A stretch of 64,000 nucleotides of DNA from assembly GCF_000711245.1 (NCBI RefSeq), contig NZ_JOMH01000001.1:310001-374000 (forward strand), in the 5' to 3' direction. How positions within the stretch are numbered: position 1 is the first letter of the stretch; each line of letters starts with the position of its first letter. Below are positions 1 through 64,000 of this stretch, piece by piece. Origin of the DNA: Polycyclovorans algicola TG408. Its GTDB lineage: Bacteria > Pseudomonadota > Gammaproteobacteria > Nevskiales > Nevskiaceae. The translations under genes and the position numbers were made by a program. A model generated the notes under the pieces. It was given only the letters and a program-made list of their open reading frames with translations. It made no database searches and was not told where the DNA came from.

Positions 1-568
1 TGCTCGACAGTGCCGGGTCGATGCCGCGAATGATGACGAACCGGCCCTCACCCTGGTCGCGGGCAATCGACAGGCCCGGCACGCGCTGCAGGGCTTCGGC
101 CACGTTCTGGTCGGGCAACTGGCCGATAGCGTCGGCCGAGACGATGTTGCGCAGCGTGTCGGCGGCGCGCTGCTGGTTGAGTGCCCCGGCCTGACCGGCG
201 ACCTGACCGATGACCAGAATGTTGTCGATGGGCTGCACGTCGTCACCGATCAGGATGTCGAGGCGCGGCGCCTCACCCGCCACCACGGTGATGGGGGCTT
301 GCTCAACGGGAGCGCCCAGGTATTCGACGATGACCTGATAGTCGCCCGGCGCAACATTCTTGATGCGGTAGCGGCCGTCACGCGAGGTCACCGCGCGGTT
401 GCCGGAAGGCTCGATGCGAACGGTGGCGCCTTCGAATCCGATCTCGCCGGACTGGTCCAGAACGCGGCCGCGCAACTCCTGCGTTGCGGCGGGTGCCTGC
501 GCGCCCAGCGGCATGGCGCACAGCATCAACAACAGAACGCCACCACCTTGGCGTGCGAGCGGTTTCAT
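1..568 (-). CDS. TonB-dependent receptor, N-terminal part (runs off the window)
   Basis: Only the first 189 residues are in the window. Residues 1-24 are a signal peptide. Residues 31-105 form a carboxypeptidase-regulatory-like beta-sandwich (SRDGRYRIKNVAPGDY). From about residue 112 the TonB plug begins, with the typical stretches NVAEALQRVPGLSI and FVIIRGID. Known relatives sit in the outer membrane and import large substrates using TonB/ExbBD energy; receptors with this regulatory domain often take up glycans or other complex nutrients. The start is supported by an AGGGGAAG ribosome site on the minus strand. No TonB box can be assigned and the substrate is unknown. Confidence 0.9.
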   Translation of the reverse strand, partial: MKPLARQGGGVLLLMLCAMPLGAQAPAATQELRGRVLDQSGEIGFEGATVRIEPSGNRAVTSRDGRYRIKNVAPGDYQVIVEYLGAPVEQAPITVVAGEAPRLDILIGDDVQPIDNILVIGQVAGQAGALNQQRAADTLRNIVSADAIGQLPDQNVAEALQRVPGLSIARDQGEGRFVIIRGIDPALSS

Positions 569-671
569 CGGCTTCCCCTGAAATGGCGCGGCGCATGGCC
601 CGCGCGGCTAAATTTCAGGGCACGCTATCGGCCGTTCGTGAAAGACCGATGACAACCGTCAACACTCGCGA

Positions 672-1619
672 TTACCGCGTAAACGCAAACCCGACGCCGA
701 TGCGGGTGATCGACCGGTCATAGTCGATGAGGCTTTCGCCGTAGCCGTGGAACAGGCTGAGCATGTAGAACATGTAACCGTCGGCCGACGGCCAGGTGTA
801 GTTGAGCATCACCGCACCTTTGCCGGTCGACGGGTTGCCCCGCACCATCAGGTGGCCGAGGCTGCCGCCGCCGAGTTGGCGTTGCACATGCGCTTCGGCG
901 TAGCCCATGAAACGGTGAATGTCGGGGTTGTCATCGCCCTTGGGGTCCATCGCGTCGTCCTTGCGATCTTCCGGCAGCCGATACCAGATCTTGATGTAAC
1001 GCAGGTTGCGGCCCTTGGCCTGAAACGGGGTGACGTAGACCCGATTCCAGCTGCGTGACTCGGGCAGGCTCTGGCCGTTGGATTCGTGCTCCAGCCCCAC
1101 ATCGACTCCCCAGTGGTGCCAGACCTCGGGGTCGGGCGTCCAGCGGTAGAACACTTCGGGGTTGTAGTTGGTTTCGCGGAAGGGTCGCGAGCGGTCCTGA
1201 TCGTAAATTTGCCAGAACGATTTCTGCGTGTAGCCGAAGAAGAAATTGGTGACGAACAGGCGCTGTTTAGCGCTGATCTGAAACACCATTTCGGTGTCCA
1301 GTCCTTCCACGCCACGTCCGTAGGCGACCGGCAACATGTACATCGGCCGATGGGTCGACAGGCCGCGCGAGACCGAAATGATGGAATAGGCGTTGGGGTC
1401 ACGTTTGCCGATCTGGAAGCCGTCATCGGCCAGCCCGTCCTCCTCCTGCGGCGGCGGCGCGCCAGACGGAGTCGGCGCGAGGGGACTGGCCTCGAAGGGC
1501 TGAGGTCCGGCCGGTCCGAAACTTCCGTTTTCAGCCGTTTCGGCGTGCGCGCCAGTTGCCAAGGCCAGGCACAGCAGGGCGAAAAACGGGACGGATCGTG
1601 AGGTGGAGGGCGGGCGCAT
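672..1619 (-). CDS. pldA: Outer membrane phospholipase A (PldA/OMPLA)
   Basis: A 315-residue protein with a signal peptide (residues 1-20) and an acidic, proline-rich linker before the barrel. The catalytic signature of OMPLA is visible as HESNGQ followed by a WNR segment, which supplies the His-Ser-Asn triad. The C-terminus ends in aromatic-rich beta strands. The family is a 12-stranded outer-membrane barrel that hydrolyses phospholipids mislocalised to the outer leaflet when it dimerises with calcium. I chose the ATG at 1619 because the signal peptide begins there; the open frame extends upstream without protein-like content. It lies 19 bases after the stop of an AbiEi-like gene on the same strand, so the two may share a transcript. 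Confidence 0.93.
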   Translation of the reverse strand: MRPPSTSRSVPFFALLCLALATGAHAETAENGSFGPAGPQPFEASPLAPTPSGAPPPQEEDGLADDGFQIGKRDPNAYSIISVSRGLSTHRPMYMLPVAYGRGVEGLDTEMVFQISAKQRLFVTNFFFGYTQKSFWQIYDQDRSRPFRETNYNPEVFYRWTPDPEVWHHWGVDVGLEHESNGQSLPESRSWNRVYVTPFQAKGRNLRYIKIWYRLPEDRKDDAMDPKGDDNPDIHRFMGYAEAHVQRQLGGGSLGHLMVRGNPSTGKGAVMLNYTWPSADGYMFYMLSLFHGYGESLIDYDRSITRIGVGFAFTR

Positions 1620-1638
1620 GGAAGGGCTCGGCAGTTGT

Positions 1639-2265
1639 TCAGGAAAGGGGCGTGACCAGCGCATCCAGATAAGGTCGCATGACCCGCTCGACGCGGCAGA
1701 TGCGCGCGTAATGCTGCAGCCTGTCGAGGTGCACCTGATTCCGCTGCAATGCGGCGCGCAAGGCGTCGACGGCAATGTGCGGGCCAATCTTGTTGCGGAA
1801 CTTGAACAGGTCGGCCAGGGTTTTTTCGAGGCTGTACACCGGCACAGCCACGCCGTGCATGACCAGTACGTCAACCCCTTCGGTGAACGCCTCATCGCCC
1901 ATCCGTGCGATCCACAGACTGGGCTCGGCGAGTCGCGGCTTGGCGGCGCGGCGCTCGATGGCCAGGTCCACCGGCTGCAGCGGCATGGGCATGACCTTGT
2001 GAATTGCCAGCGCGCTGCGCAGACAGATCACGCCATTGGGCACGGCACGGGCGACGCTGGCCCATACCAGCGGTGGGTCCATGCGGACGCCGGCGGGAAC
2101 GTACCGTCCGCGACCAATTTTCTTGATCAGGCCGCGCGCCAACAGGCGGCGCAGCACCTCGGCCTGGATGCCCAGCGGCGCGAGGTCGACGGGGCGCAGC
2201 ACACCCTGGCGATTGGCCAGCGCCATGACCCGCTCGGAGTGACTCGAATGCATCGGCAATGACAT
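1639..2265 (-). CDS. AbiEi-like antitoxin / transcriptional regulator without its toxin
   Basis: A 208-residue protein resembling the AbiEi antitoxin family of type IV toxin-antitoxin systems. The N-terminal third is a winged-helix segment (LARGLIKKIGRGRYV), followed by the typical middle region (SALAIHKVMP) and a C-terminal part containing YSLEKTLADLFKFR. AbiEi normally represses its own operon by binding inverted repeats and counteracts a downstream AbiEii nucleotidyltransferase. No AbiEii gene is present: the next gene, 19 bases away, is pldA. It may therefore be an orphan antitoxin or a stand-alone regulator. The region upstream is strikingly AT-rich and holds an inverted repeat. Confidence 0.8.
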   Translation of the reverse strand: MSLPMHSSHSERVMALANRQGVLRPVDLAPLGIQAEVLRRLLARGLIKKIGRGRYVPAGVRMDPPLVWASVARAVPNGVICLRSALAIHKVMPMPLQPVDLAIERRAAKPRLAEPSLWIARMGDEAFTEGVDVLVMHGVAVPVYSLEKTLADLFKFRNKIGPHIAVDALRAALQRNQVHLDRLQHYARICRVERVMRPYLDALVTPLS

Positions 2266-2471
2266 GCGCCGGGAGTGTTGGTTTTGGAGAACTCAGCACA
2301 AAATACAATAACTCATCACTCATGTCATAGATTAAATAATTCTTATAACCAACTGTGATTGATAAGATTATTGTTGACGGCAATAAATCATTGACCGTCA
2401 AACGTTAGATGTGAAGCGTCGTCATGACACTAGGCTATCCTTGACGTCTGACTGGGATCGGGCGAACCGGC
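2266..2471. promoter_or_regulatory. AT-rich divergent regulatory region with an inverted repeat
   Basis: This 206-base spacer separates the AbiEi-like gene from the divergent cyclase gene. Its part from about 2280 to 2400 is far richer in A and T than the flanking genes. TTGACGG at 2374-2380 is repeated inverted as CCGTCAA at 2395-2401, so the arm centres are 21 bases apart, about two helical turns. That spacing suits a dimeric regulator. AbiEi proteins are known to bind inverted repeats in their own promoters, so autoregulation is a reasonable inference. No promoter hexamers with ideal spacing could be fixed on either strand. Confidence 0.5.
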
Positions 2472-3803
2472 GTGGTTCAACATTATCTTTCTGCCGTTTT
2501 TGCCGTGGGGATGGCGCTCGCCTTCTGGTCGGCCGACCGCCGCTCGCCCACCAGCATCGCGCTGGCGGTGGCACTGGGTTCGTTGGGTATTTCCATCGCC
2601 CTGCAGGTGATGCTGTTCGATCCGCGATTCACCGACCTGCTGTTGCCATGGTCGGCGCCCATGGCGATCTTCGAGGGCCTGACCATCGCCGCGGTTCTGG
2701 AGTGGCTGCTGCGCTTGCGGCGCACCCTGCCGGCCGGAGCCGGGGTGAATATCCGCTTCGGTGATCGCGCCCTGCGCTGTGGGCAGGCATCGGCACTGGT
2801 TTACGTGCTGCTGTCGTTTGCCGCGCCCGAGCTGCGCGTCGAGGCGTTCTTGCAGGCCTATGATCAGCACGGCTGGGCCTTTGTCCAACAGCCGGGCTTC
2901 TGGCTGTTTGCGGCGCCGATCCTGGCCGCCACCTTTTTCGGTTTGATTGGCGTGGTGCTGCTGCTGCGCCGCCGGCCCGACCGCGCCGAAGGCGTGCGGC
3001 TGATCGCGATGAGCATCGCCGTGCCGTTTCTGGTCGCCGGCTTTGTGTTGCCCACCGACTACGCCGCCATGAGCGTGGTCCTCGGCGAGGTCTGCTTTCT
3101 GGTCGGGGCGGTGCGTTATCACGTCCTGCAGGGGCAACGCGGGCAATTCATGAGTCGCTTTTTGTCACCACAGGTGGCGCGGCTGGTCGCCGAGCGCGGG
3201 CTGGACCGCGCCATGCAGGAAAACCAGTTGGAGATCAGCGTCATTGCCTGCGACCTGCGCGGGTTTACCGCCTATGCCGGCGCGGTCGACTCCCACCAGG
3301 TGCTGCGCGTGCTGCGTGAGTACTACGACGCCGTCGGCCGCGTGGTGGGCATGTTTGGCGGCACCATCAAGGACTATGCCGGCGACGGCGTGCTGATTCT
3401 GGTCGGTGCGCCGCTACCCATCGAGCACCACGCGCGTTGCGCCGTCGAAATGGCGCGACAGATTCGCCAGGAGACACGACGGCTGATTCACCAGTGGAAT
3501 GTTCCCGGCCATCCGCTGGGCATCGGCATCGGCGTTGGCACCGGCGTGGTGACCGTCGGCGTGATTGGCGCCGCCAGCCGCTTGGAATACACCGCCGTGG
3601 GCTCGACCGTAAACCTTGCCGCGCGGCTCTGCGCCGGCGCGGCCGATGGCGAGATTCTCGTCGACCAGCGCACCGTGGCCTATGTGGGCGAGACCGGACT
3701 GTCGGTGCGCGCACCGGTGCGGGTCAAAGGCATCACTGAGCCGGTGCCGCATTTCGCCCTGTTTGCCGAGCAACGCGGAGTCGAAGCGGCGCCAAGCGCC
3801 TGA
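2472..3803 (+). CDS. Membrane-anchored class III adenylate/guanylate cyclase
   Basis: A 443-residue protein with about six transmembrane helices in residues 1-215 and a class III cyclase catalytic domain in residues 245-430. The catalytic domain shows CDLRGFTAY and IKDYAGDGVL, which carry the two metal-binding aspartates, and YTAVGSTVNLAARL, which contributes the transition-state and substrate residues. The product should be cAMP (possibly cGMP) from the nucleoside triphosphate. The N-terminus looks like an integral membrane sensor, not a HAMP or CHASE domain. The start is a GTG; an internal ATG at codon 14 is an alternative. The MFS gene follows after 44 bases. Confidence 0.88.
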   Translation: MVQHYLSAVFAVGMALAFWSADRRSPTSIALAVALGSLGISIALQVMLFDPRFTDLLLPWSAPMAIFEGLTIAAVLEWLLRLRRTLPAGAGVNIRFGDRALRCGQASALVYVLLSFAAPELRVEAFLQAYDQHGWAFVQQPGFWLFAAPILAATFFGLIGVVLLLRRRPDRAEGVRLIAMSIAVPFLVAGFVLPTDYAAMSVVLGEVCFLVGAVRYHVLQGQRGQFMSRFLSPQVARLVAERGLDRAMQENQLEISVIACDLRGFTAYAGAVDSHQVLRVLREYYDAVGRVVGMFGGTIKDYAGDGVLILVGAPLPIEHHARCAVEMARQIRQETRRLIHQWNVPGHPLGIGIGVGTGVVTVGVIGAASRLEYTAVGSTVNLAARLCAGAADGEILVDQRTVAYVGETGLSVRAPVRVKGITEPVPHFALFAEQRGVEAAPSA

Positions 3804-3847
3804 GTTGTCACACGCACAGCGGCACGAGGCGATAGGCTCGCCGCTGC

Positions 3848-4993
3848 ATGAGATCCCCCAACGACGCCCGCCAATGGCCGCTGCTGCTGGCCAGTACCCT
3901 CACCGTGATGGCCGGTGCCGCCCTGGCGCCGGCCTTGCCCACCCTTCAGGCGGCGTTTCACGACACGCCGCATGCCGACGTGCTCACCCGGCAACTGCTG
4001 ACCGTGCCGGCCCTGTTCATCGTGCTGGCAGCGCCCATCGCCGGTTGGCTGGTGGACCGCGTCGGTCGGGTGCGCTTGCTGGCCGCGTCGATCCTGCTTT
4101 ACGTGCTGGCCGGCAGCGTTGGTGGATTGCTGGATCGGCTGGACGCAATACTCGTCAGCCGCGCGCTGCTGGGCGTCGCGGTGGCGGGCATCATGACCAG
4201 CGTCACCACCTTGATTGCCGACTACTTTGACGGGGTGACTCGCGAGCAGGTGTTCGGGCGCCAAGGCGCATTCATGAGCTTCGGCGGCGTCGTATTTCTG
4301 ATTGGCGGCGGGCTGGCGGCCGACGTGCACTGGCGCGCCACGTTTCTGGTGTACACCGTGCCCGTCATGCTGCTGTGGTGGGCCGCGCGCCTGCCCGAAC
4401 CCTTGGTCAGGCAACCCCTGTCGATGGCGGTCACCCAGCGTCTGCCGCGCGTCAAGGTGGGGCTGATCTACGGCGCCGGTCTTACCGGCATGATGATGTT
4501 CTACGTCATTCCCGTGCAGTTGCCCTACCGACTGGTGGAAATATCGGGCGCCAACGGCACCGTCACCGGTTTCACCATCGCGTTGAGCAACGTGGCCGGA
4601 ACGATTGCGGGGCTGTCGTTTGCGCGGTTACGGCGACACCTGCAACCACTTCACATCGTCACGCTGGTGTACGTGCTGATGGCCAGCGGTTATGTCCTGA
4701 TCGGCCTCGCCCAACACATCCCGATGGTGTTGGCCGGACTGGCGCTTTCCGGGTTCGGCTTGGGACTGACCGTGCCCAACCTGTCGACCTGGCTGTCGAG
4801 CTTCACCCCACCCGAGATGCGCGGGAGGATGATGGGCGGCCTCACCGCAGCCGTCTTCATTGGGCAATTCGTGTCGCCGCTGGTCGCCCAGCCTTTCGTC
4901 GATGCGCACGGCACCGCCGGGCCGTTTCTGGCGGCTGCGGTGCTGTTGACGTTGCTGGCCGGGCTGGCGTGGGGGTTGCGGAACCGGGCCTAA
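3848..4993 (+). CDS. MFS transporter (DHA1-like drug/metabolite exporter)
   Basis: A 381-residue protein with about 12 hydrophobic helices and the MFS loop signature GWLVDRVGRVRLL between helices 2 and 3. The second half has a related loop around RGRMMGGLTAAVF. The length fits the small 12-helix DHA1 subgroup that exports drugs or metabolites by proton antiport. It follows the cyclase gene by 44 bases in the same direction. Nothing identifies the substrate. A GC-rich hairpin follows the stop codon. Confidence 0.85.
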   Translation: MRSPNDARQWPLLLASTLTVMAGAALAPALPTLQAAFHDTPHADVLTRQLLTVPALFIVLAAPIAGWLVDRVGRVRLLAASILLYVLAGSVGGLLDRLDAILVSRALLGVAVAGIMTSVTTLIADYFDGVTREQVFGRQGAFMSFGGVVFLIGGGLAADVHWRATFLVYTVPVMLLWWAARLPEPLVRQPLSMAVTQRLPRVKVGLIYGAGLTGMMMFYVIPVQLPYRLVEISGANGTVTGFTIALSNVAGTIAGLSFARLRRHLQPLHIVTLVYVLMASGYVLIGLAQHIPMVLAGLALSGFGLGLTVPNLSTWLSSFTPPEMRGRMMGGLTAAVFIGQFVSPLVAQPFVDAHGTAGPFLAAAVLLTLLAGLAWGLRNRA

Positions 4994-5000
4994 GGTGTGG

Positions 5001-5027
5001 TCTCCCGGCGGGCATTGGGCCGGGAGA
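5001..5027 (+). terminator. GC-rich hairpin after the MFS gene
   Basis: A perfect 9-bp inverted repeat (TCTCCCGGC and GCCGGGAGA) with a 9-base loop lies 7 bases after the MFS stop codon. There is no T-tract after it, so it may work as a weak or Rho-assisted terminator or as an mRNA 3' stabiliser. Confidence 0.5.
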
Positions 5028-5497
5028 GAAATGCCTCATGGCCGCAGGTACGACTCGCGGCACGTTGGGCCGTTTTCGGAGGCGCGGTGTCGGACAGGCC
5101 GTTGGGCGCCCTACATGGGTGCGGCAAATACTGGGAAACGGTTTGGCACCACGTTGGCTGCCCCCGCACTGTTTGTCGGCGCTTGAGCCTGAACCGTCCT
5201 TCGGTACGGTTGTCGGGGCAAGGCTTGGCTCCTAGCCTAACTCTCGGGACACCAGCCCGACTGGTGAGGCGTTCGCGCAAGGGGGTTCAGGCTCATGGGG
5301 CAGCAGCGTACTCATCGTCGGCAATGGCTCGTCGTAGTGAACGCCGGTACTTCCCCGCCGACATGTTCTGCGTCTTTCTGGAGCGCTGTCAGCTGGTTCA
5401 CTTCGGTCCTGTCGAGCCGTTCACCCGGCGGCCCTCTGGTGTTTCTCCTGCACCACGACCGTCGGGTTTCGCGCCTTCACGGACAAGGCGCCAGCGC
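5028..5497 (+). other. Long untranslated or leader region before the zincin gene
   Basis: About 470 bases without a convincing gene. An open frame runs through it in the same phase as the zincin lipoprotein, but its translation is arginine/proline-rich and not protein-like, and the lipoprotein signal starts only at 5498. The region contains the structured segment 5184-5295, annotated separately. A 69-codon ORF from 5295 to 5504 also looks spurious. Confidence 0.5.
5184..5295 (+). ncRNA. Candidate structured leader element A
   Basis: TGAGCCTGAACC (5184-5195) is repeated as its exact reverse complement at 5284-5295, giving a 12-bp closing stem around 88 bases. Inside are CACCAG-cccga-CTGGTG (5250-5266) and a competing small hairpin AACCGT/ACGGTT (5192-5197 with 5206-5211). 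The internal string GTACGGTTGT followed by G-rich sequence, and a later TAAC...GG.GAC stretch, recur upstream of the subtilase gene (9762-9805). This does not match any riboswitch class I know. It may be a folded leader RNA or a protein-binding region; the evidence is sequence symmetry only. Confidence 0.4.
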
Positions 5498-6466
5498 ATG
5501 TTGACCACGATTCGGTGGTTCCGCCTGAACGCACTGCTGGTATTGGGCGGCGTGCTCGCGGCTTGCGGTGGTGGTGGGGGCAACCCGGGCTCGGCGCCGT
5601 CGGACAGTCGGTCACTGGCGGACCGCCCTGACCGCGAGCCAGGTCTTTACCAGGTGCACGTCATCTATGCAGTGCCGTCGGATCGCCCGGATCGCCGGCT
5701 CGACGTCGACGGCACGCTGTCGGGCTCGCTGGCCTCGGCACAGGCCTTTTTTGCCGACGCAGGTGAGGGGATCGCCTTGCGTCTGGACGAGACCCTGGCG
5801 GGTGCCGTTGACATCAGTTTTCTGGCCTTGCCGCGGCCCGACGCCGACTACGCCGAGTTTGGCCTGTTCGCCCGCGAGGCCATTCAGTCCGAAGTGCTCA
5901 ACGCGGGATTCAATGACGGGCGCAAGCTCTACCTCGTGTACTACGACGGCACCAACCCGGCGGCCTGCGGTGGTGCGCCGCCGCTGACGACCGGCGATCC
6001 GGTGACGGTTCTCTACCTGAACGGGCTTTCGGGCACTGCGGAGGCGTGTGAGCAGAATCCTCTGCGACGCGCCGACGAGACTGCAGGCTACTGGGAGTGG
6101 GCGGCGATCCACGAGGTGGTGCACGCGCTCGGCTTCGCCGACCCCTGCGGCCCCAACCATGCTGAGGAACGCCCCGGCCACACCGGTGACCTCAATTTTG
6201 ACCTGATGTACGCGGGAACCGAGCCATGGCTGCCGACGGTTGTAGACCCCGGGCAAGACGACTACTTCGGGGCCAACGTCGCGGCCGGATGCGCCCGCAA
6301 CCTGTTGCTCAGCGCGTTCATCACCCCGCAGTCGGGTGACCAGGTGCCGGTCAACTTCCGCAGCCGCGTGCCGCAGTTCATGGCGCAGTCGTCGGCAATG
6401 CCGGACGCACGTCGCGCCCATGTGTTGCATCAGGGATGCATTCTGCCGCCGCCTCAGACTGAGTAG
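5498..6466 (+). CDS. Secreted lipoprotein with snapalysin-like zinc protease motif
   Basis: A 322-residue protein whose N-terminus ends in a lipobox (GVLAAC), so it is probably lipidated and exported. At residue 205 it has HEVVHALGFAD, which fits the HExxHxxGxxD zinc signature of snapalysin-type (M7) and related metzincin-like proteases. Several cysteines in the mature part (around PAACGG, EACEQ, DPCGP, AGCARN and the C-terminal QGCILPP) suggest disulfides. I do not recognise the rest of the fold. The ATG at 5498 is chosen because the signal sequence begins there. It is followed by an outer-membrane barrel gene. Protease activity is inferred from the motif. Confidence 0.7.
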   Translation: MLTTIRWFRLNALLVLGGVLAACGGGGGNPGSAPSDSRSLADRPDREPGLYQVHVIYAVPSDRPDRRLDVDGTLSGSLASAQAFFADAGEGIALRLDETLAGAVDISFLALPRPDADYAEFGLFAREAIQSEVLNAGFNDGRKLYLVYYDGTNPAACGGAPPLTTGDPVTVLYLNGLSGTAEACEQNPLRRADETAGYWEWAAIHEVVHALGFADPCGPNHAEERPGHTGDLNFDLMYAGTEPWLPTVVDPGQDDYFGANVAAGCARNLLLSAFITPQSGDQVPVNFRSRVPQFMAQSSAMPDARRAHVLHQGCILPPPQTE

Positions 6467-6528
6467 CGCGTTGGTTGGCGACCGGTTGACACCCCGTTTT
6501 CAGTGAGTCCACCCAAGAGGAGCAGAAG

Positions 6529-7089
6529 ATGAAGATTTCAATCGCAGGTTTGGCGGTAGCCATTGCCGTTGGTGTGATGGTGACGCCGCCGATCAGTCTC
6601 GCCCAGGCACCGCAGAGCGGCCTCTACATCGGCGGCGGTATCGGCTACAACCGTTTCGAAGGCGAAGATTTTCCCACCAGTCAGAATCAAGTCGAAGACC
6701 TTGAGGACGAGCGGGTCAGCTACAAGGGCATCGCGGGTGTAACGCTGGGGTCATTGTTCGCGCTCGAAGGCCAGTACATCCAGTTCGGCGATTTCGAGGA
6801 GGGCGCCGTCGAGGCCGACGTCACCGGCTTCACGGCCAGCGCACTGATCCATCTGCCGATCAGTTCCAATTTCAGCCTGTTTGGCAAAGCCGGCGCCCTG
6901 CTGTGGGACCGCGAGATCAGCATCAATGGGCAGTCGGCGGCCGATGACGACGGCACCGACTTCACCTTTGGTCTCGGCGCACGGCTGGCGCTGAGCCGCT
7001 CGTTGGGGCTGCGCCTCGACTACGAACGGTTCACGCTCGATGACACCGACATCGATACGGCGTCGGTCAATCTGTTGTTCCACTTCTGA
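6529..7089 (+). CDS. Outer membrane beta-barrel protein (OmpA-like/porin family fold)
   Basis: A 186-residue protein with a signal peptide cleaved near SLAQA and a mature part of alternating amphipathic strands, beginning GLYIGGGIGYNRF and ending in a C-terminal aromatic (LLFHF), the usual barrel assembly signal. The size fits an 8-stranded barrel of the OmpA-transmembrane or OmpW/attachment-invasion class. No peptidoglycan-binding domain is present. A strong ribosome site (AAGAGGAG) stands 6 bases before the ATG. The function is unknown; structural or adhesion roles are typical of the class. Confidence 0.8.
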   Translation: MKISIAGLAVAIAVGVMVTPPISLAQAPQSGLYIGGGIGYNRFEGEDFPTSQNQVEDLEDERVSYKGIAGVTLGSLFALEGQYIQFGDFEEGAVEADVTGFTASALIHLPISSNFSLFGKAGALLWDREISINGQSAADDDGTDFTFGLGARLALSRSLGLRLDYERFTLDDTDIDTASVNLLFHF

Positions 7090-7119
7090 CACCACGCCGG
7101 GTCGTCGGTGATGGCCTGT

Positions 7120-7148
7120 CCGGGGTACACACCGATGCGTGTCCCCGG
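7120..7148 (+). terminator. Imperfect GC-rich hairpin after the barrel gene
   Basis: CCGGGG-T-ACAC pairs with GTGT-CCCCGG across an 8-base loop with one bulged base, 30 bases after the stop of the outer-membrane barrel gene. There is no clear T-run, so efficiency is uncertain. Confidence 0.4.
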
Positions 7149-7205
7149 CGGACCGGCACCGCAGACCCTCGGCAGAGGCGAAAGGTCGGGCGCGCAGCAC
7201 GGGGT

Positions 7206-7236
7206 GCACATCGTGATCGGGTCGGTCACGATGTGC
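7206..7236. promoter_or_regulatory. 11-bp perfect inverted repeat upstream of the response regulator
   Basis: GCACATCGTGA (7206-7216) and TCACGATGTGC (7226-7236) are perfect inverted copies separated by 9 bases, so the half-site centres are 20 bases apart, close to two DNA turns. The repeat ends 36 bases before the response regulator ATG and is followed by a short palindrome GTCCGGAC (7247-7254). There is no T-tract. An operator for a dimeric regulator, perhaps the encoded one, is the simplest reading; an RNA hairpin is the alternative. Confidence 0.5.
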
Positions 7237-7272
7237 CTACACGGGTGTCCGGACCACCGCGGCAGGTAGGGG

Positions 7273-7896
7273 ATGACACAGCCCACCACCAGCAGCTACA
7301 GCCTGTTGTTCATCGATGACCATCCCATCTATTGCGACGGGTTGGCGTTCGCGCTGCGCCACTGGATGCCCAACCTGAAGCTGGTGACCGTGGTCAATGG
7401 CGCCCAGGCACTTGCCGTGTTGCAAGGCTGTGATGTCGATCTTGTGCTCTCCGATTACCGGCTGCCGGACGATGATGGAATTAGCGTACTGAGCCGCATC
7501 GCCGCGCGGCACCCGTCGGTCGCTCTGGGTGTGTTGTGCTCCGACGTGACCCCTCTGCTGGCCCAGAAAGCGCAGCGCATCGGCGCCGTCGCCTGTCTTT
7601 CGAAGGAGCGGGACATGGCCTCGATGGCAGAGGTACTGGGGCGCCTGTTCAGTGGCGAAACGGTTTTTGATGCGGTTCCGCTGTGCGCCACGCGCAACGG
7701 CATCAGCGAGCATCGGCTCACCATCATCCGGCTGGCGGCCGATGGCCAGTCAAACAAGGAAATTGCGCGGGTGCTGGGCATCTCCGAGAGAACGGTCAAG
7801 GATCACTGGTCGATCGTTTTCGAGCGGCTCGGCGTCGTCAACCGGATACAGGCCATCCGGCAGGCGCAGAAACAGGGACTGATCGAATCCACGTGA
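7273..7896 (+). CDS. NarL/FixJ-type response regulator (REC + LuxR HTH)
   Basis: A 207-residue protein. Residues 8-125 form a receiver domain: the acidic pair in FIDDHP, the phosphoacceptor aspartate at residue 61 in LVLSDYRLP, and the conserved lysine in CLSKER. Residues 140-205 are a LuxR-type helix-turn-helix (GQSNKEIARVLGISERTVKDH). On phosphorylation it should dimerise and bind promoter DNA. The hybrid histidine kinase follows within 30 bases and is the likely partner. Genes for two secreted proteases lie on either side of the pair and are possible targets, which is an inference from position only. Confidence 0.93.
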   Translation: MTQPTTSSYSLLFIDDHPIYCDGLAFALRHWMPNLKLVTVVNGAQALAVLQGCDVDLVLSDYRLPDDDGISVLSRIAARHPSVALGVLCSDVTPLLAQKAQRIGAVACLSKERDMASMAEVLGRLFSGETVFDAVPLCATRNGISEHRLTIIRLAADGQSNKEIARVLGISERTVKDHWSIVFERLGVVNRIQAIRQAQKQGLIEST

Positions 7897-7924
7897 TCAC
7901 CTTCCCTTCTTGCGGCGGAGGCGG

Positions 7925-9730
7925 ATGGCGGCGATGAACATAACCGACCCCCCTGTCGCATCACGCTCGCTGGAACAGAAGGTTCGGATCGCCTGCCTGC
8001 AGGAGCAGTACGCCAAAAGCCCGTTGCCGGCGCTTGGCGTCTGCTCGGTATCGATGCTGTGCGCCGTGCCGGGCTGGTTCTACCTGCCCCGGTCGGTGGT
8101 GGTGGGCTATCTGCTGGCAATGTTCGGCTACCAGGGCCTGATGCTGGGGCTCAGTCAGTGGGTGTATCGACAGAGGGATATCGGCCTCAGCCTGCAACAG
8201 GTGGCCTGGGCGAGTACCGCGATCTATGCGGTGAGCGGGGTCGCCATCGGCGTGTCCAGCGTGGTGCTTTACCGAATCGGTGGCGAGCCCATGTTTCTGT
8301 TTGTGGTGCTGGTGCAACTTGGGCTGGCGGCGGGCAGCCTCGGCACGTCGGCCTACCACCCGCCCAGCATGCTGGCTTATCTGCTGCCGGCAATGGGTAT
8401 TTTCATCGGCGACCTGCTCCTCCACGACCGCAGCTTCACGGTTAATGTGGTCGTGGTGGGTCTGATCTTTGATCTGTTCTACGTCATTGTGATGGGCCAC
8501 GAGCAATCGCGCAGCATTCACACGGCAGTGCGCCTGACCTTCCAGAACGACGATCTGCTCCGGCGCCTTCAGGTCCAGACCGAGGTTGCGCAGGCGGCTC
8601 GCCGCCAGGTTGAACGGGACAGCGAATACAAGTCGCGCTTTTTTGCCAGCGCCAGCCACGACCTCCGCCAGCCGGTGCATGCACTCAACGTCTACACCTC
8701 ACTTCTCAACTCTGTCGAGACAGAAGCCGAACGCGATGAGATCGTTGAGCGTATCGGAACCTGTGTGGCAACCCTCGACGACCTTTTTGGTGCGCTGCTC
8801 ACGGTATCCCGTGCCGAGGACAGCACCGAGGAGCAGGTCGGCAGGACGCCCCAGCCCCTGCAGGGGATCTTCGATACCGTCTTGCATCAGTTCGGACCAT
8901 TGGCCGAACAAAAAGGGCTGTCGCTGCGCGTGGTGCCCACGTCGGTGTGGGTCAGCGGCGATCGTCTTGCGCTGGAACGACTGCTCAGCAATCTCGTGTC
9001 CAATGCCATCCGCTTCACGCCACAGGGCAAGGTTCGCATCGGCGTGCGTCGGCGTGCACTCGGCAAGGTGTCAGTGCAGGTGCTCGATACCGGGATCGGC
9101 ATCGACCCTGCGCTGCGGGACCGCATTTTTGAAGAGTTTTTCCAGGCCGCCAACCCGGGTCGGCACGCCGATCGCGGGTTCGGTTTAGGGCTGGTGATCG
9201 TCAGCCGACTGGCGCGCGCACTCGACTACCGAGTTTCAGTGGACTCACGGCCGGGGCGTGGTAGCTGCTTCTCGGTGCTCGTGCCGCAGGTGCCCGAACC
9301 GAAGCAGGCGAGTGTGAAGCCGCAACCAGCGGCGAGCGGCCGCTTCTCCAGCCCGATCAGTCTGCTGCTGGTGGATGACGACCCGCTGGTTCGCGACGCG
9401 CTGACCCGACTGTTCGCCGACTGGCAGGTTGAGGCCGATGTCTGTGGTTCCAGCCACGAGGCCTATGCACTGGCACGAGAGCAAGGCAACCGTTGGGACT
9501 GCCTGTTGCTCGACCAGCGCCTCGACGAGGTCACCACCGGGGTCGAGCTCGCGGACCAGTTGCGGGGCCTGCTGCACCGCGAACTACCGGTCGCGCTGTT
9601 GACTGGCGAAGACATCGGCCCCTGGACGCTGGAAGCGCAGGCGCGCAGCTTCACCGTGTTGCACAAGCCGGTAAAGATGATCCGCCTGCGTGCCTTCATT
9701 GCCGCCAGCGCGAACCAATCTAGAAGATAA
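7925..9730 (+). CDS. Hybrid sensor histidine kinase with C-terminal receiver
   Basis: About 601 residues. Residues 35-190 contain five to six hydrophobic helices with no obvious extracytoplasmic domain. Then come a coiled linker, a HisKA domain with the phosphorylated histidine at residue 245 (FFASASHDLRQP), a HATPase_c domain (NLVSNAIRFTP, DTGIGID, GFGLGLVIV) and a C-terminal receiver with the aspartate near residue 530 (CLLLDQRLDE). The HDLRQP version of the H-box is frequent in hybrid kinases paired with NarL-type regulators. The frame is open upstream to a TTG, but the ATG at 7925 or the one at 7934 is more likely; GGAGG at 7917-7921 is better spaced for 7934. Confidence 0.92.
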   Translation: MAAMNITDPPVASRSLEQKVRIACLQEQYAKSPLPALGVCSVSMLCAVPGWFYLPRSVVVGYLLAMFGYQGLMLGLSQWVYRQRDIGLSLQQVAWASTAIYAVSGVAIGVSSVVLYRIGGEPMFLFVVLVQLGLAAGSLGTSAYHPPSMLAYLLPAMGIFIGDLLLHDRSFTVNVVVVGLIFDLFYVIVMGHEQSRSIHTAVRLTFQNDDLLRRLQVQTEVAQAARRQVERDSEYKSRFFASASHDLRQPVHALNVYTSLLNSVETEAERDEIVERIGTCVATLDDLFGALLTVSRAEDSTEEQVGRTPQPLQGIFDTVLHQFGPLAEQKGLSLRVVPTSVWVSGDRLALERLLSNLVSNAIRFTPQGKVRIGVRRRALGKVSVQVLDTGIGIDPALRDRIFEEFFQAANPGRHADRGFGLGLVIVSRLARALDYRVSVDSRPGRGSCFSVLVPQVPEPKQASVKPQPAASGRFSSPISLLLVDDDPLVRDALTRLFADWQVEADVCGSSHEAYALAREQGNRWDCLLLDQRLDEVTTGVELADQLRGLLHRELPVALLTGEDIGPWTLEAQARSFTVLHKPVKMIRLRAFIAASANQSRR

Positions 9731-9748
9731 GCATGTCGAGCGGTGGCT

Positions 9749-9824
9749 GACCCGGACCACAGTACGGTTGTGGGGGGGCTAGGCACTTCTTAACCTGTGG
9801 AGACGTCATCTGGGAGATGGGGTC
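9749..9824 (+). ncRNA. Candidate structured leader element B
   Basis: Directly before the subtilase ATG, GACCC (9749-9753) can pair with GGGTC (9820-9824). The enclosed sequence holds two hairpins: CCACA-gtacggt-TGTGG (9757-9773) and CATCT-ggg-AGATG (9807-9819). The string GTACGGTTGT followed by a G-run, and the TAAC...GG.GAC stretch, are shared with element A upstream of the zincin gene. The second hairpin covers the likely ribosome site (GGGAG at 9812-9816), so folding could control translation of the protease. This is an inference from sequence alone. Confidence 0.4.
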
Positions 9825-12548
9825 ATGCAGAGATACGGGCGCGGCGGCTGTCGTGCAGTGACATTCGGCCTTACCGCCAGCCTGCTGCTCGCCGCCTGCG
9901 GCGGCAGCGGCAGCGGCAACCGCAACAACGCGGAGCCGGAGCCCGAACCCACGCCCGTCCCGCAGGGCTTGAGCATCAGCGGGCGGATGCTGGTGCCGGA
10001 CATCGCGGTGGTGGATTCCGACACCGCCGACACCGACCGGGAACAAATATCGAACGACGCCGTACCGCAAGTGATCGAGGGATCGCGGGCCACGGTCAGC
10101 GGCTTCGTTCGATTCACCGAGGACTTGGACGATCCGCAAGCCGATCTGTTCGACAACTATCTGGTAACTCTGGAGCCGGGCCAGGTGGTGAACCTGTTCA
10201 TCGCCGGCGACGGGCAGGACAACGACCTGGATCTGTTCCTCTACGAAGAAGATGCCGAAATCGGTGACTTCGCGAGCGTCTCGGTCGCGCTCGGCAAGTT
10301 CGAGACGGTGATTGCGCCCGAGGATGCCCAAGGCCCCCAGCAGTACCGCGTGCAGGTCTTCGCCTTTTCCGGCAGCTCCAATTACGTACTGACCACTGGG
10401 CCCGACACAGTCGGTTTCGTCGAACCCACCCCGCTTGCGGCGGGCCAGGACCTCGCCTTTGTTCCTGGCCAGCTCATCGTGCAGATGAAAGACGCTCCGG
10501 CCGACGGCATCGCGGCAAAGGCCCAGGCCAGGTCGCTGGGCGCCAACAGCCTGGCCAGCGTCCCGGGCGGGCCGCAGCTGCTCGACGTCTCGGTGCGGCC
10601 CAAGTCGGCCAGCCACGCCGCGCTCACCGGCGCCAGCAACAGCGACAAAGCCCTGGCGCTGGCCACCCTCTACGACCTCAAGACCCTGCAGCGCAACCCG
10701 GACGTGGAATACGCGCAGCTCAACCGCATCATGCGCCCGCTGCGGGTGCCCGACGATCCGCTGTTCGCGCAGCAGGCCTGGCACTACAACCTGATCAACC
10801 TGCCGCAGGCCTGGGACCTCACCCAGGGCTCCGAAGACGTGCTCGTGGCGGTGCTCGACAGTGGCATTCTGACCGAGCATCCAGACCTGGCGCCCAACCT
10901 CGACCCCAATGATCCGGACGGCTACGACTTCATCCAGAACCCGGTCCTTGCCGGCGACGATGACGGGCCGGACGGCGACGCCAGCGACCCCTTCGCGCCC
11001 TCGCACGGCACCCACGTGGCCGGCACCATCAGCGCGGCCACCAATAACGGCGTCGGCGTTGCCGGCGTGGGCTGGAACACCCGCATCATGCCGATCCGCG
11101 TCATTGGTCCCGGCTTCGACGTCGCCACCCTTTTCGATGTCTTCAACGGGCTGCTCTACGCCGCCGGGCTACCCAACAGCAGTGGCGCGCTGCCGGCCCG
11201 CGCCGCCGACATCGCCAACCTCAGCCTGGGCTTGGCCTCTGACCTGACCAGCATCGGCGCCGACCTGCAACCGGATCGTCAGGGCCGCACGCTGTCGCCC
11301 TCGTTCTTCGAGATCGACATCCTGCACCGGGTGCGTGAGGCCGGCCTGATCGTGATCGCCGCCGCCGGCAACAATGGTGATCGCTACGCTTTTTTCCCCG
11401 CTTCCTACGACGGCGTGATCTCGGTGGGCGCGGTCGACCCGGCGTCGACGCGTTCGGCCTATTCGACCTTCAACAGCGCGGTGGACGTCAGTGCGCCCGG
11501 CGGCGGCACCCTCGGCACGCCCGAGGATCAGGTCATCAGCACCGATTCCCAGGCGCGTGATGACGGATCGCTGTCGGCGGTGTATCAAGGCAAAGTGGGC
11601 ACCTCCATGGCCGCGCCGCACGTCGCGGGGGTGGTGGCGCTGATGAAGGCGGTTCATCCCGGGCTGACGCCGGAGATGCTCGACCAGGTGCTGGCCAGCG
11701 GCGCGATCACCCGCGATCTCGGTGCGCCGGGCAAGGACTGGGAATACGGCCACGGCCTGATCGACGCCCACCTGGCGGTGATGGAAGCCCAGCGCCTGGC
11801 CGACGGTGGTGTGCCGGGCCCGGCGCTGCAGACGCCGAACCTTGCGGTGGTCTTCCCCTATCCTCAGAGCATTGATGGGAACGATTTCGAACGGGGACCG
11901 CGGCCGACGTTGCTGTTTGCACCGGGATTCAGGCAAACATCCGAGGATGGTGAGATAACCGACGCGACGATCGGATTCACGGTTGTCAACGGCGGCACCG
12001 GAACACTGGGCGAGGTCAGCGTTTCCAGCGACGTGCCATGGGCCACGATCTCGCTGATGGACACAGATGGCGATGGGATCACCCGCGGTTCGGTTTCGCT
12101 GTCGGAGTCCGACTTTGTTACGGGCGGGGGCGATCCCGAACTGGGCGAAGTCTTCGCGATCACGGTCCAGGCGGGCGACGATGTGGTGGAGACGCTGGTC
12201 TCGGTTATAGGCACCACGCCGACCGAAGTCGAAGACGAGACCAGTCCGGCTGACCTCGGCCAACTGCGGATGCGCCTGCTCGACAGCACGCAGCAAACCG
12301 TGAGGGAGATCCTGGTTTCGCCAAACCCGGAAGGCTTTTACGACTTCGCGTTTGACGATCTGGCGCCGGGCGAGTACGGCCTGCTCGCCGGCACCGACAA
12401 TGATGGAGACGGCCGCCTGTGCGACGCCGGAGAGGCCTGCGCGGTGTTCCCGCTGCCGGACTCGCCGGGGGTGATCAACGTGCGCGACCGCTCGCAGCGG
12501 GACCTGCTGTTCCGGCTTGGCTTCAACGCCTCGGTGTCGGCTGACTGA
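9825..12548 (+). CDS. Secreted subtilisin-family (S8) serine protease lipoprotein
   Basis: A 907-residue lipoprotein (lipobox LLLAAC) with several domains. After a Pro/Glu linker comes a pre-peptidase-C-like beta domain (about residues 50-190), then a propeptide-like stretch (GQLIVQMKDAP), then the S8 catalytic domain. The triad is Asp345 (AVLDSGI), His394 (SHGTHVAGT) and Ser594 (GTSMAAPHVAG), with the oxyanion Asn in AAAGNNGDRYAF. About 250 further residues form beta-rich, acidic domains, one resembling a prealbumin-like sandwich (DLAPGEYGLLAGTDNDGDG) with possible calcium-binding aspartates. It probably acts at the cell surface or outside. It converges with a barrel gene 8 bases downstream. 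Confidence 0.92.
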   Translation: MQRYGRGGCRAVTFGLTASLLLAACGGSGSGNRNNAEPEPEPTPVPQGLSISGRMLVPDIAVVDSDTADTDREQISNDAVPQVIEGSRATVSGFVRFTEDLDDPQADLFDNYLVTLEPGQVVNLFIAGDGQDNDLDLFLYEEDAEIGDFASVSVALGKFETVIAPEDAQGPQQYRVQVFAFSGSSNYVLTTGPDTVGFVEPTPLAAGQDLAFVPGQLIVQMKDAPADGIAAKAQARSLGANSLASVPGGPQLLDVSVRPKSASHAALTGASNSDKALALATLYDLKTLQRNPDVEYAQLNRIMRPLRVPDDPLFAQQAWHYNLINLPQAWDLTQGSEDVLVAVLDSGILTEHPDLAPNLDPNDPDGYDFIQNPVLAGDDDGPDGDASDPFAPSHGTHVAGTISAATNNGVGVAGVGWNTRIMPIRVIGPGFDVATLFDVFNGLLYAAGLPNSSGALPARAADIANLSLGLASDLTSIGADLQPDRQGRTLSPSFFEIDILHRVREAGLIVIAAAGNNGDRYAFFPASYDGVISVGAVDPASTRSAYSTFNSAVDVSAPGGGTLGTPEDQVISTDSQARDDGSLSAVYQGKVGTSMAAPHVAGVVALMKAVHPGLTPEMLDQVLASGAITRDLGAPGKDWEYGHGLIDAHLAVMEAQRLADGGVPGPALQTPNLAVVFPYPQSIDGNDFERGPRPTLLFAPGFRQTSEDGEITDATIGFTVVNGGTGTLGEVSVSSDVPWATISLMDTDGDGITRGSVSLSESDFVTGGGDPELGEVFAITVQAGDDVVETLVSVIGTTPTEVEDETSPADLGQLRMRLLDSTQQTVREILVSPNPEGFYDFAFDDLAPGEYGLLAGTDNDGDGRLCDAGEACAVFPLPDSPGVINVRDRSQRDLLFRLGFNASVSAD

Positions 12549-12556
12549 GCGCGTGC

Positions 12557-13909
12557 TCAAAAGAATCGCTCGGCCGTCAGCCGCACCATGCTCTCCTCTT
12601 CGAGAAAGTTGACGAAGCGGTCGGCGGGCACCCGCTCGAAATGCCGCGCGGTGAGGGCGCCGCGCCAGTTCTGGCCAAAGCGGCGGCTGGCCTGAAGCTG
12701 TATCAGGTGATCGTTACCGCTTCGGTCCATGAAAAAGCCGGCTTCGAACACGGTGCCGGGAATGTCGTTGAGGCTGATGCGGGCGGCGACGAACAGGTCA
12801 TTGTCGCTGCGGCTGTTGATCAAGGTGCGGCGCTCGTCGAACAGGTATTCAGCCAGCGCGGTGACGTCCCAGCCGGTGCTGAAGAAGCGCGGCAAGGCGT
12901 ATTCGAACCCCGCCACTGCGGCCTGGCTGGCGACCCCACCACGCTCGCGCGCCACGGCCTCGAGCTTTAGCGCCATGCCGCCGACGATGTATTGCGCCTC
13001 GACACCGAACTGCCGCAGCCGCGTGTACTGGGGCACCAGCACGATGTTGGCCAGCACCCGGTCGAACAGCTCGACGTCGTCGTCCACCAGTCCCAGCGCT
13101 TGCAACACGTCGAGCACCTGATTGGCCAAGGGCGCCTCCGGCACGGTGGCGTCGGCGACCACCTCGCAGTTGGGCCCCTCGGCGGTCCCGGCAAAGCCGC
13201 TGCCGCGCCGCAGGCACGGGAGAATGTCGGGATCACGCGCAGTGCCGTCAAACACGCTCAGGTTCAAATCCAGTGCGCCGAAACGCATGCGCAGCCGGCC
13301 GGCAACATCGACGCGCCGCTGTCGTTCTGAGGCTTCGTAGCGCGCTTCTTCAGGCGCAAAGTCGAAGCCGACGCGCGGCTGGCCGTCGGGTCCGGGAAAG
13401 GTCCGCGCCCGTTGGTAAGGCATCACGAACAGGTCGACGGCGCCAACCTCCGGCAGCCACGTCAGCGCCAACATTGGCTGGCCGAGCTTGGTGTCGCCGG
13501 CAATGTCTTCAACGAAGTCGGACTGGTTGATGACGTCGACCAGCTTGCGCGACTCGGTCACGCCCCAGCGCACCTGCGCAAAGCCGGCGAGCGCTTCCCA
13601 ATCGCGGCCCAGATGCTGGACATAAAGCGAGCGCACATCGCCGTGGCTGCGGCGGTCATCGAGGTTGTCGAGCCGGTAGAACAGCTCGGCTTCAATTCGC
13701 GTCTGGCGGTCGTTCCAACTGTGAAAAAGGCTGGGCTTCAGGGCGATCGAGGCGGAGTTTCGATCTTCGTCCTGCTTGAAGAACGCGCGCCCCTGCAGCT
13801 CCAGCGCGCCGCCCAGAGCGGCTGCGGAGGCCTCGGCGACGCAGATCGACAGCAGCGCAAACCAGGCCAATCGGCCCCTGCCTGCAAATTGCCACGTTGA
13901 GCACCTCAT
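12557..13909 (-). CDS. Outer membrane beta-barrel protein, RND-cluster type
   Basis: A 450-residue protein with a signal peptide (about residues 1-30) and a mature part of amphipathic strands (ALELQGRAFFK, RIEAELFYRL, YVQHLGRDWEALAGFAQVRWG) ending RLTAERFF, typical of a large outer-membrane barrel resembling alginate-export/DUF1302-type proteins. Proteins of this kind are often encoded next to MMPL/RND exporters and LolA-like lipoprotein-sorting proteins. Here the RND gene lies 1.5 kb away on the same strand, separated by two regulator genes on the plus strand. A transport or lipid-handling role is inferred. I do not recognise a specific family. Confidence 0.65.
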   Translation of the reverse strand: MRCSTWQFAGRGRLAWFALLSICVAEASAAALGGALELQGRAFFKQDEDRNSASIALKPSLFHSWNDRQTRIEAELFYRLDNLDDRRSHGDVRSLYVQHLGRDWEALAGFAQVRWGVTESRKLVDVINQSDFVEDIAGDTKLGQPMLALTWLPEVGAVDLFVMPYQRARTFPGPDGQPRVGFDFAPEEARYEASERQRRVDVAGRLRMRFGALDLNLSVFDGTARDPDILPCLRRGSGFAGTAEGPNCEVVADATVPEAPLANQVLDVLQALGLVDDDVELFDRVLANIVLVPQYTRLRQFGVEAQYIVGGMALKLEAVARERGGVASQAAVAGFEYALPRFFSTGWDVTALAEYLFDERRTLINSRSDNDLFVAARISLNDIPGTVFEAGFFMDRSGNDHLIQLQASRRFGQNWRGALTARHFERVPADRFVNFLEEESMVRLTAERFF

Positions 13910-14162
13910 CCCTTTTTCGCCACCTCGTCGGCCACGCCCATGATGACGCCCTGATTGATTACAACCCGCGGTAGATGATGCGAGAAGCGCTGTACCTCCG
14001 CCATTTCAGGCGCCATAGTCACGGGGTCGCTTTTCGCAGCTCGCGCGTCGAGGTGTGAGGCCGGTCCGCCGGGAGCGCTCGAACTTATGACACCTGAGCC
14101 GCCCGAAACACGAGCGGCTGTCATGCCCAGTGGCTCCTTTACTGCTTGGGACTTCCCGACTG
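13910..14162. promoter_or_regulatory. Divergent intergenic region, barrel gene and LysR gene
   Basis: A 253-base region between two divergent genes, the usual arrangement for a LysR regulator and its target. TTGATTACAA at 13955-13964 is a short interrupted palindrome that could be part of a LysR site. I see no strong promoter hexamers. A 72-codon minus ORF covering much of it looks spurious. Confidence 0.35.
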
Positions 14163-15071
14163 ATGACTCACCCGCGCCTCCCCTCTCTGAATCTGATCAG
14201 GGTCTTCGAAACCGCAGCCCGTCGCATGAGCTTCAAGGGCGCCGCCGAGGAATTGTTCGTGTCGCCGCCGGCCGTCAGCCACCAAATCAAGGCCCTTGAA
14301 GACAGCCTTGGGGTGACGCTGTTCAGGCGGGAAAATCGAAAAATAACGCTGACCGCCGAGGGCAAACGCTACTACCTGCACGTCAAACGCGGGCTGGACC
14401 TGATCGACAGCGCGACCCTGGCCGTGCGCAAAGAAAAGAAGAAGCGGCGGTTCTTGGTCAACACCCTGCCCAATATCGCCAGCCTGCTGTTGTTTCCCAA
14501 CATTCACCACTTTCAGGCCCGATTTCCTGAACTGAACATTCAGATCGACTCCGACGTTGCCCGCATTGATTTCGACACATCCGAGGTCATGGTCGCCATC
14601 CGCCACGAGTGCGGCAACGAACCGGGGCTGACCTACCACCCGCTGGTGCGGATTGCCCTGACGCCCATCTGCAGCCGCCGCTACCTTGAACAGCACCCCG
14701 GCCTGCGAAAGGCCGACTTCACCGGGTGCCGACTCATCAAGATCTCCGGAGACACCTATCAATGGCCGCGTTGGCGAGCGGAATGGGACGCGCGGTCGGA
14801 CGTGTCGGATGAGCTGGTGGTCAGCACCGTGCAGGCCAGTATCGAAGCCGTGAAGAACGATGTCGGCGTGGCCATGGGCTATCTGCCAACGGCATATCAG
14901 TTCATGCACCGCGACGACGACCTGGTGTTGCCCGTGCCCAAAAAGGTCACCCGGCACGGCGAGTGTTTTCTGACTTACCGCAACGAAGATGCCGGAGACG
15001 AGGTCATCAAAACATTCCACGACTGGGTCGTCGGGGTCATTGCGGACGAATGGACAAATAAGAAAATCTAA
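14163..15071 (+). CDS. LysR-family transcriptional regulator (GcvA-like)
   Basis: A 302-residue protein with the LysR N-terminal winged HTH (FETAARRMSFKGAAEELFVSP) and a periplasmic-binding-like effector domain. Residues such as FPELNIQIDSD and the C-terminal SIEAVKNDVGVAMGYLP follow the GcvA/AmpR pattern. Such proteins bind as tetramers upstream of target genes and respond to a small molecule. I take the ATG at 14163, since LysR homology begins immediately after it; an upstream GTG at 14130 is possible. The divergent barrel gene and the downstream RND exporter are plausible targets. Confidence 0.9.
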   Translation: MTHPRLPSLNLIRVFETAARRMSFKGAAEELFVSPPAVSHQIKALEDSLGVTLFRRENRKITLTAEGKRYYLHVKRGLDLIDSATLAVRKEKKKRRFLVNTLPNIASLLLFPNIHHFQARFPELNIQIDSDVARIDFDTSEVMVAIRHECGNEPGLTYHPLVRIALTPICSRRYLEQHPGLRKADFTGCRLIKISGDTYQWPRWRAEWDARSDVSDELVVSTVQASIEAVKNDVGVAMGYLPTAYQFMHRDDDLVLPVPKKVTRHGECFLTYRNEDAGDEVIKTFHDWVVGVIADEWTNKKI

Positions 15072-15158
15072 TCCGAGACAGGCCAACTTTTCATTTGTCA
15101 GCCCCGCGTTCGGTGGGGAACATGTCGGGCATCCGCAACAGCCAAGACGGTCGCCAAA

Positions 15159-15431
15159 ATGTCGCCACATCAAGCCACTCAAAGCCTGTACCCGTCGCGC
15201 GCTGAATCCCTGCCACTCACCCGCCGCGAGCAGGATGTGCTCCGAGAGCTCGCCAAGGGCAACAGCAACAAGCACATCGCCAGAGCGCTGTTCATCAGCG
15301 CGTACACGGTGGATGGTTACGTCAAAGTGATCTATCGAAAGCTGGGCGTGCGCAACCGGTCAATGGCCGCCGTGATGGCGGTGCACCATGGCCTGGTGGC
15401 GGAGCAATTTCCGACGTCTGTCAATGGTTGA
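15159..15431 (+). CDS. Stand-alone LuxR-type HTH regulator
   Basis: A 90-residue protein consisting of little more than one GerE/LuxR DNA-binding domain: LTRREQDVLRELAKGNSNKHIARALFI (key helices) followed by TVDGYVKVIYRKLGVRNR. It has neither a receiver nor an autoinducer-binding domain. Its stop is 24 bases from the convergent RND gene end. Short LuxR-only proteins can act as constitutive DNA-binding proteins or associate with other regulators. It may be co-transcribed with the LysR gene, which ends 87 bases upstream. Confidence 0.82.
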   Translation: MSPHQATQSLYPSRAESLPLTRREQDVLRELAKGNSNKHIARALFISAYTVDGYVKVIYRKLGVRNRSMAAVMAVHHGLVAEQFPTSVNG

Positions 15432-15454
15432 GAAACACATCACGCCGCTCGCCC

Positions 15455-17809
15455 TCAGGGCTGCGGCGGGCCCGACGCAGGCACGGGCAACGACGGTTTT
15501 CCCTCACGGTCAAACCACAGCAACAACGCCGGTAGCAACAGGAAATCGGCAATCAACGCCAGCACGATAATCATCACCGTGAGCATGCCCAAGTGGGCGC
15601 TGAGCAGAAAGCTCGACGCCGACAGACAGGCAAAGCCGGCAGCCAGCGTCGCGGTGGTGATCCACAGGGCCGAGCCGACATCGCCAAAGGCGTGACGCAC
15701 CGCGCCCTCAGGCGACAGGCCGCGATCACGACGGCCCTGCATGAAGCGCGCCAGAAAGTGGATGGAGTCGTCCACCACGATGCCCAGGGTGAGGCTGACC
15801 ACCACCGCCAGGCTCATGCCCACTTCGCCGACCAACAGGCCCCACAGGCCAAAGCCCATGAGCATGGGCGCGAAATTGGGCACCAAGCTGATGGCGCCGA
15901 TCCGCCAATGGCGGAAGGCAAGGATGAAGATCAGCGCCACCAGCGAGAATGTGATCAGGTTGCCCCACAGCATCGCCTGAAAATTGCGCTGGGCGATGCG
16001 CGCAAACATCACCGGCACGCCGGTGCCGGTGGTCTGCATTTCGGCGGGCCAGTTCGCGGCCATCCACGCCTGCGCACGGTTGTCCAGCTGGCGCACGTCT
16101 TCGTTGGTCATCTCGTTGAGGCCCAGCGTGACCCGCGACACCGACTTGTTGAAGTTGACCAGGTGCGAAAGATCAGACCCCGACGGCAAGGCCAGCTCGA
16201 ACAGCAACAGATATTGCGCGGCCATGTCGCGCTGCGTGGGCAGCCGGTACTTTTGCGGATCGTCGGCGTGCATCACCTGGTTGAGCCGCATCAGCAGCTC
16301 GTTGACGGTCGACACCTTGCGCACGCCCGGCTGGTCACGCAGCCAGTCGGCGAAGGCCTGCAGTCGTTCGAGATACGCCGGCTCGCTGATGCCGCCGTCG
16401 GCGCCACTGGGCACGGCGTATTCGAGGAATTGCACGCCCATCAGGTGCTGGCCGACGAACTCGGTGTCTTGACGAAAATCGAGCACCGGGCTGAAGAACT
16501 TTACGTAGTCGTCGCCGAAGCGATTGAGCGGAATCGCCGCCGTCAGCAGCAGCACGATGACCATGCCGACGCGCCGTATCGGCCGCTGTCGGCGAATCAC
16601 GAAATCGGCAATGCGCGCCAACTGCAAGGTGCGCAGCGGTCGCCCGGCCGGGCGGGTGATCAACAGCCATGCCGGCAGCAGGGTGAGCGAATAAAACAGT
16701 GCCGCCGTGACACCGATGGCGACGAGGTTGCCCAGGTCGCGAAACGGCGGCGAGTCGTTGAGGTTGAACGAGACGAAGCCGACCACGGTGGTCAGCGTGG
16801 TCAGCCCCAGGCCCAACAGATTGATGCGCAGCGCGCGGGTCAGCGCTTCGGCAGGACTCGCGTCTGACTCATGTCGAATCTTGAAATAGCTGCTCAGCAC
16901 GTGCACGCAGTCCGACACCGACAAGGTGAGAATGATCAGCGGCGCGGCCATGGATGCGGTGGTCAGCTGCAAGCCCAGATGCCCCGCCACGCCCAGCGCG
17001 GTGAGCGTCGACAGGCCGATCACGCCCAATGTGATGAACATGGGGCTGAAGCCGCGCAGTGACCACCACAGCAGCAGAATCATCAACACCAATGCCAGCG
17101 GGTAGCGGTTGCGCAGATCGAAATTGGCGGCGTCGGCCATCGCCTGGTTGAACGGCAGCGAGCCGATTTGATACGTCGACAGCCCGGCGTTGTCGGCCTC
17201 GAACTGGCGGGCCAAGGCGCGGATGGCCGCGTTGACTTCGGCGGTTTCGGCGTCGCCATCCTGCCCCGGCAACTCGAAGTAGCCGACCACGGCAGTCACC
17301 TCGCCCGATTCGCCGAGCAGGCCGTGCAGCACGCGCGGTTCGGCCAGGGCTTCGCGTTGCAGCAGCGTAAGTTCTTCGGCGCTGAACGGGCCGTCCGGCA
17401 CCAGCGCTTCGGCCGTCAGGTCATCGCCATCGGCACGCGGGGTGTGAAAGTTGGTGAGGCTGCTGGCACCGGTGGCGAACGGCATCAGCGCCATGTCATC
17501 GGTGAGTGCGCGCAGGGCATCGAGGCGCGGATTTTCGAACAGCGAGCCGCTGTCGGCCGACACCGCCAGCACCACGGTATGGCGGCTGCCGAAGTGGCGC
17601 TCCAGTGCTTGCTGTGCCTGCAGCGCCGGGTTGTCGTCGCTGAAATAGACCTGGTAGTCGGTGGTGAAACGCAATCCCGGCAGGCCGCTCATGGCGCCCA
17701 GCGCCAGCCCGATGGCCAGCGCCGTCCACCACCACGGGGCTTTGATCAGCCAGCGGCTCCAAGTGTCGGCAATCTGCTCGAGACGCGGCATCGGTCGTGC
17801 GGGGTGCAT
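15455..17809 (-). CDS. RND/MMPL-family exporter (predicted lipid or hydrophobe transporter)
   Basis: A 784-residue membrane protein with the twofold RND layout: one transmembrane helix near residue 25, a periplasmic domain (about 45-220), five helices, a second periplasmic domain (about 420-610) and five more helices. Sterol-sensing/MMPL-type motifs are visible (SLTLGIVVDDSIHFLARF near the second block, with paired acidic residues). This single-chain class differs from AcrB-type pumps and is usually linked to export or trafficking of lipids and hydrophobic compounds. Its usual partners, a LolA-like protein and a barrel protein, occur elsewhere in the window (31911-32723 and 12557-13909). The ATG at 17809 is used. 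Confidence 0.88.
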   Translation of the reverse strand: MHPARPMPRLEQIADTWSRWLIKAPWWWTALAIGLALGAMSGLPGLRFTTDYQVYFSDDNPALQAQQALERHFGSRHTVVLAVSADSGSLFENPRLDALRALTDDMALMPFATGASSLTNFHTPRADGDDLTAEALVPDGPFSAEELTLLQREALAEPRVLHGLLGESGEVTAVVGYFELPGQDGDAETAEVNAAIRALARQFEADNAGLSTYQIGSLPFNQAMADAANFDLRNRYPLALVLMILLLWWSLRGFSPMFITLGVIGLSTLTALGVAGHLGLQLTTASMAAPLIILTLSVSDCVHVLSSYFKIRHESDASPAEALTRALRINLLGLGLTTLTTVVGFVSFNLNDSPPFRDLGNLVAIGVTAALFYSLTLLPAWLLITRPAGRPLRTLQLARIADFVIRRQRPIRRVGMVIVLLLTAAIPLNRFGDDYVKFFSPVLDFRQDTEFVGQHLMGVQFLEYAVPSGADGGISEPAYLERLQAFADWLRDQPGVRKVSTVNELLMRLNQVMHADDPQKYRLPTQRDMAAQYLLLFELALPSGSDLSHLVNFNKSVSRVTLGLNEMTNEDVRQLDNRAQAWMAANWPAEMQTTGTGVPVMFARIAQRNFQAMLWGNLITFSLVALIFILAFRHWRIGAISLVPNFAPMLMGFGLWGLLVGEVGMSLAVVVSLTLGIVVDDSIHFLARFMQGRRDRGLSPEGAVRHAFGDVGSALWITTATLAAGFACLSASSFLLSAHLGMLTVMIIVLALIADFLLLPALLLWFDREGKPSLPVPASGPPQP

Positions 17810-17903
17810 GGGGACAGGAAAGCGGGAGGCAGCAGTGTAGGGAGTCTGCGGCTATGGGCGTTATCCTCAGTGTCCCTTTCCAATTGCCCAGGCCCTGAAC
17901 CGT

Positions 17904-19052
17904 ATGTCGACCAACGCGCTAATCAACCCTTTTCGTGTCGAAGTGCCGCAAGCCGAGCTTGATGATTTGAAACAACGCTTGGCGCGCACCCGCTGGCCCG
18001 AGCGCGAGACCGTGAAGGACTGGAGTCAGGGTGTGCCGCTGGCCTCGGCCCAGGCGTTGGTGAAGTACTGGTCTGAACAATATGACTGGCGTCGCTGCGA
18101 AGCCGCGCTCAACCGTTACGAGCAGTGGACGACCGAGATTGACGGCGTGTCCATCCACTTTCTGCACGTGCGTTCCAAGCACGAGAACGCGCAGCCGATG
18201 TTGCTCACGCATGGCTGGCCGGGTGCGGTGTTGGAGTTTATGAGTGTCATCGAGCCGATGACCGACCCCACCGCACACGGCGGCACGGCCGAGGACGCCT
18301 TTCATCTGGTGATTCCGGCACTGCCGGGCTTCGGCTTTTCCGGCAAACCCACGGAGCACGGCTGGTCGGTGCAGAAAATCGCGCAGGCCTGGACCGAGCT
18401 GATGGCCCGCCTGGGCTACACGCAATACGTGGCGCAAGGCGGTGACTGGGGCGCAGCGGTGACCACCGCACTGGGCGCCATGCAGCCCGCAGGCCTGCGC
18501 AGCATCCACGTCAACTTTCCGTTGGTGATGCCGCAAGACCCCGGCACCGACCTGTCGCCCGCCGAAGTGGGCATGCTGACCTCGATGCAGGAATACGTTG
18601 AATGGGACTCGGGCTACTCGCACCAGCAGTCCACCAAGCCGCAGACCCTGGGCTACGGACTGGCCGACTCGCCGGTGGGTCAGGCGATGTGGATCTTCGA
18701 GAAATTTCACCGCTGGACCGACAACGACGGTGACCCGCTAAGTGCCCTGAGTTACGACCAGATGCTCGACATCATCACCCTGTACTGGCTGACCAACAGC
18801 GCCGCTTCATCGGGGCGCCTTTACTGGGAAAGCTACAAGGCCGGATTTTTCGCCGTGCCCTTGGCGCTGCCAGTGGGCTGCAGCATTTTCCCGAAAGAGT
18901 TGTACCGCGCACCGCGCAGTTTTGCCGAGCGCTGCATGTCGCAGATCGTCTACTGGGGCGAAGTCGACAAGGGCGGGCACTTTGCCGCTTTGGAACAACC
19001 CGCCCTGTTCGTCAACGAGGTGCGGAACTGGGCGCGCTGCGTTCCGGATTGA
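17904..19052 (+). CDS. Epoxide hydrolase (alpha/beta hydrolase with EHN domain)
   Basis: A 382-residue protein. Residues 8-115 match the epoxide-hydrolase N-terminal region (FRVEVPQAELDDLKQRLART), and the alpha/beta hydrolase core follows. HGWPG supplies the oxyanion hole, GGDWGAA the nucleophilic aspartate, and GGHFAALEQP the catalytic histidine near the C-terminus. It should hydrolyse epoxides to diols in the cytoplasm; juvenile-hormone-type and soluble bacterial epoxide hydrolases have this layout. It stands alone between the divergent RND gene and a bidirectional terminator, so its physiological substrate cannot be deduced. Confidence 0.92.
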   Translation: MSTNALINPFRVEVPQAELDDLKQRLARTRWPERETVKDWSQGVPLASAQALVKYWSEQYDWRRCEAALNRYEQWTTEIDGVSIHFLHVRSKHENAQPMLLTHGWPGAVLEFMSVIEPMTDPTAHGGTAEDAFHLVIPALPGFGFSGKPTEHGWSVQKIAQAWTELMARLGYTQYVAQGGDWGAAVTTALGAMQPAGLRSIHVNFPLVMPQDPGTDLSPAEVGMLTSMQEYVEWDSGYSHQQSTKPQTLGYGLADSPVGQAMWIFEKFHRWTDNDGDPLSALSYDQMLDIITLYWLTNSAASSGRLYWESYKAGFFAVPLALPVGCSIFPKELYRAPRSFAERCMSQIVYWGEVDKGGHFAALEQPALFVNEVRNWARCVPD

Positions 19053-19057
19053 TCACG

Positions 19058-19102
19058 GCTGAAACAAAAAGGGCGCCATCACGGCGCCTTTTTTGTTTCA
19101 GC
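19058..19102. terminator. Bidirectional intrinsic terminator
   Basis: A long near-perfect inverted repeat: an arm with an A-tract and GGGCGCC, a 5-base loop, then GGCGCC with a T6 tract. It lies between the convergent epoxide hydrolase and redoxin genes and has an A-tract on one side and a T-tract on the other, so it can terminate transcription from both directions. Confidence 0.93.
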
Positions 19103-19109
19103 GAACCGT

Positions 19110-19718
19110 TCAGTCCGCGTATTTGATTGAGCAACCGTAAGGCCGGCTGCTGGCCACCGGCACTTCTTTTCCGGCGGCAGTCGCGACCATGGCCAGGTCA
19201 AGGTGCGGCACCGCCTTGGCAATGTCGGCGGGGTCAGCGCTGGGAATGCTGTCGATGCCGCCGGCGTAAACCAGCGCGCCCTCGGGGTTGATGACGTACA
19301 TGTGCGGGGTGGTCCGGGCGTCATACATTTTGCCGGCGCTGCCGTCCTCGTCGAGCGTGACCGCCGAAGGTGCGGCGTTGCGGCTTTCGGTGAGTTCGTC
19401 TGCCTTTTCAGGCGTTACGTGACCCTGCTTGCCGGGAGCAGACGAGATGACCGTCAGCCACACCACCTCGTTCTCGGCCGCCTTGCGCTGCAGGCTCTGC
19501 ATGTTGTCGCTCTCGTAATGCTTCTTGACGAACGGACAGTCGTGGTTGGTCCATTCCAACACCACGGTCTTGCCCTGAAAGTCGCTGATCTGGTGCACGG
19601 TCCCGGTGGTGTCGCGCAGCGTTGCATCGGGGGCGGGCTGGCCGATGGTCGGGGCCGCCCAGGCAGCACTGCTGCCGATGGTCAGGGCGGAGGTCATCAG
19701 TAAGGCAGTCAATTTCAC
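19110..19718 (-). CDS. Periplasmic redoxin-family protein
   Basis: A 202-residue protein with a signal peptide (to about residue 21) and a thioredoxin-like AhpC/TSA-redoxin domain. The motif NHDCPFVKKHY provides one cysteine in place of a CxxC pair, and the cis-proline region is TTPHMYVINPEG. A second cysteine lies at the C-terminus (PYGCSIKY). It is therefore more like a peroxiredoxin than a disulfide reductase. It starts at a GTG with a GAGG ribosome site 8 bases upstream. The DsbD-family gene lies 10 bases upstream in the same operon and is the likely electron donor across the membrane. Confidence 0.85.
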   Translation of the reverse strand: MKLTALLMTSALTIGSSAAWAAPTIGQPAPDATLRDTTGTVHQISDFQGKTVVLEWTNHDCPFVKKHYESDNMQSLQRKAAENEVVWLTVISSAPGKQGHVTPEKADELTESRNAAPSAVTLDEDGSAGKMYDARTTPHMYVINPEGALVYAGGIDSIPSADPADIAKAVPHLDLAMVATAAGKEVPVASSRPYGCSIKYAD

Positions 19719-19728
19719 GGTCGAATCC

Positions 19729-21816
19729 TCAGGGTGCTGCGGGCGGAGCCGACACCGCGCTGATCACGATGTCGGGCGTCAAGGTTTGCGGCAACACCTG
19801 CGGGGTGCTGCCCTTTACGGAAACGAGATAAAGCGGCACGCCTGAACGCTGGTAGCGCTCAAGCACGCGGGTGATGGCCGGATCACTGCGCGTCCAGTCA
19901 CCTTTCAGATAGGTCACGTCATGATCGCGGAACGCCTGCTGCACGTGGTCGCGGCTCAGCGTGGTGCGCTCGTTGACCTTGCAGGTGATGCACCAGTCGG
20001 CGGTGAAGTTGACGAACACGGTCTTGCCCTCCGCGCGCAGCGCGTCGAAGCGCGCGTCGCTGTAGACCGACTCACCTTGCGCAGCCGTGGCGGCTTGCGG
20101 GGGCGGCGCGCGCAGTGCCGGTTGCACCAGCACCGCCAGTGCCAGCACGGCGGCCACCACGGTCACCCCCCGCCACGCCTTGCCGGGGCGCGACAGTGCC
20201 CATACCGCCATGGCGATGAGCACGATGCCGCCCAGCAGCAGCGCCATCACGCCGGGGCCGGCTTGCTGACCGGCCACCCACACCAGCCACACGGCGGTGA
20301 GATACAGCGGAAAGGCCATGAACTGCTTGAAGGATTCCATCCACGCGCCCGGCTTCGGCAACAGGCGTGCGGCGGCCGGCACAAAGCCGATCAACAGGAA
20401 TGGGCTGGCCAGCCCCAACCCCAGCGCGGCGAACACGGCGGCTGCCGTCAGCGGATCCTGCACCAGCGCAAAGCCCAGCGCCGTGCCCATGAACGGCGCG
20501 GTGCAGGGGCTGGCGACCACCACCGCCAACACGCCGGTAAAGAATGACCCGGTTGCGCCATTGGCCTGGGTCAGGTTTTGCCCCATACCGGTCCAGCGGC
20601 CGCCCAGCGCAAACAGGCCTGACAGCGACAGGCCCAGCGTGAACATCACGTAGGCCAGCGCGCCCACCACCACGGGCGACTGCAACTGAAAGCCCCAACC
20701 GATCGCCGCACCACCGGCGCGCAGGCCGAGCAACAGGGCGGCGATGCCGACACAACTGACAATTACGCCCGCCGTGTACGCCAGCGCGTGCACCTGCCGG
20801 TGACGCGCCGACTGGTCGCGGCTGCGGATCACCGCCATCGCCTTGAGCGACAGCACCGGGAAGACGCATGGCATCAGGTTGAGAATCAAGCCGCCGGCGA
20901 AGGCCAGCAGCAGCACCCACGCCAGTCCGGGTGCATTGGGCGATTTCACCTCCGGCGCGGCTTCGTTGGCCGGGGTCGTGCTGGCCGAAACCGGCGCCAC
21001 CTCGCCCGCCGTGCTGCGCAGACTGAAGGCCTGCGTCGGCGCATCGTCAGTCCGCACCACGACGACGCCATCGACCGTGTCGCCAACGCCGCCGTGAAAC
21101 GCGCTGAGACTTTGGCTGAGGCGTAGCACGCCGTCGTCGATCACGATGCGCTGCGGCTGCGCATGGTCGACGAGATCGTTGGGAATCGGGAAATATTCGA
21201 CGCGGTCCGCCGCCGTCCACGGACCGGGGATGGCGAGGCTGAAGCTGTTGCCGCTCACGGCATGCAACGGCGCCTCACCCGGCCAGTCCTGCGGCAACTG
21301 CGCGCGGGCCTCGCTGAACACCTCGGCGCTGTCGGCATCGCGCTCGACATCAGCGGACACCGGCGCATCAAGGCTCAGCGTTGCACTGCCGGGAATGCAG
21401 ACATCCGAGCAGACCAGCCAGTTGACCTTGGCACTCAGGTTTGCCGTGTCACCGGCCAGGCCTCGGGTGGTCAGCGGCACCAGATGCAGGGTCGGATCGC
21501 TGTAGCCGTAATTGGTGAGCGGGCCCAGTGCTTCGGCGTGCGGATAGGGCCAGCGAATCTCACCGGCGCTGATGGCGCCGGGCAACGTCCACTCGATGCG
21601 CGTTGCCAGCCCGGAATCACCCGGGTTCTGCCAATACACGTGCCAACCTTTTTCCGGGCTCAGCAGCACGCCCGCCCATTGCCTGCCGTCGGAGGCGAGC
21701 CCGCGATCCTCGAGCAACAGCTCGGCGCGCACGTGCGGCGCATCGACAGCCTGTTGTGCGCCCACCGCGCTCGCCATCAGCAGGCCGAGGGCGACCCATC
21801 CCATCCGATCATTCAC
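19729..21816 (-). CDS. dsbD: DsbD-family thiol:disulfide interchange protein
   Basis: About 695 residues. A signal peptide leads to an N-terminal periplasmic immunoglobulin-like region (about 25-300), then eight membrane helices with the paired-cysteine motifs MPCVFPVLSLK and SPCTAPFMGTALG, then a C-terminal thioredoxin domain with ADWCITCK. The family moves electrons from cytoplasmic thioredoxin to periplasmic partners. The gene pairs with the redoxin at 19110. The open frame continues far upstream, but signal sequence begins at GTG 21816 or ATG 21804; neither has a strong ribosome site, so the exact start is uncertain. The long N-terminal domain resembles ScsB-type versions. Confidence 0.9.
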   Translation of the reverse strand: MNDRMGWVALGLLMASAVGAQQAVDAPHVRAELLLEDRGLASDGRQWAGVLLSPEKGWHVYWQNPGDSGLATRIEWTLPGAISAGEIRWPYPHAEALGPLTNYGYSDPTLHLVPLTTRGLAGDTANLSAKVNWLVCSDVCIPGSATLSLDAPVSADVERDADSAEVFSEARAQLPQDWPGEAPLHAVSGNSFSLAIPGPWTAADRVEYFPIPNDLVDHAQPQRIVIDDGVLRLSQSLSAFHGGVGDTVDGVVVVRTDDAPTQAFSLRSTAGEVAPVSASTTPANEAAPEVKSPNAPGLAWVLLLAFAGGLILNLMPCVFPVLSLKAMAVIRSRDQSARHRQVHALAYTAGVIVSCVGIAALLLGLRAGGAAIGWGFQLQSPVVVGALAYVMFTLGLSLSGLFALGGRWTGMGQNLTQANGATGSFFTGVLAVVVASPCTAPFMGTALGFALVQDPLTAAAVFAALGLGLASPFLLIGFVPAAARLLPKPGAWMESFKQFMAFPLYLTAVWLVWVAGQQAGPGVMALLLGGIVLIAMAVWALSRPGKAWRGVTVVAAVLALAVLVQPALRAPPPQAATAAQGESVYSDARFDALRAEGKTVFVNFTADWCITCKVNERTTLSRDHVQQAFRDHDVTYLKGDWTRSDPAITRVLERYQRSGVPLYLVSVKGSTPQVLPQTLTPDIVISAVSAPPAAP

Positions 21817-21949
21817 GCTTGAAGTTCCGAAGACAAAGAGGGCTGACCTGCCGCCATGCGCACTATGACGCCGTGACGTGGCTCGCGGTTCCCCGGAGGG
21901 CGCCGTATTGTAGAGGGCCGAGTTTGGCGAAACCCCGAGAACCCCGCGG

Positions 21950-22405
21950 ATGAACAACATTTCCCCTTGGCGTGGACGCGTCATCACCCTGGCCTGTGTC
22001 GGCTTGGCCGGGTGCGCGCTGGGGCAAGCGCAATTAAGACCCGAGGGCGGCGCCATGGCCGATTGCGTGGACGGGCCGCACTGTGTGTCGAGTCAAGCCA
22101 CCGATCCGAATCGTCATGTGGAACCGCTGCGCTACGCCGGCAGCCAGGCTGCCGCCGAGCAGGCGCTGCTGGCCGAGTTGCAAGCGCTGCCGCGCGCCGA
22201 GGTGATCACCCATGACGCCGGCTACATCCACGCCGAAGTAACCTCGTCGATCATGGGATATGTCGACGATGTGGAGTTCGTGTTCTTGCCCGAACAACGC
22301 ATCGACGTGCGTTCATCCAGCCGAATTGGGTATTACGACTTCAACGTCAACCGCAAGCGCGTCGAGCGGTTGCGGGACGGCTTCAACGCGAGGATGAATC
22401 CATGA
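21950..22405 (+). CDS. DUF1499 family lipoprotein
   Basis: A 151-residue protein with an N-terminal signal and lipobox-like GLAGCALG. The remainder fits the DUF1499 pattern: CVSS followed by a polar segment, a middle strand-rich part (YIHAEVTSSIMGYVDDVEF) and the C-terminal IDVRSSSRIGYYDFNVNRKRVERLR. The function of DUF1499 is not established. Its last four bases overlap the start of the DUF423 gene, so the two are translationally coupled. Confidence 0.85.
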   Translation: MNNISPWRGRVITLACVGLAGCALGQAQLRPEGGAMADCVDGPHCVSSQATDPNRHVEPLRYAGSQAAAEQALLAELQALPRAEVITHDAGYIHAEVTSSIMGYVDDVEFVFLPEQRIDVRSSSRIGYYDFNVNRKRVERLRDGFNARMNP

Positions 22406-22782
22406 CGCCTTTATGGCTGGCACTGGCAGGGGCTTACGGCGCCGTGGGCGTCGCGCTGGGGGCATTTGGCGCCCACGGGTTGCGCGCACGGGTGACGCCC
22501 GAGCGCCTGGCCGTGTGGCACACCGCCACCGAATATCACCTGCTGCACGCGGTGGTGTTGCTGGGGCTGGCGCTGTGGCTGCGCATCGCGCCGCAGGCGC
22601 CCCTGGTCAGCGCGGCAGCGGCCTGCATCGCGGCCGGGGTGCTGGTGTTCTCGGGCAGCCTTTACGTCTTGGTGCTGGCCGACCTGCGCTGGCTGGGCGC
22701 GGTGACGCCGCTGGGCGGTGTGCTGCTGATCATCGGCTGGGTCTTGATTGTGGTGGCCGCGTTTCGCCAGCCGGCACTGTGA
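22402..22782 (+). CDS. DUF423 family small integral membrane protein (YgdD-like)
   Basis: A 126-residue protein with four predicted transmembrane helices. The hallmark GAFGAHGLRARVTPERLAVW and the following EYHLLHAVVLLGLAL identify DUF423. Its molecular role is unknown. The start overlaps the DUF1499 stop in an ATGA arrangement. It converges on the glutathione peroxidase gene with 9 bases between stops. Confidence 0.9.
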   Translation: MTPLWLALAGAYGAVGVALGAFGAHGLRARVTPERLAVWHTATEYHLLHAVVLLGLALWLRIAPQAPLVSAAAACIAAGVLVFSGSLYVLVLADLRWLGAVTPLGGVLLIIGWVLIVVAAFRQPAL

Positions 22783-22791
22783 GGCGCTGCA

Positions 22792-23370
22792 CTAACCGCC
22801 CAGCGCCTCATCAATGGCGCTGACCAATCGGTTGTCGTCGGGGCTGATGCGTGACGGCCATTCGCCAAGCACTTTGCCGTCGCGGCCAATCAGGTACTTG
22901 TGGAAGTTCCACTGCGGCGCCTGCCCGGTCTCGTCCCGCAACGCCCGGTAAAGCGGAATCGCCCCGTCGCCGGTGACCTGACTGCGCGTGTACATCGGAA
23001 AGCTGACACCAAAGTTCACCTTGCAGAACTTGGCAATGTCGGCGTCGTCGGCATACTCCTGCCCGCCAAACTGGTCGCTGGGCACGCCAATGACGGTGAA
23101 GCCGCGTTTGCGGAAGCGCTGATGCAGGGTTTCCAGCCCGTCGTACTGTGAGGTGAAGCCGCACTGGCTGGCGGTGTTGACCACCAGCACCACATCACCC
23201 AGATGGCGGCACAGCGACACCGGTTCGTCGGTGAGCAGGGGTTGCAGGTCGCTGGCCAGCGGCGTGTCGGCACAGTCGGCCTGTTCGGCGGCCCGTGACG
23301 CATTCGAGGTCAAGCCCAGTGCCATCAGGATGCCCAGCCAGACGAGACGATTGAGGGATTTTATGTCCAT
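22792..23370 (-). CDS. Glutathione peroxidase family protein, probably periplasmic
   Basis: A 192-residue protein. Residues 1-26 look like a signal peptide, so unlike most bacterial homologues this one is probably exported. The catalytic centre is NTASQCGFTSQY, with cysteine in place of selenocysteine; the downstream Gln and Trp positions are present in PSDQFGGQEY and QWNFHKYLI. It should reduce hydroperoxides, probably with thioredoxin-like donors. The ATG at 23370 has GGAGC upstream and is preferred over an upstream in-frame start. It is divergent from dusB. Confidence 0.9.
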   Translation of the reverse strand: MDIKSLNRLVWLGILMALGLTSNASRAAEQADCADTPLASDLQPLLTDEPVSLCRHLGDVVLVVNTASQCGFTSQYDGLETLHQRFRKRGFTVIGVPSDQFGGQEYADDADIAKFCKVNFGVSFPMYTRSQVTGDGAIPLYRALRDETGQAPQWNFHKYLIGRDGKVLGEWPSRISPDDNRLVSAIDEALGG

Positions 23371-23440
23371 GCTCCATGGCGTTAGAGGGTCAGACTGCCT
23401 GCGAGTTGGGCTTTTGGCCAATCGTCGTTGAAAATGGCGC

Positions 23441-24433
23441 ATGCAGATCGGTCCCTACACGCTGAATGGTCAGGTGATGCTCGCGCCGATGGCGGGGGTC
23501 ACCGACCGTCCGTTTCGCCAGTTGGCGCGGCATTTCGGCGCCGCCTTGGCGACCTCGGAGATGACCAGCGCCGACCCGACGCTGTGGCAGACCGAGAAGT
23601 CGCGCCTGCGCCGCGACCACGAAGGCGAGGCCGGCCCCATCAGCGTGCAGATTGCCGGCTACTGCCCCGACATGCTCGCCGAGGCGGCGCGCTTCAATGT
23701 CGATCACGGCGCGCAGATCATCGACATCAACCTCGGCTGCCCGGCGAAGAAAGTCTGCCGGGTGGACGCGGGCTCGGCGCTGATGCGGGATCCGGCCCTG
23801 GTGCGCGCCATCTGCGAGGCCGTCGTCGCGGCCGTGCCGGTGCCGGTGACCTTGAAGATGCGCACCGGCTATTGCCCGCAGCAGAAGAACGCTTTGGCCC
23901 TGGCGCTGATGGCCGAGGCGTCGGGCATTCAGGCACTCGCCATTCACGGCCGCACCCGCGACCAGCAATACAACGGCGCCGCCGAACACGAGACCGTGGC
24001 ACTGATCAAATCGCAGGTCGACATTCCGGTGATCGCCAATGGCGACCTCGACACGCCGCAGCGCTGCGACCAGGTGCTGCGCGCCACCGGCTGCGACGCG
24101 GTGATGCTCGGCCGCGCGGCGCAGGGTCGCCCATGGATCTTTGCCGAGATCAATCATTTTCTGGCCACCGGCGTGCAGGTGCCGCCGCCGGATGTGTCCA
24201 CGCTGGCCGCGGCTTTTCTGGGCCATCTCGACGCGCTCTATGCCTTTTATGGCGAGCCACGCGGCGTGCGCGTGGCGCGCAAGCACATCGGCTGGACCTG
24301 CCGCAGCCTGCCGCGTGGTGAGACGTTCTGGCAGGCGGTGCGGACGCTGGATGACGCCGCACAGCAGCGCGCCACGGTGGAGGACTTCTTCAAACAGGCC
24401 TGCACGCTGGCACCCACCAGGATGGCCGCCTGA
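23441..24433 (+). CDS. dusB: tRNA-dihydrouridine synthase B
   Basis: A 330-residue FMN-dependent TIM barrel with a C-terminal helical tRNA-binding domain. Family motifs are LAPMAGVTDRPFR at the N-terminus, the catalytic cysteine region DINLGCPAKKVCR, and AIHGRTRDQQYNG. It reduces specific uridines in tRNA D-loops with NADPH. In many gammaproteobacteria dusB is followed by fis; here it is not, and a DUF1302 gene follows after about 200 bases with its own promoter. Confidence 0.93.
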   Translation: MQIGPYTLNGQVMLAPMAGVTDRPFRQLARHFGAALATSEMTSADPTLWQTEKSRLRRDHEGEAGPISVQIAGYCPDMLAEAARFNVDHGAQIIDINLGCPAKKVCRVDAGSALMRDPALVRAICEAVVAAVPVPVTLKMRTGYCPQQKNALALALMAEASGIQALAIHGRTRDQQYNGAAEHETVALIKSQVDIPVIANGDLDTPQRCDQVLRATGCDAVMLGRAAQGRPWIFAEINHFLATGVQVPPPDVSTLAAAFLGHLDALYAFYGEPRGVRVARKHIGWTCRSLPRGETFWQAVRTLDDAAQQRATVEDFFKQACTLAPTRMAA

Positions 24434-24460
24434 CGCGCTGCGGCGCGATGTCGGAGTTCC

Positions 24461-24491
24461 TTGACACCGTGACAGAGATTGATGTCATAGT
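24461..24491 (+). promoter_or_regulatory. Probable sigma70 promoter of the DUF1302 operon
   Basis: A perfect -35 box TTGACA (24461-24466) is followed after 19 bases by CATAGT (24486-24491), four of six matches to the -10 consensus. It stands about 150 bases before the DUF1302 start. No other equally good promoter is visible until the gap before 29497, so it may drive the coupled genes to 29331 or beyond. Confidence 0.5.
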
Positions 24492-24640
24492 TCCTGCGGT
24501 TCTGCGCTGACACCGGAATGCCCCCCAGTTGCCATAACGGGCATCGTCTTCGCGAAACGCCGTGGGCAGCCTTGCGGCTGTCGGCAAACGTTAACCGGGT
24601 CTGCAAGCGAGGCAGGCCGGTCTACATGTGGGGGAGCGCA

Positions 24641-26920
24641 GTGCGATTGACCACTTTGAAATACGCGGTGGCGGCGTCAGCCATGCTGGCGGCGCAGTCG
24701 GCTGCGGCGCTCACGTTTGATCTCGACTGGGCGCCGGGCCTGGTGCTCGACTGGGACAACAAGCTGGCGCTGGGCGCGCAGTGGCGCGTGTCGGAGCGCA
24801 ATGACAACTTCATCGGCAAGTCCAACCTCGATCCGGACTTGTGCGCGCCGGACGCGTGCATCTCGCTCAACCGCAACAACCTTGAACCGCACGAACGCTG
24901 GATGGCCGCGCCGGGCGCGTCGTGGCAGATCGGCGATGAAGCCAACCTCACCCACGACCAGGGCGACATCACCAGTGCGGTCAGCCGCTGGCGCTCGCAC
25001 CTCAATCTGAAAAGCGACGACGGACGCTGGGGCGTCAATCTGGGTTGGCAGGTGTTCTACGATCGCATTCTGGACCGGGTTGATCTGGCCCAGCCCAACC
25101 TGATTGTCGAAGAAGGCCCGGCGCCGGGCATTGCCACCACGTTGCGCGTGCCGCGCACGGCGCAGCGTGACAACGGGCGGCAGTTCGACCTACGCGAGGC
25201 CAATGTGTATTTCAGGGTGCCGTCGTTCAACGAAGGCGAGATCGACGTGCGCATTGGGCGCCAGCACCTCAACTGGGGCGAGGCGTTGTTTGCCATTTCG
25301 GGCACGCTGAACTTCGTCACCCCGGTGAACTTCAACAACTTCTTTCGCCCGACGATGGACCTCGACGAGGCCGTCGATCCGGTGGCGATGATCACCGCGT
25401 CAACGGCGCTGACCGATGGCCTGTCGGTGGAGGCGTTCTACCAGCTCGAATGGCGCCCTTACACCTTGCCCTCGCGCGGTTCGCTGGGCTCGTTCATCGT
25501 CGATCTGGGCACCGACCCGGAGAACCGCGGCGCGCTCACCGATGATTCGTTTCCGCTGCCCTTCGGCAAGACGCCGGAAGACCCCCAGCAACTGCAGCGC
25601 GAACTGACGCCAGTGGTCGGGCTGATCAGCGATTCGGCAGCGTCCATCCCGCGGCTGGGCAATGCCGAGCCACGCAGCAGCGGCCAGTACGGCGTCAAGC
25701 TGACCTACTTCACCGATAACGTGCTGGGCGGCACCGAGTTCAGCGCCTTTTTCGCCAACTACCATGCGCGCCTGCCGACGGCGAGCTTTTTGGCTGCCGA
25801 CGCCACCTGTGCGGCGAGTGAGTCCAGCGCCACCGGCCAGGACGCGGCCGCCGGGATTTTCCCGCTGGGACTGATCAATTTCTTGAATGCCTGCGGTCGC
25901 TCGGTCGCCAACCCGACCGACCTGATTTCACTGTTGCAAAGCCTGGCGGGCGATGACCCCAGCCTGGTCGGTGAGGGCTTTGATGCCTTGCCGATATCGA
26001 CGGCGCGGGTGTTCCTCGAATACCCCGAAGACATCCAGGTGTTCGGTCTGGGCTTCAACACCGCGGCGCTGGGCCTGAGCTGGACCGGCGAGTTGGCCTT
26101 CCGGCCCGATCACCCGTTCCAGGTCGACCTTGAAGACGTGTTTTTCACCGCGCTGCAACCGGTGTTTCCGCGTGACGAACTGGCGCTGTTCCCCGAAGAG
26201 GCGTCGGCACTTGACCCCATCCTCAGCCTGCTGGCACCGGCCTTCGGCCTGCCACTGGACCAGTTTGCCGGGGCCACCTTCACCGACCGCCGCAATGCGT
26301 TGCCCGACTACCTGACCGCCTATCGCGGCGGCACGCCGGGCGAGGTCGAGCCGGGTTCGTACATTCGGGGCTACGAAGAGTTTGACTACTGGCAGGCGAG
26401 TGTCGGCGGCACTTTCATCTTCGGCACCGAGCGTCGCTATGTGGGCGCCGACCAGATGGCGTTGATTTTTGAAGCGGGGGCGACGTACGTGCCCGGCCTG
26501 CCGCGCCTTGACCAGTTGCAGCTCGACAGCCTGGCCACCACCAACACCCACTTTTCGCCCGGCATTGAAGAGACCCGCGACGCGCTCAAGCTCAACCCCT
26601 TCCAGAACGCTGGAAACGGCTTTCCGACGCGTTTTGCCTGGGGCTACAAGGTGGCGGCGATCTGGAGCTACGACAACCTTTGGCTCGACGGACTGCGGCT
26701 GCGGCCGCAGGTGATTCTGTTCCACGACGTGAGCGGCATCACCCCGGGACTGGGGGGCAATTACCAGCAGGGGCGCAAGATCGCGCTCGCCGGGCTCAAC
26801 TTCAATTTCCGCAACACCTGGAGCTTCTCGGTCGACCAGTTCATTTTCTTTGGCGGCGGTGATGGCAACCGCCTCCGCGACCGGGATTTCGTCAATGTCG
26901 CAATTGCTTACCAGTTCTAG
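24641..26920 (+). CDS. DUF1302 family outer membrane protein
   Basis: A 759-residue protein with a signal peptide and a mature part rich in outer-membrane strands. Recognisable DUF1302 stretches include FDLDWAPGLVLDWDNKLALGAQWRVS at the N-terminus, VDVRIGRQHLNWGEALF in the middle and a C-terminal strand ending VAIAYQF. I take the GTG at 24641 because GGGGGAG lies 4 bases before it and a clean signal sequence follows; an ATG at 24626 is possible. DUF1302 proteins are often encoded with RND/MMPL exporters and lipoprotein-sorting proteins and are presumed pores or lipid-handling proteins. It begins the long operon-like block described here. Confidence 0.88.
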   Translation: MRLTTLKYAVAASAMLAAQSAAALTFDLDWAPGLVLDWDNKLALGAQWRVSERNDNFIGKSNLDPDLCAPDACISLNRNNLEPHERWMAAPGASWQIGDEANLTHDQGDITSAVSRWRSHLNLKSDDGRWGVNLGWQVFYDRILDRVDLAQPNLIVEEGPAPGIATTLRVPRTAQRDNGRQFDLREANVYFRVPSFNEGEIDVRIGRQHLNWGEALFAISGTLNFVTPVNFNNFFRPTMDLDEAVDPVAMITASTALTDGLSVEAFYQLEWRPYTLPSRGSLGSFIVDLGTDPENRGALTDDSFPLPFGKTPEDPQQLQRELTPVVGLISDSAASIPRLGNAEPRSSGQYGVKLTYFTDNVLGGTEFSAFFANYHARLPTASFLAADATCAASESSATGQDAAAGIFPLGLINFLNACGRSVANPTDLISLLQSLAGDDPSLVGEGFDALPISTARVFLEYPEDIQVFGLGFNTAALGLSWTGELAFRPDHPFQVDLEDVFFTALQPVFPRDELALFPEEASALDPILSLLAPAFGLPLDQFAGATFTDRRNALPDYLTAYRGGTPGEVEPGSYIRGYEEFDYWQASVGGTFIFGTERRYVGADQMALIFEAGATYVPGLPRLDQLQLDSLATTNTHFSPGIEETRDALKLNPFQNAGNGFPTRFAWGYKVAAIWSYDNLWLDGLRLRPQVILFHDVSGITPGLGGNYQQGRKIALAGLNFNFRNTWSFSVDQFIFFGGGDGNRLRDRDFVNVAIAYQF

Positions 26921-27692
26921 GCGGCCAGGCCGCCGTCTCAGCAGCGCGCGCAGGCAGCGCGGCGGGCTGCTGTTCTGGGCGTTGGTGGTGTTGGTCGGGG
27001 CCGCCGTCGGCGCAGCGCTGGTCTTTCATTTCGTCATCCGCCATCTGCAAGCGCAGTTGCTGGTGACCAACGAAACCTTGATGGCCTATGTCGACCAGCC
27101 GCTGGAGATCGAGGCCAGCGTGCTCAACCAGCTCGACATCCGGCTCGACGAGACGGTCAGCACCCGGGTGCCGGTCGACACGCTGCTGAGCGTGCCGGTC
27201 GAGCAGGCGCTGGAACTCGATGCCGTCTTCGACGCGGTGGTGCCGATCCGTGTCGACGTGCCGGTCGAGGACACGATTTACCTCGAGCAGGATGTCGACA
27301 TCGACACCATCGTGCAGGCCGACCTGCTGGGCGAAACCTTTGATCTGCCTTTGCGTGGAAGCTTTCCGGTGCGCGCCGAAGTGCCGGTGACCATCCTGGT
27401 GCCCATCGACCAGAACGTGCGACTACGCTTCACCGCACCGATCAAGGCGCGCATGCGGCAAAACCTTGAAGTGCCGCTGAAAACCGAAATCGTCGCCGAC
27501 GTGCCGCTGAGCACGCAGATGAGCGTGCCGGTGCTGAACGACCTGCTGGTGACCGCCGAGGTCGACAAGTCGCCGCTGCTTGAGGTGAAACTGAACTATG
27601 CCGATCTGCTGATCCCGGTCGGCAAGGTCGGGTTCGGCTGGGCCGATGACGACGCACCCGATGCGACACCCACGCCGGAGCCAAACCCGTGA
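26895..27692 (+). CDS. Tandem paralogue 1: membrane-anchored beta-repeat protein
   Basis: A 265-residue protein I do not recognise. A basic N-terminus precedes one transmembrane helix (about residues 24-45), so most of the protein should face the periplasm. The periplasmic part is built of short alternating hydrophobic strands broken by hydrophobic-Pro-hydrophobic turns (VPVDT, VPVEQ, VPVED, LPLRG, VPVTI, VPIDQ, VPLKT, VPVLN, IPVGK), about 13 in all. It ends in an acidic, proline-rich tail. The first 26 bases overlap the 3' end of the DUF1302 gene. The block around VPIDQNVRLRF is shared with paralogue 2. An elongated beta structure is inferred. Confidence 0.75.
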   Translation: MSQLLTSSRRPGRRLSSARRQRGGLLFWALVVLVGAAVGAALVFHFVIRHLQAQLLVTNETLMAYVDQPLEIEASVLNQLDIRLDETVSTRVPVDTLLSVPVEQALELDAVFDAVVPIRVDVPVEDTIYLEQDVDIDTIVQADLLGETFDLPLRGSFPVRAEVPVTILVPIDQNVRLRFTAPIKARMRQNLEVPLKTEIVADVPLSTQMSVPVLNDLLVTAEVDKSPLLEVKLNYADLLIPVGKVGFGWADDDAPDATPTPEPNP

Positions 27693-28435
27693 GCGGCGCG
27701 CGAAGGGTACGCCAGCGCGGCGTCAGCCTGTGGGCGGTGCTTGGGGTGCTGCTGCTCGCGGGTGTGGCCGGCGCGCTGATCGCGTGGTGGGTCATCAGCC
27801 GCGTCGACCTGCGCCTGATGCTGCGCGATCAGCCGGCGATGGTGGTGATTCCGCAAGACCTGACCGGCACCGCGCGGGTCAATGGCAACCTCGACCTGAA
27901 GCTTGAAGAGACGATCAAGACCCAGGTGCCGGTCGATCAGCCGGTGACCATTCCGCTGGATGACACGCTGAATATCATCGTGCACTTTGACGGCGACATT
28001 CCGCTGAAAATGAATGTGCGGCTCAACGACACCATTCCCCTGCAGCAGGTCGTGGACCTCAATACCACCGTCGAAGCCTTTTTGCCGGAATTGGGCACCA
28101 CGCTGAAGATTCCACTGCGCGGCAAGGTGCCCATCGACACGATGGTCCCGGTTGATATTTCGGTGCCGGTCGATCAGACGGTGCGCCTCAAGTTCACCAC
28201 GCCCGTGACCGCCCGAATACGCCAAGACCTGACCGTGCCACTGCGCACCGTGATTGATGCTGAGGTGCCCATTGATGCCAACTTCAGCGTGCCGGTGCTC
28301 AACGATTTGTCCGCCCGTATTCGCATGCCGAGCACGCCCAGCAAGGCCGTGATTGTCGAGGGCGACTTGACCTTGCCGCTGCGCTCACTGCAACTGGGGC
28401 TCGATGAAAACCGCAACGCGGAGGACGCGCCGTGA
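27689..28435 (+). CDS. Tandem paralogue 2: membrane-anchored beta-repeat protein
   Basis: A 248-residue protein with the same plan as its neighbour: a basic N-terminus, a transmembrane helix (about residues 13-35) and a periplasmic part with about 13 proline turns (VPVDQ, IPLDD, IPLQQ, IPLRG, VPIDT, VPVDI, VPVDQ, VPLRT, VPIDA, VPVLN, LPLRS). Its VPVDQTVRLKFTTPVTARIR segment aligns closely with VPIDQNVRLRFTAPIKARMR of paralogue 1, and both continue to a SVPVLNDL segment. The GTG start overlaps the preceding stop by four bases, as does its own stop with paralogue 3. Function unknown. Confidence 0.75.
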   Translation: MSGARRVRQRGVSLWAVLGVLLLAGVAGALIAWWVISRVDLRLMLRDQPAMVVIPQDLTGTARVNGNLDLKLEETIKTQVPVDQPVTIPLDDTLNIIVHFDGDIPLKMNVRLNDTIPLQQVVDLNTTVEAFLPELGTTLKIPLRGKVPIDTMVPVDISVPVDQTVRLKFTTPVTARIRQDLTVPLRTVIDAEVPIDANFSVPVLNDLSARIRMPSTPSKAVIVEGDLTLPLRSLQLGLDENRNAEDAP

Positions 28436-29331
28436 GTCGGCGCGGATTCCGCCGCTCGCCGTTGACCCGGCAAGATCAGCCCTCGCCCGAGACGCCAGTG
28501 GTGCGCGACAACGACGTGACGCTCAACAAGCCCGGCAACGACCGGCGCATGGGCTGCTTCGGCTGGTTGCTGTCGGCCGGCGTGCTGCTGGGCATGTTGG
28601 TCGCGGGCGTGTGGCTGGCGTGGTGGGTTTGGTTGCACGTGGTGATCAACATCCCCATCCAGAATCAGGAGGCGGGCATCACCCTGCCCCCCCAATTCAA
28701 GGCGACAGCCCGGGTCAGCAACATGCTCGATGTCGCCATGGACGGCGAAATCGACGCCTCAGTGCCGTTCAAGCAGACCCTGACGGTGCCGCTGCGCGGC
28801 CGCTATGACTTCGATGTCGTGATGGACGCCAAGGTGCCGGTGCAGTTCGAGGTGCTCTACGAGGGCGTGATTCCGGTCGATACCTCCGCCGACGTCACGA
28901 TCCGTACCGGCATCAACTACAAGAACCTCAAATCGCTGCGCAACCTCACCATCGAAACGTCGCTGCCGCTGAAGTTTCCGTTGCCGGTGAACCTGAAGAT
29001 TCCGGTGGACGATGTCATCGACCTGACCTACACCGGGCACCTGTCGGCCGACATCGATCAAGACCTGCTGGCGCCGGTCGATACCGTGCTGCGCACCCGG
29101 CTGCCCATCAACCAGACGATCCGCACGCCGGTGACGGCGGCCATCCCGCTCGACGTAAGGCTGGACCAAAAACAGGTGCGGATGATCATCACCGACCTGC
29201 AGGTGCCACTGCGGCCCAGCGTGATGCTCGGCTTCGGTGTCGCCGACGATGCCGCGCGCGACGGCCCGGTGCGGGTCGACAATCCTTACGGCCCGCTGGA
29301 CCTTCAGCCACCACAGGAGGGCGGTCAATGA
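28432..29331 (+). CDS. Tandem paralogue 3: membrane-anchored beta-repeat protein
   Basis: A 299-residue, more diverged member of the trio. It has a longer cytoplasmic N-terminus (about 40 residues) and a transmembrane helix around residues 43-65. The periplasmic part has about 12 proline turns (VPFKQ, VPLRG, VPVQF, IPVDT, LPVNL, IPVDD, APVDT, LPINQ, TPVTA, IPLDV, VPLRP). The alignment with paralogues 1 and 2 is best in the C-terminal half (TPVTAAIPLDV). It starts at a GTG in a four-base overlap with the previous gene. A 165-base gap follows. I know no family for it. Confidence 0.75.
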   Translation: MSRRGFRRSPLTRQDQPSPETPVVRDNDVTLNKPGNDRRMGCFGWLLSAGVLLGMLVAGVWLAWWVWLHVVINIPIQNQEAGITLPPQFKATARVSNMLDVAMDGEIDASVPFKQTLTVPLRGRYDFDVVMDAKVPVQFEVLYEGVIPVDTSADVTIRTGINYKNLKSLRNLTIETSLPLKFPLPVNLKIPVDDVIDLTYTGHLSADIDQDLLAPVDTVLRTRLPINQTIRTPVTAAIPLDVRLDQKQVRMIITDLQVPLRPSVMLGFGVADDAARDGPVRVDNPYGPLDLQPPQEGGQ

Positions 29332-29496
29332 AAGGCTGCGTGCGCCGGCCGATGCGGTTGCGCGGCCATGGAATGAAGCGGTGTTGATATGGCAGTGTAG
29401 ATTGCGGTCGTACTCGCAAGTGCGCCGTGGTGATGCGTCCGTGAGCGGCATCGCAAGCAGGCAAATAATTCGATTCTTGAGTGGAGGCGGACGGCA
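29332..29496 (+). other. Intergenic gap inside the envelope gene block
   Basis: A 165-base gap without a gene. It contains the ribosome site GGAGGCGG for the next gene. A weak internal promoter may lie around 29380-29480 (an AATAAT-like box near 29465), but spacing to any -35 is poor. Readthrough from upstream is possible since I see no terminator. Confidence 0.3.
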
Positions 29497-30351
29497 ATGA
29501 CAGACCAACCCAGCGGGCGCAAGTCTCGATCCGCCACCGGCCGCACGGCCGTGTCGACCGAGACCTTGCCGGCCCGTGTTGGCGAGTTCGCCGGGTTTCT
29601 TGGCAAGGTGGCCGAGCGGGTCGCCGCCAACGCCCGCGCCACAGGCGTTGGCGGCAAGGCGGCCGAACAGTTCCGCAAGGCTGAGCAGGGCCTGCTGCGC
29701 ACCCTCAAGCAGCGCATGGAAGATGCCGGCCGCGACGAAGAAGGGCAGGCCAGCTACGTGTCGTCGGACGGCAGCGAGGTGTCACGCACCTTCGTGATTC
29801 CGCTGCTGCAATCGCCCAAGCGCATTCTTGACGAGCTGTTGCAGCGCTCGGTCGACCAGACGCGTGAACAGGCCGAAGAAGATCTGTATTCGGTGATGCT
29901 CAGCGAACTGGTGCCCGACGAGGCGCGCATCCTGGCGCTGCTGTCCAGCGGCGAGCCACAGGCACTGGTGCACATCGGCGTGGGCTCGCCCATCGGCACG
30001 CCGGGCCGGCTGGTGGCCGAGAACTTCTGCAGTGCCGGGCGCCCCGCGCAGCTCAAGTTGCAGCACTGCGTGCGGTTGTACGTGTCGCACCTGATGGCGC
30101 TCAATCTGGTCGAAGAAGGGCCCGAAGATCCGGCGCTGGAGTCGCGCTACCAGATCATGGAAGGCGAGCGCGAGTTTCGCGATGCCGTGGCCCACGCGCG
30201 GCGCCATACCCGCATGTCGGTGCGCATCATCCGGCGCACCCTGGTCATGTCAGAAATGGGTCGGCGCTTGTGGGCGACCTGTACCGAAGGACAACAGGCG
30301 GCCGAAGAGCCCGCCGGTTTCAGTGCGTCGCCACTCAGCGCGATTCGATAA
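29497..30351 (+). CDS. Abi-alpha/DUF4393-like protein
   Basis: A 284-residue soluble protein without a signal peptide. The central part (SVMLSELVPDEARILALLSS, then a region ending LNLVEEG, then YQIMEGEREFRDAV) fits the DUF4393/Abi-alpha pattern as I know it, namely helices ending in an lGL-type segment and a Y.lT.fG-like element. The N-terminal 70 residues are basic and low-complexity with a helical stretch. Despite the family name there is no other sign of phage defence here. The ribosome site is strong. The DUF445 gene follows 11 bases later, so the two are probably co-expressed. The family assignment is moderately sure; the function is unknown. Confidence 0.6.
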   Translation: MTDQPSGRKSRSATGRTAVSTETLPARVGEFAGFLGKVAERVAANARATGVGGKAAEQFRKAEQGLLRTLKQRMEDAGRDEEGQASYVSSDGSEVSRTFVIPLLQSPKRILDELLQRSVDQTREQAEEDLYSVMLSELVPDEARILALLSSGEPQALVHIGVGSPIGTPGRLVAENFCSAGRPAQLKLQHCVRLYVSHLMALNLVEEGPEDPALESRYQIMEGEREFRDAVAHARRHTRMSVRIIRRTLVMSEMGRRLWATCTEGQQAAEEPAGFSASPLSAIR

Positions 30352-30362
30352 GGGGAAGAACA

Positions 30363-31688
30363 ATGCTTGCAGCAGCGTGGACCGATTTTCAACTGAACAT
30401 GTGGTTGTACCTGTCGATGCCCATCACCAGCGGCGTGGTGGGCTACGTGACCAACGTCATCGCGCTGAAGATGATGTTTCACCCACTGGAGTTTTTCGGC
30501 ATCAAGCCGCCGTATCTCGGCTGGCAGGGCATCGTGCCGCGCAAGGCCGGCAAGATGGCGAGCATCGCCTGCGACACCATCGTGCCGAGGCTGGTGTCGG
30601 AGCGCGAAATTTTCTCCCGGCTCGACCCGCAACGTGTTGCGGCAGAAATTGAAGGACCGATCGTGCAGTTGGTCGATCAGCTGCTCGAAGAGCTGATGAC
30701 CGAGTACGAGCCGACCCTCTGGGAGACCCTGCCGCTGTCGGCGCGTGCGCTGATTGCCAAGCGGGTCAAGAACGACGCGCCTGATGTCGTCGCAGCGGTA
30801 ATGGACGACTTCAAGACCCATGTCGACACCATCTTCGACCTGAAGGACATGGTGGTGACCACGTTGATGCGCGACAAGTCGCTGATCAACAAGATCTTCC
30901 TGGAAACCGGCAAGCAGGAGTTCATTTTCATCGAGCGATCGGGGTTTTATTTCGGGTTCGTCTTTGGCATTTTCCAGATGATCGGCTGGACCTTTTTCAA
31001 GGCGCAGTGGCAGCTGCCCCTGTTCGGGTTGCTGGTGGGCTACGCCACCAACGTGATCGCGCTGCAAATGATTTTCAGGCCACAGACGCCGATGCGCTTT
31101 CTCGGCACCACCATCCACGGGCTGTTCTTCAAGCGCCAGAAAGAAGTGTCACGCGACTACGCGAGGCTGATTGCCGACGAGATCATGACGCCTTCAAACA
31201 TCATCGAATCGGTGCTCAAAGGCCCTTATGCCGACCGTGTCTTCAACATGATTTCGAAGCACGTCAAAAAGGTGATCGACGATCAGTCGGGCCTGGCGCG
31301 ACCCTTCGTGGCATGGACCATCGGCACCCGCCGGTACATGGACATGAAGACCACGGCGGCGCATCGCATCGTGCGCCACCTGCCCGAGGCGACCCGCAAG
31401 ATCGACCATTACGCCAAAGAAGCCATGTCCATCGCCGACACGCTGGCCGGTCGGCTGGAGGTGCTGCCGGCCCCCGAGTTCGAGGGCATGTTGCGCCCGG
31501 CCTTCAAGGAGGACGAGTGGATCTTGATCACCGTGGGTGCGGTGCTGGGTTTCCTCGTCGGTGTCGGCCAGTTGCTGGTGTTTTCGGTGCTGGGCAAGGC
31601 GCCCGAGCCGACGACACCCGAAGTGCAAGGCGCGCTCGACGCGCTGACGCCGGTCGCACAACTGTTGTCGCAATGGCCCTGGGCCTGA
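30363..31688 (+). CDS. DUF445 family integral membrane protein
   Basis: A 441-residue protein with an N-terminal helix, a large helical soluble region, a central membrane segment and a C-terminal helix. The DUF445 signature occurs twice, GYVTNVIALKMMFHP near residue 20 and GYATNVIALQMIFRP near residue 225, which indicates an internal duplication. The start at 30363 has AAGGGGAAG upstream. Homologues are bacterial inner-membrane proteins of unknown function. Its placement after an Abi-alpha-like gene and before a LolA-like gene suggests an envelope role, by inference only. Confidence 0.87.
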   Translation: MLAAAWTDFQLNMWLYLSMPITSGVVGYVTNVIALKMMFHPLEFFGIKPPYLGWQGIVPRKAGKMASIACDTIVPRLVSEREIFSRLDPQRVAAEIEGPIVQLVDQLLEELMTEYEPTLWETLPLSARALIAKRVKNDAPDVVAAVMDDFKTHVDTIFDLKDMVVTTLMRDKSLINKIFLETGKQEFIFIERSGFYFGFVFGIFQMIGWTFFKAQWQLPLFGLLVGYATNVIALQMIFRPQTPMRFLGTTIHGLFFKRQKEVSRDYARLIADEIMTPSNIIESVLKGPYADRVFNMISKHVKKVIDDQSGLARPFVAWTIGTRRYMDMKTTAAHRIVRHLPEATRKIDHYAKEAMSIADTLAGRLEVLPAPEFEGMLRPAFKEDEWILITVGAVLGFLVGVGQLLVFSVLGKAPEPTTPEVQGALDALTPVAQLLSQWPWA

Positions 31689-31707
31689 GCCGCGTAGGCT
31701 GACGCGC

Positions 31708-31914
31708 ATGGACCCGATCATGGTGCTCTTGCTGCTGCTGTCCGCGCTGGTGGGCGGCGTGATCGGCGTCTGGCAGGCGCGGCGCAGGGTGCATGCGCGG
31801 GTGCGGGCGCACATCGAAGCGGCTGTCGATGCGCGGCTGGCCGAGCGTTTCGGCACGCGCGGCGAGACGCCCGACAAGACGCCGCCCCCCGCGGCGCGCG
31901 CCCCCGAGAAATGA
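31708..31914 (+). CDS. Small single-helix membrane protein
   Basis: A 68-residue protein: one N-terminal transmembrane helix (about residues 4-23), an arginine-rich juxtamembrane segment, a short amphipathic helix and a Lys/Pro-rich tail. No family is recognised. Support for a real gene comes from its position: it starts 19 bases after DUF445 and its stop overlaps the next start in an ATGA arrangement. Confidence 0.6.
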   Translation: MDPIMVLLLLLSALVGGVIGVWQARRRVHARVRAHIEAAVDARLAERFGTRGETPDKTPPPAARAPEK

Positions 31915-32723
31915 GACGTCTGCCGCAGCTGATGCTGGCTTTGGCTCTGAGCCTGCTAGGGCCGTCGGTCGCCGCGCAGGCGAGCGGCGTCGAGACCCTC
32001 ACCGAGTGTCTGCGCGACAACGTGCCGCCCGCGTGGGCGGCGCGTGTCGACGTGCGCGTCCGTCAGGCCGACGGAAGTCAGGAGTTGCGGCGCCTGGTGT
32101 ATGCCACCCGCGAGCGCGGCCGCACGCCACAGGCTGATCACTGGGTACGCATGCTGGCGCCCGACAGCCTCGCCGGGGTGGTTCACCTGTTTCGCCAGCA
32201 GGATGACGGGTGGTCGCGGTGGAGCTACCTGCCGGCGTTGAAGCGCGTCAGCCGGGTCAACAGCCAGGGCGGCGCATCGGCGACCTTGGACGAAATTGTC
32301 GGCATCCGCGACCTCGACGGCATGTTGCGCTGGTCCGAGGGCGCCACCATTCAGCTTGCCGCGCCGCGCGAGGAAGGCGGACGCCAGGTGCGGCCGGTGA
32401 ATGCGACGCGCCGCGTTGGCAGCGGCGCATCGGCAGGGTTCGAGCGGATGCGCGGCCTGATCGACGTGGAGCGCTGCGTGCTGCTCGAAGCCAAGTGGCG
32501 TGACCGCGATGATCGTGAAACGCGCAGCGCCACGGTCGAGCGCGCCAGCCTGCGGCAGTTCGGCCGCCACTGGTTGCCGCAGCGCATCGACGTTGAGCAG
32601 TCTGACGGCGTGACGGCACAGGTACGCTTGCAGCGCGCCGTGATTGCGCCCGACTTCGACGCCGACACCTTCGAATCAGAGGATTTTCACAACGTCACAG
32701 CCCGGCAGCTCGGCCTCGACTAG
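31911..32723 (+). CDS. LolA-like outer membrane lipoprotein-sorting protein
   Basis: A 270-residue protein with a signal peptide (to about residue 23). It resembles the family annotated as outer membrane lipoprotein-sorting protein: an unclosed LolA/LolB-like barrel with WSYLPALKRVSRVNSQ, a strand-rich middle region and the C-terminal DFDADTFESEDF. Members are often encoded beside MMPL/RND exporters and barrel proteins. Here it closes the block that begins with the DUF1302 gene, while the window's RND gene lies 14 kb away. It is probably a periplasmic carrier for lipids or lipoproteins; the cargo is unknown. Confidence 0.8.
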   Translation: MRRLPQLMLALALSLLGPSVAAQASGVETLTECLRDNVPPAWAARVDVRVRQADGSQELRRLVYATRERGRTPQADHWVRMLAPDSLAGVVHLFRQQDDGWSRWSYLPALKRVSRVNSQGGASATLDEIVGIRDLDGMLRWSEGATIQLAAPREEGGRQVRPVNATRRVGSGASAGFERMRGLIDVERCVLLEAKWRDRDDRETRSATVERASLRQFGRHWLPQRIDVEQSDGVTAQVRLQRAVIAPDFDADTFESEDFHNVTARQLGLD

Positions 32724-32842
32724 GGTCCCTTGGCAAGGGCGGCGCGCTGGGGCGCGCATCCACCCATCGCGAGCGGTCCATTCGGGGCGCACTCGGGTCA
32801 GCGCACCATGGCGCGTGAACCGGCAGACCGCCACTATGGGCT

Positions 32843-33232
32843 TTAGCCTTCCGCGCCCTCAATCTTGCCGTCCAGATACCACCACAGTCCGTGCACGCGA
32901 ACGAAGCGGCTGGTTTCGGTCATCCGCTCGGCCTTGCCGCCGCCCACCCGCCAGCGCGCGGTGAACTGCACCGTGGCCTGGTCTTCGCCGTAATGCTTGA
33001 CCTCGCTGATCTTAAGCCCCAGCCAGGTCGTGTCGGCATCAAAATCGACCTTGGGCGGCCGGCTGGCGGGATGCCAGGTGCCGAGCAGCACCGCCGCGTC
33101 ACCGCGCGTGTAAGCGACGTAGCGCGCGCGCATCAGCGCCTCGGGGCCGTCAGGCGGGACGTCGGTGGACCAGCGGCCACAGCATTGCAACCAAGGGCCG
33201 CCCCCGCAGGGGCAAAGGTCGTCATCTTTCAT
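32843..33232 (-). CDS. ychJ: YchJ-family protein (SEC-C zinc motif)
   Basis: A 129-residue protein with the N-terminal SEC-C type metal-binding segment LCPCGGGPWLQCCG and an NTF2-like domain (RARYVAYTRGD, then ARWRVGGGKAERMTETSRFVR and LWWYLDG). This is the YchJ layout; the function is not established. The ATG at 33232 overlaps the stop of the DUF938 gene (TGATG), so the two are coupled. Confidence 0.9.
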   Translation of the reverse strand: MKDDDLCPCGGGPWLQCCGRWSTDVPPDGPEALMRARYVAYTRGDAAVLLGTWHPASRPPKVDFDADTTWLGLKISEVKHYGEDQATVQFTARWRVGGGKAERMTETSRFVRVHGLWWYLDGKIEGAEG

Positions 33233-33834
33233 CAAAGGGTTTCCTTGCGCCGCCAGATCAGGCAGCGGTTATCGGCCGGCATTTTATGGGTGGCGACTCG
33301 CTGCAAGCCTGCGGCCGCCGCCAACGCCTCCACGGCCTCCACATCACGCAGGCCTCGGTAGGCCGCGCCAACACGCAGGCTCGCATCAAAGTCTTCGTCA
33401 TTCGGACTGACGAATTGACCCCCCTCGCGGAACGGGCCGTAAACCACCAACAGACCCGCAGGTCTGAGCAGGCCGCGCATGGCCGCCATGAGTGCCTCAA
33501 CCGCCGGCCACGGCATGTAATGCAGGGTGTTGGCGGTGTAGACCGCGTCGAACGGACCGGCCGGAAATGCATCCACACCAATTTCTAGCGGCAGCGGCCC
33601 GGCGGTGTTGGGCAGGGCCGCGTCGTCCAGCCACATGCGGATACCGGGGTGATGCGCCCGCTGGTCGGCCGTGGTCCAGTGCAAGTGCGGTAGTGCGCGG
33701 GCAAACGCGACGGCGTGTTGCCCGGTGCCGCTGCCCACTTCGAGCACGCTGTGCAACTCGGCCAACGCGTCGCGCAGTACGGCGAGAATGGGCGCGGTGT
33801 TGCGCTCGGCAGACGGCGCGAACGGTTTGGTCAT
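33232..33834 (-). CDS. DUF938 SAM-dependent methyltransferase-like protein
   Basis: A 200-residue protein starting MTKPFAPSAERN, the usual DUF938 beginning, followed by the SAM-binding strand-loop VLEVGSGTGQHA, then VYTANTLHYMPW and a C-terminal NRCLIWRRK. It has the class I methyltransferase fold; its substrate is unknown. The reading frame is open upstream to 33906, but the family start at 33834 is much more likely. It is coupled to ychJ. Confidence 0.9.
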   Translation of the reverse strand: MTKPFAPSAERNTAPILAVLRDALAELHSVLEVGSGTGQHAVAFARALPHLHWTTADQRAHHPGIRMWLDDAALPNTAGPLPLEIGVDAFPAGPFDAVYTANTLHYMPWPAVEALMAAMRGLLRPAGLLVVYGPFREGGQFVSPNDEDFDASLRVGAAYRGLRDVEAVEALAAAAGLQRVATHKMPADNRCLIWRRKETL

Positions 33835-33981
33835 GGGCGTGGGGTCAGAGCGCCAGGCGTCCACGGGAGGGCTCCATACGCGCGGTGGGGCGGTGATTGA
33901 TGGCATCGATCAGCATGGCGCTCAGAATAACGTGACGACGCGGCACACACTGCCCATCAGCACCGCAAACTCGTACGATCC
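33835..33981. other. Intergenic stretch upstream of the DUF938 gene
   Basis: No convincing gene in these 147 bases. It presumably holds the promoter of the DUF938-ychJ pair. Beyond it lies the inverted-repeat element at 33982-34141. Confidence 0.3.
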
Positions 33982-34141
33982 AGTGCAGCGCTTCCAACAG
34001 AGTATTGGAGATGGTGAGTGCGATTGAGTGCAGATCGACGCGCGAACAGGATAGATAGCGGCCCCTATAGCGACGATGAGCAATGAAGAAATGTACTCAA
34101 GCGCGCTGCCAGAACGAATGAATTGTTGGAAGCGCTGCACT
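33982..34141. repeat. 160-bp element with perfect 18-bp terminal inverted repeats
   Basis: AGTGCAGCGCTTCCAACA (33982-33999) is repeated as its exact reverse complement at 34124-34141, enclosing 124 bases of lower GC content with no good ORF. The size and termini suit a miniature inverted-repeat transposable element or the remains of one. I see no clear target-site duplication. It ends only 26 bases before the BenE-type gene, so it may carry that gene's promoter. Confidence 0.6.
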
Positions 34142-34167
34142 AACCACAATAACGACGGGGTACGCGC

Positions 34168-35421
34168 GTGAAACTGGAAAAAGGAGTGGGCTTTTCGGGT
34201 GCTGTGGGTGATTTCAAGGCGCAGGTCAGCTCGCGCAACATTGGGTCTGGCGTGGTGGCCGGTATCTTCGGGCTCAGCGCTGGCGTCATTCTGATCAGCG
34301 TCGGCACCGCCGCTGGGCTGGGTTCCGACCTGATCATGAAGTGGGTGACCAGCGTCTACGTCATTGCCGGACTCATGGGCATTCTGCTGCCCATCTACTA
34401 CCGCATGCCGCTGCCCATGGCGATCTCGGTGCCGGGCGCGCTGCTGTTCGTGGCGACCATTGCTTCACAAGGCCTGGGGCCGACCTTGGGGGCGACACTG
34501 GTGGCGGGCATCATCGCCTTGATCATCGGCCTCTCGGGCGCGATGGGCATGGTGATGCGCATCATGCCCATGCCGGTGGTGATGGCCATGGTGGCCGGCA
34601 TTCTGCTGAGCTTCGGCTTGAACATGGTGCGGCCGCTGGGCAGCGCGTTCGTCCCGGCGGTGATCATGATTGGCAGCTTCCTGCTGGCGACCCGGTTCAT
34701 CCCGAAAATACCAGCCGTCATCGTGACCCTCGCCGTTGGGGTCGTCTACTTGCTGATCACCGGTGTGGACTTCAGCTCGGTGCGCTTCGTGGTGGACTAC
34801 CCGCGCTTCGTGATGCCGGAATTCACGCTGAGTGCCATTCTCGCCTACGGCATACCGCTGGCGGTGATTCTGGTGGGCATGGAAACGCCTGCTGCGGTGG
34901 GTATTCTGCGCAGCCAGCAGTACCTGAGCATTCCGGCCAACAGCATCACGGCGGTCAATGGCGTGGGCAGCATTATCTCGGCGTTCTTCCACCTGCACAC
35001 GGCGTGCATCTCGGCGCTGATGTTGGCGATGTGCTCGTCACCGGAAGCGGGCAAGCATTCGGGCCGCTGGATTGCCGCGTCCATTGCCGGGCTGATCTGG
35101 CTGGTGGGCGGCATCATCTACGGCAGCTTGGTGACGGTGTTTCAGGTCACGCCGGCCTACTTCATTGCCATCATTGCCGGTCTGGCGCTGGCACGGGTGC
35201 TGTATTCACTGATGAGCACAGCGTTCAGCGGGCGCTTTCAGATGGGGGCAATTTTCGCCTTCCTGATTGCCGCCTCGGGCATCCAGATTCTCGGTATCGG
35301 CGCGGCATTCTGGTCGCTGGTGTTCGGCGCCATCATCTCGCTGATTGTCGAGCCGCAGGACTTCAAGACCGGCGAAAGTGTCATCGAGGATGACCCACAG
35401 AAGGCGCCCTCGCGCGATTGA
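34168..35421 (+). CDS. benE: BenE-type carrier (benzoate/H+ symporter family)
   Basis: A 417-residue membrane protein with about 12 helices. It resembles BenE in the opening region (SGVVAGIFGLSAGVILISVGTAAGL), in YYRMPLPMAISVPGALL with its unwound-helix character, and in the later FFHLHTACISALMLAMC. BenE belongs to the 7+7 inverted-repeat carriers related to NCS2 and SulP families. The substrate may be benzoate or another aromatic acid, but no aromatic-degradation genes are nearby. It starts at a GTG with GGGG 7 bases upstream. The 5' region is occupied by the inverted-repeat element. Confidence 0.75.
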   Translation: MKLEKGVGFSGAVGDFKAQVSSRNIGSGVVAGIFGLSAGVILISVGTAAGLGSDLIMKWVTSVYVIAGLMGILLPIYYRMPLPMAISVPGALLFVATIASQGLGPTLGATLVAGIIALIIGLSGAMGMVMRIMPMPVVMAMVAGILLSFGLNMVRPLGSAFVPAVIMIGSFLLATRFIPKIPAVIVTLAVGVVYLLITGVDFSSVRFVVDYPRFVMPEFTLSAILAYGIPLAVILVGMETPAAVGILRSQQYLSIPANSITAVNGVGSIISAFFHLHTACISALMLAMCSSPEAGKHSGRWIAASIAGLIWLVGGIIYGSLVTVFQVTPAYFIAIIAGLALARVLYSLMSTAFSGRFQMGAIFAFLIAASGIQILGIGAAFWSLVFGAIISLIVEPQDFKTGESVIEDDPQKAPSRD

Positions 35422-35432
35422 CACACAGCAAA

Positions 35433-35465
35433 AAGCCCCGGCACGAACGGCCCGTGCCGGGGCTT
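35433..35465. terminator. Strong hairpin between convergent genes
   Basis: A perfect 13-bp inverted repeat (AAGCCCCGGCACG / CGTGCCGGGGCTT) with a 7-base loop. Five A's on the left give a T5 tract for minus-strand transcription, so it should terminate the SYLF gene well; the plus-strand tail is short. Confidence 0.85.
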
Positions 35466-35491
35466 CATGACGCCAACCGAAGGTCGACCGA

Positions 35492-36058
35492 TCAGCGTTC
35501 GATGCGGCTTACCTTGGTGCCTTCGATGCTCAGACTGGCCATAGCGCCCTGTTGTCCGAAGGCGAAGGCGTAGGCGTCTTCAGTCAGCGTCGAGGTCGAC
35601 AGATTTTTGGCGACGCCTTCGTTGACCACCACCAATGACGGGCCAACGCCCAGCTCCCAGCCCTTGGTGCGCTCAAGCTGGCTCAGGGCTTCGTCGTTCA
35701 TCAGAAACACCACGTAGCTGTACGTCTGCGCGCCTGCCTGCAGGCCCCAGGAACCAGACACCGAGTTGTAGTAGTCAACGACGGCACCGTCCTTTTGAAG
35801 TACGCCTTCGCCGTAAGCACCACCGAAGATCAGGCCGGCCTTGATGATGCTGGGAAAGATCAGCACGGCTTGTGCTTTTTCAGCCACGCCGGCCGCCGCC
35901 GGGTTGTTCTCGATCAGCCGCTCCAAGGCTTGCGCGGCGTCGCGGTCAAGTTCGGCCGCAGTGGACGCCGCCTGCGAGGTGACGCTGAACAGCCCAAGAC
36001 ACAGGCTGACAACGGCGAGAAAGCCCAGGGTCAGCGCCCCGTTGCGAAAAATGGTCAT
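35492..36058 (-). CDS. SYLF/YSC84-domain lipid-binding protein, exported
   Basis: A 188-residue protein with a signal peptide (to about residue 30) and a SYLF (YSC84/DUF500) domain: AQAVLIFPSIIKAGLIFGGAYGEGVL, then YYNSVSGSWGLQAGAQ and a C-terminal strand block. SYLF domains bind phosphoinositides in eukaryotes; the bacterial exported versions are unassigned. The ATG at 36058 is preferred to a GTG at 36067 because GAAGGGG is 8 bases upstream of the ATG. Confidence 0.9.
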   Translation of the reverse strand: MTIFRNGALTLGFLAVVSLCLGLFSVTSQAASTAAELDRDAAQALERLIENNPAAAGVAEKAQAVLIFPSIIKAGLIFGGAYGEGVLQKDGAVVDYYNSVSGSWGLQAGAQTYSYVVFLMNDEALSQLERTKGWELGVGPSLVVVNEGVAKNLSTSTLTEDAYAFAFGQQGAMASLSIEGTKVSRIER

Positions 36059-36131
36059 CACGATCACCCCTTCAAAAATGAACTGCGAGCCCGCATCAGG
36101 CGCTCAGGCTGGCGACTGTCGGCTGAACCGA

Positions 36132-36467
36132 TCACATCATCAACTCATCAAGCCGGTTGCTCATCTGCACGCTGTGCACCAGGGTGATGCCGGCCTTCAT
36201 CGCGGCTGCGACGTGCACCGCCTCGCGCATCTGCTCGGGATTCGAGCCGGCCTCAAGGCAGGCGGTGGTGTACGCGTCGATGCAATACCCGCACTTTTCG
36301 CTGTGGGCGATGGCCAGCGCAATCAGGGATTTTTCACGCTTGGTCAGGGCGCCGTCAGTGGCTGTGACCTTGCCGTAGTAGTCGAAGAAGGCGTCAGCCA
36401 GGGGCTTGGCCTGTGCGCCGATCTGGCCAAACTTGGCAAGGTCTTCGGAGTTGAAATAGCTGGGCAT
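36132..36467 (-). CDS. AhpD-like carboxymuconolactone-decarboxylase family protein
   Basis: A 111-residue all-helical protein of the CMD/AhpD family. ALTKREKSLIALAIAHSEKCGYCIDAYT has the CxxC redox motif (CGYC) and downstream histidine typical of AhpD-like peroxidase partners. The sequence most resembles the subgroup annotated as arsenosugar-biosynthesis-associated peroxidase-like. No arsenic genes are in the window. The ribosome site is AAGGAG. Confidence 0.87.
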   Translation of the reverse strand: MPSYFNSEDLAKFGQIGAQAKPLADAFFDYYGKVTATDGALTKREKSLIALAIAHSEKCGYCIDAYTTACLEAGSNPEQMREAVHVAAAMKAGITLVHSVQMSNRLDELMM

Positions 36468-36610
36468 GCATGCTCCTTGGGGTCGCCGTCGAAGTGGGCA
36501 TCCAAAGCCTACGCCGAAGCGTTAAACACGGGCAGGACCGTTGTCAGGTCGGCTTTTGCGCCACCGTCCGTACAATACGAACTCCAACGCATCTCTGAAG
36601 GCCCGTGGTC

Positions 36611-37480
36611 ATGTCGGCTGTCGCCATTCCTGTTGAACATCTGCTGGCCACGCGGCGCGACCAACTCGATGCCAACAAGCTCGCCAAGCGCATCCGCCGG
36701 CAAGTGGGTCAGGCGATCACTGACTACAACATGATCACCGAGGGCGACAAGGTGATGGTCTGCCTGTCGGGCGGCAAGGACAGCTACACCATGCTCGACA
36801 TGTTGCTGCAACTGCAGGCCAAGGCGCCGGTGCGCTTCGAGTTGGTGGCGGTCAATCTGGACCAGAAGCAGCCCGACTTTCCTGAAGACGTGCTGCCGCG
36901 CTACCTCAAAGGCTTGGGCGTGCCGTATCGCATCCTCGAGCAAGACACCTACTCGGTGGTGAAGCGGGTGATCCCCGAGGGCAAGACCATGTGCTCGCTG
37001 TGTTCGCGGCTGCGACGCGGCGCGCTCTATACCTTCGCGGAGGCCGAGGGCTTCACCAAGATCGCCCTCGGCCATCACAAGGACGACATCGTTGCGACGT
37101 TCTTGCTCAATATGTTTCACGGCGGGCGCCTGGCGGCCATGCCACCCAAGCTGCAATCGGACAATGGCAAGAACTGTGTGATCCGGCCGCTGTCGTATGT
37201 GCGCGAGCGCGACCTCCAGACCTACGCCGACCACAAGGGCTTCCCCATCATTCCGTGCAACCTTTGCGGCTCGCAGGAGCAACTCCAGCGCAAGCAGGTG
37301 CGGCGGATGATGGACGGCTGGGAGGCCGAGCACGGCAACCGTATCGAGCAGGTGTTTGCCGCCCTGACCAATATTGCCCCCAGCCAGCTTGCCGACCGCA
37401 ACCTGTTCGACTTCGCGACCCTGGGCGGGGATGCTGCTGGCGCGCAAGACTGGCTGATGGCAGGGGCCGACCCCGACTGA
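36611..37480 (+). CDS. ttcA: tRNA 2-thiocytidine(32) synthetase TtcA
   Basis: A 289-residue PP-loop ATPase. The P-loop is [10 protein letters not shown], and the Fe-S cluster cysteines are in MCSLCSRL and PCNLCGSQ. The length and the segment [17 protein letters not shown] fit TtcA. It thiolates C32 of certain tRNAs using ATP and a 4Fe-4S cluster. The ATG at 36611 is chosen over a GTG two codons earlier. Its stop shares a base with the tamA start. Confidence 0.95.
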
Positions 37481-39225
37481 TGCATTTTCGGGCCGCTCTG
37501 CTGGTGGCGCTGTTTGCCTACCCCCTCGCCGCCTGGGCAGACGCGCAGCCCTTCGCGGTGACGATTGAAGGCCTGGGCAAGGGCTCTCTGTTACGCAACA
37601 TCCAGGCACAACTCGCCATCCGCACCGCCGTACGCGCCCAGACCGATGAGGCGCCCCTGTCCGATCGCCGCCTGCGCGCGCTCAATCGCCGTGCCGAGGA
37701 CGACATCCGCGGCGCCCTCAACCCGTTCGGTTACTACGACACCGAAATCACCAGTGACTTTGACCTGGGCGAGCGCCGTGCGACCTACACCATCGTCACG
37801 CTCGGGCCGCGCACCGTGGTGCGCGACATCAGCATCCGCATCGAGGGTGACGGCAAGGACTTCCAGCCGCTGAAAGACGTGCGCTCACGCCTGCGCATGC
37901 AGCCCGAGGAGCCGCTGCGCCACCAGCGCTACAACGCCGACAAGAATAGTTTTTCGCTGGCAGCCTTCGAGTACGGATTTCTCGACAGCCGCTTCCTGGT
38001 CAGCGACCTGTGGGTGTACCCCGACGAGCAGGCCGCCGACATCGAGTGGCGCTTCGACACTGGCACCCGCTGGCGCTTCGGCGAGATCAGCGTGGAAGCG
38101 GACAACATCGATGAAGACGTGATTCGCCGATATTTGACCATCACCGAAGACAATTATTTCTCGCCGCGCGACGTGCTCAATACCCAGCTCGCGCTCAGCG
38201 ACCTTGGCTACTTCGCCCAGGTCGATGTCGTTCCGGACCGCGACAACCAGTCCAACACCCACGTGCCGATGACGATTCGCACCACGCCGATCAAGGATCA
38301 GCTTTACTCGGCCGGCATCGGCTACGGCACCGACACCGGCGCGCGACTGTCCTTGGGCGCCGAGTTCCGCCGTCTGAACCGTCGTGGTCACAAGCTGCGC
38401 AGCGACATCCGCCTGTCGGAAGTGCAAAACCGCGCCGGGGTGGAGTACCGGATTCCCTTGGGCAGCAAGAATGGCGAGTTTCTGTCGTTTCACACCGGCT
38501 ATATCGACGAGGAGTTCGACGAGGGCGAAACCGAGCGCTACGAGATCGGCGCCGCGCTGACCCGCGAACCGGGTGACTGGAGCCGTCGCACCTACATCAC
38601 CTACGAGATCGAAGAATCGCGACTCGGCAACCAGTTCACCGACACCGATCTGCTGATGCCCGGCGTCTCATTCACCCGCAGCGAGCTCGACGACCCCATC
38701 CATCCGCGCAACGGGTGGTACGCGTTCATTGACGTGCACGGTGCATCCGAAGATGTGCTGTCGACCACCACCTTTTTGCAGTCGCTGGTGCAGGGGCGGT
38801 TCGTGCTGCCGCTGTGGGACACCGCGCGGCTGCTGCTGCGCGGCGAGTACGGCGCCACACTCAACAACGAACTGGCCGAACTGCCGGCCTCGCAGCGCTT
38901 CTTTGCCGGTGGCGACCAGAGTGTTCGCGGCTACGCTTACCGCTCCATTGGCCCGCGTGACGAAAGCGGCGAGAACATTGGCGGCGAGTACATGACCACG
39001 CTCAGTGCCGAAATCGAGCAGACCGTGTGGGGCAACCTCGGCGTTGCCGCGTTCCTCGATGCGGGCGGTGTCGACAACAAGCCGGGCCCGGCGCTGAGTC
39101 AGGGTGTCGGGGCCGGCCTGCGATATCGCGCGCCCATCGGCTACGTCAATCTCGACCTTGCACACCCGCTACGCCGACCGGAAACCGGCGTGCGGTTGCA
39201 CCTCGGCATCCGGGTGGGCTTGTGA
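37480..39225 (+). CDS. tamA: Translocation and assembly module subunit TamA
   Basis: A 581-residue outer-membrane protein of the BamA/Omp85 family. After a signal peptide there are three POTRA domains (about residues 25-270), then a 16-stranded barrel ending HLGIRVGL. The conserved lid-loop motif appears as QSVRGYAYRSIGP. With TamB it helps insert autotransporters and other outer-membrane proteins and takes part in phospholipid movement. It starts in a TGATG overlap with ttcA and its stop overlaps the tamB GTG. Confidence 0.95.
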   Translation: MHFRAALLVALFAYPLAAWADAQPFAVTIEGLGKGSLLRNIQAQLAIRTAVRAQTDEAPLSDRRLRALNRRAEDDIRGALNPFGYYDTEITSDFDLGERRATYTIVTLGPRTVVRDISIRIEGDGKDFQPLKDVRSRLRMQPEEPLRHQRYNADKNSFSLAAFEYGFLDSRFLVSDLWVYPDEQAADIEWRFDTGTRWRFGEISVEADNIDEDVIRRYLTITEDNYFSPRDVLNTQLALSDLGYFAQVDVVPDRDNQSNTHVPMTIRTTPIKDQLYSAGIGYGTDTGARLSLGAEFRRLNRRGHKLRSDIRLSEVQNRAGVEYRIPLGSKNGEFLSFHTGYIDEEFDEGETERYEIGAALTREPGDWSRRTYITYEIEESRLGNQFTDTDLLMPGVSFTRSELDDPIHPRNGWYAFIDVHGASEDVLSTTTFLQSLVQGRFVLPLWDTARLLLRGEYGATLNNELAELPASQRFFAGGDQSVRGYAYRSIGPRDESGENIGGEYMTTLSAEIEQTVWGNLGVAAFLDAGGVDNKPGPALSQGVGAGLRYRAPIGYVNLDLAHPLRRPETGVRLHLGIRVGL

Positions 39226-42200
39226 TTTACCTCGTTCGACTGTTTTGGGGCGTGCCGGCGCTGCTGCTGCTGGCGCTGCTGTGGGTGCTGAGCTCGACTG
39301 CGGGCTCGCAACTCGTCCTCGACCAGGCCTCGAAGCACAGCGGGGGTCTGCTGGACGCGGGCGAGGTCACCGGGGGTCACTTGTTGGGACGACTGACGGT
39401 TGACCGGCTGGCGATCCGCACGCCAGCCGCTGAAGTTGATCTCAGCGATGTGCTGCTCAACTGGTCGCCGCTGTCACTGCTTCGCCTTCGCGCGCAATTT
39501 GACGAGCTGACAGCCACGTCCATCGACCTGCGTCTGCTCGAAGTCGACACACCCCCCGAGGAGACCGAAGCGCCGGGCACACCGCCGTCGCGGCTGCCGA
39601 TGAACATTGTCGTCAGCAAGCTGGCGGTGGGCACCTTGACCGTGACACCGGTCGAAGGCGCGCCGATACAGATTCGCGACATCGCGGTCCACGCGGATTG
39701 GATCGGCACCCAGGTTCAGATCCACCAACTGGCACTGGACTGGGTCGATCAATTTCCGTTGTCGGTCAAGGCAAGTGCTGACCTCAGCGATACCGGCGTG
39801 ACGATTGACCGACTCATCGTGACCGCGCCGCTGGCCGCGACACTGCAGGGTCGCTACGACTGGGACGGCGCTTTCGCCGCAGATCTCGGCTGGGTCGACG
39901 CACGCTGGCCGGTCAATGCCGACGCTCCGGCGCTGTTCGAGAGTCCGGAGGGTCGCCTGCAGATCGACGGCCGGCCCGAGGCCTACAAGGTCACGCTCAA
40001 CGCCCGGGCCAATTCGCCTGACTACGCCGGCGGTATTGTCCTTGAGGGCGAAGGGGGCCTCGAAGAAATTCGCCTCAGCACGCTCGACGTGAAGGCGCTG
40101 GAAGGTCGCGCCCAGGCCAGCGGTCGGGTGCGCTGGACGCCGGCGCTGGACGTCGACGTCACCGCGCGCATGGACAACATCAATCCGGGTGTCATCGCAC
40201 CCCAGGCCCCCGGCCGCATCTCGGGGACGATTGCGGCGCAGGGCGGCCTGGACGCCGACAATCCACTGCGCTTCAAGGCCGACATTCGTGACAGCGAGCT
40301 CCTCAACCAGCCCTTTGCATTGACCGCCGCGGGCGGCTGGGACCAGACCCGTGAGCAGTTGACCCTCGAAAGCGCACGATTGAGCCAGGGCAAAACCGTG
40401 CTCACTGCGGAGGGGCGTGCCTGGCCCACCCTGGCCCTGACCACGCGACTCGAGAGCAGCGACCTGTCGACCCTGCTGCCCGAACTGCGCGGCCGCATTT
40501 CGCTGGATGCCAAGGTGGACGGCGAACCCACCCTGCCGTCGGTGACCGCCAACGGCGAGGGTCGCCTGCTGGGCTGGACTGACCAAATCAATATAGCCGA
40601 GCTGCAGCTTGGCGGGCGCTTCGACCCCAGCGGCAATATCGATTTGCGTCTGGAAACCACGGGTATCAGTGGCGTTGCCGAGGTTGACCGCGCACAGCTC
40701 ACCGCGCGCGGTAGCTTGGCCGACCACCGCCTGCAGCTCGACGTCGATGCCCCCATGGGTGATGCCGCAGTGGCACTCGCGGGGGCGGCCGACCTAGACC
40801 GGCAGCGCTGGCAGGGCACGCTAGAGCAACTGCGGCTGGCGGTGCCCAGAGCACCGGTAGTGGCACTGGAAAACCCTGCCCCGCTGACCCTGTCGGCTGA
40901 CGCGACCCGACTCCAGGGCGCCTGCCTGTTGGGCGCCGACGAGGCAAGGGACCAGATCAAGGTCTGTATCGATGCCGATGTCACGCCCGAGCGGGTCCTC
41001 GCCAACCTGCTCCTCGACGCGCTGGACTACGCCCTGCTGACACCGTTCATGCCCGACGGCATGAGCCTCAGCGGCAGCGCTGCCGGGCGCGTCGATCTGC
41101 AGCTGCCGACCGGCGGTGCGCCCGAGGTTGACGTCGATCTCGAGACCCGGCAGGGCGCCTTCGAGATTCGTAATCGCGCCGCGTTGACCCTGCTGCCGGG
41201 ACACATCCGTGCCCTCGAGAATGCCGAAGGCCTGCGCTTGGACGCCGACCTGCCCACGGCAGATGGCGGTCTGAGTGCCGCGTTGTCAGCGGCACCCGGC
41301 GATGACCCGCTCAGCCGCGCGCTGTCCGGCACGGTCAACGCCAAGCTCACCGACCTGGACTGGATCAACCGCCTTACCGGCGAAATTGAAGAGCTCGAAG
41401 GCGAACTGGCCATCGATCTTGATCTTGCCGGCGTCCTCGGCGCGCCTGAAGTGGGCGGCCGGGTTGCGCTGAGCGTCCCGAGGGTCAGCGTGCCGCAGGC
41501 GGGCATCACCCTGCGTGACACGGTCGCGGAGATCTTTCCCGACGGCGGCACCCAGGCGCGGGTGGCGGTGCGGACCCGCGCGGGCGACGGCGACATCACC
41601 ATTGACGGCGATATCGGCTGGCCCGAGGGCACCCCGCAACTGGCGCTGAACATCACAGGGCGCGACGCCCAGGTTGCCGACCTGCCCGACGCCCGGGTGT
41701 GGATCAATCCCGACCTGAAGATCGGCCTCGCCGACAACCGTCTGGAGGTCAGCGGCCGGATCGACGTGCCGCGCGCCGAGATCACCCCGCGTGGCGGCGG
41801 CGATACGGGCATCGGCCCCACGGCAGACCAGATCATTGTTCGCGACGGCGACCAGCCGGCCTCAGAGCCGTTGATGGACGTCATCGTCAATGTCACCGTG
41901 GCGCTCGGCGATGCCGTGAGCTTCAGCGGCTTTGGCCTGAAAACGCGCTTCGCCGGCCAGCTCAATGCCCGTCAGCAGCCCGGGCAACCGGTCACCGGAC
42001 GCGGCGAGATTCGCCTGGTTGACGGTCGCTACAAAGCCTACGGACAGGACCTTGAAGTGACCACCGGACGGGTGATCTTCTCAGGCGGACCGATCACCGA
42101 CCCCGGACTCGACCTGCGCGCCATTCGCGAACCGCGGCCCGACATCGAGGTCGGCGTCACGGTTCGTGGACGGCTCGACAAGCCGGAATTCGCGCTGTTC

Positions 42201-42587
42201 TCCAACCCGTCCATGCGCCAGGAAGAGCAGTTGAGCTGGCTGGTGCTGGGACGCGGCCTGTCAACCGGCACCGGCGACGACCAGGCAGCCCTGTCGGGTG
42301 CAGCGCTGGCATTGGGCCTTTCGGGTAGCGACTTTCTGGCGCAGCGCCTCAAGGGCGGGTTGGTCGACGATATTTCCATCGGCACCAGCCCCGGCGATGA
42401 CCCCGACGAAGCACGCCTGACCGTGGGCCGCTATCTGACCCCCGAGCTGTACATCAGCTACGGCGTCGGCTTGTTCCAGCCTGGCCACGTGTTCCGCCTG
42501 CTCTACGACATTGGCCGCGGCTTCCAGCTACAGACCGAGACCGGCGTCGCCACCGGGGCTGACCTGCTCTACACGCTGGAGCGGTGA
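39222..42587 (+). CDS. tamB: Translocation and assembly module subunit TamB
   Basis: A 1121-residue protein with an N-terminal membrane anchor (about residues 5-25), a long series of beta-rich repeats forming the presumed hydrophobic groove, and the conserved C-terminal DUF490/TamB domain (for example GRVIFSGGPITDPGLDLRA, EEQLSWLVLGRGLS and a C-terminal LLYTLER). It spans the periplasm and interacts with the TamA POTRA domains. TamB is a bridge-like lipid transfer protein of the AsmA superfamily. The GTG at 39222 overlaps the tamA stop. Confidence 0.95.
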   Translation: MIYLVRLFWGVPALLLLALLWVLSSTAGSQLVLDQASKHSGGLLDAGEVTGGHLLGRLTVDRLAIRTPAAEVDLSDVLLNWSPLSLLRLRAQFDELTATSIDLRLLEVDTPPEETEAPGTPPSRLPMNIVVSKLAVGTLTVTPVEGAPIQIRDIAVHADWIGTQVQIHQLALDWVDQFPLSVKASADLSDTGVTIDRLIVTAPLAATLQGRYDWDGAFAADLGWVDARWPVNADAPALFESPEGRLQIDGRPEAYKVTLNARANSPDYAGGIVLEGEGGLEEIRLSTLDVKALEGRAQASGRVRWTPALDVDVTARMDNINPGVIAPQAPGRISGTIAAQGGLDADNPLRFKADIRDSELLNQPFALTAAGGWDQTREQLTLESARLSQGKTVLTAEGRAWPTLALTTRLESSDLSTLLPELRGRISLDAKVDGEPTLPSVTANGEGRLLGWTDQINIAELQLGGRFDPSGNIDLRLETTGISGVAEVDRAQLTARGSLADHRLQLDVDAPMGDAAVALAGAADLDRQRWQGTLEQLRLAVPRAPVVALENPAPLTLSADATRLQGACLLGADEARDQIKVCIDADVTPERVLANLLLDALDYALLTPFMPDGMSLSGSAAGRVDLQLPTGGAPEVDVDLETRQGAFEIRNRAALTLLPGHIRALENAEGLRLDADLPTADGGLSAALSAAPGDDPLSRALSGTVNAKLTDLDWINRLTGEIEELEGELAIDLDLAGVLGAPEVGGRVALSVPRVSVPQAGITLRDTVAEIFPDGGTQARVAVRTRAGDGDITIDGDIGWPEGTPQLALNITGRDAQVADLPDARVWINPDLKIGLADNRLEVSGRIDVPRAEITPRGGGDTGIGPTADQIIVRDGDQPASEPLMDVIVNVTVALGDAVSFSGFGLKTRFAGQLNARQQPGQPVTGRGEIRLVDGRYKAYGQDLEVTTGRVIFSGGPITDPGLDLRAIREPRPDIEVGVTVRGRLDKPEFALFSNPSMRQEEQLSWLVLGRGLSTGTGDDQAALSGAALALGLSGSDFLAQRLKGGLVDDISIGTSPGDDPDEARLTVGRYLTPELYISYGVGLFQPGHVFRLLYDIGRGFQLQTETGVATGADLLYTLER

Positions 42588-42634
42588 ACAGAAGCGGCCG
42601 GATTGACAGTGCGCTCATCTTCGTCCTCTTCGAC

Positions 42635-42844
42635 TCAATAAACGTCTTTTGACGAAGTGGTTTTGCCGCCCGGCGACACATCAACCGATGGGAAGCCCTT
42701 TCGAGCCTTAAGGTTGGGCTGACTGCGCTTGATACCCTCGCGCATCAGCTCCGATACGACCGCGCCCAGCGTCCGCCCTTCCGCCACCGCAAGTTGCTTG
42801 GCATGGGCATGGACATCGTCTTCCAGTTGCAGGGTGATACGCAT
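42635..42844 (-). CDS. Orphan VapB/ribbon-helix-helix-type antitoxin
   Basis: A 69-residue protein with a ribbon-helix-helix-like N-terminus (ITLQLEDDVHAHAKQLAVAEG followed by TLGAVVSELMREG) and a polar C-terminal tail ending with lysines and a tyrosine. It fits small VapB/CopG-type antitoxins. No PIN-domain or other toxin gene is found on either side: tamB precedes it convergently and an esterase lies upstream. It may be an orphan antitoxin or a small DNA-binding regulator. Confidence 0.65.
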   Translation of the reverse strand: MRITLQLEDDVHAHAKQLAVAEGRTLGAVVSELMREGIKRSQPNLKARKGFPSVDVSPGGKTTSSKDVY

Positions 42845-42904
42845 GAATCTGTCTGAAGTGCGAGCTCACCGAGCATCGTCTCGCACCGCACATCACGCAT
42901 CAAG

Positions 42905-43585
42905 TCACGGTCGGCCCAGCACCTCGCCCAACCAGCGCCCGATCTCGGTGATTTGTTCAAGGCAGACCTGATGCGCCATTGGGTAGGCGCGCCACTGCGG
43001 GGCAAAGCCCAGCGTGGTGATTTGCTCGGCGGCCATTTGCCCCAGTGGCATGGGCAGCACCGGGTCGTGCTGGCCGTGCATGACCATGATGGGCAAGTCG
43101 CGCGCCGTCAGATCGTCGGCGGTGAGCACCGCGTTGGCGCCGGGCAGATAGGTCGACAACGTCAGCAGGCCGGCGAGTCGCGGCGTGTGGCGCAGCGCGG
43201 TGTGGTAAGCGATGGCACCGCCCTGCGAGAAGCCGGCGACGACGATACGTGCAGCCGGGACCCCGCTTTCGATCTCGCGCGCAATACGCCGCGCCAGACG
43301 CTGACGCGAGGCCGCGATGCCGGCGTCATCAACGGCGCCGTTGCGATCGAGCGTGGCAATGTCGTACCACGCGCGCATCGACATGCCGCCGTTGAGTGTT
43401 ACTGGCCGCACCTCGGCGTGCGGAAACACGAAGCGGACGCTGTGCCCGGCGTGCAGGCCCAACTCGGGAACGATGGGCACGAAATCGTGGCCGTCGGCGC
43501 CCAGTCCGTGCAGCCAGATCACGCAGGCATCGGCAGGCTGAAGGGGTTCAAGGCGCACTTCAAGATCGGATTCGACAGGGGTCAT
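42905..43585 (-). CDS. Carboxylesterase/phospholipase family alpha/beta hydrolase
   Basis: A 226-residue PF02230-type esterase. WLHGLGADGHDF gives the oxyanion loop, VAGFSQGGAIAY the nucleophilic serine, HGQHDPVLP the aspartate, and PMAHQVCLEQ the histidine. It should hydrolyse short- to medium-chain esters in the cytoplasm. The ATG at 43585 begins the recognisable family sequence. It is divergent from lptM. Confidence 0.93.
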   Translation of the reverse strand: MTPVESDLEVRLEPLQPADACVIWLHGLGADGHDFVPIVPELGLHAGHSVRFVFPHAEVRPVTLNGGMSMRAWYDIATLDRNGAVDDAGIAASRQRLARRIAREIESGVPAARIVVAGFSQGGAIAYHTALRHTPRLAGLLTLSTYLPGANAVLTADDLTARDLPIMVMHGQHDPVLPMPLGQMAAEQITTLGFAPQWRAYPMAHQVCLEQITEIGRWLGEVLGRP

Positions 43586-43636
43586 GGGCAGGCTGGCTTG
43601 GCGGGATCGGGCGCGGGTTGCGCGTAAACTGGGCAC

Positions 43637-43849
43637 ATGATCACACGACCTTTCCGCACGGCGCTGACGGTGCTGCTCGGCAGCCTGGCGCTGGCGGCCT
43701 GCGGCCAGAGCGGCGATCTGTACCTGCCCGGCGAGGCGCCCGCGTCGCAGCAGCCACCGGTTCAGACCCGCCCCAGCCCAACCGCCGCGCCCGAGCCCAC
43801 GACCGCGCCAACCCCCGAACCCACTCCGCGCCCCGAGGCGTTGCCCTGA
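43637..43849 (+). CDS. lptM: LptM-like small lipoprotein
   Basis: A 70-residue lipoprotein with a signal sequence ending LALAACG and the characteristic GQSGDLYLP just after the lipidated cysteine, followed by a Pro/Thr-rich tail. LptM (YifL) assists maturation of the LptDE complex in the outer membrane. The gene order lptM-lysA supports the call, as this pair is common in gammaproteobacteria. Its stop overlaps the lysA start by one base. Confidence 0.85.
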   Translation: MITRPFRTALTVLLGSLALAACGQSGDLYLPGEAPASQQPPVQTRPSPTAAPEPTTAPTPEPTPRPEALP

Positions 43850-45096
43850 TGGATGCTTTCACCCCTCGCGACGGCGTACTGCACGCCGAATCCGTGCCCT
43901 GTCCAGCCATTGCCAAGGCGGTCGGAACGCCCTGCTATGTCTATTCGCGTGCAGCGCTGACCGCCGCCTACCGCGCCTTTGACGAGGCGCTGGCCGGCCA
44001 CCCGCATCAGATTCATTTTGCGGTGAAGGCCAATTCCAACCTTGCCGTGCTGGGTGTGCTGGCGCGGCTGGGCAGCGGCTTCGACATCGTCTCGGGTGGC
44101 GAACTGCAACGCGTACTGGCGGCCGGCGGCGACGCGGCCAAAACCGTGTTCTCGGGCGTCGGCAAGACCGAAGCCGAAATGCGCCTCGCGCTAGATGCGG
44201 GCGTCGGCTGCTTCAACGTCGAGTCGGCCTCGGAGATGACGCGCCTCAACCGCGTGGCGCTGGCAATGGGCAAGGTGGCGCCGTTGGCGCTGCGGGTCAA
44301 TCCGGATGTCGATGCCAACACCCATCCCTACATCTCCACGGGCCTGAAGCAGAACAAGTTCGGCGTCGACTTCGACATCGCCGAAGCCCTGTACGCCGAG
44401 GCTCAGGCGCTGCCAGGGCTGCGCGTCGACGGCATCGCCAGCCACATCGGCTCGCAACTGCTGACACTGCAGCCGTTTCTGGATGCCTTGGACCGCGTGC
44501 TGACCCTGGTCGACCGTCTCACCGCGCGGGGCATTGTCATGCGACACATCGATGTCGGCGGCGGGCTCGGCGTGCGCTATCGCGATGAAGCGCCGCCCAC
44601 ACCGGCGACGTGGGCGGCGGCGGTCACCCGCAAACTGGTCGGCCGCGGGCTGGCGCTGCACACCGAGCCGGGCCGTGCCATTGCCGCCAACGCCGGCGTG
44701 CTGCTGACTCGGGTCGAAGCACTGAAAGCCAACGAGGTCAAACATTTCGCCGTGGTCGACGCCGCCATGAACGACCTGCTGCGGCCGGCGCTGTACAACG
44801 CGTGGATGGACATCGTTCGTGTCGATGCTGCCAGCGAGGCGCCGCTGCAAACCTACGACATCGTTGGCCCTGTGTGCGAAACCGGCGACTGGTTGGGCCG
44901 CGAGCGGCCGCTGGCGCTGGCCGAGGGCGACCTGCTGGCGGTGCGCTCGGCAGGTGCTTACGGCTTCACCATGGCCTCCAACTACAACTCGCGTGGCCGG
45001 GCGGCCGAGGTGATGGTCGACGGCAAACAGTTTCATGTGGTGCGTGCACGCGAAACCTTCGACGACCTGATTCGCGGCGAGCGCCTGCTGCCATGA
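43849..45096 (+). CDS. lysA: Diaminopimelate decarboxylase
   Basis: A 415-residue PLP enzyme of fold type III. FAVKANSN carries the PLP lysine, the glycine-rich phosphate loop is HIDVGGGLGVRY, EPGRAI is seen, and the CETGDWL motif supplies the second-subunit cysteine. It converts meso-diaminopimelate to lysine. It is coupled to lptM upstream and polA downstream (ATGA overlap at 45093). dapF is not adjacent. Confidence 0.95.
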   Translation: MDAFTPRDGVLHAESVPCPAIAKAVGTPCYVYSRAALTAAYRAFDEALAGHPHQIHFAVKANSNLAVLGVLARLGSGFDIVSGGELQRVLAAGGDAAKTVFSGVGKTEAEMRLALDAGVGCFNVESASEMTRLNRVALAMGKVAPLALRVNPDVDANTHPYISTGLKQNKFGVDFDIAEALYAEAQALPGLRVDGIASHIGSQLLTLQPFLDALDRVLTLVDRLTARGIVMRHIDVGGGLGVRYRDEAPPTPATWAAAVTRKLVGRGLALHTEPGRAIAANAGVLLTRVEALKANEVKHFAVVDAAMNDLLRPALYNAWMDIVRVDAASEAPLQTYDIVGPVCETGDWLGRERPLALAEGDLLAVRSAGAYGFTMASNYNSRGRAAEVMVDGKQFHVVRARETFDDLIRGERLLP

Positions 45097-47882
45097 GCAC
45101 GACCGAACGCGGCGCCCCGCTGATTCTCATCGATGGCTCGTCGTGGCTGTTTCGCGCCTTTCACGCGCTGCCGCCGCTGACCAGCGCCGAAGGGGAACCC
45201 ACCGGCGCGGTGTTCGGCTTCTTCAACATGCTGCGGCGGCTCAACAAAGACTATGCGCCGGAGCGTATCTGCGTGGTCTTCGACCCGCCGGGCGACACCT
45301 TTCGCAACGCGTGGCACCCCGAGTACAAGGCCAATCGTGGCGAGACGCCAGAAGACCTGAAAAGCCAGTTCCCGCGCATTCGCGAACTGCTGGGCGCCAT
45401 GGCGATGCCGGTGGTCACCGTCGACGGCGTCGAAGCCGATGACGTCATTGGCACGCTCACCGCACAGGCGCGTGCCGCAGGGCTGGACGTGCTGATCGTC
45501 AGCTCCGACAAAGATCTTGCCCAGCTGGTCGGCGCCGACGTGCACCTGCTCGACACCATGAAAAACCGGCGCATGGACGCCGGCGGTGTGGTCGAGAAGT
45601 TTGGCGTGCGGCCCGAGCAGATCATTGACTACCTGACCCTGATCGGCGACACCAGCGACAACATTCCCGGCGTGCCCGGCGTCGGCCCCAAGACCGCGGC
45701 CAAATGGCTGGCCGAGTACCAAACCCTCGACGCCTTGCTGGCCGATGCCGACAACATCAAGGGCAAGATCGGCGAACGCCTGCGCGAGGCGATGGGCCAC
45801 CTGCCGCTGTCGAAAAAGCTGGTGACGCTGGTCTGCGACGTGGCGCTTCCGGTGACCTTGGACGCGCTGGTGCCTGGCGCCGCCGATCAGGACCGCGTCA
45901 ATGCCTTGCTTGACCGGCTGGGCTTCAAGGGCGCGCGCGAACTGCCGCAGCGCGACGCGGATGCGCCCAAGCCGCCCGCGCCCGATGCAGCCACCGTCAT
46001 CACCGCGCCCGCCGCGACGACCGACGACGTGCCGGCCCCTGCGCAGGTCGATACCGAAACCGATTGCGTGCTCCGCGAGGCGCAGCTCGACGAGTGGATT
46101 GCCCGGCTTGAGGGCGCGTCACTGATCTGCATCGACACTGAGACCGATGCGCTGGATGCCCATCAAGCGCGGCTGGTCGGTATCGCGCTGGCCACCGAGC
46201 CCGGCAAGGGCGCTTACATTCCACTGGCGCACCGCTACCTCGATGCGCCAGACCAATTGGCCATGGATCGCGTCGTTGCCCGGCTCAAACCGCTGCTCGA
46301 AGACCCGACCCGCGCCAAGCTGGGGCAAAACCTCAAGTACGACCTGAACGTGCTGGCGCGGCACGGCATCCGCCTGCGCGGCGTGCTGCACGACACCATG
46401 CTGCAAAGCTACGTGCTCGACGCCGGCAGCCACCGTCACGACATGGACTCGCTGGCCAAGACCCACCTCGATTTCACCACCACCTCGTTCAGCGATGTGG
46501 CCGGCAAGGGCAAGACGCAGCTCACCTTCGACCAGGTCGCGCTGGAGCAGGCCGCGCCCTACGCCGCCGAAGATGCGGACATCACCCTGCGCCTGCACGG
46601 CGTGCTGCACCCGCGCCTCAGTGCCGACCCGCAGTTGCTCAAGGTGTACGACACGCTGGAACGGCCACTGATGCCGATTCTGGCGGCGATCGAAGCCCGC
46701 GGCGTGCGCATCGACCCCGACAAGCTCAAGACCCTCAGCGCCACGTTGCACGACGGCATGGGCCGACTCGAGGCCGAGGCCTTCGAAGCGGCCGGCGGAC
46801 CGTTCAACCTCGGCTCGCCCAAGCAGATTGGCGCGCTGCTGTTCGATACGCTCAAGCTTCCGGTGAAGGCGCGCACGCCCAAGGGCGAGCCGTCCACCGC
46901 CGAAGACGTGCTGGAAGAGCTGAGCGCAGAGCACCCGTTGCCGCGGCTGATTCTCGACTGGCGCAGCCTGTCGAAACTGCGCTCGACTTACACCGAAACC
47001 CTGCCGCAGATGGTCAACCCGACCACCGGCCGGGTGCACACCAGCTATCACCAGGCTGTCGCCGCCACCGGGCGGCTGTCGTCGTCCGACCCCAACCTTC
47101 AGAACATTCCCATCCGGACCGAGGCCGGACGCGAAATCCGCAAGGCGTTCATCGCCGCCGACGGCAAGGCGCTGCTGGCCATCGACTATTCACAAATCGA
47201 ACTGCGGCTGATGGCGCATTTCTCGGAAGATGAAAAGCTCATCGAGGCCTTCGTCAGCGGTCAGGACATTCACCGCGCCACCGCCGCCGAGGTGTTCGGT
47301 GTGGCGACCGACACCGTCAGCGACGAGCAGCGCCGCGCCGCCAAGGCGATCAACTTCGGCCTGATCTACGGCATTTCGGCGTTCGGACTGGCGCGCAACA
47401 TCGGCGTGGCGCGCGGTGAGGCAGCGAGCATCATCGAGCGATTCTTCGACCGCTACCCCGGCGTCAAGGCCTACATGGACGGCACCCGCGCCAAAGCGCA
47501 CGAGCAGGGCTTTGTCGAAACCTGGTTCGGGCGACGACTGATGCTGCCCAACATCAAGGCTCGCAACGCTGCCTTGCGCCAGGGCGCCGAGCGCATCGCC
47601 ATCAATGCGCCGCTGCAAGGCACCGCCGCCGACCTGATCAAGATGGCGATGATTGACCTTGAAACCTGGCTGGCCGAAACCGCGCCCGACATTCACATGA
47701 CGATGCAGGTCCACGACGAACTGGTGTTCGAAGGCCCGGAGGCGGCGCTGCGCCAACATGCCCCGGCCATTGCCACGCGCATGTGCCGTTTGACCCCCTT
47801 GAATGTGCCGCTGGTCGCCGACTTCGGCATCGGTGCGCATTGGGATGCCGCACACGGCGGCGATGGCAGCGCAAGTAGCTGA
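45093..47882 (+). CDS. polA: DNA polymerase I
   Basis: A 929-residue polymerase with three domains: 5'-3' exonuclease/flap domain (about 1-300; VDGVEADDVIGTL and GDTSDNIPGVPGVGPKTAAKWL), 3'-5' proofreading exonuclease (about 340-520) and polymerase A domain (from about 540). The proofreading acidic residues are present (CIDTETDALD), so this domain should be active. Polymerase motifs A (LLAIDYSQIELRLMAH), B (RRAAKAINFGLIYG) and C (MQVHDELVFE) are intact. It overlaps lysA by four bases. Confidence 0.97.
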   Translation: MSTTERGAPLILIDGSSWLFRAFHALPPLTSAEGEPTGAVFGFFNMLRRLNKDYAPERICVVFDPPGDTFRNAWHPEYKANRGETPEDLKSQFPRIRELLGAMAMPVVTVDGVEADDVIGTLTAQARAAGLDVLIVSSDKDLAQLVGADVHLLDTMKNRRMDAGGVVEKFGVRPEQIIDYLTLIGDTSDNIPGVPGVGPKTAAKWLAEYQTLDALLADADNIKGKIGERLREAMGHLPLSKKLVTLVCDVALPVTLDALVPGAADQDRVNALLDRLGFKGARELPQRDADAPKPPAPDAATVITAPAATTDDVPAPAQVDTETDCVLREAQLDEWIARLEGASLICIDTETDALDAHQARLVGIALATEPGKGAYIPLAHRYLDAPDQLAMDRVVARLKPLLEDPTRAKLGQNLKYDLNVLARHGIRLRGVLHDTMLQSYVLDAGSHRHDMDSLAKTHLDFTTTSFSDVAGKGKTQLTFDQVALEQAAPYAAEDADITLRLHGVLHPRLSADPQLLKVYDTLERPLMPILAAIEARGVRIDPDKLKTLSATLHDGMGRLEAEAFEAAGGPFNLGSPKQIGALLFDTLKLPVKARTPKGEPSTAEDVLEELSAEHPLPRLILDWRSLSKLRSTYTETLPQMVNPTTGRVHTSYHQAVAATGRLSSSDPNLQNIPIRTEAGREIRKAFIAADGKALLAIDYSQIELRLMAHFSEDEKLIEAFVSGQDIHRATAAEVFGVATDTVSDEQRRAAKAINFGLIYGISAFGLARNIGVARGEAASIIERFFDRYPGVKAYMDGTRAKAHEQGFVETWFGRRLMLPNIKARNAALRQGAERIAINAPLQGTAADLIKMAMIDLETWLAETAPDIHMTMQVHDELVFEGPEAALRQHAPAIATRMCRLTPLNVPLVADFGIGAHWDAAHGGDGSASS

Positions 47883-48019
47883 TCGAATTCGATATTTAGT
47901 TTGAATGAGACGGCCGACAGATGTGCCCGGTGCGAACACCGCGCGTGCCAAGTCACTGATTTTGTTGAGCGTGGATCGGGCGGTGAACGCGGCGAAGGTC
48001 GGTGCTTGAAATTGTCCGC
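47883..48019 (+). promoter_or_regulatory. Region upstream of the first small RNA
   Basis: About 135 bases after polA without a gene. It should contain the promoter of the first small RNA. A TGAAAT box at 48007-48012 could be the -10 element, but no well-placed -35 box is seen. Confidence 0.35.
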
Positions 48020-48181
48020 GAACCGCCCTGAACTTTCCCCTTGAACCGTCGTCTGACTTAGCGAGAGGCAACCCTCCCTTGTTGCCTCTCCCGCCTTCAC
48101 TCCCTGGGCGGTTATTCCGGCTCCCCCCAACGCCGGAATTTGGTCACCCGACGGTTTCCCCGAGCCGTCGGGTGTTTTTTT
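48020..48181 (+). ncRNA. Small RNA copy 1, C-rich loops, Spot 42 position
   Basis: A candidate trans-acting small RNA of about 160 bases between polA and engB, the place of Spot 42 (spf) in E. coli. It has four stable hairpins in a row: 48063-48090 (10-bp stem, loop CCTCCCTT), 48091-48111 (loop TTCACTCCCT), 48114-48139 (8-bp stem, loop TCCCCCCAAC) and a terminator 48146-48181 (9-bp stem, loop TTTCCCCGAG, T7). Each loop carries CUCCC or CCCC, complementary to Shine-Dalgarno sequences. C-rich loops are known from the Xanthomonas sRNA sX13. The 5' end is estimated from where similarity to copy 2 begins. Confidence 0.85.
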
Positions 48182-48217
48182 GAGCGCGATTTGCCGGCAT
48201 GCGCAATCAATCACAAA

Positions 48218-48223
48218 TTTAAT
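48218..48223 (+). promoter_or_regulatory. Probable -10 element of small RNA copy 2
   Basis: TTTAAT lies in a short AT-rich island (48211-48224) just upstream of the second small RNA and would place the start near 48230, where similarity between the copies begins. TTGCCG at 48191 is too far away (21 bases) for a standard -35 element. Confidence 0.4.
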
Positions 48224-48228
48224 TGGGC

Positions 48229-48387
48229 GGCCGCCGAACTTCCCCCCGGCCGGGCCGTCTGATCTAGCGAGAGGCAGCCCTCCCTCTGCCTCTCCCGCCC
48301 CCCCCTCCCTGGGCGGACAATTCCGGCACTCCCCAGCGCCGGAATCTGGTTACCCGACGGTTCCCCCGAGCCGTCGGGTATTTTTTT
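48229..48387 (+). ncRNA. Small RNA copy 2, tandem duplicate
   Basis: A second, clearly homologous copy of the preceding RNA. The four hairpins recur at 48269-48294 (9-bp stem, loop CCCTCCCT), 48295-48316 (loop of C's ending CTCCCT), 48320-48345 (8-bp stem, loop ACTCCCCAGC) and the terminator 48352-48387 (9-bp stem, loop TTCCCCCGAG, T7). Stems are conserved, with compensatory shortening of hairpin 1, while loops vary but stay C-rich. It has its own terminator and an upstream AT-rich box, so it is probably transcribed independently of copy 1. Confidence 0.85.
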
Positions 48388-48404
48388 GGGGCCTTGCCTG
48401 CGCG

Positions 48405-49052
48405 TCAGCCCGCCTCGGGTGCCTCGTCAGCGGCCAATGGGTGTCCGGCAGCATCAATGCCCAACCACATCATCAGGTGCTCGCGTGCCGGCTCAAGCCC
48501 GGTGCGGGCAGTGGCCGAGAACAAGGCCACCGAGCAGGCCGGCTGCTCGCGTTCGGCCAAGGCCTTCTGCACCGTCAACAGGGTGTTCTTGGAGGCGCCA
48601 TAGCCGAGCTTGTCGGCCTTGGTCAGCAGCGCGTGAATCGGCATGTGACGCGCCTTTGCCCAGTCGAGCATCTGCGTGTCGAAATCGGTCAGCGGATGGC
48701 GAATGTCCATGATCAGCACCACCCCCGCCAGGGTTTGCCGCACCTGCATGTACTGCTCGATGAGTTTGCCCCAGTCGCGCCGCACCTGGCCGGGCACTTG
48801 CGCGTAGCCGTAGCCCGGCAAGTCAACGAAGCGGCCGCCGGGCACTTCAAACAGGTTGATGAGCTGCGTGCGGCCAGGTGTTTTCGACACCCGCGCAAGG
48901 GCACGCAGGCCGCACAGGGTGTTCAGCGCCGACGACTTGCCTGCATTGGAGCGCCCGGCAAAGGCGATCTCCGGGAGCGGGTCATCGAGGAGCTGCTCGA
49001 TGCGGGCGCAGGACAACATGAAGGTGGCGCGCGCAAATGGGTTCTGTGACAT
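48405..49052 (-). CDS. engB: Ribosome biogenesis GTP-binding protein EngB
   Basis: A 215-residue small GTPase. Motifs in order: G1 GRSNAGKSS, G2/switch region TPGRTQLINLF, G3 DLPGYGYA, G4 LTKADK. It acts in large ribosomal subunit assembly and is usually essential. The ATG at 49052 begins the typical family N-terminus. It is divergent from the cytochrome c4 gene and convergent with the small RNA genes, whose last terminator ends 18 bases from its stop. Confidence 0.95.
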   Translation of the reverse strand: MSQNPFARATFMLSCARIEQLLDDPLPEIAFAGRSNAGKSSALNTLCGLRALARVSKTPGRTQLINLFEVPGGRFVDLPGYGYAQVPGQVRRDWGKLIEQYMQVRQTLAGVVLIMDIRHPLTDFDTQMLDWAKARHMPIHALLTKADKLGYGASKNTLLTVQKALAEREQPACSVALFSATARTGLEPAREHLMMWLGIDAAGHPLAADEAPEAG

Positions 49053-49143
49053 GAGGCCTTGAGTGTAGAATTGCGGATTCTTCTGAACCTTATACCCGGT
49101 CGGTGCCTGCTCGGCGCATCGATCTTTCCGGAGCCCCAACAAA

Positions 49144-49773
49144 ATGAAGCGTTTGGTCCTTGCCCTTGTACTGTGCGCCCCGCTGCTCGCTGTTGCAGAA
49201 ACGTCGGGCGACCTGTTCACCCGTGGCGATGCTGCCAACGGCGAGAAACTGGCGGGCACCTGCGCCGCATGTCACGGCCCGGCGGGCGTCAGCGGCAATC
49301 CCGAATGGCCGAGTCTGGCCCAGCAAAACGCGCAATACACCTACGAACAGCTCAAGGCTTTCAAAGAGGGCGTGCGCAACAACCCCCTGATGTCATCGCA
49401 GGCCGCCGGCCTGTCCGATCAGGACATGCGCGACCTGGCAGCCTATTTTGCCGAGCAAACCTACAAGCCCGGTGTCGCCAGTGAAGAGGCCGTGGCCGTC
49501 GCCGAGCCGCTGTACCGCGCGGGCGATCTGGAACGCGGCATCATGGGCTGCGCCGGCTGCCACGCGCCCAACGGCGTCGGCAACCCGGCCACGGGCTACC
49601 CCAAGCTCGCCGGTCAGCACGCCACCTACAGTGCCCAGCGACTGCGCGCCTACCGCAGCGGCGACGGCATCGACAGCGCCAACGGCAAGATCATGGCGGC
49701 CATCGCGGCCAAACTCACCGACGAAGAAATTGACGCACTCGCCTCGTATCTGAACGGGCTTCAGATTCGGTAA
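49144..49773 (+). CDS. Cytochrome c4 (dihaem)
   Basis: A 209-residue periplasmic protein with a signal peptide (to about residue 19) and two class I cytochrome c domains. The haem motifs are CAACH and CAGCH; distal methionines are expected in the NNPLMS and NGKIMAA segments. Cytochrome c4 carries electrons from the bc1 complex to cytochrome oxidases. The neighbours engB and dsbA match the usual gammaproteobacterial order. Confidence 0.95.
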   Translation: MKRLVLALVLCAPLLAVAETSGDLFTRGDAANGEKLAGTCAACHGPAGVSGNPEWPSLAQQNAQYTYEQLKAFKEGVRNNPLMSSQAAGLSDQDMRDLAAYFAEQTYKPGVASEEAVAVAEPLYRAGDLERGIMGCAGCHAPNGVGNPATGYPKLAGQHATYSAQRLRAYRSGDGIDSANGKIMAAIAAKLTDEEIDALASYLNGLQIR

Positions 49774-49865
49774 AGGCGCTGGCGGCTATCCCACAGCCTC
49801 GCATCCCGACGCGCCGGCGCTTCGTGACCCACCGAGCCCCGGCGCGCTTTCATCAGGAGATCAGC

Positions 49866-50507
49866 ATGCTGCTACGTGTCATCGCCCTGGGCCTCAGCGC
49901 CCTGACGTTTGCCTGCTCGGCCGAGTCCCCCGCAAACTTTTCGGCCGGCAAGGATTACCGCGAAGTCCGCGACGTCCAAGCCCCTGCCGACCCGGCCAAG
50001 ATCAGCGTGCAGGAGTTCTTCTGGTACGGCTGCAATCACTGCTACAACTTTGAGTCCAACCTGACGCCGTGGAAGAAGTCGCTGCCGGCCGACGTGCAAT
50101 TCGAAGCCGTGCCCAACAGCCTGGGTCGCCCGGTCGGCGTGCTGCACAGCAAGGCCTTTTACACCGCCGAGACCCTGAAGGTGATGGACGTCATGCACGA
50201 AAAGCTGTTTCAGGCCATGCACGTACAGCGACTGCAATTGTCCACCGACGCGCAGATTGTCGGCTTATTTGAAGCCCACACCTCGCTGATGCCTGACGTG
50301 GTGCAAAACACCTTCAATGGCTTTGCCGTAGACGCCCGGGTGCGGCGCGCCGAGAAGCTGTCACGCGATTTCGGCGTGAGTAGCACCCCCACCGTGGTGG
50401 TCGGCGGCAAGTACTACACCAACCCGTCGATGGCCGGTGGATTCGATGAGATGCTGGCCATCACCGACCATTTGATCGACAAGGTGCGTGCCGAGCGCGA
50501 GCGGTAA
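49866..50507 (+). CDS. dsbA: Thiol:disulfide interchange protein DsbA
   Basis: A 213-residue exported thioredoxin-fold oxidase. The active site CNHC is at residues 56-59 (FFWYGCNHCYNFE), and the cis-proline loop is SSTPTVVVGG. A cysteine in the signal region (TFACSAES) could make it a lipoprotein. It introduces disulfides into exported proteins. GGAGA precedes the ATG at a good distance. An intrinsic terminator lies 24 bases after the stop, inside the next gene. Confidence 0.94.
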   Translation: MLLRVIALGLSALTFACSAESPANFSAGKDYREVRDVQAPADPAKISVQEFFWYGCNHCYNFESNLTPWKKSLPADVQFEAVPNSLGRPVGVLHSKAFYTAETLKVMDVMHEKLFQAMHVQRLQLSTDAQIVGLFEAHTSLMPDVVQNTFNGFAVDARVRRAEKLSRDFGVSSTPTVVVGGKYYTNPSMAGGFDEMLAITDHLIDKVRAERER

Positions 50508-50528
50508 GCCTCGGTGACGGCACGCATC

Positions 50529-51536
50529 ATGACCCGGCGACTGGCCGGGTTTTTTTTGCTGGCGATTCTGTCGATGACGGTGCCGGCCGCAGCGTCAGTG
50601 CCGGTTGCGCTGGGCACTGTGGCACAGGCCTGCAGCGCGTTCGCCCAACGTCTGCGCAGCGTCGACGAGGGCGATTGCAAGGCGCTGAACCTGATCAACG
50701 ATGCCGGATCGCAAAGCGGGTTCCCGCTGCTCTACCAAGACTTTCTGCCGCGACCCGAGCGCAAGGACGCGCCGCGCATCCTGATGATCGGCGGCATGCA
50801 CGGCGACGAGTTGACCACGGTGAGTCTCAGCTTTTTGTGGATGAAACGGCTGCAGACCGAGCGCCTGCAGCCGTTTCATTGGCGGGTGATGCCGGCCTCC
50901 AACCCCGACGGCCTGCTCGAGCGCCCTGCGCGACGCATGAACCGCCGGGGCATCGACCTGAACCGCAATTTTCCGTCTGCAGACTGGGCGGCGCGGGCCC
51001 AGGATTACTGGCAGCGCCGCACCGGTGCCGATCCACGCCGTTTTCCAGGCCCAGCCGCGCTGTCGGAACCCGAGGCGCGATGGGTGGCCGCACACATCGA
51101 GGCGTTCCGGCCACACGCGATCGTCAGCGTTCACGCCCCTTATGGCCTGCTCGACTTCGATGGGCCGCAGACCCCGCCGCGCCGCTTCGGGCCGCTGCAG
51201 CTGCGGCAACTCGGCACCTTCCCAGGCTCGCTGGGCAATTACGCGGGGGTCGACCTGGGGCTGCCGGTGATCACCCTGGAGTTGCCGCATGCGGGCCTGA
51301 TGCCAAGCCCCTCACACGCCCGGCGCATCTGGACCGACATGCTCACCTGGCTGACCGAGAATCTTCCGAAGCGGGCGTATTCGGCATGGCATCCGCCGTT
51401 GCGTCTTCCGACCGGCCCTGAGGCCGAAGCTGACCCTGAAGGTCGTCTTTCAGCGTTCCTTCCCACAGCTTTGCGCCCGTCAGATAGCCGGCATGACCCA
51501 CTGCGTGCGCTGCAACCGGTGTGGTCAACAGAATGA
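50529..51536 (+). CDS. Exported M14-family zinc carboxypeptidase-like protein
   Basis: A 335-residue protein with a signal peptide (MTRRLAGFFLLAIL...) and an M14 peptidase/succinylglutamate-desuccinylase-like domain. Zinc ligands appear as GGMHGDE and a later SVHAPY histidine, the substrate arginine region as DLNRNFP, and the catalytic glutamate as ITLELP. MpaA-like murein peptide amidases have this set. A GTG at 50514 is an alternative start. An intrinsic terminator is formed by codons 2-10. The last 194 bases overlap the 3' end of the convergent mrpG gene. Confidence 0.85.
   Translation: MTRRLAGFFLLAILSMTVPAAASVPVALGTVAQACSAFAQRLRSVDEGDCKALNLINDAGSQSGFPLLYQDFLPRPERKDAPRILMIGGMHGDELTTVSLSFLWMKRLQTERLQPFHWRVMPASNPDGLLERPARRMNRRGIDLNRNFPSADWAARAQDYWQRRTGADPRRFPGPAALSEPEARWVAAHIEAFRPHAIVSVHAPYGLLDFDGPQTPPRRFGPLQLRQLGTFPGSLGNYAGVDLGLPVITLELPHAGLMPSPSHARRIWTDMLTWLTENLPKRAYSAWHPPLRLPTGPEAEADPEGRLSAFLPTALRPSDSRHDPLRALQPVWSTE
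50532..50557 (+). terminator. Intrinsic terminator inside the M14 signal-peptide codons
   Basis: ACCCGGC (50532-50538), a 5-base loop and GCCGGGT (50544-50550) running into eight T's (50550-50557). It is a textbook Rho-independent terminator for dsbA, but lies within the first ten codons of the downstream gene. Confidence 0.85.
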
Positions 51537-51744
51537 AAAACAGGATGGCGATGGCGCGCACCTGAATATCCAACTCGGAAAACTCCAAAGTCACGCCGAT
51601 CAGCATCAGCCCGGCGCCAAACGCCCCGGCCTTGGTGGTGGCGTGCATGCGGGTCATCAGGTCCGGCATGCGCACCGAGCCTACGGCGGCGAGCAGCATG
51701 AACACCGAACCCAGAATCATGATGATGTGACCGACGACAATCAT
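51343..51744 (-). CDS. mrpG: Mrp Na+/H+ antiporter subunit G
   Basis: A 133-residue membrane protein with three helices and the MrpG pattern GSVFMLLAAVGSVRMPDLMTRMHATTKA. The C-terminal 40 residues are polar and beyond the usual domain, and their codons overlap the M14 gene on the other strand. It is the last gene of the A-G operon and overlaps subunit F by four bases. Confidence 0.93.
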   Translation of the reverse strand: MIVVGHIIMILGSVFMLLAAVGSVRMPDLMTRMHATTKAGAFGAGLMLIGVTLEFSELDIQVRAIAILFFILLTTPVAAHAVGHAGYLTGAKLWEGTLKDDLQGQLRPQGRSEDATADAMPNTPASEDSRSAR

Positions 51745-52043
51745 GGGCGCGTCTCCGAGCGGTCTTGCTGGCCTTGGCCCAAGGTGGCACGTCGCACCAG
51801 GTAGCGTGAGACGCCAATGGCAGCCAGAAAGCCGGTCAGCGCCAGCACCAGCGCCACGTCCAGCGCCTGCGGCACCTTGAAAAACACCGCATAGCTGGCC
51901 AGAACGCCGATCAGGATGCTGGCGATCACCTCCAGCGCCACCACCCGATCAGCCACGGTCGGCCCCCGCACCAGACGGACACAGGCCAATGCCAGGGCCA
52001 GTCCCAGACAGGTAAAGATGGTGGTGGCGACCAGCGGTGTCAT
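51741..52043 (-). CDS. mrpF: Mrp Na+/H+ antiporter subunit F
   Basis: A 100-residue protein with three transmembrane helices and the segment RLVRGPTVADRVVALEVI typical of MrpF. It overlaps E and G by four bases on each side. Confidence 0.93.
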   Translation of the reverse strand: MTPLVATTIFTCLGLALALACVRLVRGPTVADRVVALEVIASILIGVLASYAVFFKVPQALDVALVLALTGFLAAIGVSRYLVRRATLGQGQQDRSETRP

Positions 52044-52522
52044 CGCATCAACTCCAGCAACCGGGTTTCCAGTGTTTTCAGTTGCGCCAGGGTTTCGGCT
52101 TCATCATCGAGGTACATCACGTGCACGAACAACGCGCTCCCGTCCTCGTCAACGTCCAGCGACAGGGTCCCGGGCGTCAACGAGATCAGGTTGGCCAAAA
52201 AGGTGATCTCACCCGGCGTGTTGGCCTCCAGTGGCATGCGAATAATCGCGGGGCGCATCAGGTGGGTGGGCGTCACCACGTCGTAAGCGACCCTGAGATT
52301 GGACATCAGCATGTCCTTGAGAAATCGCAGCAGAAACACGAACGCCAGCGGTACCCGGCGGGCATACGCGCGAAAGCGCGGATCAAACGCATCCGAGGCC
52401 AGCGCGAAGGCCAGAACGCCGAAGCCCATGACGAAACCGAGCGTCAGGTTGGGCAGGCTCACATCCCCGGTGATCAGCACCCAGACCAACATCAGGCTCA
52501 GGTTGTAGACATAAGGGGTCAT
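52040..52522 (-). CDS. mrpE: Mrp Na+/H+ antiporter subunit E
   Basis: A 160-residue protein with N-terminal helices and a cytoplasmic domain. LVWVLITGDVSLPNLTLGFVMG and the later ISLTPGTLSLDVDEDGSALFVH are family hallmarks of MrpE. The start overlaps subunit D by four bases. Confidence 0.93.
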   Translation of the reverse strand: MTPYVYNLSLMLVWVLITGDVSLPNLTLGFVMGFGVLAFALASDAFDPRFRAYARRVPLAFVFLLRFLKDMLMSNLRVAYDVVTPTHLMRPAIIRMPLEANTPGEITFLANLISLTPGTLSLDVDEDGSALFVHVMYLDDEAETLAQLKTLETRLLELMR

Positions 52523-54012
52523 GGCTGCTCCGGTGACAACACCGCCTCGATGTAAGCGCTGGGGTCCATCAGCTGCGCACTGGCCCGCTCAGCCAGTGCC
52601 CACAAGGGTTCGACTGTCAGGCCAATCCACAGGGTGCCGGCCGCCAGACCCAGCATCACGATCCAAAGCATGACGGGCAGGCGGGCGGTGCTCAGCGGGC
52701 GATCTTCGGGGGCGGCTTTCCAGAACACGTCGCCCCAGATACGCATGACCACCAGCAGGGTCAGCACACTGCTGATCAACACTGCGGCCACCAACCACCA
52801 GGCCTCTGCGCCCGCACCGGCCTTGAGCACCAGCAATTTGCCCCAGAAGCCCGACAGTGGCGGAATACCGCTCAGGGACAGCGCCGGGACCAGAAACAGC
52901 AGGGACAGGGCGGGACGCGCCGCCCACAGCCCGCCCAGATGCTCGCGCCGATAACTGCCGCTCAAGCGGTAAATGGCGCCGGACAGGAAGAACAGATTCG
53001 ACTTCATCACGATGTGATGCGCGAAATAAAACACCCCCGCCGCCAGCGCCAACGGCGTGAACAGGGCCAGCCCCATCAACATGTAGCCGATCTGACTCAC
53101 GTGCAGGAATGCGAAGGTACGACGGATGTCCTGCTGCGCCATGGCGCCGAGCGCGCCAATGACCATGGTTAGCCCTGCGGTCAGCGCCAGCCAGCCGTGG
53201 GTCCAGGCCACGTCCTGGGTAAAGACCAGCGTGAAAGTGCGGTACAGCGAATACACCCCGACCTTGGTCAGCAAGCCCGCGAACAGCGCCGAAACCGCCA
53301 CCGGTGCGGTGTGGTAACTCGCCGGCAGCCAGAAAAACAGTGGGAACGCCGCCGCCTTGATCGAGAACGCGATCATGAACAGCATGGCCACCAGGGTCAC
53401 CGGCGCATCCTTGCTCAAGGCTGGCAGCTTGACCGCTAGATCAGCCATGTTCAGCGTGCCGGCCAGCCCGTAAAGCAGGCCCAGCGCGGTCAGAAACATC
53501 GCCGATGAGAACAGGTTGAGCACCACGTACTTCAGCGCGCCGGCCATCTGCGCGCGTTCCTGCCCCATCGCCAGCAAGGCAAAACTGGCCAGCAGCAAGA
53601 TCTCGAACCAGACGTACAGATTGAACAGGTCGGTGGTCAGAAACACCCCCGACACCCCGGCCAGCAGCAGGTGCATCAGCGGGTAATAGCCGCTGCGCTC
53701 CATGCGCACCGCGATGGTCGGCAGCGAATACAGCGCCGTCGCAAAGCCGGTGATGCCGGTCATCAACACCATCAGTGCCGAGAGCAGGTCGGCGGCCAGC
53801 GTGATGCCGTAGGGCGCGGGCCAGCCGCCGACGGGTAGCACCTGGATGCCGTCGCTCCAGACCGCCATCAGCAAATAAATCGCCGCGAGCAACTGTCCCC
53901 CGGTGCCGACCAACGCAATCCAGCGCTGGGCGCTGCGCGAGGACCACGCCATCAACGAGACCGCACCCGCGGTCATCGGAATCAGGAACGGCAGCGCCAC
54001 CAGCAGACTCAT
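52519..54012 (-). CDS. mrpD: Mrp Na+/H+ antiporter subunit D (NuoL/M/N-like)
   Basis: A 497-residue protein with about 14 helices, homologous to complex I antiporter-like subunits. Conserved charged positions are seen in LYVWFEILLLASFALL (helix 5 glutamate) and IAFSIKAAAFPLFFWLP (helix 7 lysine). Subunits A and D form the proton/sodium translocating pair of the Mrp complex. Confidence 0.95.
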   Translation of the reverse strand: MSLLVALPFLIPMTAGAVSLMAWSSRSAQRWIALVGTGGQLLAAIYLLMAVWSDGIQVLPVGGWPAPYGITLAADLLSALMVLMTGITGFATALYSLPTIAVRMERSGYYPLMHLLLAGVSGVFLTTDLFNLYVWFEILLLASFALLAMGQERAQMAGALKYVVLNLFSSAMFLTALGLLYGLAGTLNMADLAVKLPALSKDAPVTLVAMLFMIAFSIKAAAFPLFFWLPASYHTAPVAVSALFAGLLTKVGVYSLYRTFTLVFTQDVAWTHGWLALTAGLTMVIGALGAMAQQDIRRTFAFLHVSQIGYMLMGLALFTPLALAAGVFYFAHHIVMKSNLFFLSGAIYRLSGSYRREHLGGLWAARPALSLLFLVPALSLSGIPPLSGFWGKLLVLKAGAGAEAWWLVAAVLISSVLTLLVVMRIWGDVFWKAAPEDRPLSTARLPVMLWIVMLGLAAGTLWIGLTVEPLWALAERASAQLMDPSAYIEAVLSPEQP

Positions 54013-54362
54013 TGCTCGGCGTCCTTGAGCTCGTCGAAATCATCGACGCCCAGCACTTCGTGCGCACGACGAATCAGCACCACCGCAAACGCCAGCACAC
54101 CAAAACCGATGACAATGGCGGTGAGGATGAATGCCTGCGCCAGCGGATCGGCGACCAGTCCGTCGGGCACCTTGGCGCCTTCCGGCACCAGTGCCGGCCG
54201 CCCAACATTCAGGTCAGCGGCGACAAAAATCAGCAGGTTGGCCGCGTTCGACAGCAGCACCAGGCCGAACAGCGTCTTGGTCAGCGAGCGCCGCAACATC
54301 ATGTAAAACGCGCAGCTGTAAAGCCCACCGATCAACAGCACCATCCACGGGTCGGCAGACAT
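54009..54362 (-). CDS. mrpC: Mrp Na+/H+ antiporter subunit C (NuoK-like)
   Basis: A 117-residue, three-helix protein related to NuoK. GLVLLSNAANLLIFVA and DPLAQAFILTAIVIGFG carry the expected residues, including the proline-rich DPLxQALxLTAIVI signature. The ATG at 54362 overlaps the stop of B; a GTG one codon upstream is possible. Confidence 0.94.
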   Translation of the reverse strand: MSADPWMVLLIGGLYSCAFYMMLRRSLTKTLFGLVLLSNAANLLIFVAADLNVGRPALVPEGAKVPDGLVADPLAQAFILTAIVIGFGVLAFAVVLIRRAHEVLGVDDFDELKDAEQ

Positions 54363-54802
54363 CACTCCTCCTCGGCTTCGGCCAGGGTCAGCACGAAGGT
54401 CAACACCGCGCCGACGACCACCAGATAAACACCCAGATCAAACAGCAGCGGCGTGCCCAGGTGCAGTTCACCAAACACCGGCACGGTGATGTCGACCCAG
54501 CGACCGATGAACAACGGCCCGCCCGTCAGCGGCCCGATGAACCCGGAAAACAATGCCACCAGCAGCCCCGCACCCATCAGGCTACGCGGGTCGATCCGCA
54601 GCACGTTGCGCGCCGACCGCATGTCGGTGGCAAACAGGTGAAGCGCAATCGCCGAGGCGGCCACCAGCCCCCCGATGAAGCCGCCGCCGGGCTCGTGGTG
54701 ACCGCGCAGCAGCAAGAAGATCGACAGCAGCAGCAGCAGCGGCAGCAACAGTTGCGACGCCGCCTTGAGGATGATCGAGGTTGAGCCCGGCTCGCGACTC
54801 AT
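54362..54802 (-). CDS. mrpB: Mrp Na+/H+ antiporter subunit B
   Basis: A 146-residue protein with four helices. [18 protein letters not shown] is the MrpB/MnhB signature. It follows subunit A with a four-base overlap. Confidence 0.94.
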
Positions 54803-57081
54803 GATGGGTCTCCCCCCGGCTCGGGTTTGGACTTGAGCAGCGCGTAAACGCCGACGGCGGCCAGCGCCAGAACGAAGATTTCACCCAGGGTGTCGAGCGC
54901 GCGGAAGTCAACCAGAATCACGTTGACGATGTTGCGCCCGTGGCCGCCGGGCACCGACTCGGCAATCAACCACTCGGAGATCGCCGGTGGCGTCGGCGAC
55001 ACCATCACCTGCCACAGAACCAGCGACAGCACGCCGCCACCCACCGTCGCCAGCACCAGATCGGCATAGCGCTGCGGCGGCTTCGACAGCTGTCGCATGC
55101 GCGGCAGGCGGAACAGGATCAACACCAAGAGGATGGTGGTCAGCGTCTCGATCATCACCTGGGTGATGGCCAGGTCAGGCGCCGAAAACCACATGTACAG
55201 CAGCGCAATCCCGAAACCCACTGCGCCCAGAATCAGCGCCTCGCTCAACGCATCCGTGACGCGAATCGCAATGATCGCCATCACCAGAATGCCCACCGCC
55301 AATGCAATGGGTACCGACAACGTTATCGTCGCCATCGGCCAGGCCAGCTCGGCCTGACTGCGCAAGAACAGGGTCGACATCAGCAGCACAATGGTGCTCA
55401 GCAGGGTCACCGCCACGTAGCGGCGAAGCAACCCGGACTGCAACCGCGCGGTGATCTCGGTCGCCAATCGCTGCACCCACGTCAGCAGGGCGTCGTAGCC
55501 CTGCTCCGGCCCGACGCGGTCCAGCGCCTCGGCGCCCGCGGCGAGGCGGCGGGTTCTGGGCCACAGCCACCACACCACCGCCGCGATGGCCAGCGAGCTA
55601 AGCGAGGCCAGAAATGCCTGATTCACGCCGTGCCAAAGCGCCAGTGGCGTCGGGTCGCTGGCACCGACGGCGCGCGCTGCGTCCAGCAGAACGCCGTCTG
55701 CCAGCCCCGGCACCAGCCCGAACGTCAACCCCAGACTGGCCAACACCACCGGCCCCGCCAGCAGCCATGCGCCGGCCTCGTGGATCTTTCCCGAGTCCTT
55801 GGGGGCACGTGATGGGCCCATGAACGGACGAAGCGCAAAGGTGATCAGCATGCCGCCGACCACGCCGGCCGCGACAATCGCGGCGCCCGTCACCCAGGCG
55901 CTATGGTCGAGGGCGGACGCCAGCAACAGTTCTTTGGCAATGAAGCCGAACCACGGCATCAGCCCGGCCGCCGAGGCTGCCGCCAGCAACGCCGAGCCCC
56001 AGGTCCACGGCAGCAGGCGCCGCATGCCGGCCACGGCTGACAGGGCTTTGGCGCCGGTTTCGTGGGTGATGATGCCGGCCAGCATGAACAGCGCGCCCTT
56101 GTAAAGCGCGTGCGCCAACAGGAAGGTCACCGCCGCCTGCGCCTCGCCCATGCCGATCAGCAGGGTCAGCGTGCCCAGTGCCATCACCGTGGTGTAGGCC
56201 AGCACCTTTTTAAGTTCGTCGGAGCGAAAGGCCATCAACGCGGCGAACACCGCCGTGAAGGCTCCCAGCGGCACCAACCACGCCCAGCCCGGATGCGCGC
56301 CCAAGGTCGGATGCAGCCGCGCCAGCAGAAACACCCCGGCCTTGACCATGGTCGCCGAGTGCAGATAGGCCGACACCGGCGTTGGCGCCGCCATGGCGTT
56401 GGGCAACCAGAAGTGGAACGGAAACTGTGCCGACTTGGTCACGCAGCCCAGCACCACCATCAGCAGCGCCCAACCGGACCACGGATGACTGATCAGCGTC
56501 TCGCTGAGCCCTGGCCACTCCGACAGGCGATAGGTGCCGGCGATGCCACCAAAAATGATCAGCCCAACCAGCAGACACAAACCGCCGGCCACGGTCACCA
56601 CCAAGCCCTGCAGTGCGGCCTTGCGGGCTTTTTCCTGCGTGTGATCGAAGCCGATCAGCAGGTAGCTGGTGAGGCTGGTCAGTTCCCAAAAGATGAACAG
56701 CAGAATCACGTCGTCGGCCAGCACCAGACCCAGCATCGCCGTCATGAACAGCAGCAGGGTGGCCATAAAACGCGGCTGGCGCGGGTCTCCTTCGAGATAG
56801 CGCGCGGCGTACGCGACGATCAACACCCCGATGCCCAGCACCAGTCCCGCCATGAGCAGCGACAGCCCGTCCAGGCGGAACGCCGCCGCAATGCCGAGAC
56901 CGGGAATCCAGTCATGCACCTCGAGACCCGTCGCATCGCCGCCAAGCGCGATGTTGATCAGCATGGCAAGGGCGACCCCCGGCACGGCCACCAAGGTGAA
57001 CACGCCGCGCCCTTGCGCCAGACCGCTGATCCATGGCGCGAGCACCGCGCCGAGCACGATCACCGCCAGCATCAGCAGCAT
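54799..57081 (-). CDS. mrpA: Mrp Na+/H+ antiporter subunit A (NuoL-like with C-terminal extension)
   Basis: A 760-residue protein with about 20 helices. The N-terminal two thirds are NuoL-like ([51 protein letters not shown]). The rest matches the MrpA extension (a DUF4040-type region around [21 protein letters not shown] and a final MrpB/E-like part with [15 protein letters not shown]). The complex exports Na+ in exchange for protons at the inner membrane. The ATG at 57081 has GAGGT 5 bases upstream; an ATG at 57105 lacks a ribosome site. Confidence 0.95.
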
Positions 57082-57130
57082 GCGGCACCTCGACGTAAGC
57101 GCCATTGCAGCGCCTGTGGACCAAACGCCC

Positions 57131-57805
57131 TCACAGCGTCGAGACCTGCCAACCGCGACCGTCAAAATGGTGGGCGAAATGGCCCGGTGTCGGCTGCCAC
57201 AGGCACGCCAGCATCCGCTTGGCGACCGCACTCGCACTGACCGCCCGATAGCGCGCGAGACGGCCGCGCAGCAGTGGCGCCATGAAGGGCGCCAAGGCCT
57301 GCCCCACCGCCTCAGCGGGACGCGATGACGGGCGAGAGGCCAGCAGCAGCGAGGGTCGCATCACATGCACCTGCTCAAATCCAAGGGCAAGAATACCGGC
57401 CTCCATCTCGGCCTTGCAGCGCAGGTAGAACGATGACGCCGAGGCTGCTGCACCCACCGAACTGACCACCACCGCTTTGCGGGCACCTTGCGCGCGTGCC
57501 TCGGTCGCGCGGGCGAGCACCGCCTCGACATCCACCGCGCGAAACGCCGCCTTCGAGCCCGCCTGCTTGAGTGTCGTGCCCAACGCGCTGACGAACGCGT
57601 CGACCGGCGCCTGCAACACGCCGTCGGCAAACGGCAGGGCATGCCAGTTGCCTTGTGCCGGCGTCACGTCGCGCCGCTGCCAGGCCCAGACCCTGACCTG
57701 ATCGGCCGCCGCGTGCAGGTGCTGCGCCAACGCCTGACCGACGGCCCCGGTGGCGCCCGCAAAGGCGATCCGAAGTGGCAAATCGGTGGGTTCAGGGTTG
57801 ACCAT
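57131..57805 (-). CDS. NAD(P)-binding Rossmann protein (atypical SDR, HTATIP2-like)
   Basis: A 224-residue protein. The nucleotide-binding loop is FAGATGAVGQALA, and the catalytic-type YxxxK appears as SFYLRCKAEME with an upstream SSVGA. This is the small NAD(P)H-binding/epimerase-like group related to HTATIP2/YtfG-type proteins. The substrate is unknown. It lies 49 bases upstream of mrpA in the same direction and may be part of that transcript. Confidence 0.85.
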   Translation of the reverse strand: MVNPEPTDLPLRIAFAGATGAVGQALAQHLHAAADQVRVWAWQRRDVTPAQGNWHALPFADGVLQAPVDAFVSALGTTLKQAGSKAAFRAVDVEAVLARATEARAQGARKAVVVSSVGAAASASSFYLRCKAEMEAGILALGFEQVHVMRPSLLLASRPSSRPAEAVGQALAPFMAPLLRGRLARYRAVSASAVAKRMLACLWQPTPGHFAHHFDGRGWQVSTL

Positions 57806-57921
57806 ATGGCTCGAGTGTACCTGCGCGCCTCGAATTGTTGCGGCCCGCAACGCGGCCTTGAGCGTCTACCATTTGCAGACCGCATCACCCTTGTTGCGGC
57901 ACCGTCGCCACCGGATCCGGC
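57806..57921. promoter_or_regulatory. Divergent region with repeated GTTGCGG half-sites
   Basis: GTTGCGG at 57837-57843 faces its inverted copy CCGCAAC at 57845-57851 (one base between), and a third copy in direct orientation is at 57893-57899. This is the only spacer between the NAD(P)-binding gene (and mrp operon) and the HIT gene, so an operator controlling one or both directions is plausible. Confidence 0.45.
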
Positions 57922-58341
57922 ATGCCCACGTTCTCGATTGACCCACGACTCGCCGCCGACACCCTGCCGCTGCTGGAGGCCGCGCTGTGCAGCATTCGCC
58001 TGATGAACGATGCGCGTTACCCATGGCTGATACTGGTCCCGCGCCGCGCAAACCTTCGCGAGCTATTCGAGCTGAACGACTCCGACCTCGCCCGCTTCTG
58101 GTTCGAGTCGGCCACGGTGTCACGCATCTTGATGGCGCACGCACAGGGCGAAAAGCTCAACGTCGCGGCCTTGGGCAATGTCGTGCCGCAGTTGCACGTA
58201 CACCACGTGGTGCGCTTTGCCAGCGACGCTGCCTGGCCGGCGCCGGTCTGGGGCCGGCACCCGTCGCTGCCCTATGCGCCGGAGGCGGCGCGACAGCGCA
58301 TCGACGCCTTGCGCCATGACCTGCAGGTACTGCGCGCCTGA
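57922..58341 (+). CDS. HIT-family protein
   Basis: A 139-residue histidine-triad protein. The nucleotide-binding triad is QLHVHHVVR, i.e. HxHxH followed by valines, and PWLILVPRRANLRELFEL is typical of the bacterial HIT group. These proteins hydrolyse or transfer nucleoside phosphoramidates or dinucleotides. It converges with oppD with 7 bases between stops. Confidence 0.9.
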   Translation: MPTFSIDPRLAADTLPLLEAALCSIRLMNDARYPWLILVPRRANLRELFELNDSDLARFWFESATVSRILMAHAQGEKLNVAALGNVVPQLHVHHVVRFASDAAWPAPVWGRHPSLPYAPEAARQRIDALRHDLQVLRA

Positions 58342-58348
58342 ACCCCGG

Positions 58349-59311
58349 TCAGGTGTGCCCTCGCAAGTGACACGCCACGACCCGGTCAGCGACTTCTCGC
58401 AGCAACGCGGGTCGCTGCGAACAGTGCGCTTCGACCTCCGGACAGCGCGCCGCAAACGGACAGCCAGCGGGCAGGTCTGCGAGATTCGGCGGCTGGCCCG
58501 GCAAAGCAACCAGCGGCACGGTGCGGTCCCCTTCCCATTGCGGTCGCGCCGCCAACAGACCGCGGGTGTAGGGGTGGATCGGCTGGTCGATCACCGAGGC
58601 GGTGACGCCGAGTTCCATGCACTGACCCCCATAGAGCACCAGGGTGCGGTCACACACTTGCGACACCACGCCGAGGTCGTGGGTGATCAGCACGATGGCG
58701 ACGCCCATGTCGCGGCGCAGGTCGGCGAGCAGCGCGAGCAGGTTGGCCTGCACGGTGACGTCCAGCGCCGTGGTGGGTTCATCGGCCAGCAGCAGCGCCG
58801 GCTGGGTCAGTAGCGCGCTGGCCACCATCACCCGTTGGCGCTGACCTCCGGAGAGTTCGTGCGGATAGGCGCGCAGCTTTTGTGGCGCGTCGGACAACTG
58901 CACCGCATCGAGCATGCGCCGGCTTTCGGCGAGGGCTGCGCTGCGACGCAAGCCGCGATGGGTTTCCAGCACCTCGGCCATCTGCACGCCAATGCGCAAG
59001 TACGGGTTGAGCGAGGTCATCGGGTCCTGAAAAATCATGCCGATACGCCCGCCGCGCACCTTGCGCCGGTCCCGCTCACGCAGCGTCTGCAGATCGTGCC
59101 CGTCGAAGACGATGCGCCCGGTGGTGGTCGCGTTGTCGGCCAGCAGGCCCATGATGGCCATGGCCGTCTGCGACTTGCCCGAGCCGGACTCGCCGACAAT
59201 GCCCAGCGTCTCGCCGGTCGCGAGGTCAAAGCTCAGGTCGTTGACTGCCTGCACGTCGCCGTCGCGGGTGGCGAAGCGCACGCTGAGATTTTCGACGCTG
59301 AGCAGGGTCAT
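58349..59311 (-). CDS. oppD: Oligopeptide ABC transporter ATP-binding protein OppD
   Basis: A 320-residue ATPase: Walker [13 protein letters not shown]-loop [11 protein letters not shown], signature [10 protein letters not shown], Walker [14 protein letters not shown]-loop ITHDLGVV. The C-terminal oligopeptide/dipeptide extension with cysteines ([15 protein letters not shown]) can bind an Fe-S cluster in this group. The ATG at 59311 overlaps the oppC stop; a TTG one codon earlier is less likely. It is the last gene of the operon: no oppF follows. Confidence 0.95.
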
Positions 59312-60192
59312 CAACGGTCCTTCGGGTCCAGCGCGTCGCGCAGCCCGTCGCCGATGAAGTTGAAGCAGAACAGCGTCGCCGCCAGAAAACCGGCGGGGAA
59401 GATCAGCGCCCAGGGACTGGATTCCATCTCGCGTGCGCCGTCATTGACCAATGCGCCCCAACTGGTTGCGGGCTCCTGCACGCCGAGACCCAGAAAGCTG
59501 AGGAACGACTCGACCAGAATCACCTGCGGGATGGTCAGCGTGACGTAAACCACCACCACACCGAGCAGGTTGGGCACGATGTGGCGGCGCACAATGGCCG
59601 CAGGGCGGGTGCCGGCCACCACTGCCGCCTCGACAAATTCGCGACGCTTGAGCGCCATCGCCTGACCGCGGACGATACGCGCCATGTCGAGCCAGTTGAT
59701 GGCGCCGATGGCGACGAAGATCAGCACCAGATGGCGGCCGAACAGCACCATTAGCAAGATCACCAGAAACATGAACGGCAGCGCGTAGAGGATGTCGACA
59801 ATGCGCATCATCACCGCGTCGACCTTGCCGCCGGCATAGCCGGCAATGGCGCCCCAGGTGACGCCGATCAGCAGTGACACCAAGGTGGCGACGATGCCCA
59901 CCATCAGCGAGATGCGGCCGCCGTGCAGGGTGCGCGCAAACAGGTCACGGCCAATGCTGTCGGTGCCGAACGGGCTTGGCCACGCCCAGCTCGGCGGCGC
60001 CGACCACGCGCCGTCGAAGTCGATAGTGTCGTAAGCGAACGGGCTCAGCCACGGGCCCACGATCACCAGTCCGGCGATCACAGTCAGCACGACGATGGCG
60101 AGCATGGCCGCGCGGTTGCGCAGCAGCCGGTAACCGGCGTCTTCCCAGAGTGAACGCCCGGCGGCGGCCTGCAACATGTCCTGCCGCGTCAT
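59311..60192 (-). CDS. oppC: Oligopeptide ABC transporter permease OppC
   Basis: A 293-residue permease with six helices and the typical N-terminal extension. The EAA loop is REFVEAAVVAGTRPAAIVRRHIVPN, which docks to the ATPase. It overlaps oppB by four bases. Confidence 0.95.
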   Translation of the reverse strand: MTRQDMLQAAAGRSLWEDAGYRLLRNRAAMLAIVVLTVIAGLVIVGPWLSPFAYDTIDFDGAWSAPPSWAWPSPFGTDSIGRDLFARTLHGGRISLMVGIVATLVSLLIGVTWGAIAGYAGGKVDAVMMRIVDILYALPFMFLVILLMVLFGRHLVLIFVAIGAINWLDMARIVRGQAMALKRREFVEAAVVAGTRPAAIVRRHIVPNLLGVVVVYVTLTIPQVILVESFLSFLGLGVQEPATSWGALVNDGAREMESSPWALIFPAGFLAATLFCFNFIGDGLRDALDPKDR

Positions 60193-61109
60193 GTGCGCAC
60201 CCGGGGGTCAAGCGCGCCGTAGAGCATGTCGACCAGAAAATTAAAGGCGATGATCAGGACGCCGTAGAAAAGCACCACGCCCATCACCAGCGTGTAATCG
60301 CGATTCAGCGCGCCCTGGACGAAATATCGACCCAGCCCCGGCAAGCCAAAAATCTGTTCGATGACCACCGAACCGGTGATGATCCCGGCCGCCGCCGGGC
60401 CCAGATACGACAGCACCGGCATCAGCGCCGGTTTCAGCGCGTGGCGAAGCACCACCGTGCGACCCGGCAGGCCTTTGGCGCGGGCGGTGCGGATGAAGTT
60501 CTGGTGCAGCACCTCGATCATCGAGCCGCGCGTCAGCCGGGCGATGTAGGCAATCTGCGGCAGCGCCAGCGCCACCACCGGCATCACCTGATTGCGCCAC
60601 GCCCCGTCATTCCAGCCCCCGGCCGGCAACCAGCCGAGCACCAGTGCAAACAGCAGCACCATCAGCGGTGCGATGACGAAGTTGGGCACCGAGATGCCGG
60701 TCATCGACAGGGTCATCACCGCATGATCGACCAGCCTGTTCTGCCGCAGCGCCGCCCAGGTGCCGGCCGCCACACCGACCAGCAGCGCCAGCACCATGGC
60801 ACTGAGACCCAGCTGTAACGACACCGGGAAGCTCTGCGCAATCAGCTCGTTGACGGTGAACTGGCTGTACTGGAACGATGGACCCAAGTCGCCGCGCACC
60901 GCATCGGCGAGGTAGCGCCACAGCTGTTCGTGCATGGGCAGGTCAAGCCGGTACTGCGCTTCAAGCTGGGCCTGCACTTCGGGCGGCAGGGTGCGCTCGG
61001 CATCGAAAGGCCCGCCGGGCGCCGCGCGCATCATGAAAAACGCCAGCACCACCAGCACCAGCAGGGTGGGAATCGCCGACAGCAGTCGTGAGAGCGCGAA
61101 GCGCAACAT
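60189..61109 (-). CDS. oppB: Oligopeptide ABC transporter permease OppB
   Basis: A 306-residue permease with six helices. LPTLLVLVVLAFFMMRAAPGGPF at the N-terminus and the EAA loop QNFIRTARAKGLPGRTVVLRHALK are typical of OppB/DppB. Its start overlaps the oppA stop (TGATG). Confidence 0.95.
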   Translation of the reverse strand: MLRFALSRLLSAIPTLLVLVVLAFFMMRAAPGGPFDAERTLPPEVQAQLEAQYRLDLPMHEQLWRYLADAVRGDLGPSFQYSQFTVNELIAQSFPVSLQLGLSAMVLALLVGVAAGTWAALRQNRLVDHAVMTLSMTGISVPNFVIAPLMVLLFALVLGWLPAGGWNDGAWRNQVMPVVALALPQIAYIARLTRGSMIEVLHQNFIRTARAKGLPGRTVVLRHALKPALMPVLSYLGPAAAGIITGSVVIEQIFGLPGLGRYFVQGALNRDYTLVMGVVLFYGVLIIAFNFLVDMLYGALDPRVRT

Positions 61110-62692
61110 CAGGGCGTCTCGAAATACATCGTCTGGGTTCGGTGCTGGTCCATGACGTTGCCGCGCCAGCCTTTCAGGGTCGGTCGCACCAGACGCTTGG
61201 AGTTGTAGAAATACAGCGGAATGATCGGCAGATCTTCAAGCAACTGTGCCTCGGCGGCCTGCATCAGCCAGGCACGTTCATTCAGATCAGGCTCTTTGCT
61301 GGCCTCGGCCAGCAGCCGGTCATAAACCGCGCTGTCGTAGCCAACATCGTTCATGCCGTGCTGCGACTGCAGAATTTCCATGAAGGTGTTCGGGTCGTTG
61401 TAGTCGCCGATCCAGCCGGCGCGAAACACTTCGGTGTCGGTCTGCTGGCGCCGCGACTGCAGGTAAACCTTCCACTCCTGATTGCGCAGCACCGTTTCGA
61501 CACCCAGCCACTGCTTCCACATGGCGCTGACCACGGTGGCGAGCTTCTTATGGTCGTCACTGGTGTTGTACAGAATCTCGACGCGCGCCGGCGTGGCGGC
61601 CGAATAACCGGCCTCGGCATAGAGCTCGCGGGCTTTTTCCAGGCGCCGTTCACGCGGCCATTTCGCCCATTCGAACTTGGCGTAACGGTGGTTTTGCACC
61701 CCCGGCGGCATCCAGCCATCGGCCGCCTGTTCGATGTCACCAAGAATGCGCTCGGCAATCAGTTCGCGATCAATCGCCAGATTCAGCGCCAGCCGAAGCT
61801 TGGGGTTGTCCTTGAACGGCGGTCGCGTCAGGTTGACGCCGTAGTAATACACGCCCATGTACGGGTGCATGCGCAGGTCATCGGGCAGGCGCTGCTTGAT
61901 CTGCGGCAGCAGGGCAATCGGCACGCCGGTGGTCCAGTCGATGTCACCGGCGCGGTAGCGCTGATACTCGGCATTGATGTCTTCGATGGTGACGAACACC
62001 ACCCGGTCGATTTGCGTGTGGTCGTTGTCCCAGTAATGCGGGTTGCGTACCAGTTCGATATGCGACTGCAACGCCCAACGTTGCAATTGGTAGGCGCCGT
62101 TGCTCACCAATCGCCCTTCACGGGCAAAATCGGCGCCCCATTGTTCGAGACTGGGCCGGTGCACCGGGTAGGCCGAGGTGTGCGACAGCTGTCCCAGCAG
62201 GTACGGCGTCGGTCCGGTCAACTCGATGTCCAGCGTGTGGTCGTCAACCGCCGTCACGCCCAGCGATTCGGGCGGCTCATCGCCGTCGATGATGGCATCG
62301 GCGTTGCGGATCGGCGAGAGAATCTTCGAGTAGTTGGAGCCGGTGGCGGGGTCAACGCTGCGCCGCAGACCGACGACGAAGTCTTCGGCGGTCACCGGGT
62401 CGCCGTTGCTCCAGCGCGCGTCGCGGCGCAGATGAAACCGGTAGTGCATCGCATCGTCACTGATCTCCCAGCGTTCGGCGACGCCGGGGATCGGCTCGGC
62501 GTCGAGGCCGGTCGACACCAAGCCTTCGTACAGGTCACGCATGACATCGGCGGCGGCCACGCCCTCGACGCGGTGCGGGTCCAGCGATTCCACGTCCGGC
62601 CCGTTGCCACGGCGTAGCACCTGCTCGGCCGACACCCAGCCGGGCAGACACAGGCCCAGCGTCAGCAACAGCGTGAGGTGGCCGAGCTTCAC
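61109..62692 (-). CDS. oppA: Oligopeptide ABC transporter substrate-binding protein OppA
   Basis: A 527-residue periplasmic binding protein (SBP family 5). A signal peptide ending around VSAEQ is followed by LRRGNGPDVESLDPHRVEG, the DPEVASLDP-like opening of the family. Later motifs include WSNGDPVTAEDF and NPKLRLALNLAIDRE. It delivers oligopeptides to OppBC. The start is GTG with a weak ribosome site. Compare OppA of E. coli (about 540 residues): a full-length gene. Confidence 0.94.
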   Translation of the reverse strand: MKLGHLTLLLTLGLCLPGWVSAEQVLRRGNGPDVESLDPHRVEGVAAADVMRDLYEGLVSTGLDAEPIPGVAERWEISDDAMHYRFHLRRDARWSNGDPVTAEDFVVGLRRSVDPATGSNYSKILSPIRNADAIIDGDEPPESLGVTAVDDHTLDIELTGPTPYLLGQLSHTSAYPVHRPSLEQWGADFAREGRLVSNGAYQLQRWALQSHIELVRNPHYWDNDHTQIDRVVFVTIEDINAEYQRYRAGDIDWTTGVPIALLPQIKQRLPDDLRMHPYMGVYYYGVNLTRPPFKDNPKLRLALNLAIDRELIAERILGDIEQAADGWMPPGVQNHRYAKFEWAKWPRERRLEKARELYAEAGYSAATPARVEILYNTSDDHKKLATVVSAMWKQWLGVETVLRNQEWKVYLQSRRQQTDTEVFRAGWIGDYNDPNTFMEILQSQHGMNDVGYDSAVYDRLLAEASKEPDLNERAWLMQAAEAQLLEDLPIIPLYFYNSKRLVRPTLKGWRGNVMDQHRTQTMYFETP

Positions 62693-62831
62693 CAGCGGCA
62701 GTCCCGTTCAAGTCATGAAGACTCAACGATAGCCGAGGCTGGGGCGCGGCGGGTGCGGGCGGCCGCCCAAGGGGGCGTCCTTCACGAAAAAGCCCGGCGC
62801 GGTGGCCGGGCTTTGGCGGTGGTGAGTTGTG
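62693..62831. other. Gap between oppA and the diiron hydrolase, with terminator
   Basis: No gene in these 139 bases. It contains the terminator 62787-62814 of the upstream hydrolase gene and should carry the opp operon promoter, which I could not locate. Confidence 0.4.
62787..62814 (-). terminator. Intrinsic terminator of the diiron hydrolase gene
   Basis: AAAGCCCGGC / GCCGGGCTTT with a 6-base loop; the five A's on its left (62787-62791) form a T5 tract on the minus strand. It lies 18 bases after the stop of the minus-strand hydrolase gene. Confidence 0.85.
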
Positions 62832-63737
62832 TTAAGCCGCTTCGGCCAGCTGCGGCGCGCGGCTTTCGCGCTCGAAGCGCTGCACCCAGTCTTCAATGCC
62901 CGCCAGAAAATGGCGGTTGTCGTGATCCCAGGGGTGAAAGTCGGGGCGGAAGTAAGCGAGCCACGGCCGCGCCATCTTGCGCAGGAAGCCGATTTCGCCA
63001 AAAGCGACCCGGTAAAACTCACGCCAGCCCTTGACGTCACCCATCTTCCCTTCGCTGCGCACGAAGCGCAGATGGGCGGGAGTCACCCGGCCCCAGAAAA
63101 TCGTGGTGGCCAGCAGCAGCCCGGCACTACGCTCGGCGTAGGCGCGGACGCCCTTGCCTTGCGTCGCTTCCCAAACGTCATAGGCAACACCCTTGTGCTC
63201 GGTTTCTTCCAGCGCGTGCCATTCCCACAGTGCGGCGTAGCCCGGCTCAGACTTCTCGCGCAGGTGCGGCTCGTTGAGCAGTCCGTCGGCCATGATGGCG
63301 GTGAGGTGCTCCAACGCGATGGTCGCCGACAGCCGTGTCGACGGCGGCGTGCGGTCCTTGAACCAGTCGAGCAGGCCCTTGATGCTGCGCTCGAAGGTGG
63401 CCGCCTCGGGCAGGCGCTCGAAGACGCGCGCGTTGTACTCGTCATGCTCACGGCCATGCATGGCCTCCTGGCCGATAAAGGCCGTGGCGGCGCGCTTGAG
63501 CTCGGGGTCCTGGATTGCGTCGCGATAGTGGCGCACGGCGTCAATGAAGAAGCGCTCGCCGACCGGAATCACCAGTGACATGGTGTTCATCAGATGAGTG
63601 AACTGCACGTTGCCGTCGGCCCAGTCGTGCACGCGATCCTGCGGCAGGGTGAACTTGACGTCGCGGCGCACCGGCATCACGCCTTGGGACGTGGCGTTGC
63701 GCTTGACCGAAGTCGTTTTGGCGGTTTTGGTGTTCAT
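62832..63737 (-). CDS. PF10118 metal-dependent hydrolase (ferritin-like diiron fold)
   Basis: A 301-residue helical protein of the group annotated as metal-dependent hydrolase. Likely metal ligands are in FIGQEAMHGREHDEYN, IALEHLTAIM and EWHALEETEHKGVAYD, giving the ExxH pairs of a diiron helical bundle. Members are frequent in lipid- and hydrocarbon-degrading bacteria; the reaction is not firmly established. The ATG at 63737 has GGAG 6 bases upstream. The gene is divergent from a TetR regulator, and an operator-like palindrome overlaps its promoter. Confidence 0.88.
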   Translation of the reverse strand: MNTKTAKTTSVKRNATSQGVMPVRRDVKFTLPQDRVHDWADGNVQFTHLMNTMSLVIPVGERFFIDAVRHYRDAIQDPELKRAATAFIGQEAMHGREHDEYNARVFERLPEAATFERSIKGLLDWFKDRTPPSTRLSATIALEHLTAIMADGLLNEPHLREKSEPGYAALWEWHALEETEHKGVAYDVWEATQGKGVRAYAERSAGLLLATTIFWGRVTPAHLRFVRSEGKMGDVKGWREFYRVAFGEIGFLRKMARPWLAYFRPDFHPWDHDNRHFLAGIEDWVQRFERESRAPQLAEAA

Positions 63738-63776
63738 GAAGGTCTCCTTGGGGCTTGGGCCCATGCAGGTATACAA

Positions 63777-63799
63777 TCGTCTACATGCAGAGTAGACGA
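63777..63799. promoter_or_regulatory. TetR-type operator palindrome
   Basis: TCGTCTAC (63777-63784) and GTAGACGA (63792-63799) are perfect inverted copies with a 7-base spacer, the usual size of a TetR-family operator. It overlaps the proposed -10 of the hydrolase promoter and lies between the two divergent genes, so the adjacent TetR protein is the natural candidate repressor. Confidence 0.7.
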
Positions 63800-63818
63800 G
63801 CGTTCACTTCTGCGTCAA
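63789..63818 (-). promoter_or_regulatory. Probable promoter of the diiron hydrolase gene
   Basis: On the minus strand TTGACG (63818-63813) is followed after 18 bases by TACTCT (63794-63789). The -35 match is good and the -10 match weak, which suits a regulated promoter. The -10 box lies inside the operator palindrome. Confidence 0.5.
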
Positions 63819-63863
63819 CTGCAATTGTGCCATCGATCAGTGTAAATAACATAAGGCCCTGTT

Positions 63864-64000
63864 ATGGCGAAGAATAAAGATGATGTACCCGGCGTCTTGG
63901 GCGGCCGTCAGCGGTTGATGGACGCCGCGTTGGAACTCGCCGCCACCACGCGCAGCCTAGCTTCACTGGGTCTGCGCGAGGTGGCGCGGCATGCCGGACT
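63864..64000 (+). CDS. TetR/AcrR-family regulator, N-terminal part (runs off the window)
   Basis: Only the first 45 residues are present. After a short polar leader comes the TetR-type start GRQRLMDAALELAA followed by LASLGLREVARHAGL, which matches helices 1-2 of the TetR DNA-binding domain. AAGG lies just upstream of the ATG. It is divergent from the PF10118 gene, with an operator palindrome between them. The ligand-binding domain is outside the window. Confidence 0.85.
   Translation, partial: MAKNKDDVPGVLGGRQRLMDAALELAATTRSLASLGLREVARHAG

Follow-up and report, generated by a model that had tools for sequence, protein, structure and literature searches.

The spacer between polA and engB in a 64,000-nt stretch of the Polycyclovorans algicola TG408 genome (the whole stretch analyzed is hereafter called the window) contains two copies of one element, which are likely tandem genes for trans-acting, ~120-nt sigma-E stress sRNAs that would act through C-rich loops on ribosome-binding sites (RBSs) and belong to one old polA/engB family. 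This reading draws on computed structure, covariation, loop conservation, a promoter-like element, synteny, and family links. Three points go beyond the initial annotation of this DNA: anti-hemB is the closest family in Rfam, members occur across the class, and duplication has recurred in particular lineages.

The spacer occupies positions 47883–48404, and the two copies share 81% identity over 162 nt (blastn, E 8e-40), in agreement with the initial annotation, which had placed two adjacent homologous units between polA and engB; Pfam domains identify both neighbors. The most similar EngB, at 93%, comes from Polycyclovorans sp. SAT60, and next come those of Nevskiaceae-type genomes such as Sinimarinibacterium, Hydrocarboniphaga, and Panacagrimonas. 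The unit length of ~160 given there describes the homologous stretch. The RNA itself is ~120 nt, not 160, because the conserved 5′ part corresponds to a promoter-like element of the sigma-E/AlgU type, and the first ~40 nt of each unit are probably outside the RNA. A third copy was not found in the organism's own genome, where the next best similarity hit has an E of 0.74 and our covariance model R2 (described below) gives two matches. Their structure supports reading the two units as tandem sibling sRNA genes with separate terminators and C-rich loops.

Table 1. Positions in the window of the two sRNA copies, their parts, and the flanking genes.
Feature	Coordinates	Strand	Description and basis
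polA	45060..47882	+	Upstream neighbor, syntenic anchor; stretch tested; Pfam DNA_pol_A and exonuclease domains
Copy 1 promoter-like element	48030..48056	+	GAACTT-N16-TCTGA (sigma-E/AlgU type); pattern scan, relatives, published consensus
sRNA copy 1, ~120 nt	48062..48181	+	Start inferred from promoter-like element; fold, model R2, anti-hemB model
Copy 1 hairpin 1	48063..48090	+	10 pairs, loop CCUCCCUU; sequence, fold, loop conservation
Copy 1 hairpin 2	48091..48111	+	CACUCCCU in loop; sequence, fold, loop conservation
Copy 1 hairpin 3	48114..48139	+	Six C in loop; sequence, fold, loop conservation
Copy 1 hairpin 4 and T7	48145..48181	+	Intrinsic terminator, four C in loop; sequence, fold
Copy 2 promoter-like element	48236..48262	+	GAACTT-N16-TCTGA; pattern scan, relatives
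sRNA copy 2, ~120 nt	48268..48387	+	Start inferred from promoter-like element; fold, model R2, anti-hemB model
Copy 2 hairpin 1	48269..48294	+	9 pairs, loop CCCUCCCU; sequence, fold
Copy 2 hairpin 2	48295..48316	+	C loop with CUCCCU; sequence, fold
Copy 2 hairpin 3	48320..48345	+	Loop ACUCCCCAGC; sequence, fold
Copy 2 hairpin 4 and T7	48351..48387	+	Intrinsic terminator, five C in loop; sequence, fold
engB	48405..49055	-	Convergent downstream neighbor, syntenic anchor; stretch tested; MMR_HSR1 GTPase

With the likely RNA start taken as the 5′ end, both copies fold into a series of four hairpins; the minimum free energies are −62.2 (copy 1) and −66.2 kcal/mol (copy 2), and the z-scores are −7.56 and −9.48 (0/200 shuffles as good). 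Folding from approximately the unit bounds of the initial annotation (48020–48184 and 48220–48388) gives z-scores of −6.34 and −6.56, and the additional 5′ part of copy 1, when folded from 48020, pairs with hairpin 2. A run of seven T follows both terminators (48175–48181 and 48381–48387). Every one of the eight loops carries CUCCC or four or more C; stem 1 is 10 pairs long in copy 1 and 9 in copy 2. The fold given in the initial annotation is recovered, including the Rho-independent terminator as the last hairpin, the C-rich tract in every loop, and the one-pair shortening of hairpin 1 in copy 2.

Stems and loops are both conserved in relatives, as the initial annotation expected. Among 86 distinct relatives, 97.4% of cells pair, compared with 76.5% in shuffles, and 23/27 pairs carry changes on both sides; in a class-wide alignment of 107 rows, pairing is 94.2% versus 66.7% in shuffles, with both sides changed at 27/27 pairs. 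Both alignments were fitted to the model and so lean towards it. The tracts CUCCC or CCCC are near-invariant in loops 1–4 of Nevskiaceae (48, 46, 48, and 48 of 48 copies, against a shuffle expectation of 5–9). The corresponding counts are 0, 9, 8, and 8 of 9 rows in other Nevskiales families and, elsewhere in the class, 4, 28, 25, and 25 of 30. In all three groups the rows are best-scoring matches, which biases the counts upward. Because the tract is rare or absent in loop 1 outside Nevskiaceae, a C-rich loop 1 was probably gained within this family.

The 5′ part of each unit contains an exact GAACTT-N16-TCTGA, which equals the AlgU/sigma-E consensus GAACTT-N16/17-TCtgA as given in PMC10651043; the looser form GAACTT-N16/17-TCNNA is likewise present upstream of both copies. 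By itself the exact pattern GAACTT-N16/17-TCTRA is no commoner than a control pattern, since each occurs five times in the organism's own 3.65-Mb genome, two of the five promoter-pattern sites being the window copies. We counted GAACTT-N15..17-TCTGA/TCTAA/TCAAA upstream of 158 distinct model hits (179 hit records minus 2 too near an end and 19 repeats) and found 39 exact sites and 111 with up to one mismatch. In 6320 dinucleotide shuffles there are 0 exact sites and 34 with up to one mismatch; on the reverse strand the counts are 0 and 1 of 158, and in segments 300 nt further upstream, some of which may touch a neighboring copy, they are 1 and 5 of 158. Sites with up to one mismatch precede 56/66 hits in Nevskiaceae, 10/12 in other Nevskiales families, and 45/80 in the rest of the class; a smaller count agrees (92/112, with one place entered twice, L005 = L128). 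The genome encodes Hfq and an RpoE that scores over the NCBIfam cut-off; the frames after rpoE carry RseA_N and MucB_RseB domains. Autoregulation of rpoE was considered as an anchor and dropped, since no site with up to two mismatches lies just upstream of the organism's own rpoE. Each copy would be under its own putative sigma-E-type promoter in this organism.

Model R2 was trained on 33 Nevskiaceae copies (one truncated), with the promoter left out and both window copies included. The pairs of hairpin 1 and one pair of hairpin 2 were set by hand because hairpin 1 was out of place in the MAFFT alignment A1, from which RNAalifold recovered only 20 pairs. The window copies score 105.2 (copy 1) and 97.3 bits (copy 2) over all four hairpins, as training copies that R2, like the widened model R3, scores by construction; E-values from the short calibration of both models are rough. 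The RNA is found in 83/85 Nevskiales genomes, including 72/72 good genomes and 21/21 genera. One match per genome is commonest (47 of the 85), 36 genomes have two to six, and in one genus three to six matches occur in 13/14 genomes searched. Across the class, R2 matches 123/369 genomes at E up to 0.001, four of them Nevskiales.

We inspected 63 loci outside Nevskiales, comprising the 26 best and 37 chosen lower in the list (two from one genome). The flanks (~1.5–1.8 kb on each side) contain polA, engB, or hemB at 59/63, and the window RNAs, adjacent to polA and engB, have the same synteny. They combine the covariance score (obtained as training copies), the synteny, and the promoter element of a polA/engB-locus family of C-rich-loop sRNAs. 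Two loci, L105 and L106, have the RNA between engB and hemB, which accounts for the Rfam name anti-hemB, and L105 shares the pair engB–cytochrome c with the window. The four loci lacking all three genes in their flanks are L156 (on a short contig), L173, L219 (G105:C49), and L227 (G344). L219 and L227 count as family members, and the two copies at L227 lie close to frames that carry SmpB and Polyketide_cyc (RatA-like) domains.

Rfam at gathering thresholds gives no match in the window. The best sub-threshold match of both copies is anti-hemB (RF02837), whose gathering score is 49.5 and whose model gives copy 1 45.4 bits and copy 2 39.1; the Pseudomon-1/ErsA model (RF01719) scores 26.4 bits on copy 1 over model positions 26–116, and the sX13 model (RF02232) scores 21.2 and 19.9 bits, both with a gathering score of 50. 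The window copies thus fall short of all three families, for which Rfam gives no clan. Hereafter, loci called anti-hemB, sX13, or ErsA are matches over the Rfam cut-off. R2 matches the same place in 16/20 genomes with such an anti-hemB (not in G404, G355, G214, and G421). Two of three sX13 loci are matched at the same coordinates in the class search and the third at 28.6 bits on direct scan, which bears out the kinship with sX13 suggested in the initial annotation. The one ErsA found (in G245) scores 17.5 bits with R2 (E 0.003 in 30 kb) and 25.9 bits with R3 (E 0.0003 in 248 kb), ErsA being outside the R3 training set; the whole-genome R2 and R3 searches list no match in G245. The sX13-like locus L234, on which R3 was likewise not trained, reaches 51.3 bits with that model and has GAACCT-N16-TCTTA upstream. 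A tandem array in the same order as the window organism, L151, scores with the sX13, anti-hemB, and ErsA models together (48.3, 41.8, and 37.1 bits, none reaching its cut-off). Of 12 sub-threshold hits of the ErsA model, 9 coincide with an R2 hit and 3 do not; for 12 weak hits of the sX13 model the split is 6 and 6. Weak hits of these covariance models can be chance, since the anti-hemB model below its cut-off matches 3/14 control genomes and R3 matches 28 genomes of other classes.

Most family members have the promoter-like element, but it is poor where sX13 is matched and at the two top-scoring anti-hemB loci. The sX13 loci have a degenerate site with three to four mismatches. A site with up to one mismatch, in a check that also allowed TCATA and TCTTA as the −10, precedes 9/11 anti-hemB loci; the two best-scoring, L295 and L301, lack a good one (three to four mismatches). 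The same check found no promoter site at L285, L290–L292, and L298, five more hits that lie close to hemB or in G190. The ErsA copy examined has GAACTT-N17-TCATA upstream; ErsA is reported, citing earlier work, to be sigma-22 dependent (PMC5819304) and to lie in the polA–engB spacer (PMC8575079).

These overlaps, with a weak reach to ErsA, suggest a single old gene behind three Rfam families: anti-hemB, sX13, and, at a greater distance, ErsA. In the open-access literature we found nothing, by title or abstract, that joins them as one family, and no paper there mentions ErsA and sX13 together. Hairpins 2–4 of both window copies align end to end with anti-hemB (also Burkholderia RNA 7, and ncS04 of B. 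cenocepacia, 105 nt, in PMC5688073), which shares the CUCCCUGRGCGG-like hairpin 2; anti-hemB loci near engB and hemB face engB, as the window copies do. In contrast, the Rfam model has three hairpins and the window RNAs an extra 5′ hairpin with its own C-rich loop, and the window has two copies, with polA in the place of hemB, which was not found beside them. The promoter element of the window copies is also missing from the two best anti-hemB matches examined. The features described for sX13 of Xanthomonadaceae, a position downstream of polA and stem-loops with C-rich apical loops, are present in the window copies. Unlike them, sX13 is described with three stem-loops, has a poor sigma-E-type site, and gives one match in each of three loci scanned. 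ErsA shares the polA–engB spacer and C-rich loops, and its reported sigma-22 (AlgU) control would agree with the putative promoters of the window copies; it differs in a reported Hfq-dependent action on anr through a U-rich segment (PMC8575079) and in having one match in the genome that carries it (G245).

An independent origin of C-rich-loop sRNAs at the same site, with their likeness arising because any set of C-rich hairpins can bind RBSs, is in our estimate unlikely. It gains from the statement of the sX13 authors that the sequence of sX13 resembles neither Spot 42 nor alpha-r7 (PMC3771888), from the low score of E. coli Spot 42 (14.3 bits with R3), and from R3 hits in other classes. In the phylum search, R3 matched 69/378 genomes, 41 in the own class and 28 in other classes (E 4.6e-7 to 9.5e-4). 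The three loci examined among the latter, L299, L300, and L303 (41–43 bits), were not accepted as members, having neither polA, engB, or hemB in their flanks nor the promoter element, and R3 can therefore score look-alikes; these RNAs have C-rich-loop hairpins, possibly by convergence, and L299 is matched by the alphaproteobacterial ar35 model and, below cut-off, by ar14. Convergence does not readily explain why R2, a model made from Nevskiaceae alone, falls exactly on over-cut-off anti-hemB and sX13 loci, why the promoter element, the order of hairpins 1–4, the CUCCCUGRGCGG-like hairpin 2, and the synteny occur together in many loci, or why L151 scores with three Rfam models. Much less credible still is that the window RNAs are a duplicated Spot 42 (RF00021) gene, even though the gene neighbors are those of E. 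coli spf, as the initial annotation had pointed out. The site agrees, and at 7/10 loci scanned without filters the best R3 hit lies in the spacer beside engB, a place that is Spot 42 in the four of the seven run on Rfam and in L102. The scores there are 12.6–21.1 bits, the three Orbaceae loci of the ten have no such hit, and R2 has weak hits in Pantoea and Photorhabdus loci and none at Spot 42. In the R3 alignment, E. coli Spot 42 has hairpin 3 deleted and no C-rich loops, and Rfam finds no Spot 42 match in the window spacer up to E 10. We do not accept a sequence kinship that amounts to a weak match resting on the terminator and hairpin 1.

The window RNAs could mainly titrate a protein or the ribosome as decoys, their CUCCC loops mimicking the anti-Shine-Dalgarno sequence and tandem copies adding dose. 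The near-identical C tract in all four loops has the look of low specificity and the number of matches ranges from 1 to 6 per genome, as a decoy would allow; single sX13 loops are reported to act differently on reporters and mRNAs (PMC3771888), and loop flanks and hairpin lengths differ among copies, which makes titration as the main role improbable. That the elements are only nested terminators or polA 3′-UTR structure facing engB, with no role in trans, is very unlikely: a strong terminator does end each copy, and the location in the polA–engB spacer convergent to engB would suit it, yet each copy has its own conserved promoter-like element, dispersed copies exist, and the near-invariant loop tracts are dispensable for termination. 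Moreover, L105, L275, and L278 have the RNA between engB and hemB, with polA absent from the fetched flanks.

We favor a trans-acting mechanism, in which each RNA would be transcribed from its own sigma-E (RpoE/AlgU-type) promoter under envelope stress and would end at its own terminator. Four rigid stems would then present the C-rich loops (CUCCC, CCCC), whose pairing with the G-rich RBSs of a set of mRNAs may lead to repression. The RNAs would belong to one old family at polA/engB (or engB/hemB), together with anti-hemB, sX13, and distantly ErsA, and repeated local duplication would raise the dose while copies diverge in promoter and loops. The closest relative whose action has been tested is sX13, described in PMC3771888 as using its C-rich loops, without Hfq, to repress mRNAs that have G-rich motifs close to the start codon. 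A scan covered 464 kb of the organism's genome, including the window, in which 334 ORF starts had been called mechanically. GGGAG occurs at −20..−4 of 8/334 starts (2.4%) versus 0–0.3% in four other intervals, and GGGG at 5.7% of the 334 versus 1.2–3% in other intervals. Since these shares are low, the loops match a minority of RBSs, not all. Duplex energies of the loop cores against the same 334 starts gave no functional pattern. We infer from the features above that the two genes are transcribed, that sigma-E controls them in this organism, and that their RNAs pair with mRNA targets; stress-induced translational repression of mRNAs with G-rich RBSs is proposed by analogy.

A tree of 66 copies, with modest support given the short sequences, groups them mostly by genus, with partial copy-by-copy orthology in sister species (G005/G016, L123/L131). 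This grouping suggests that duplication was repeated or that copies were homogenized. Panacagrimonas perspica has three copies that are 94–97% identical. In G005 and G016, the −35 match is gone in two of three copies and the exact site remains in one. In the three-copy array L174 (G324, 1323–1441), the middle copy has TTGACT...TATAAT, which we read as sigma-70-like, and a neighbor copy has GAACTT-N17-TCAAA. These promoter differences would fit separate control of siblings. The CcsR1–4 (cuckoo) RNAs of Rhodobacter resemble the window array by description, being four homologous stress sRNAs side by side, and their loops are C-rich and anti-SD-like. They have a single RpoHI/RpoHII promoter ahead of ccaF1 and are reported to form one precursor processed by RNase E (PMC10253847, PMC8307010), unlike the window copies, each of which has its own promoter-like element and terminator.

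We also lean, with less assurance, towards a broader history in which one sigma-E-driven sRNA gene stood beside engB in the ancestor of Gammaproteobacteria (including the former Betaproteobacteria), and ErsA, sX13, anti-hemB, and the tandem RNAs descend from it. The promoters of sX13 and Burkholderia-type anti-hemB would have changed, Spot 42 may be a strongly changed descendant, and in the own order the gene would have been amplified locally into an array (one genome can have as many as six matches), with the stress promoter retained or lost copy by copy. On this account, promoter change would be why sX13 and the Burkholderia-type anti-hemB seem to have no tie to envelope stress. Apart from this history, three sRNAs catalogued separately look like parts of one structured family with a conserved sigma-E-type promoter element, matched in a third of the sampled class genomes, and knowledge of targets, Hfq need, and physiology could then carry over among Pseudomonas, Xanthomonas, Burkholderia, and environmental bacteria. 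The Nevskiales arrays, which differ in the number of copies and in promoter loss, offer a natural series for asking how sibling sRNAs share their work.

Several minor observations concern sites away from the main locus. One of the five exact GAACTT-N16/17-TCTRA sites in the own genome (G000:C1:793807-793833, L251) lies upstream of a frame with an FA_desaturase domain, alkane-monooxygenase-like by eye; the site may be chance. R2 matches off the main locus (G009:C5, G020:C85 and C100, G058:C2, C68, and C126, and G011:C1:62744) are possible dispersed paralogues. In seven genomes with sX13 or sX13-like polA loci, R3 also gives a weaker match at another place, which may be a second paralogue common to them (G096:C22:263789, G248:C1:926309, G356:C128:10116, G732:C4:113458, G714:C23:48089, G448:C9:116348, and G644:C9:166903). 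Two further observations concern arrays within the genus. In Polycyclovorans sp. SAT60 (G002; L002, L021/L027), two contigs break inside sRNA copies, and the genome probably has at least three tandem copies in an array split by the assembler. In a genome of the same genus (G001), locus L003 has an insert of ~315 bases (~1619–1933) between two sRNA copies, with ends that resemble inverted repeats by eye, as would be left by a small mobile element inserting there.
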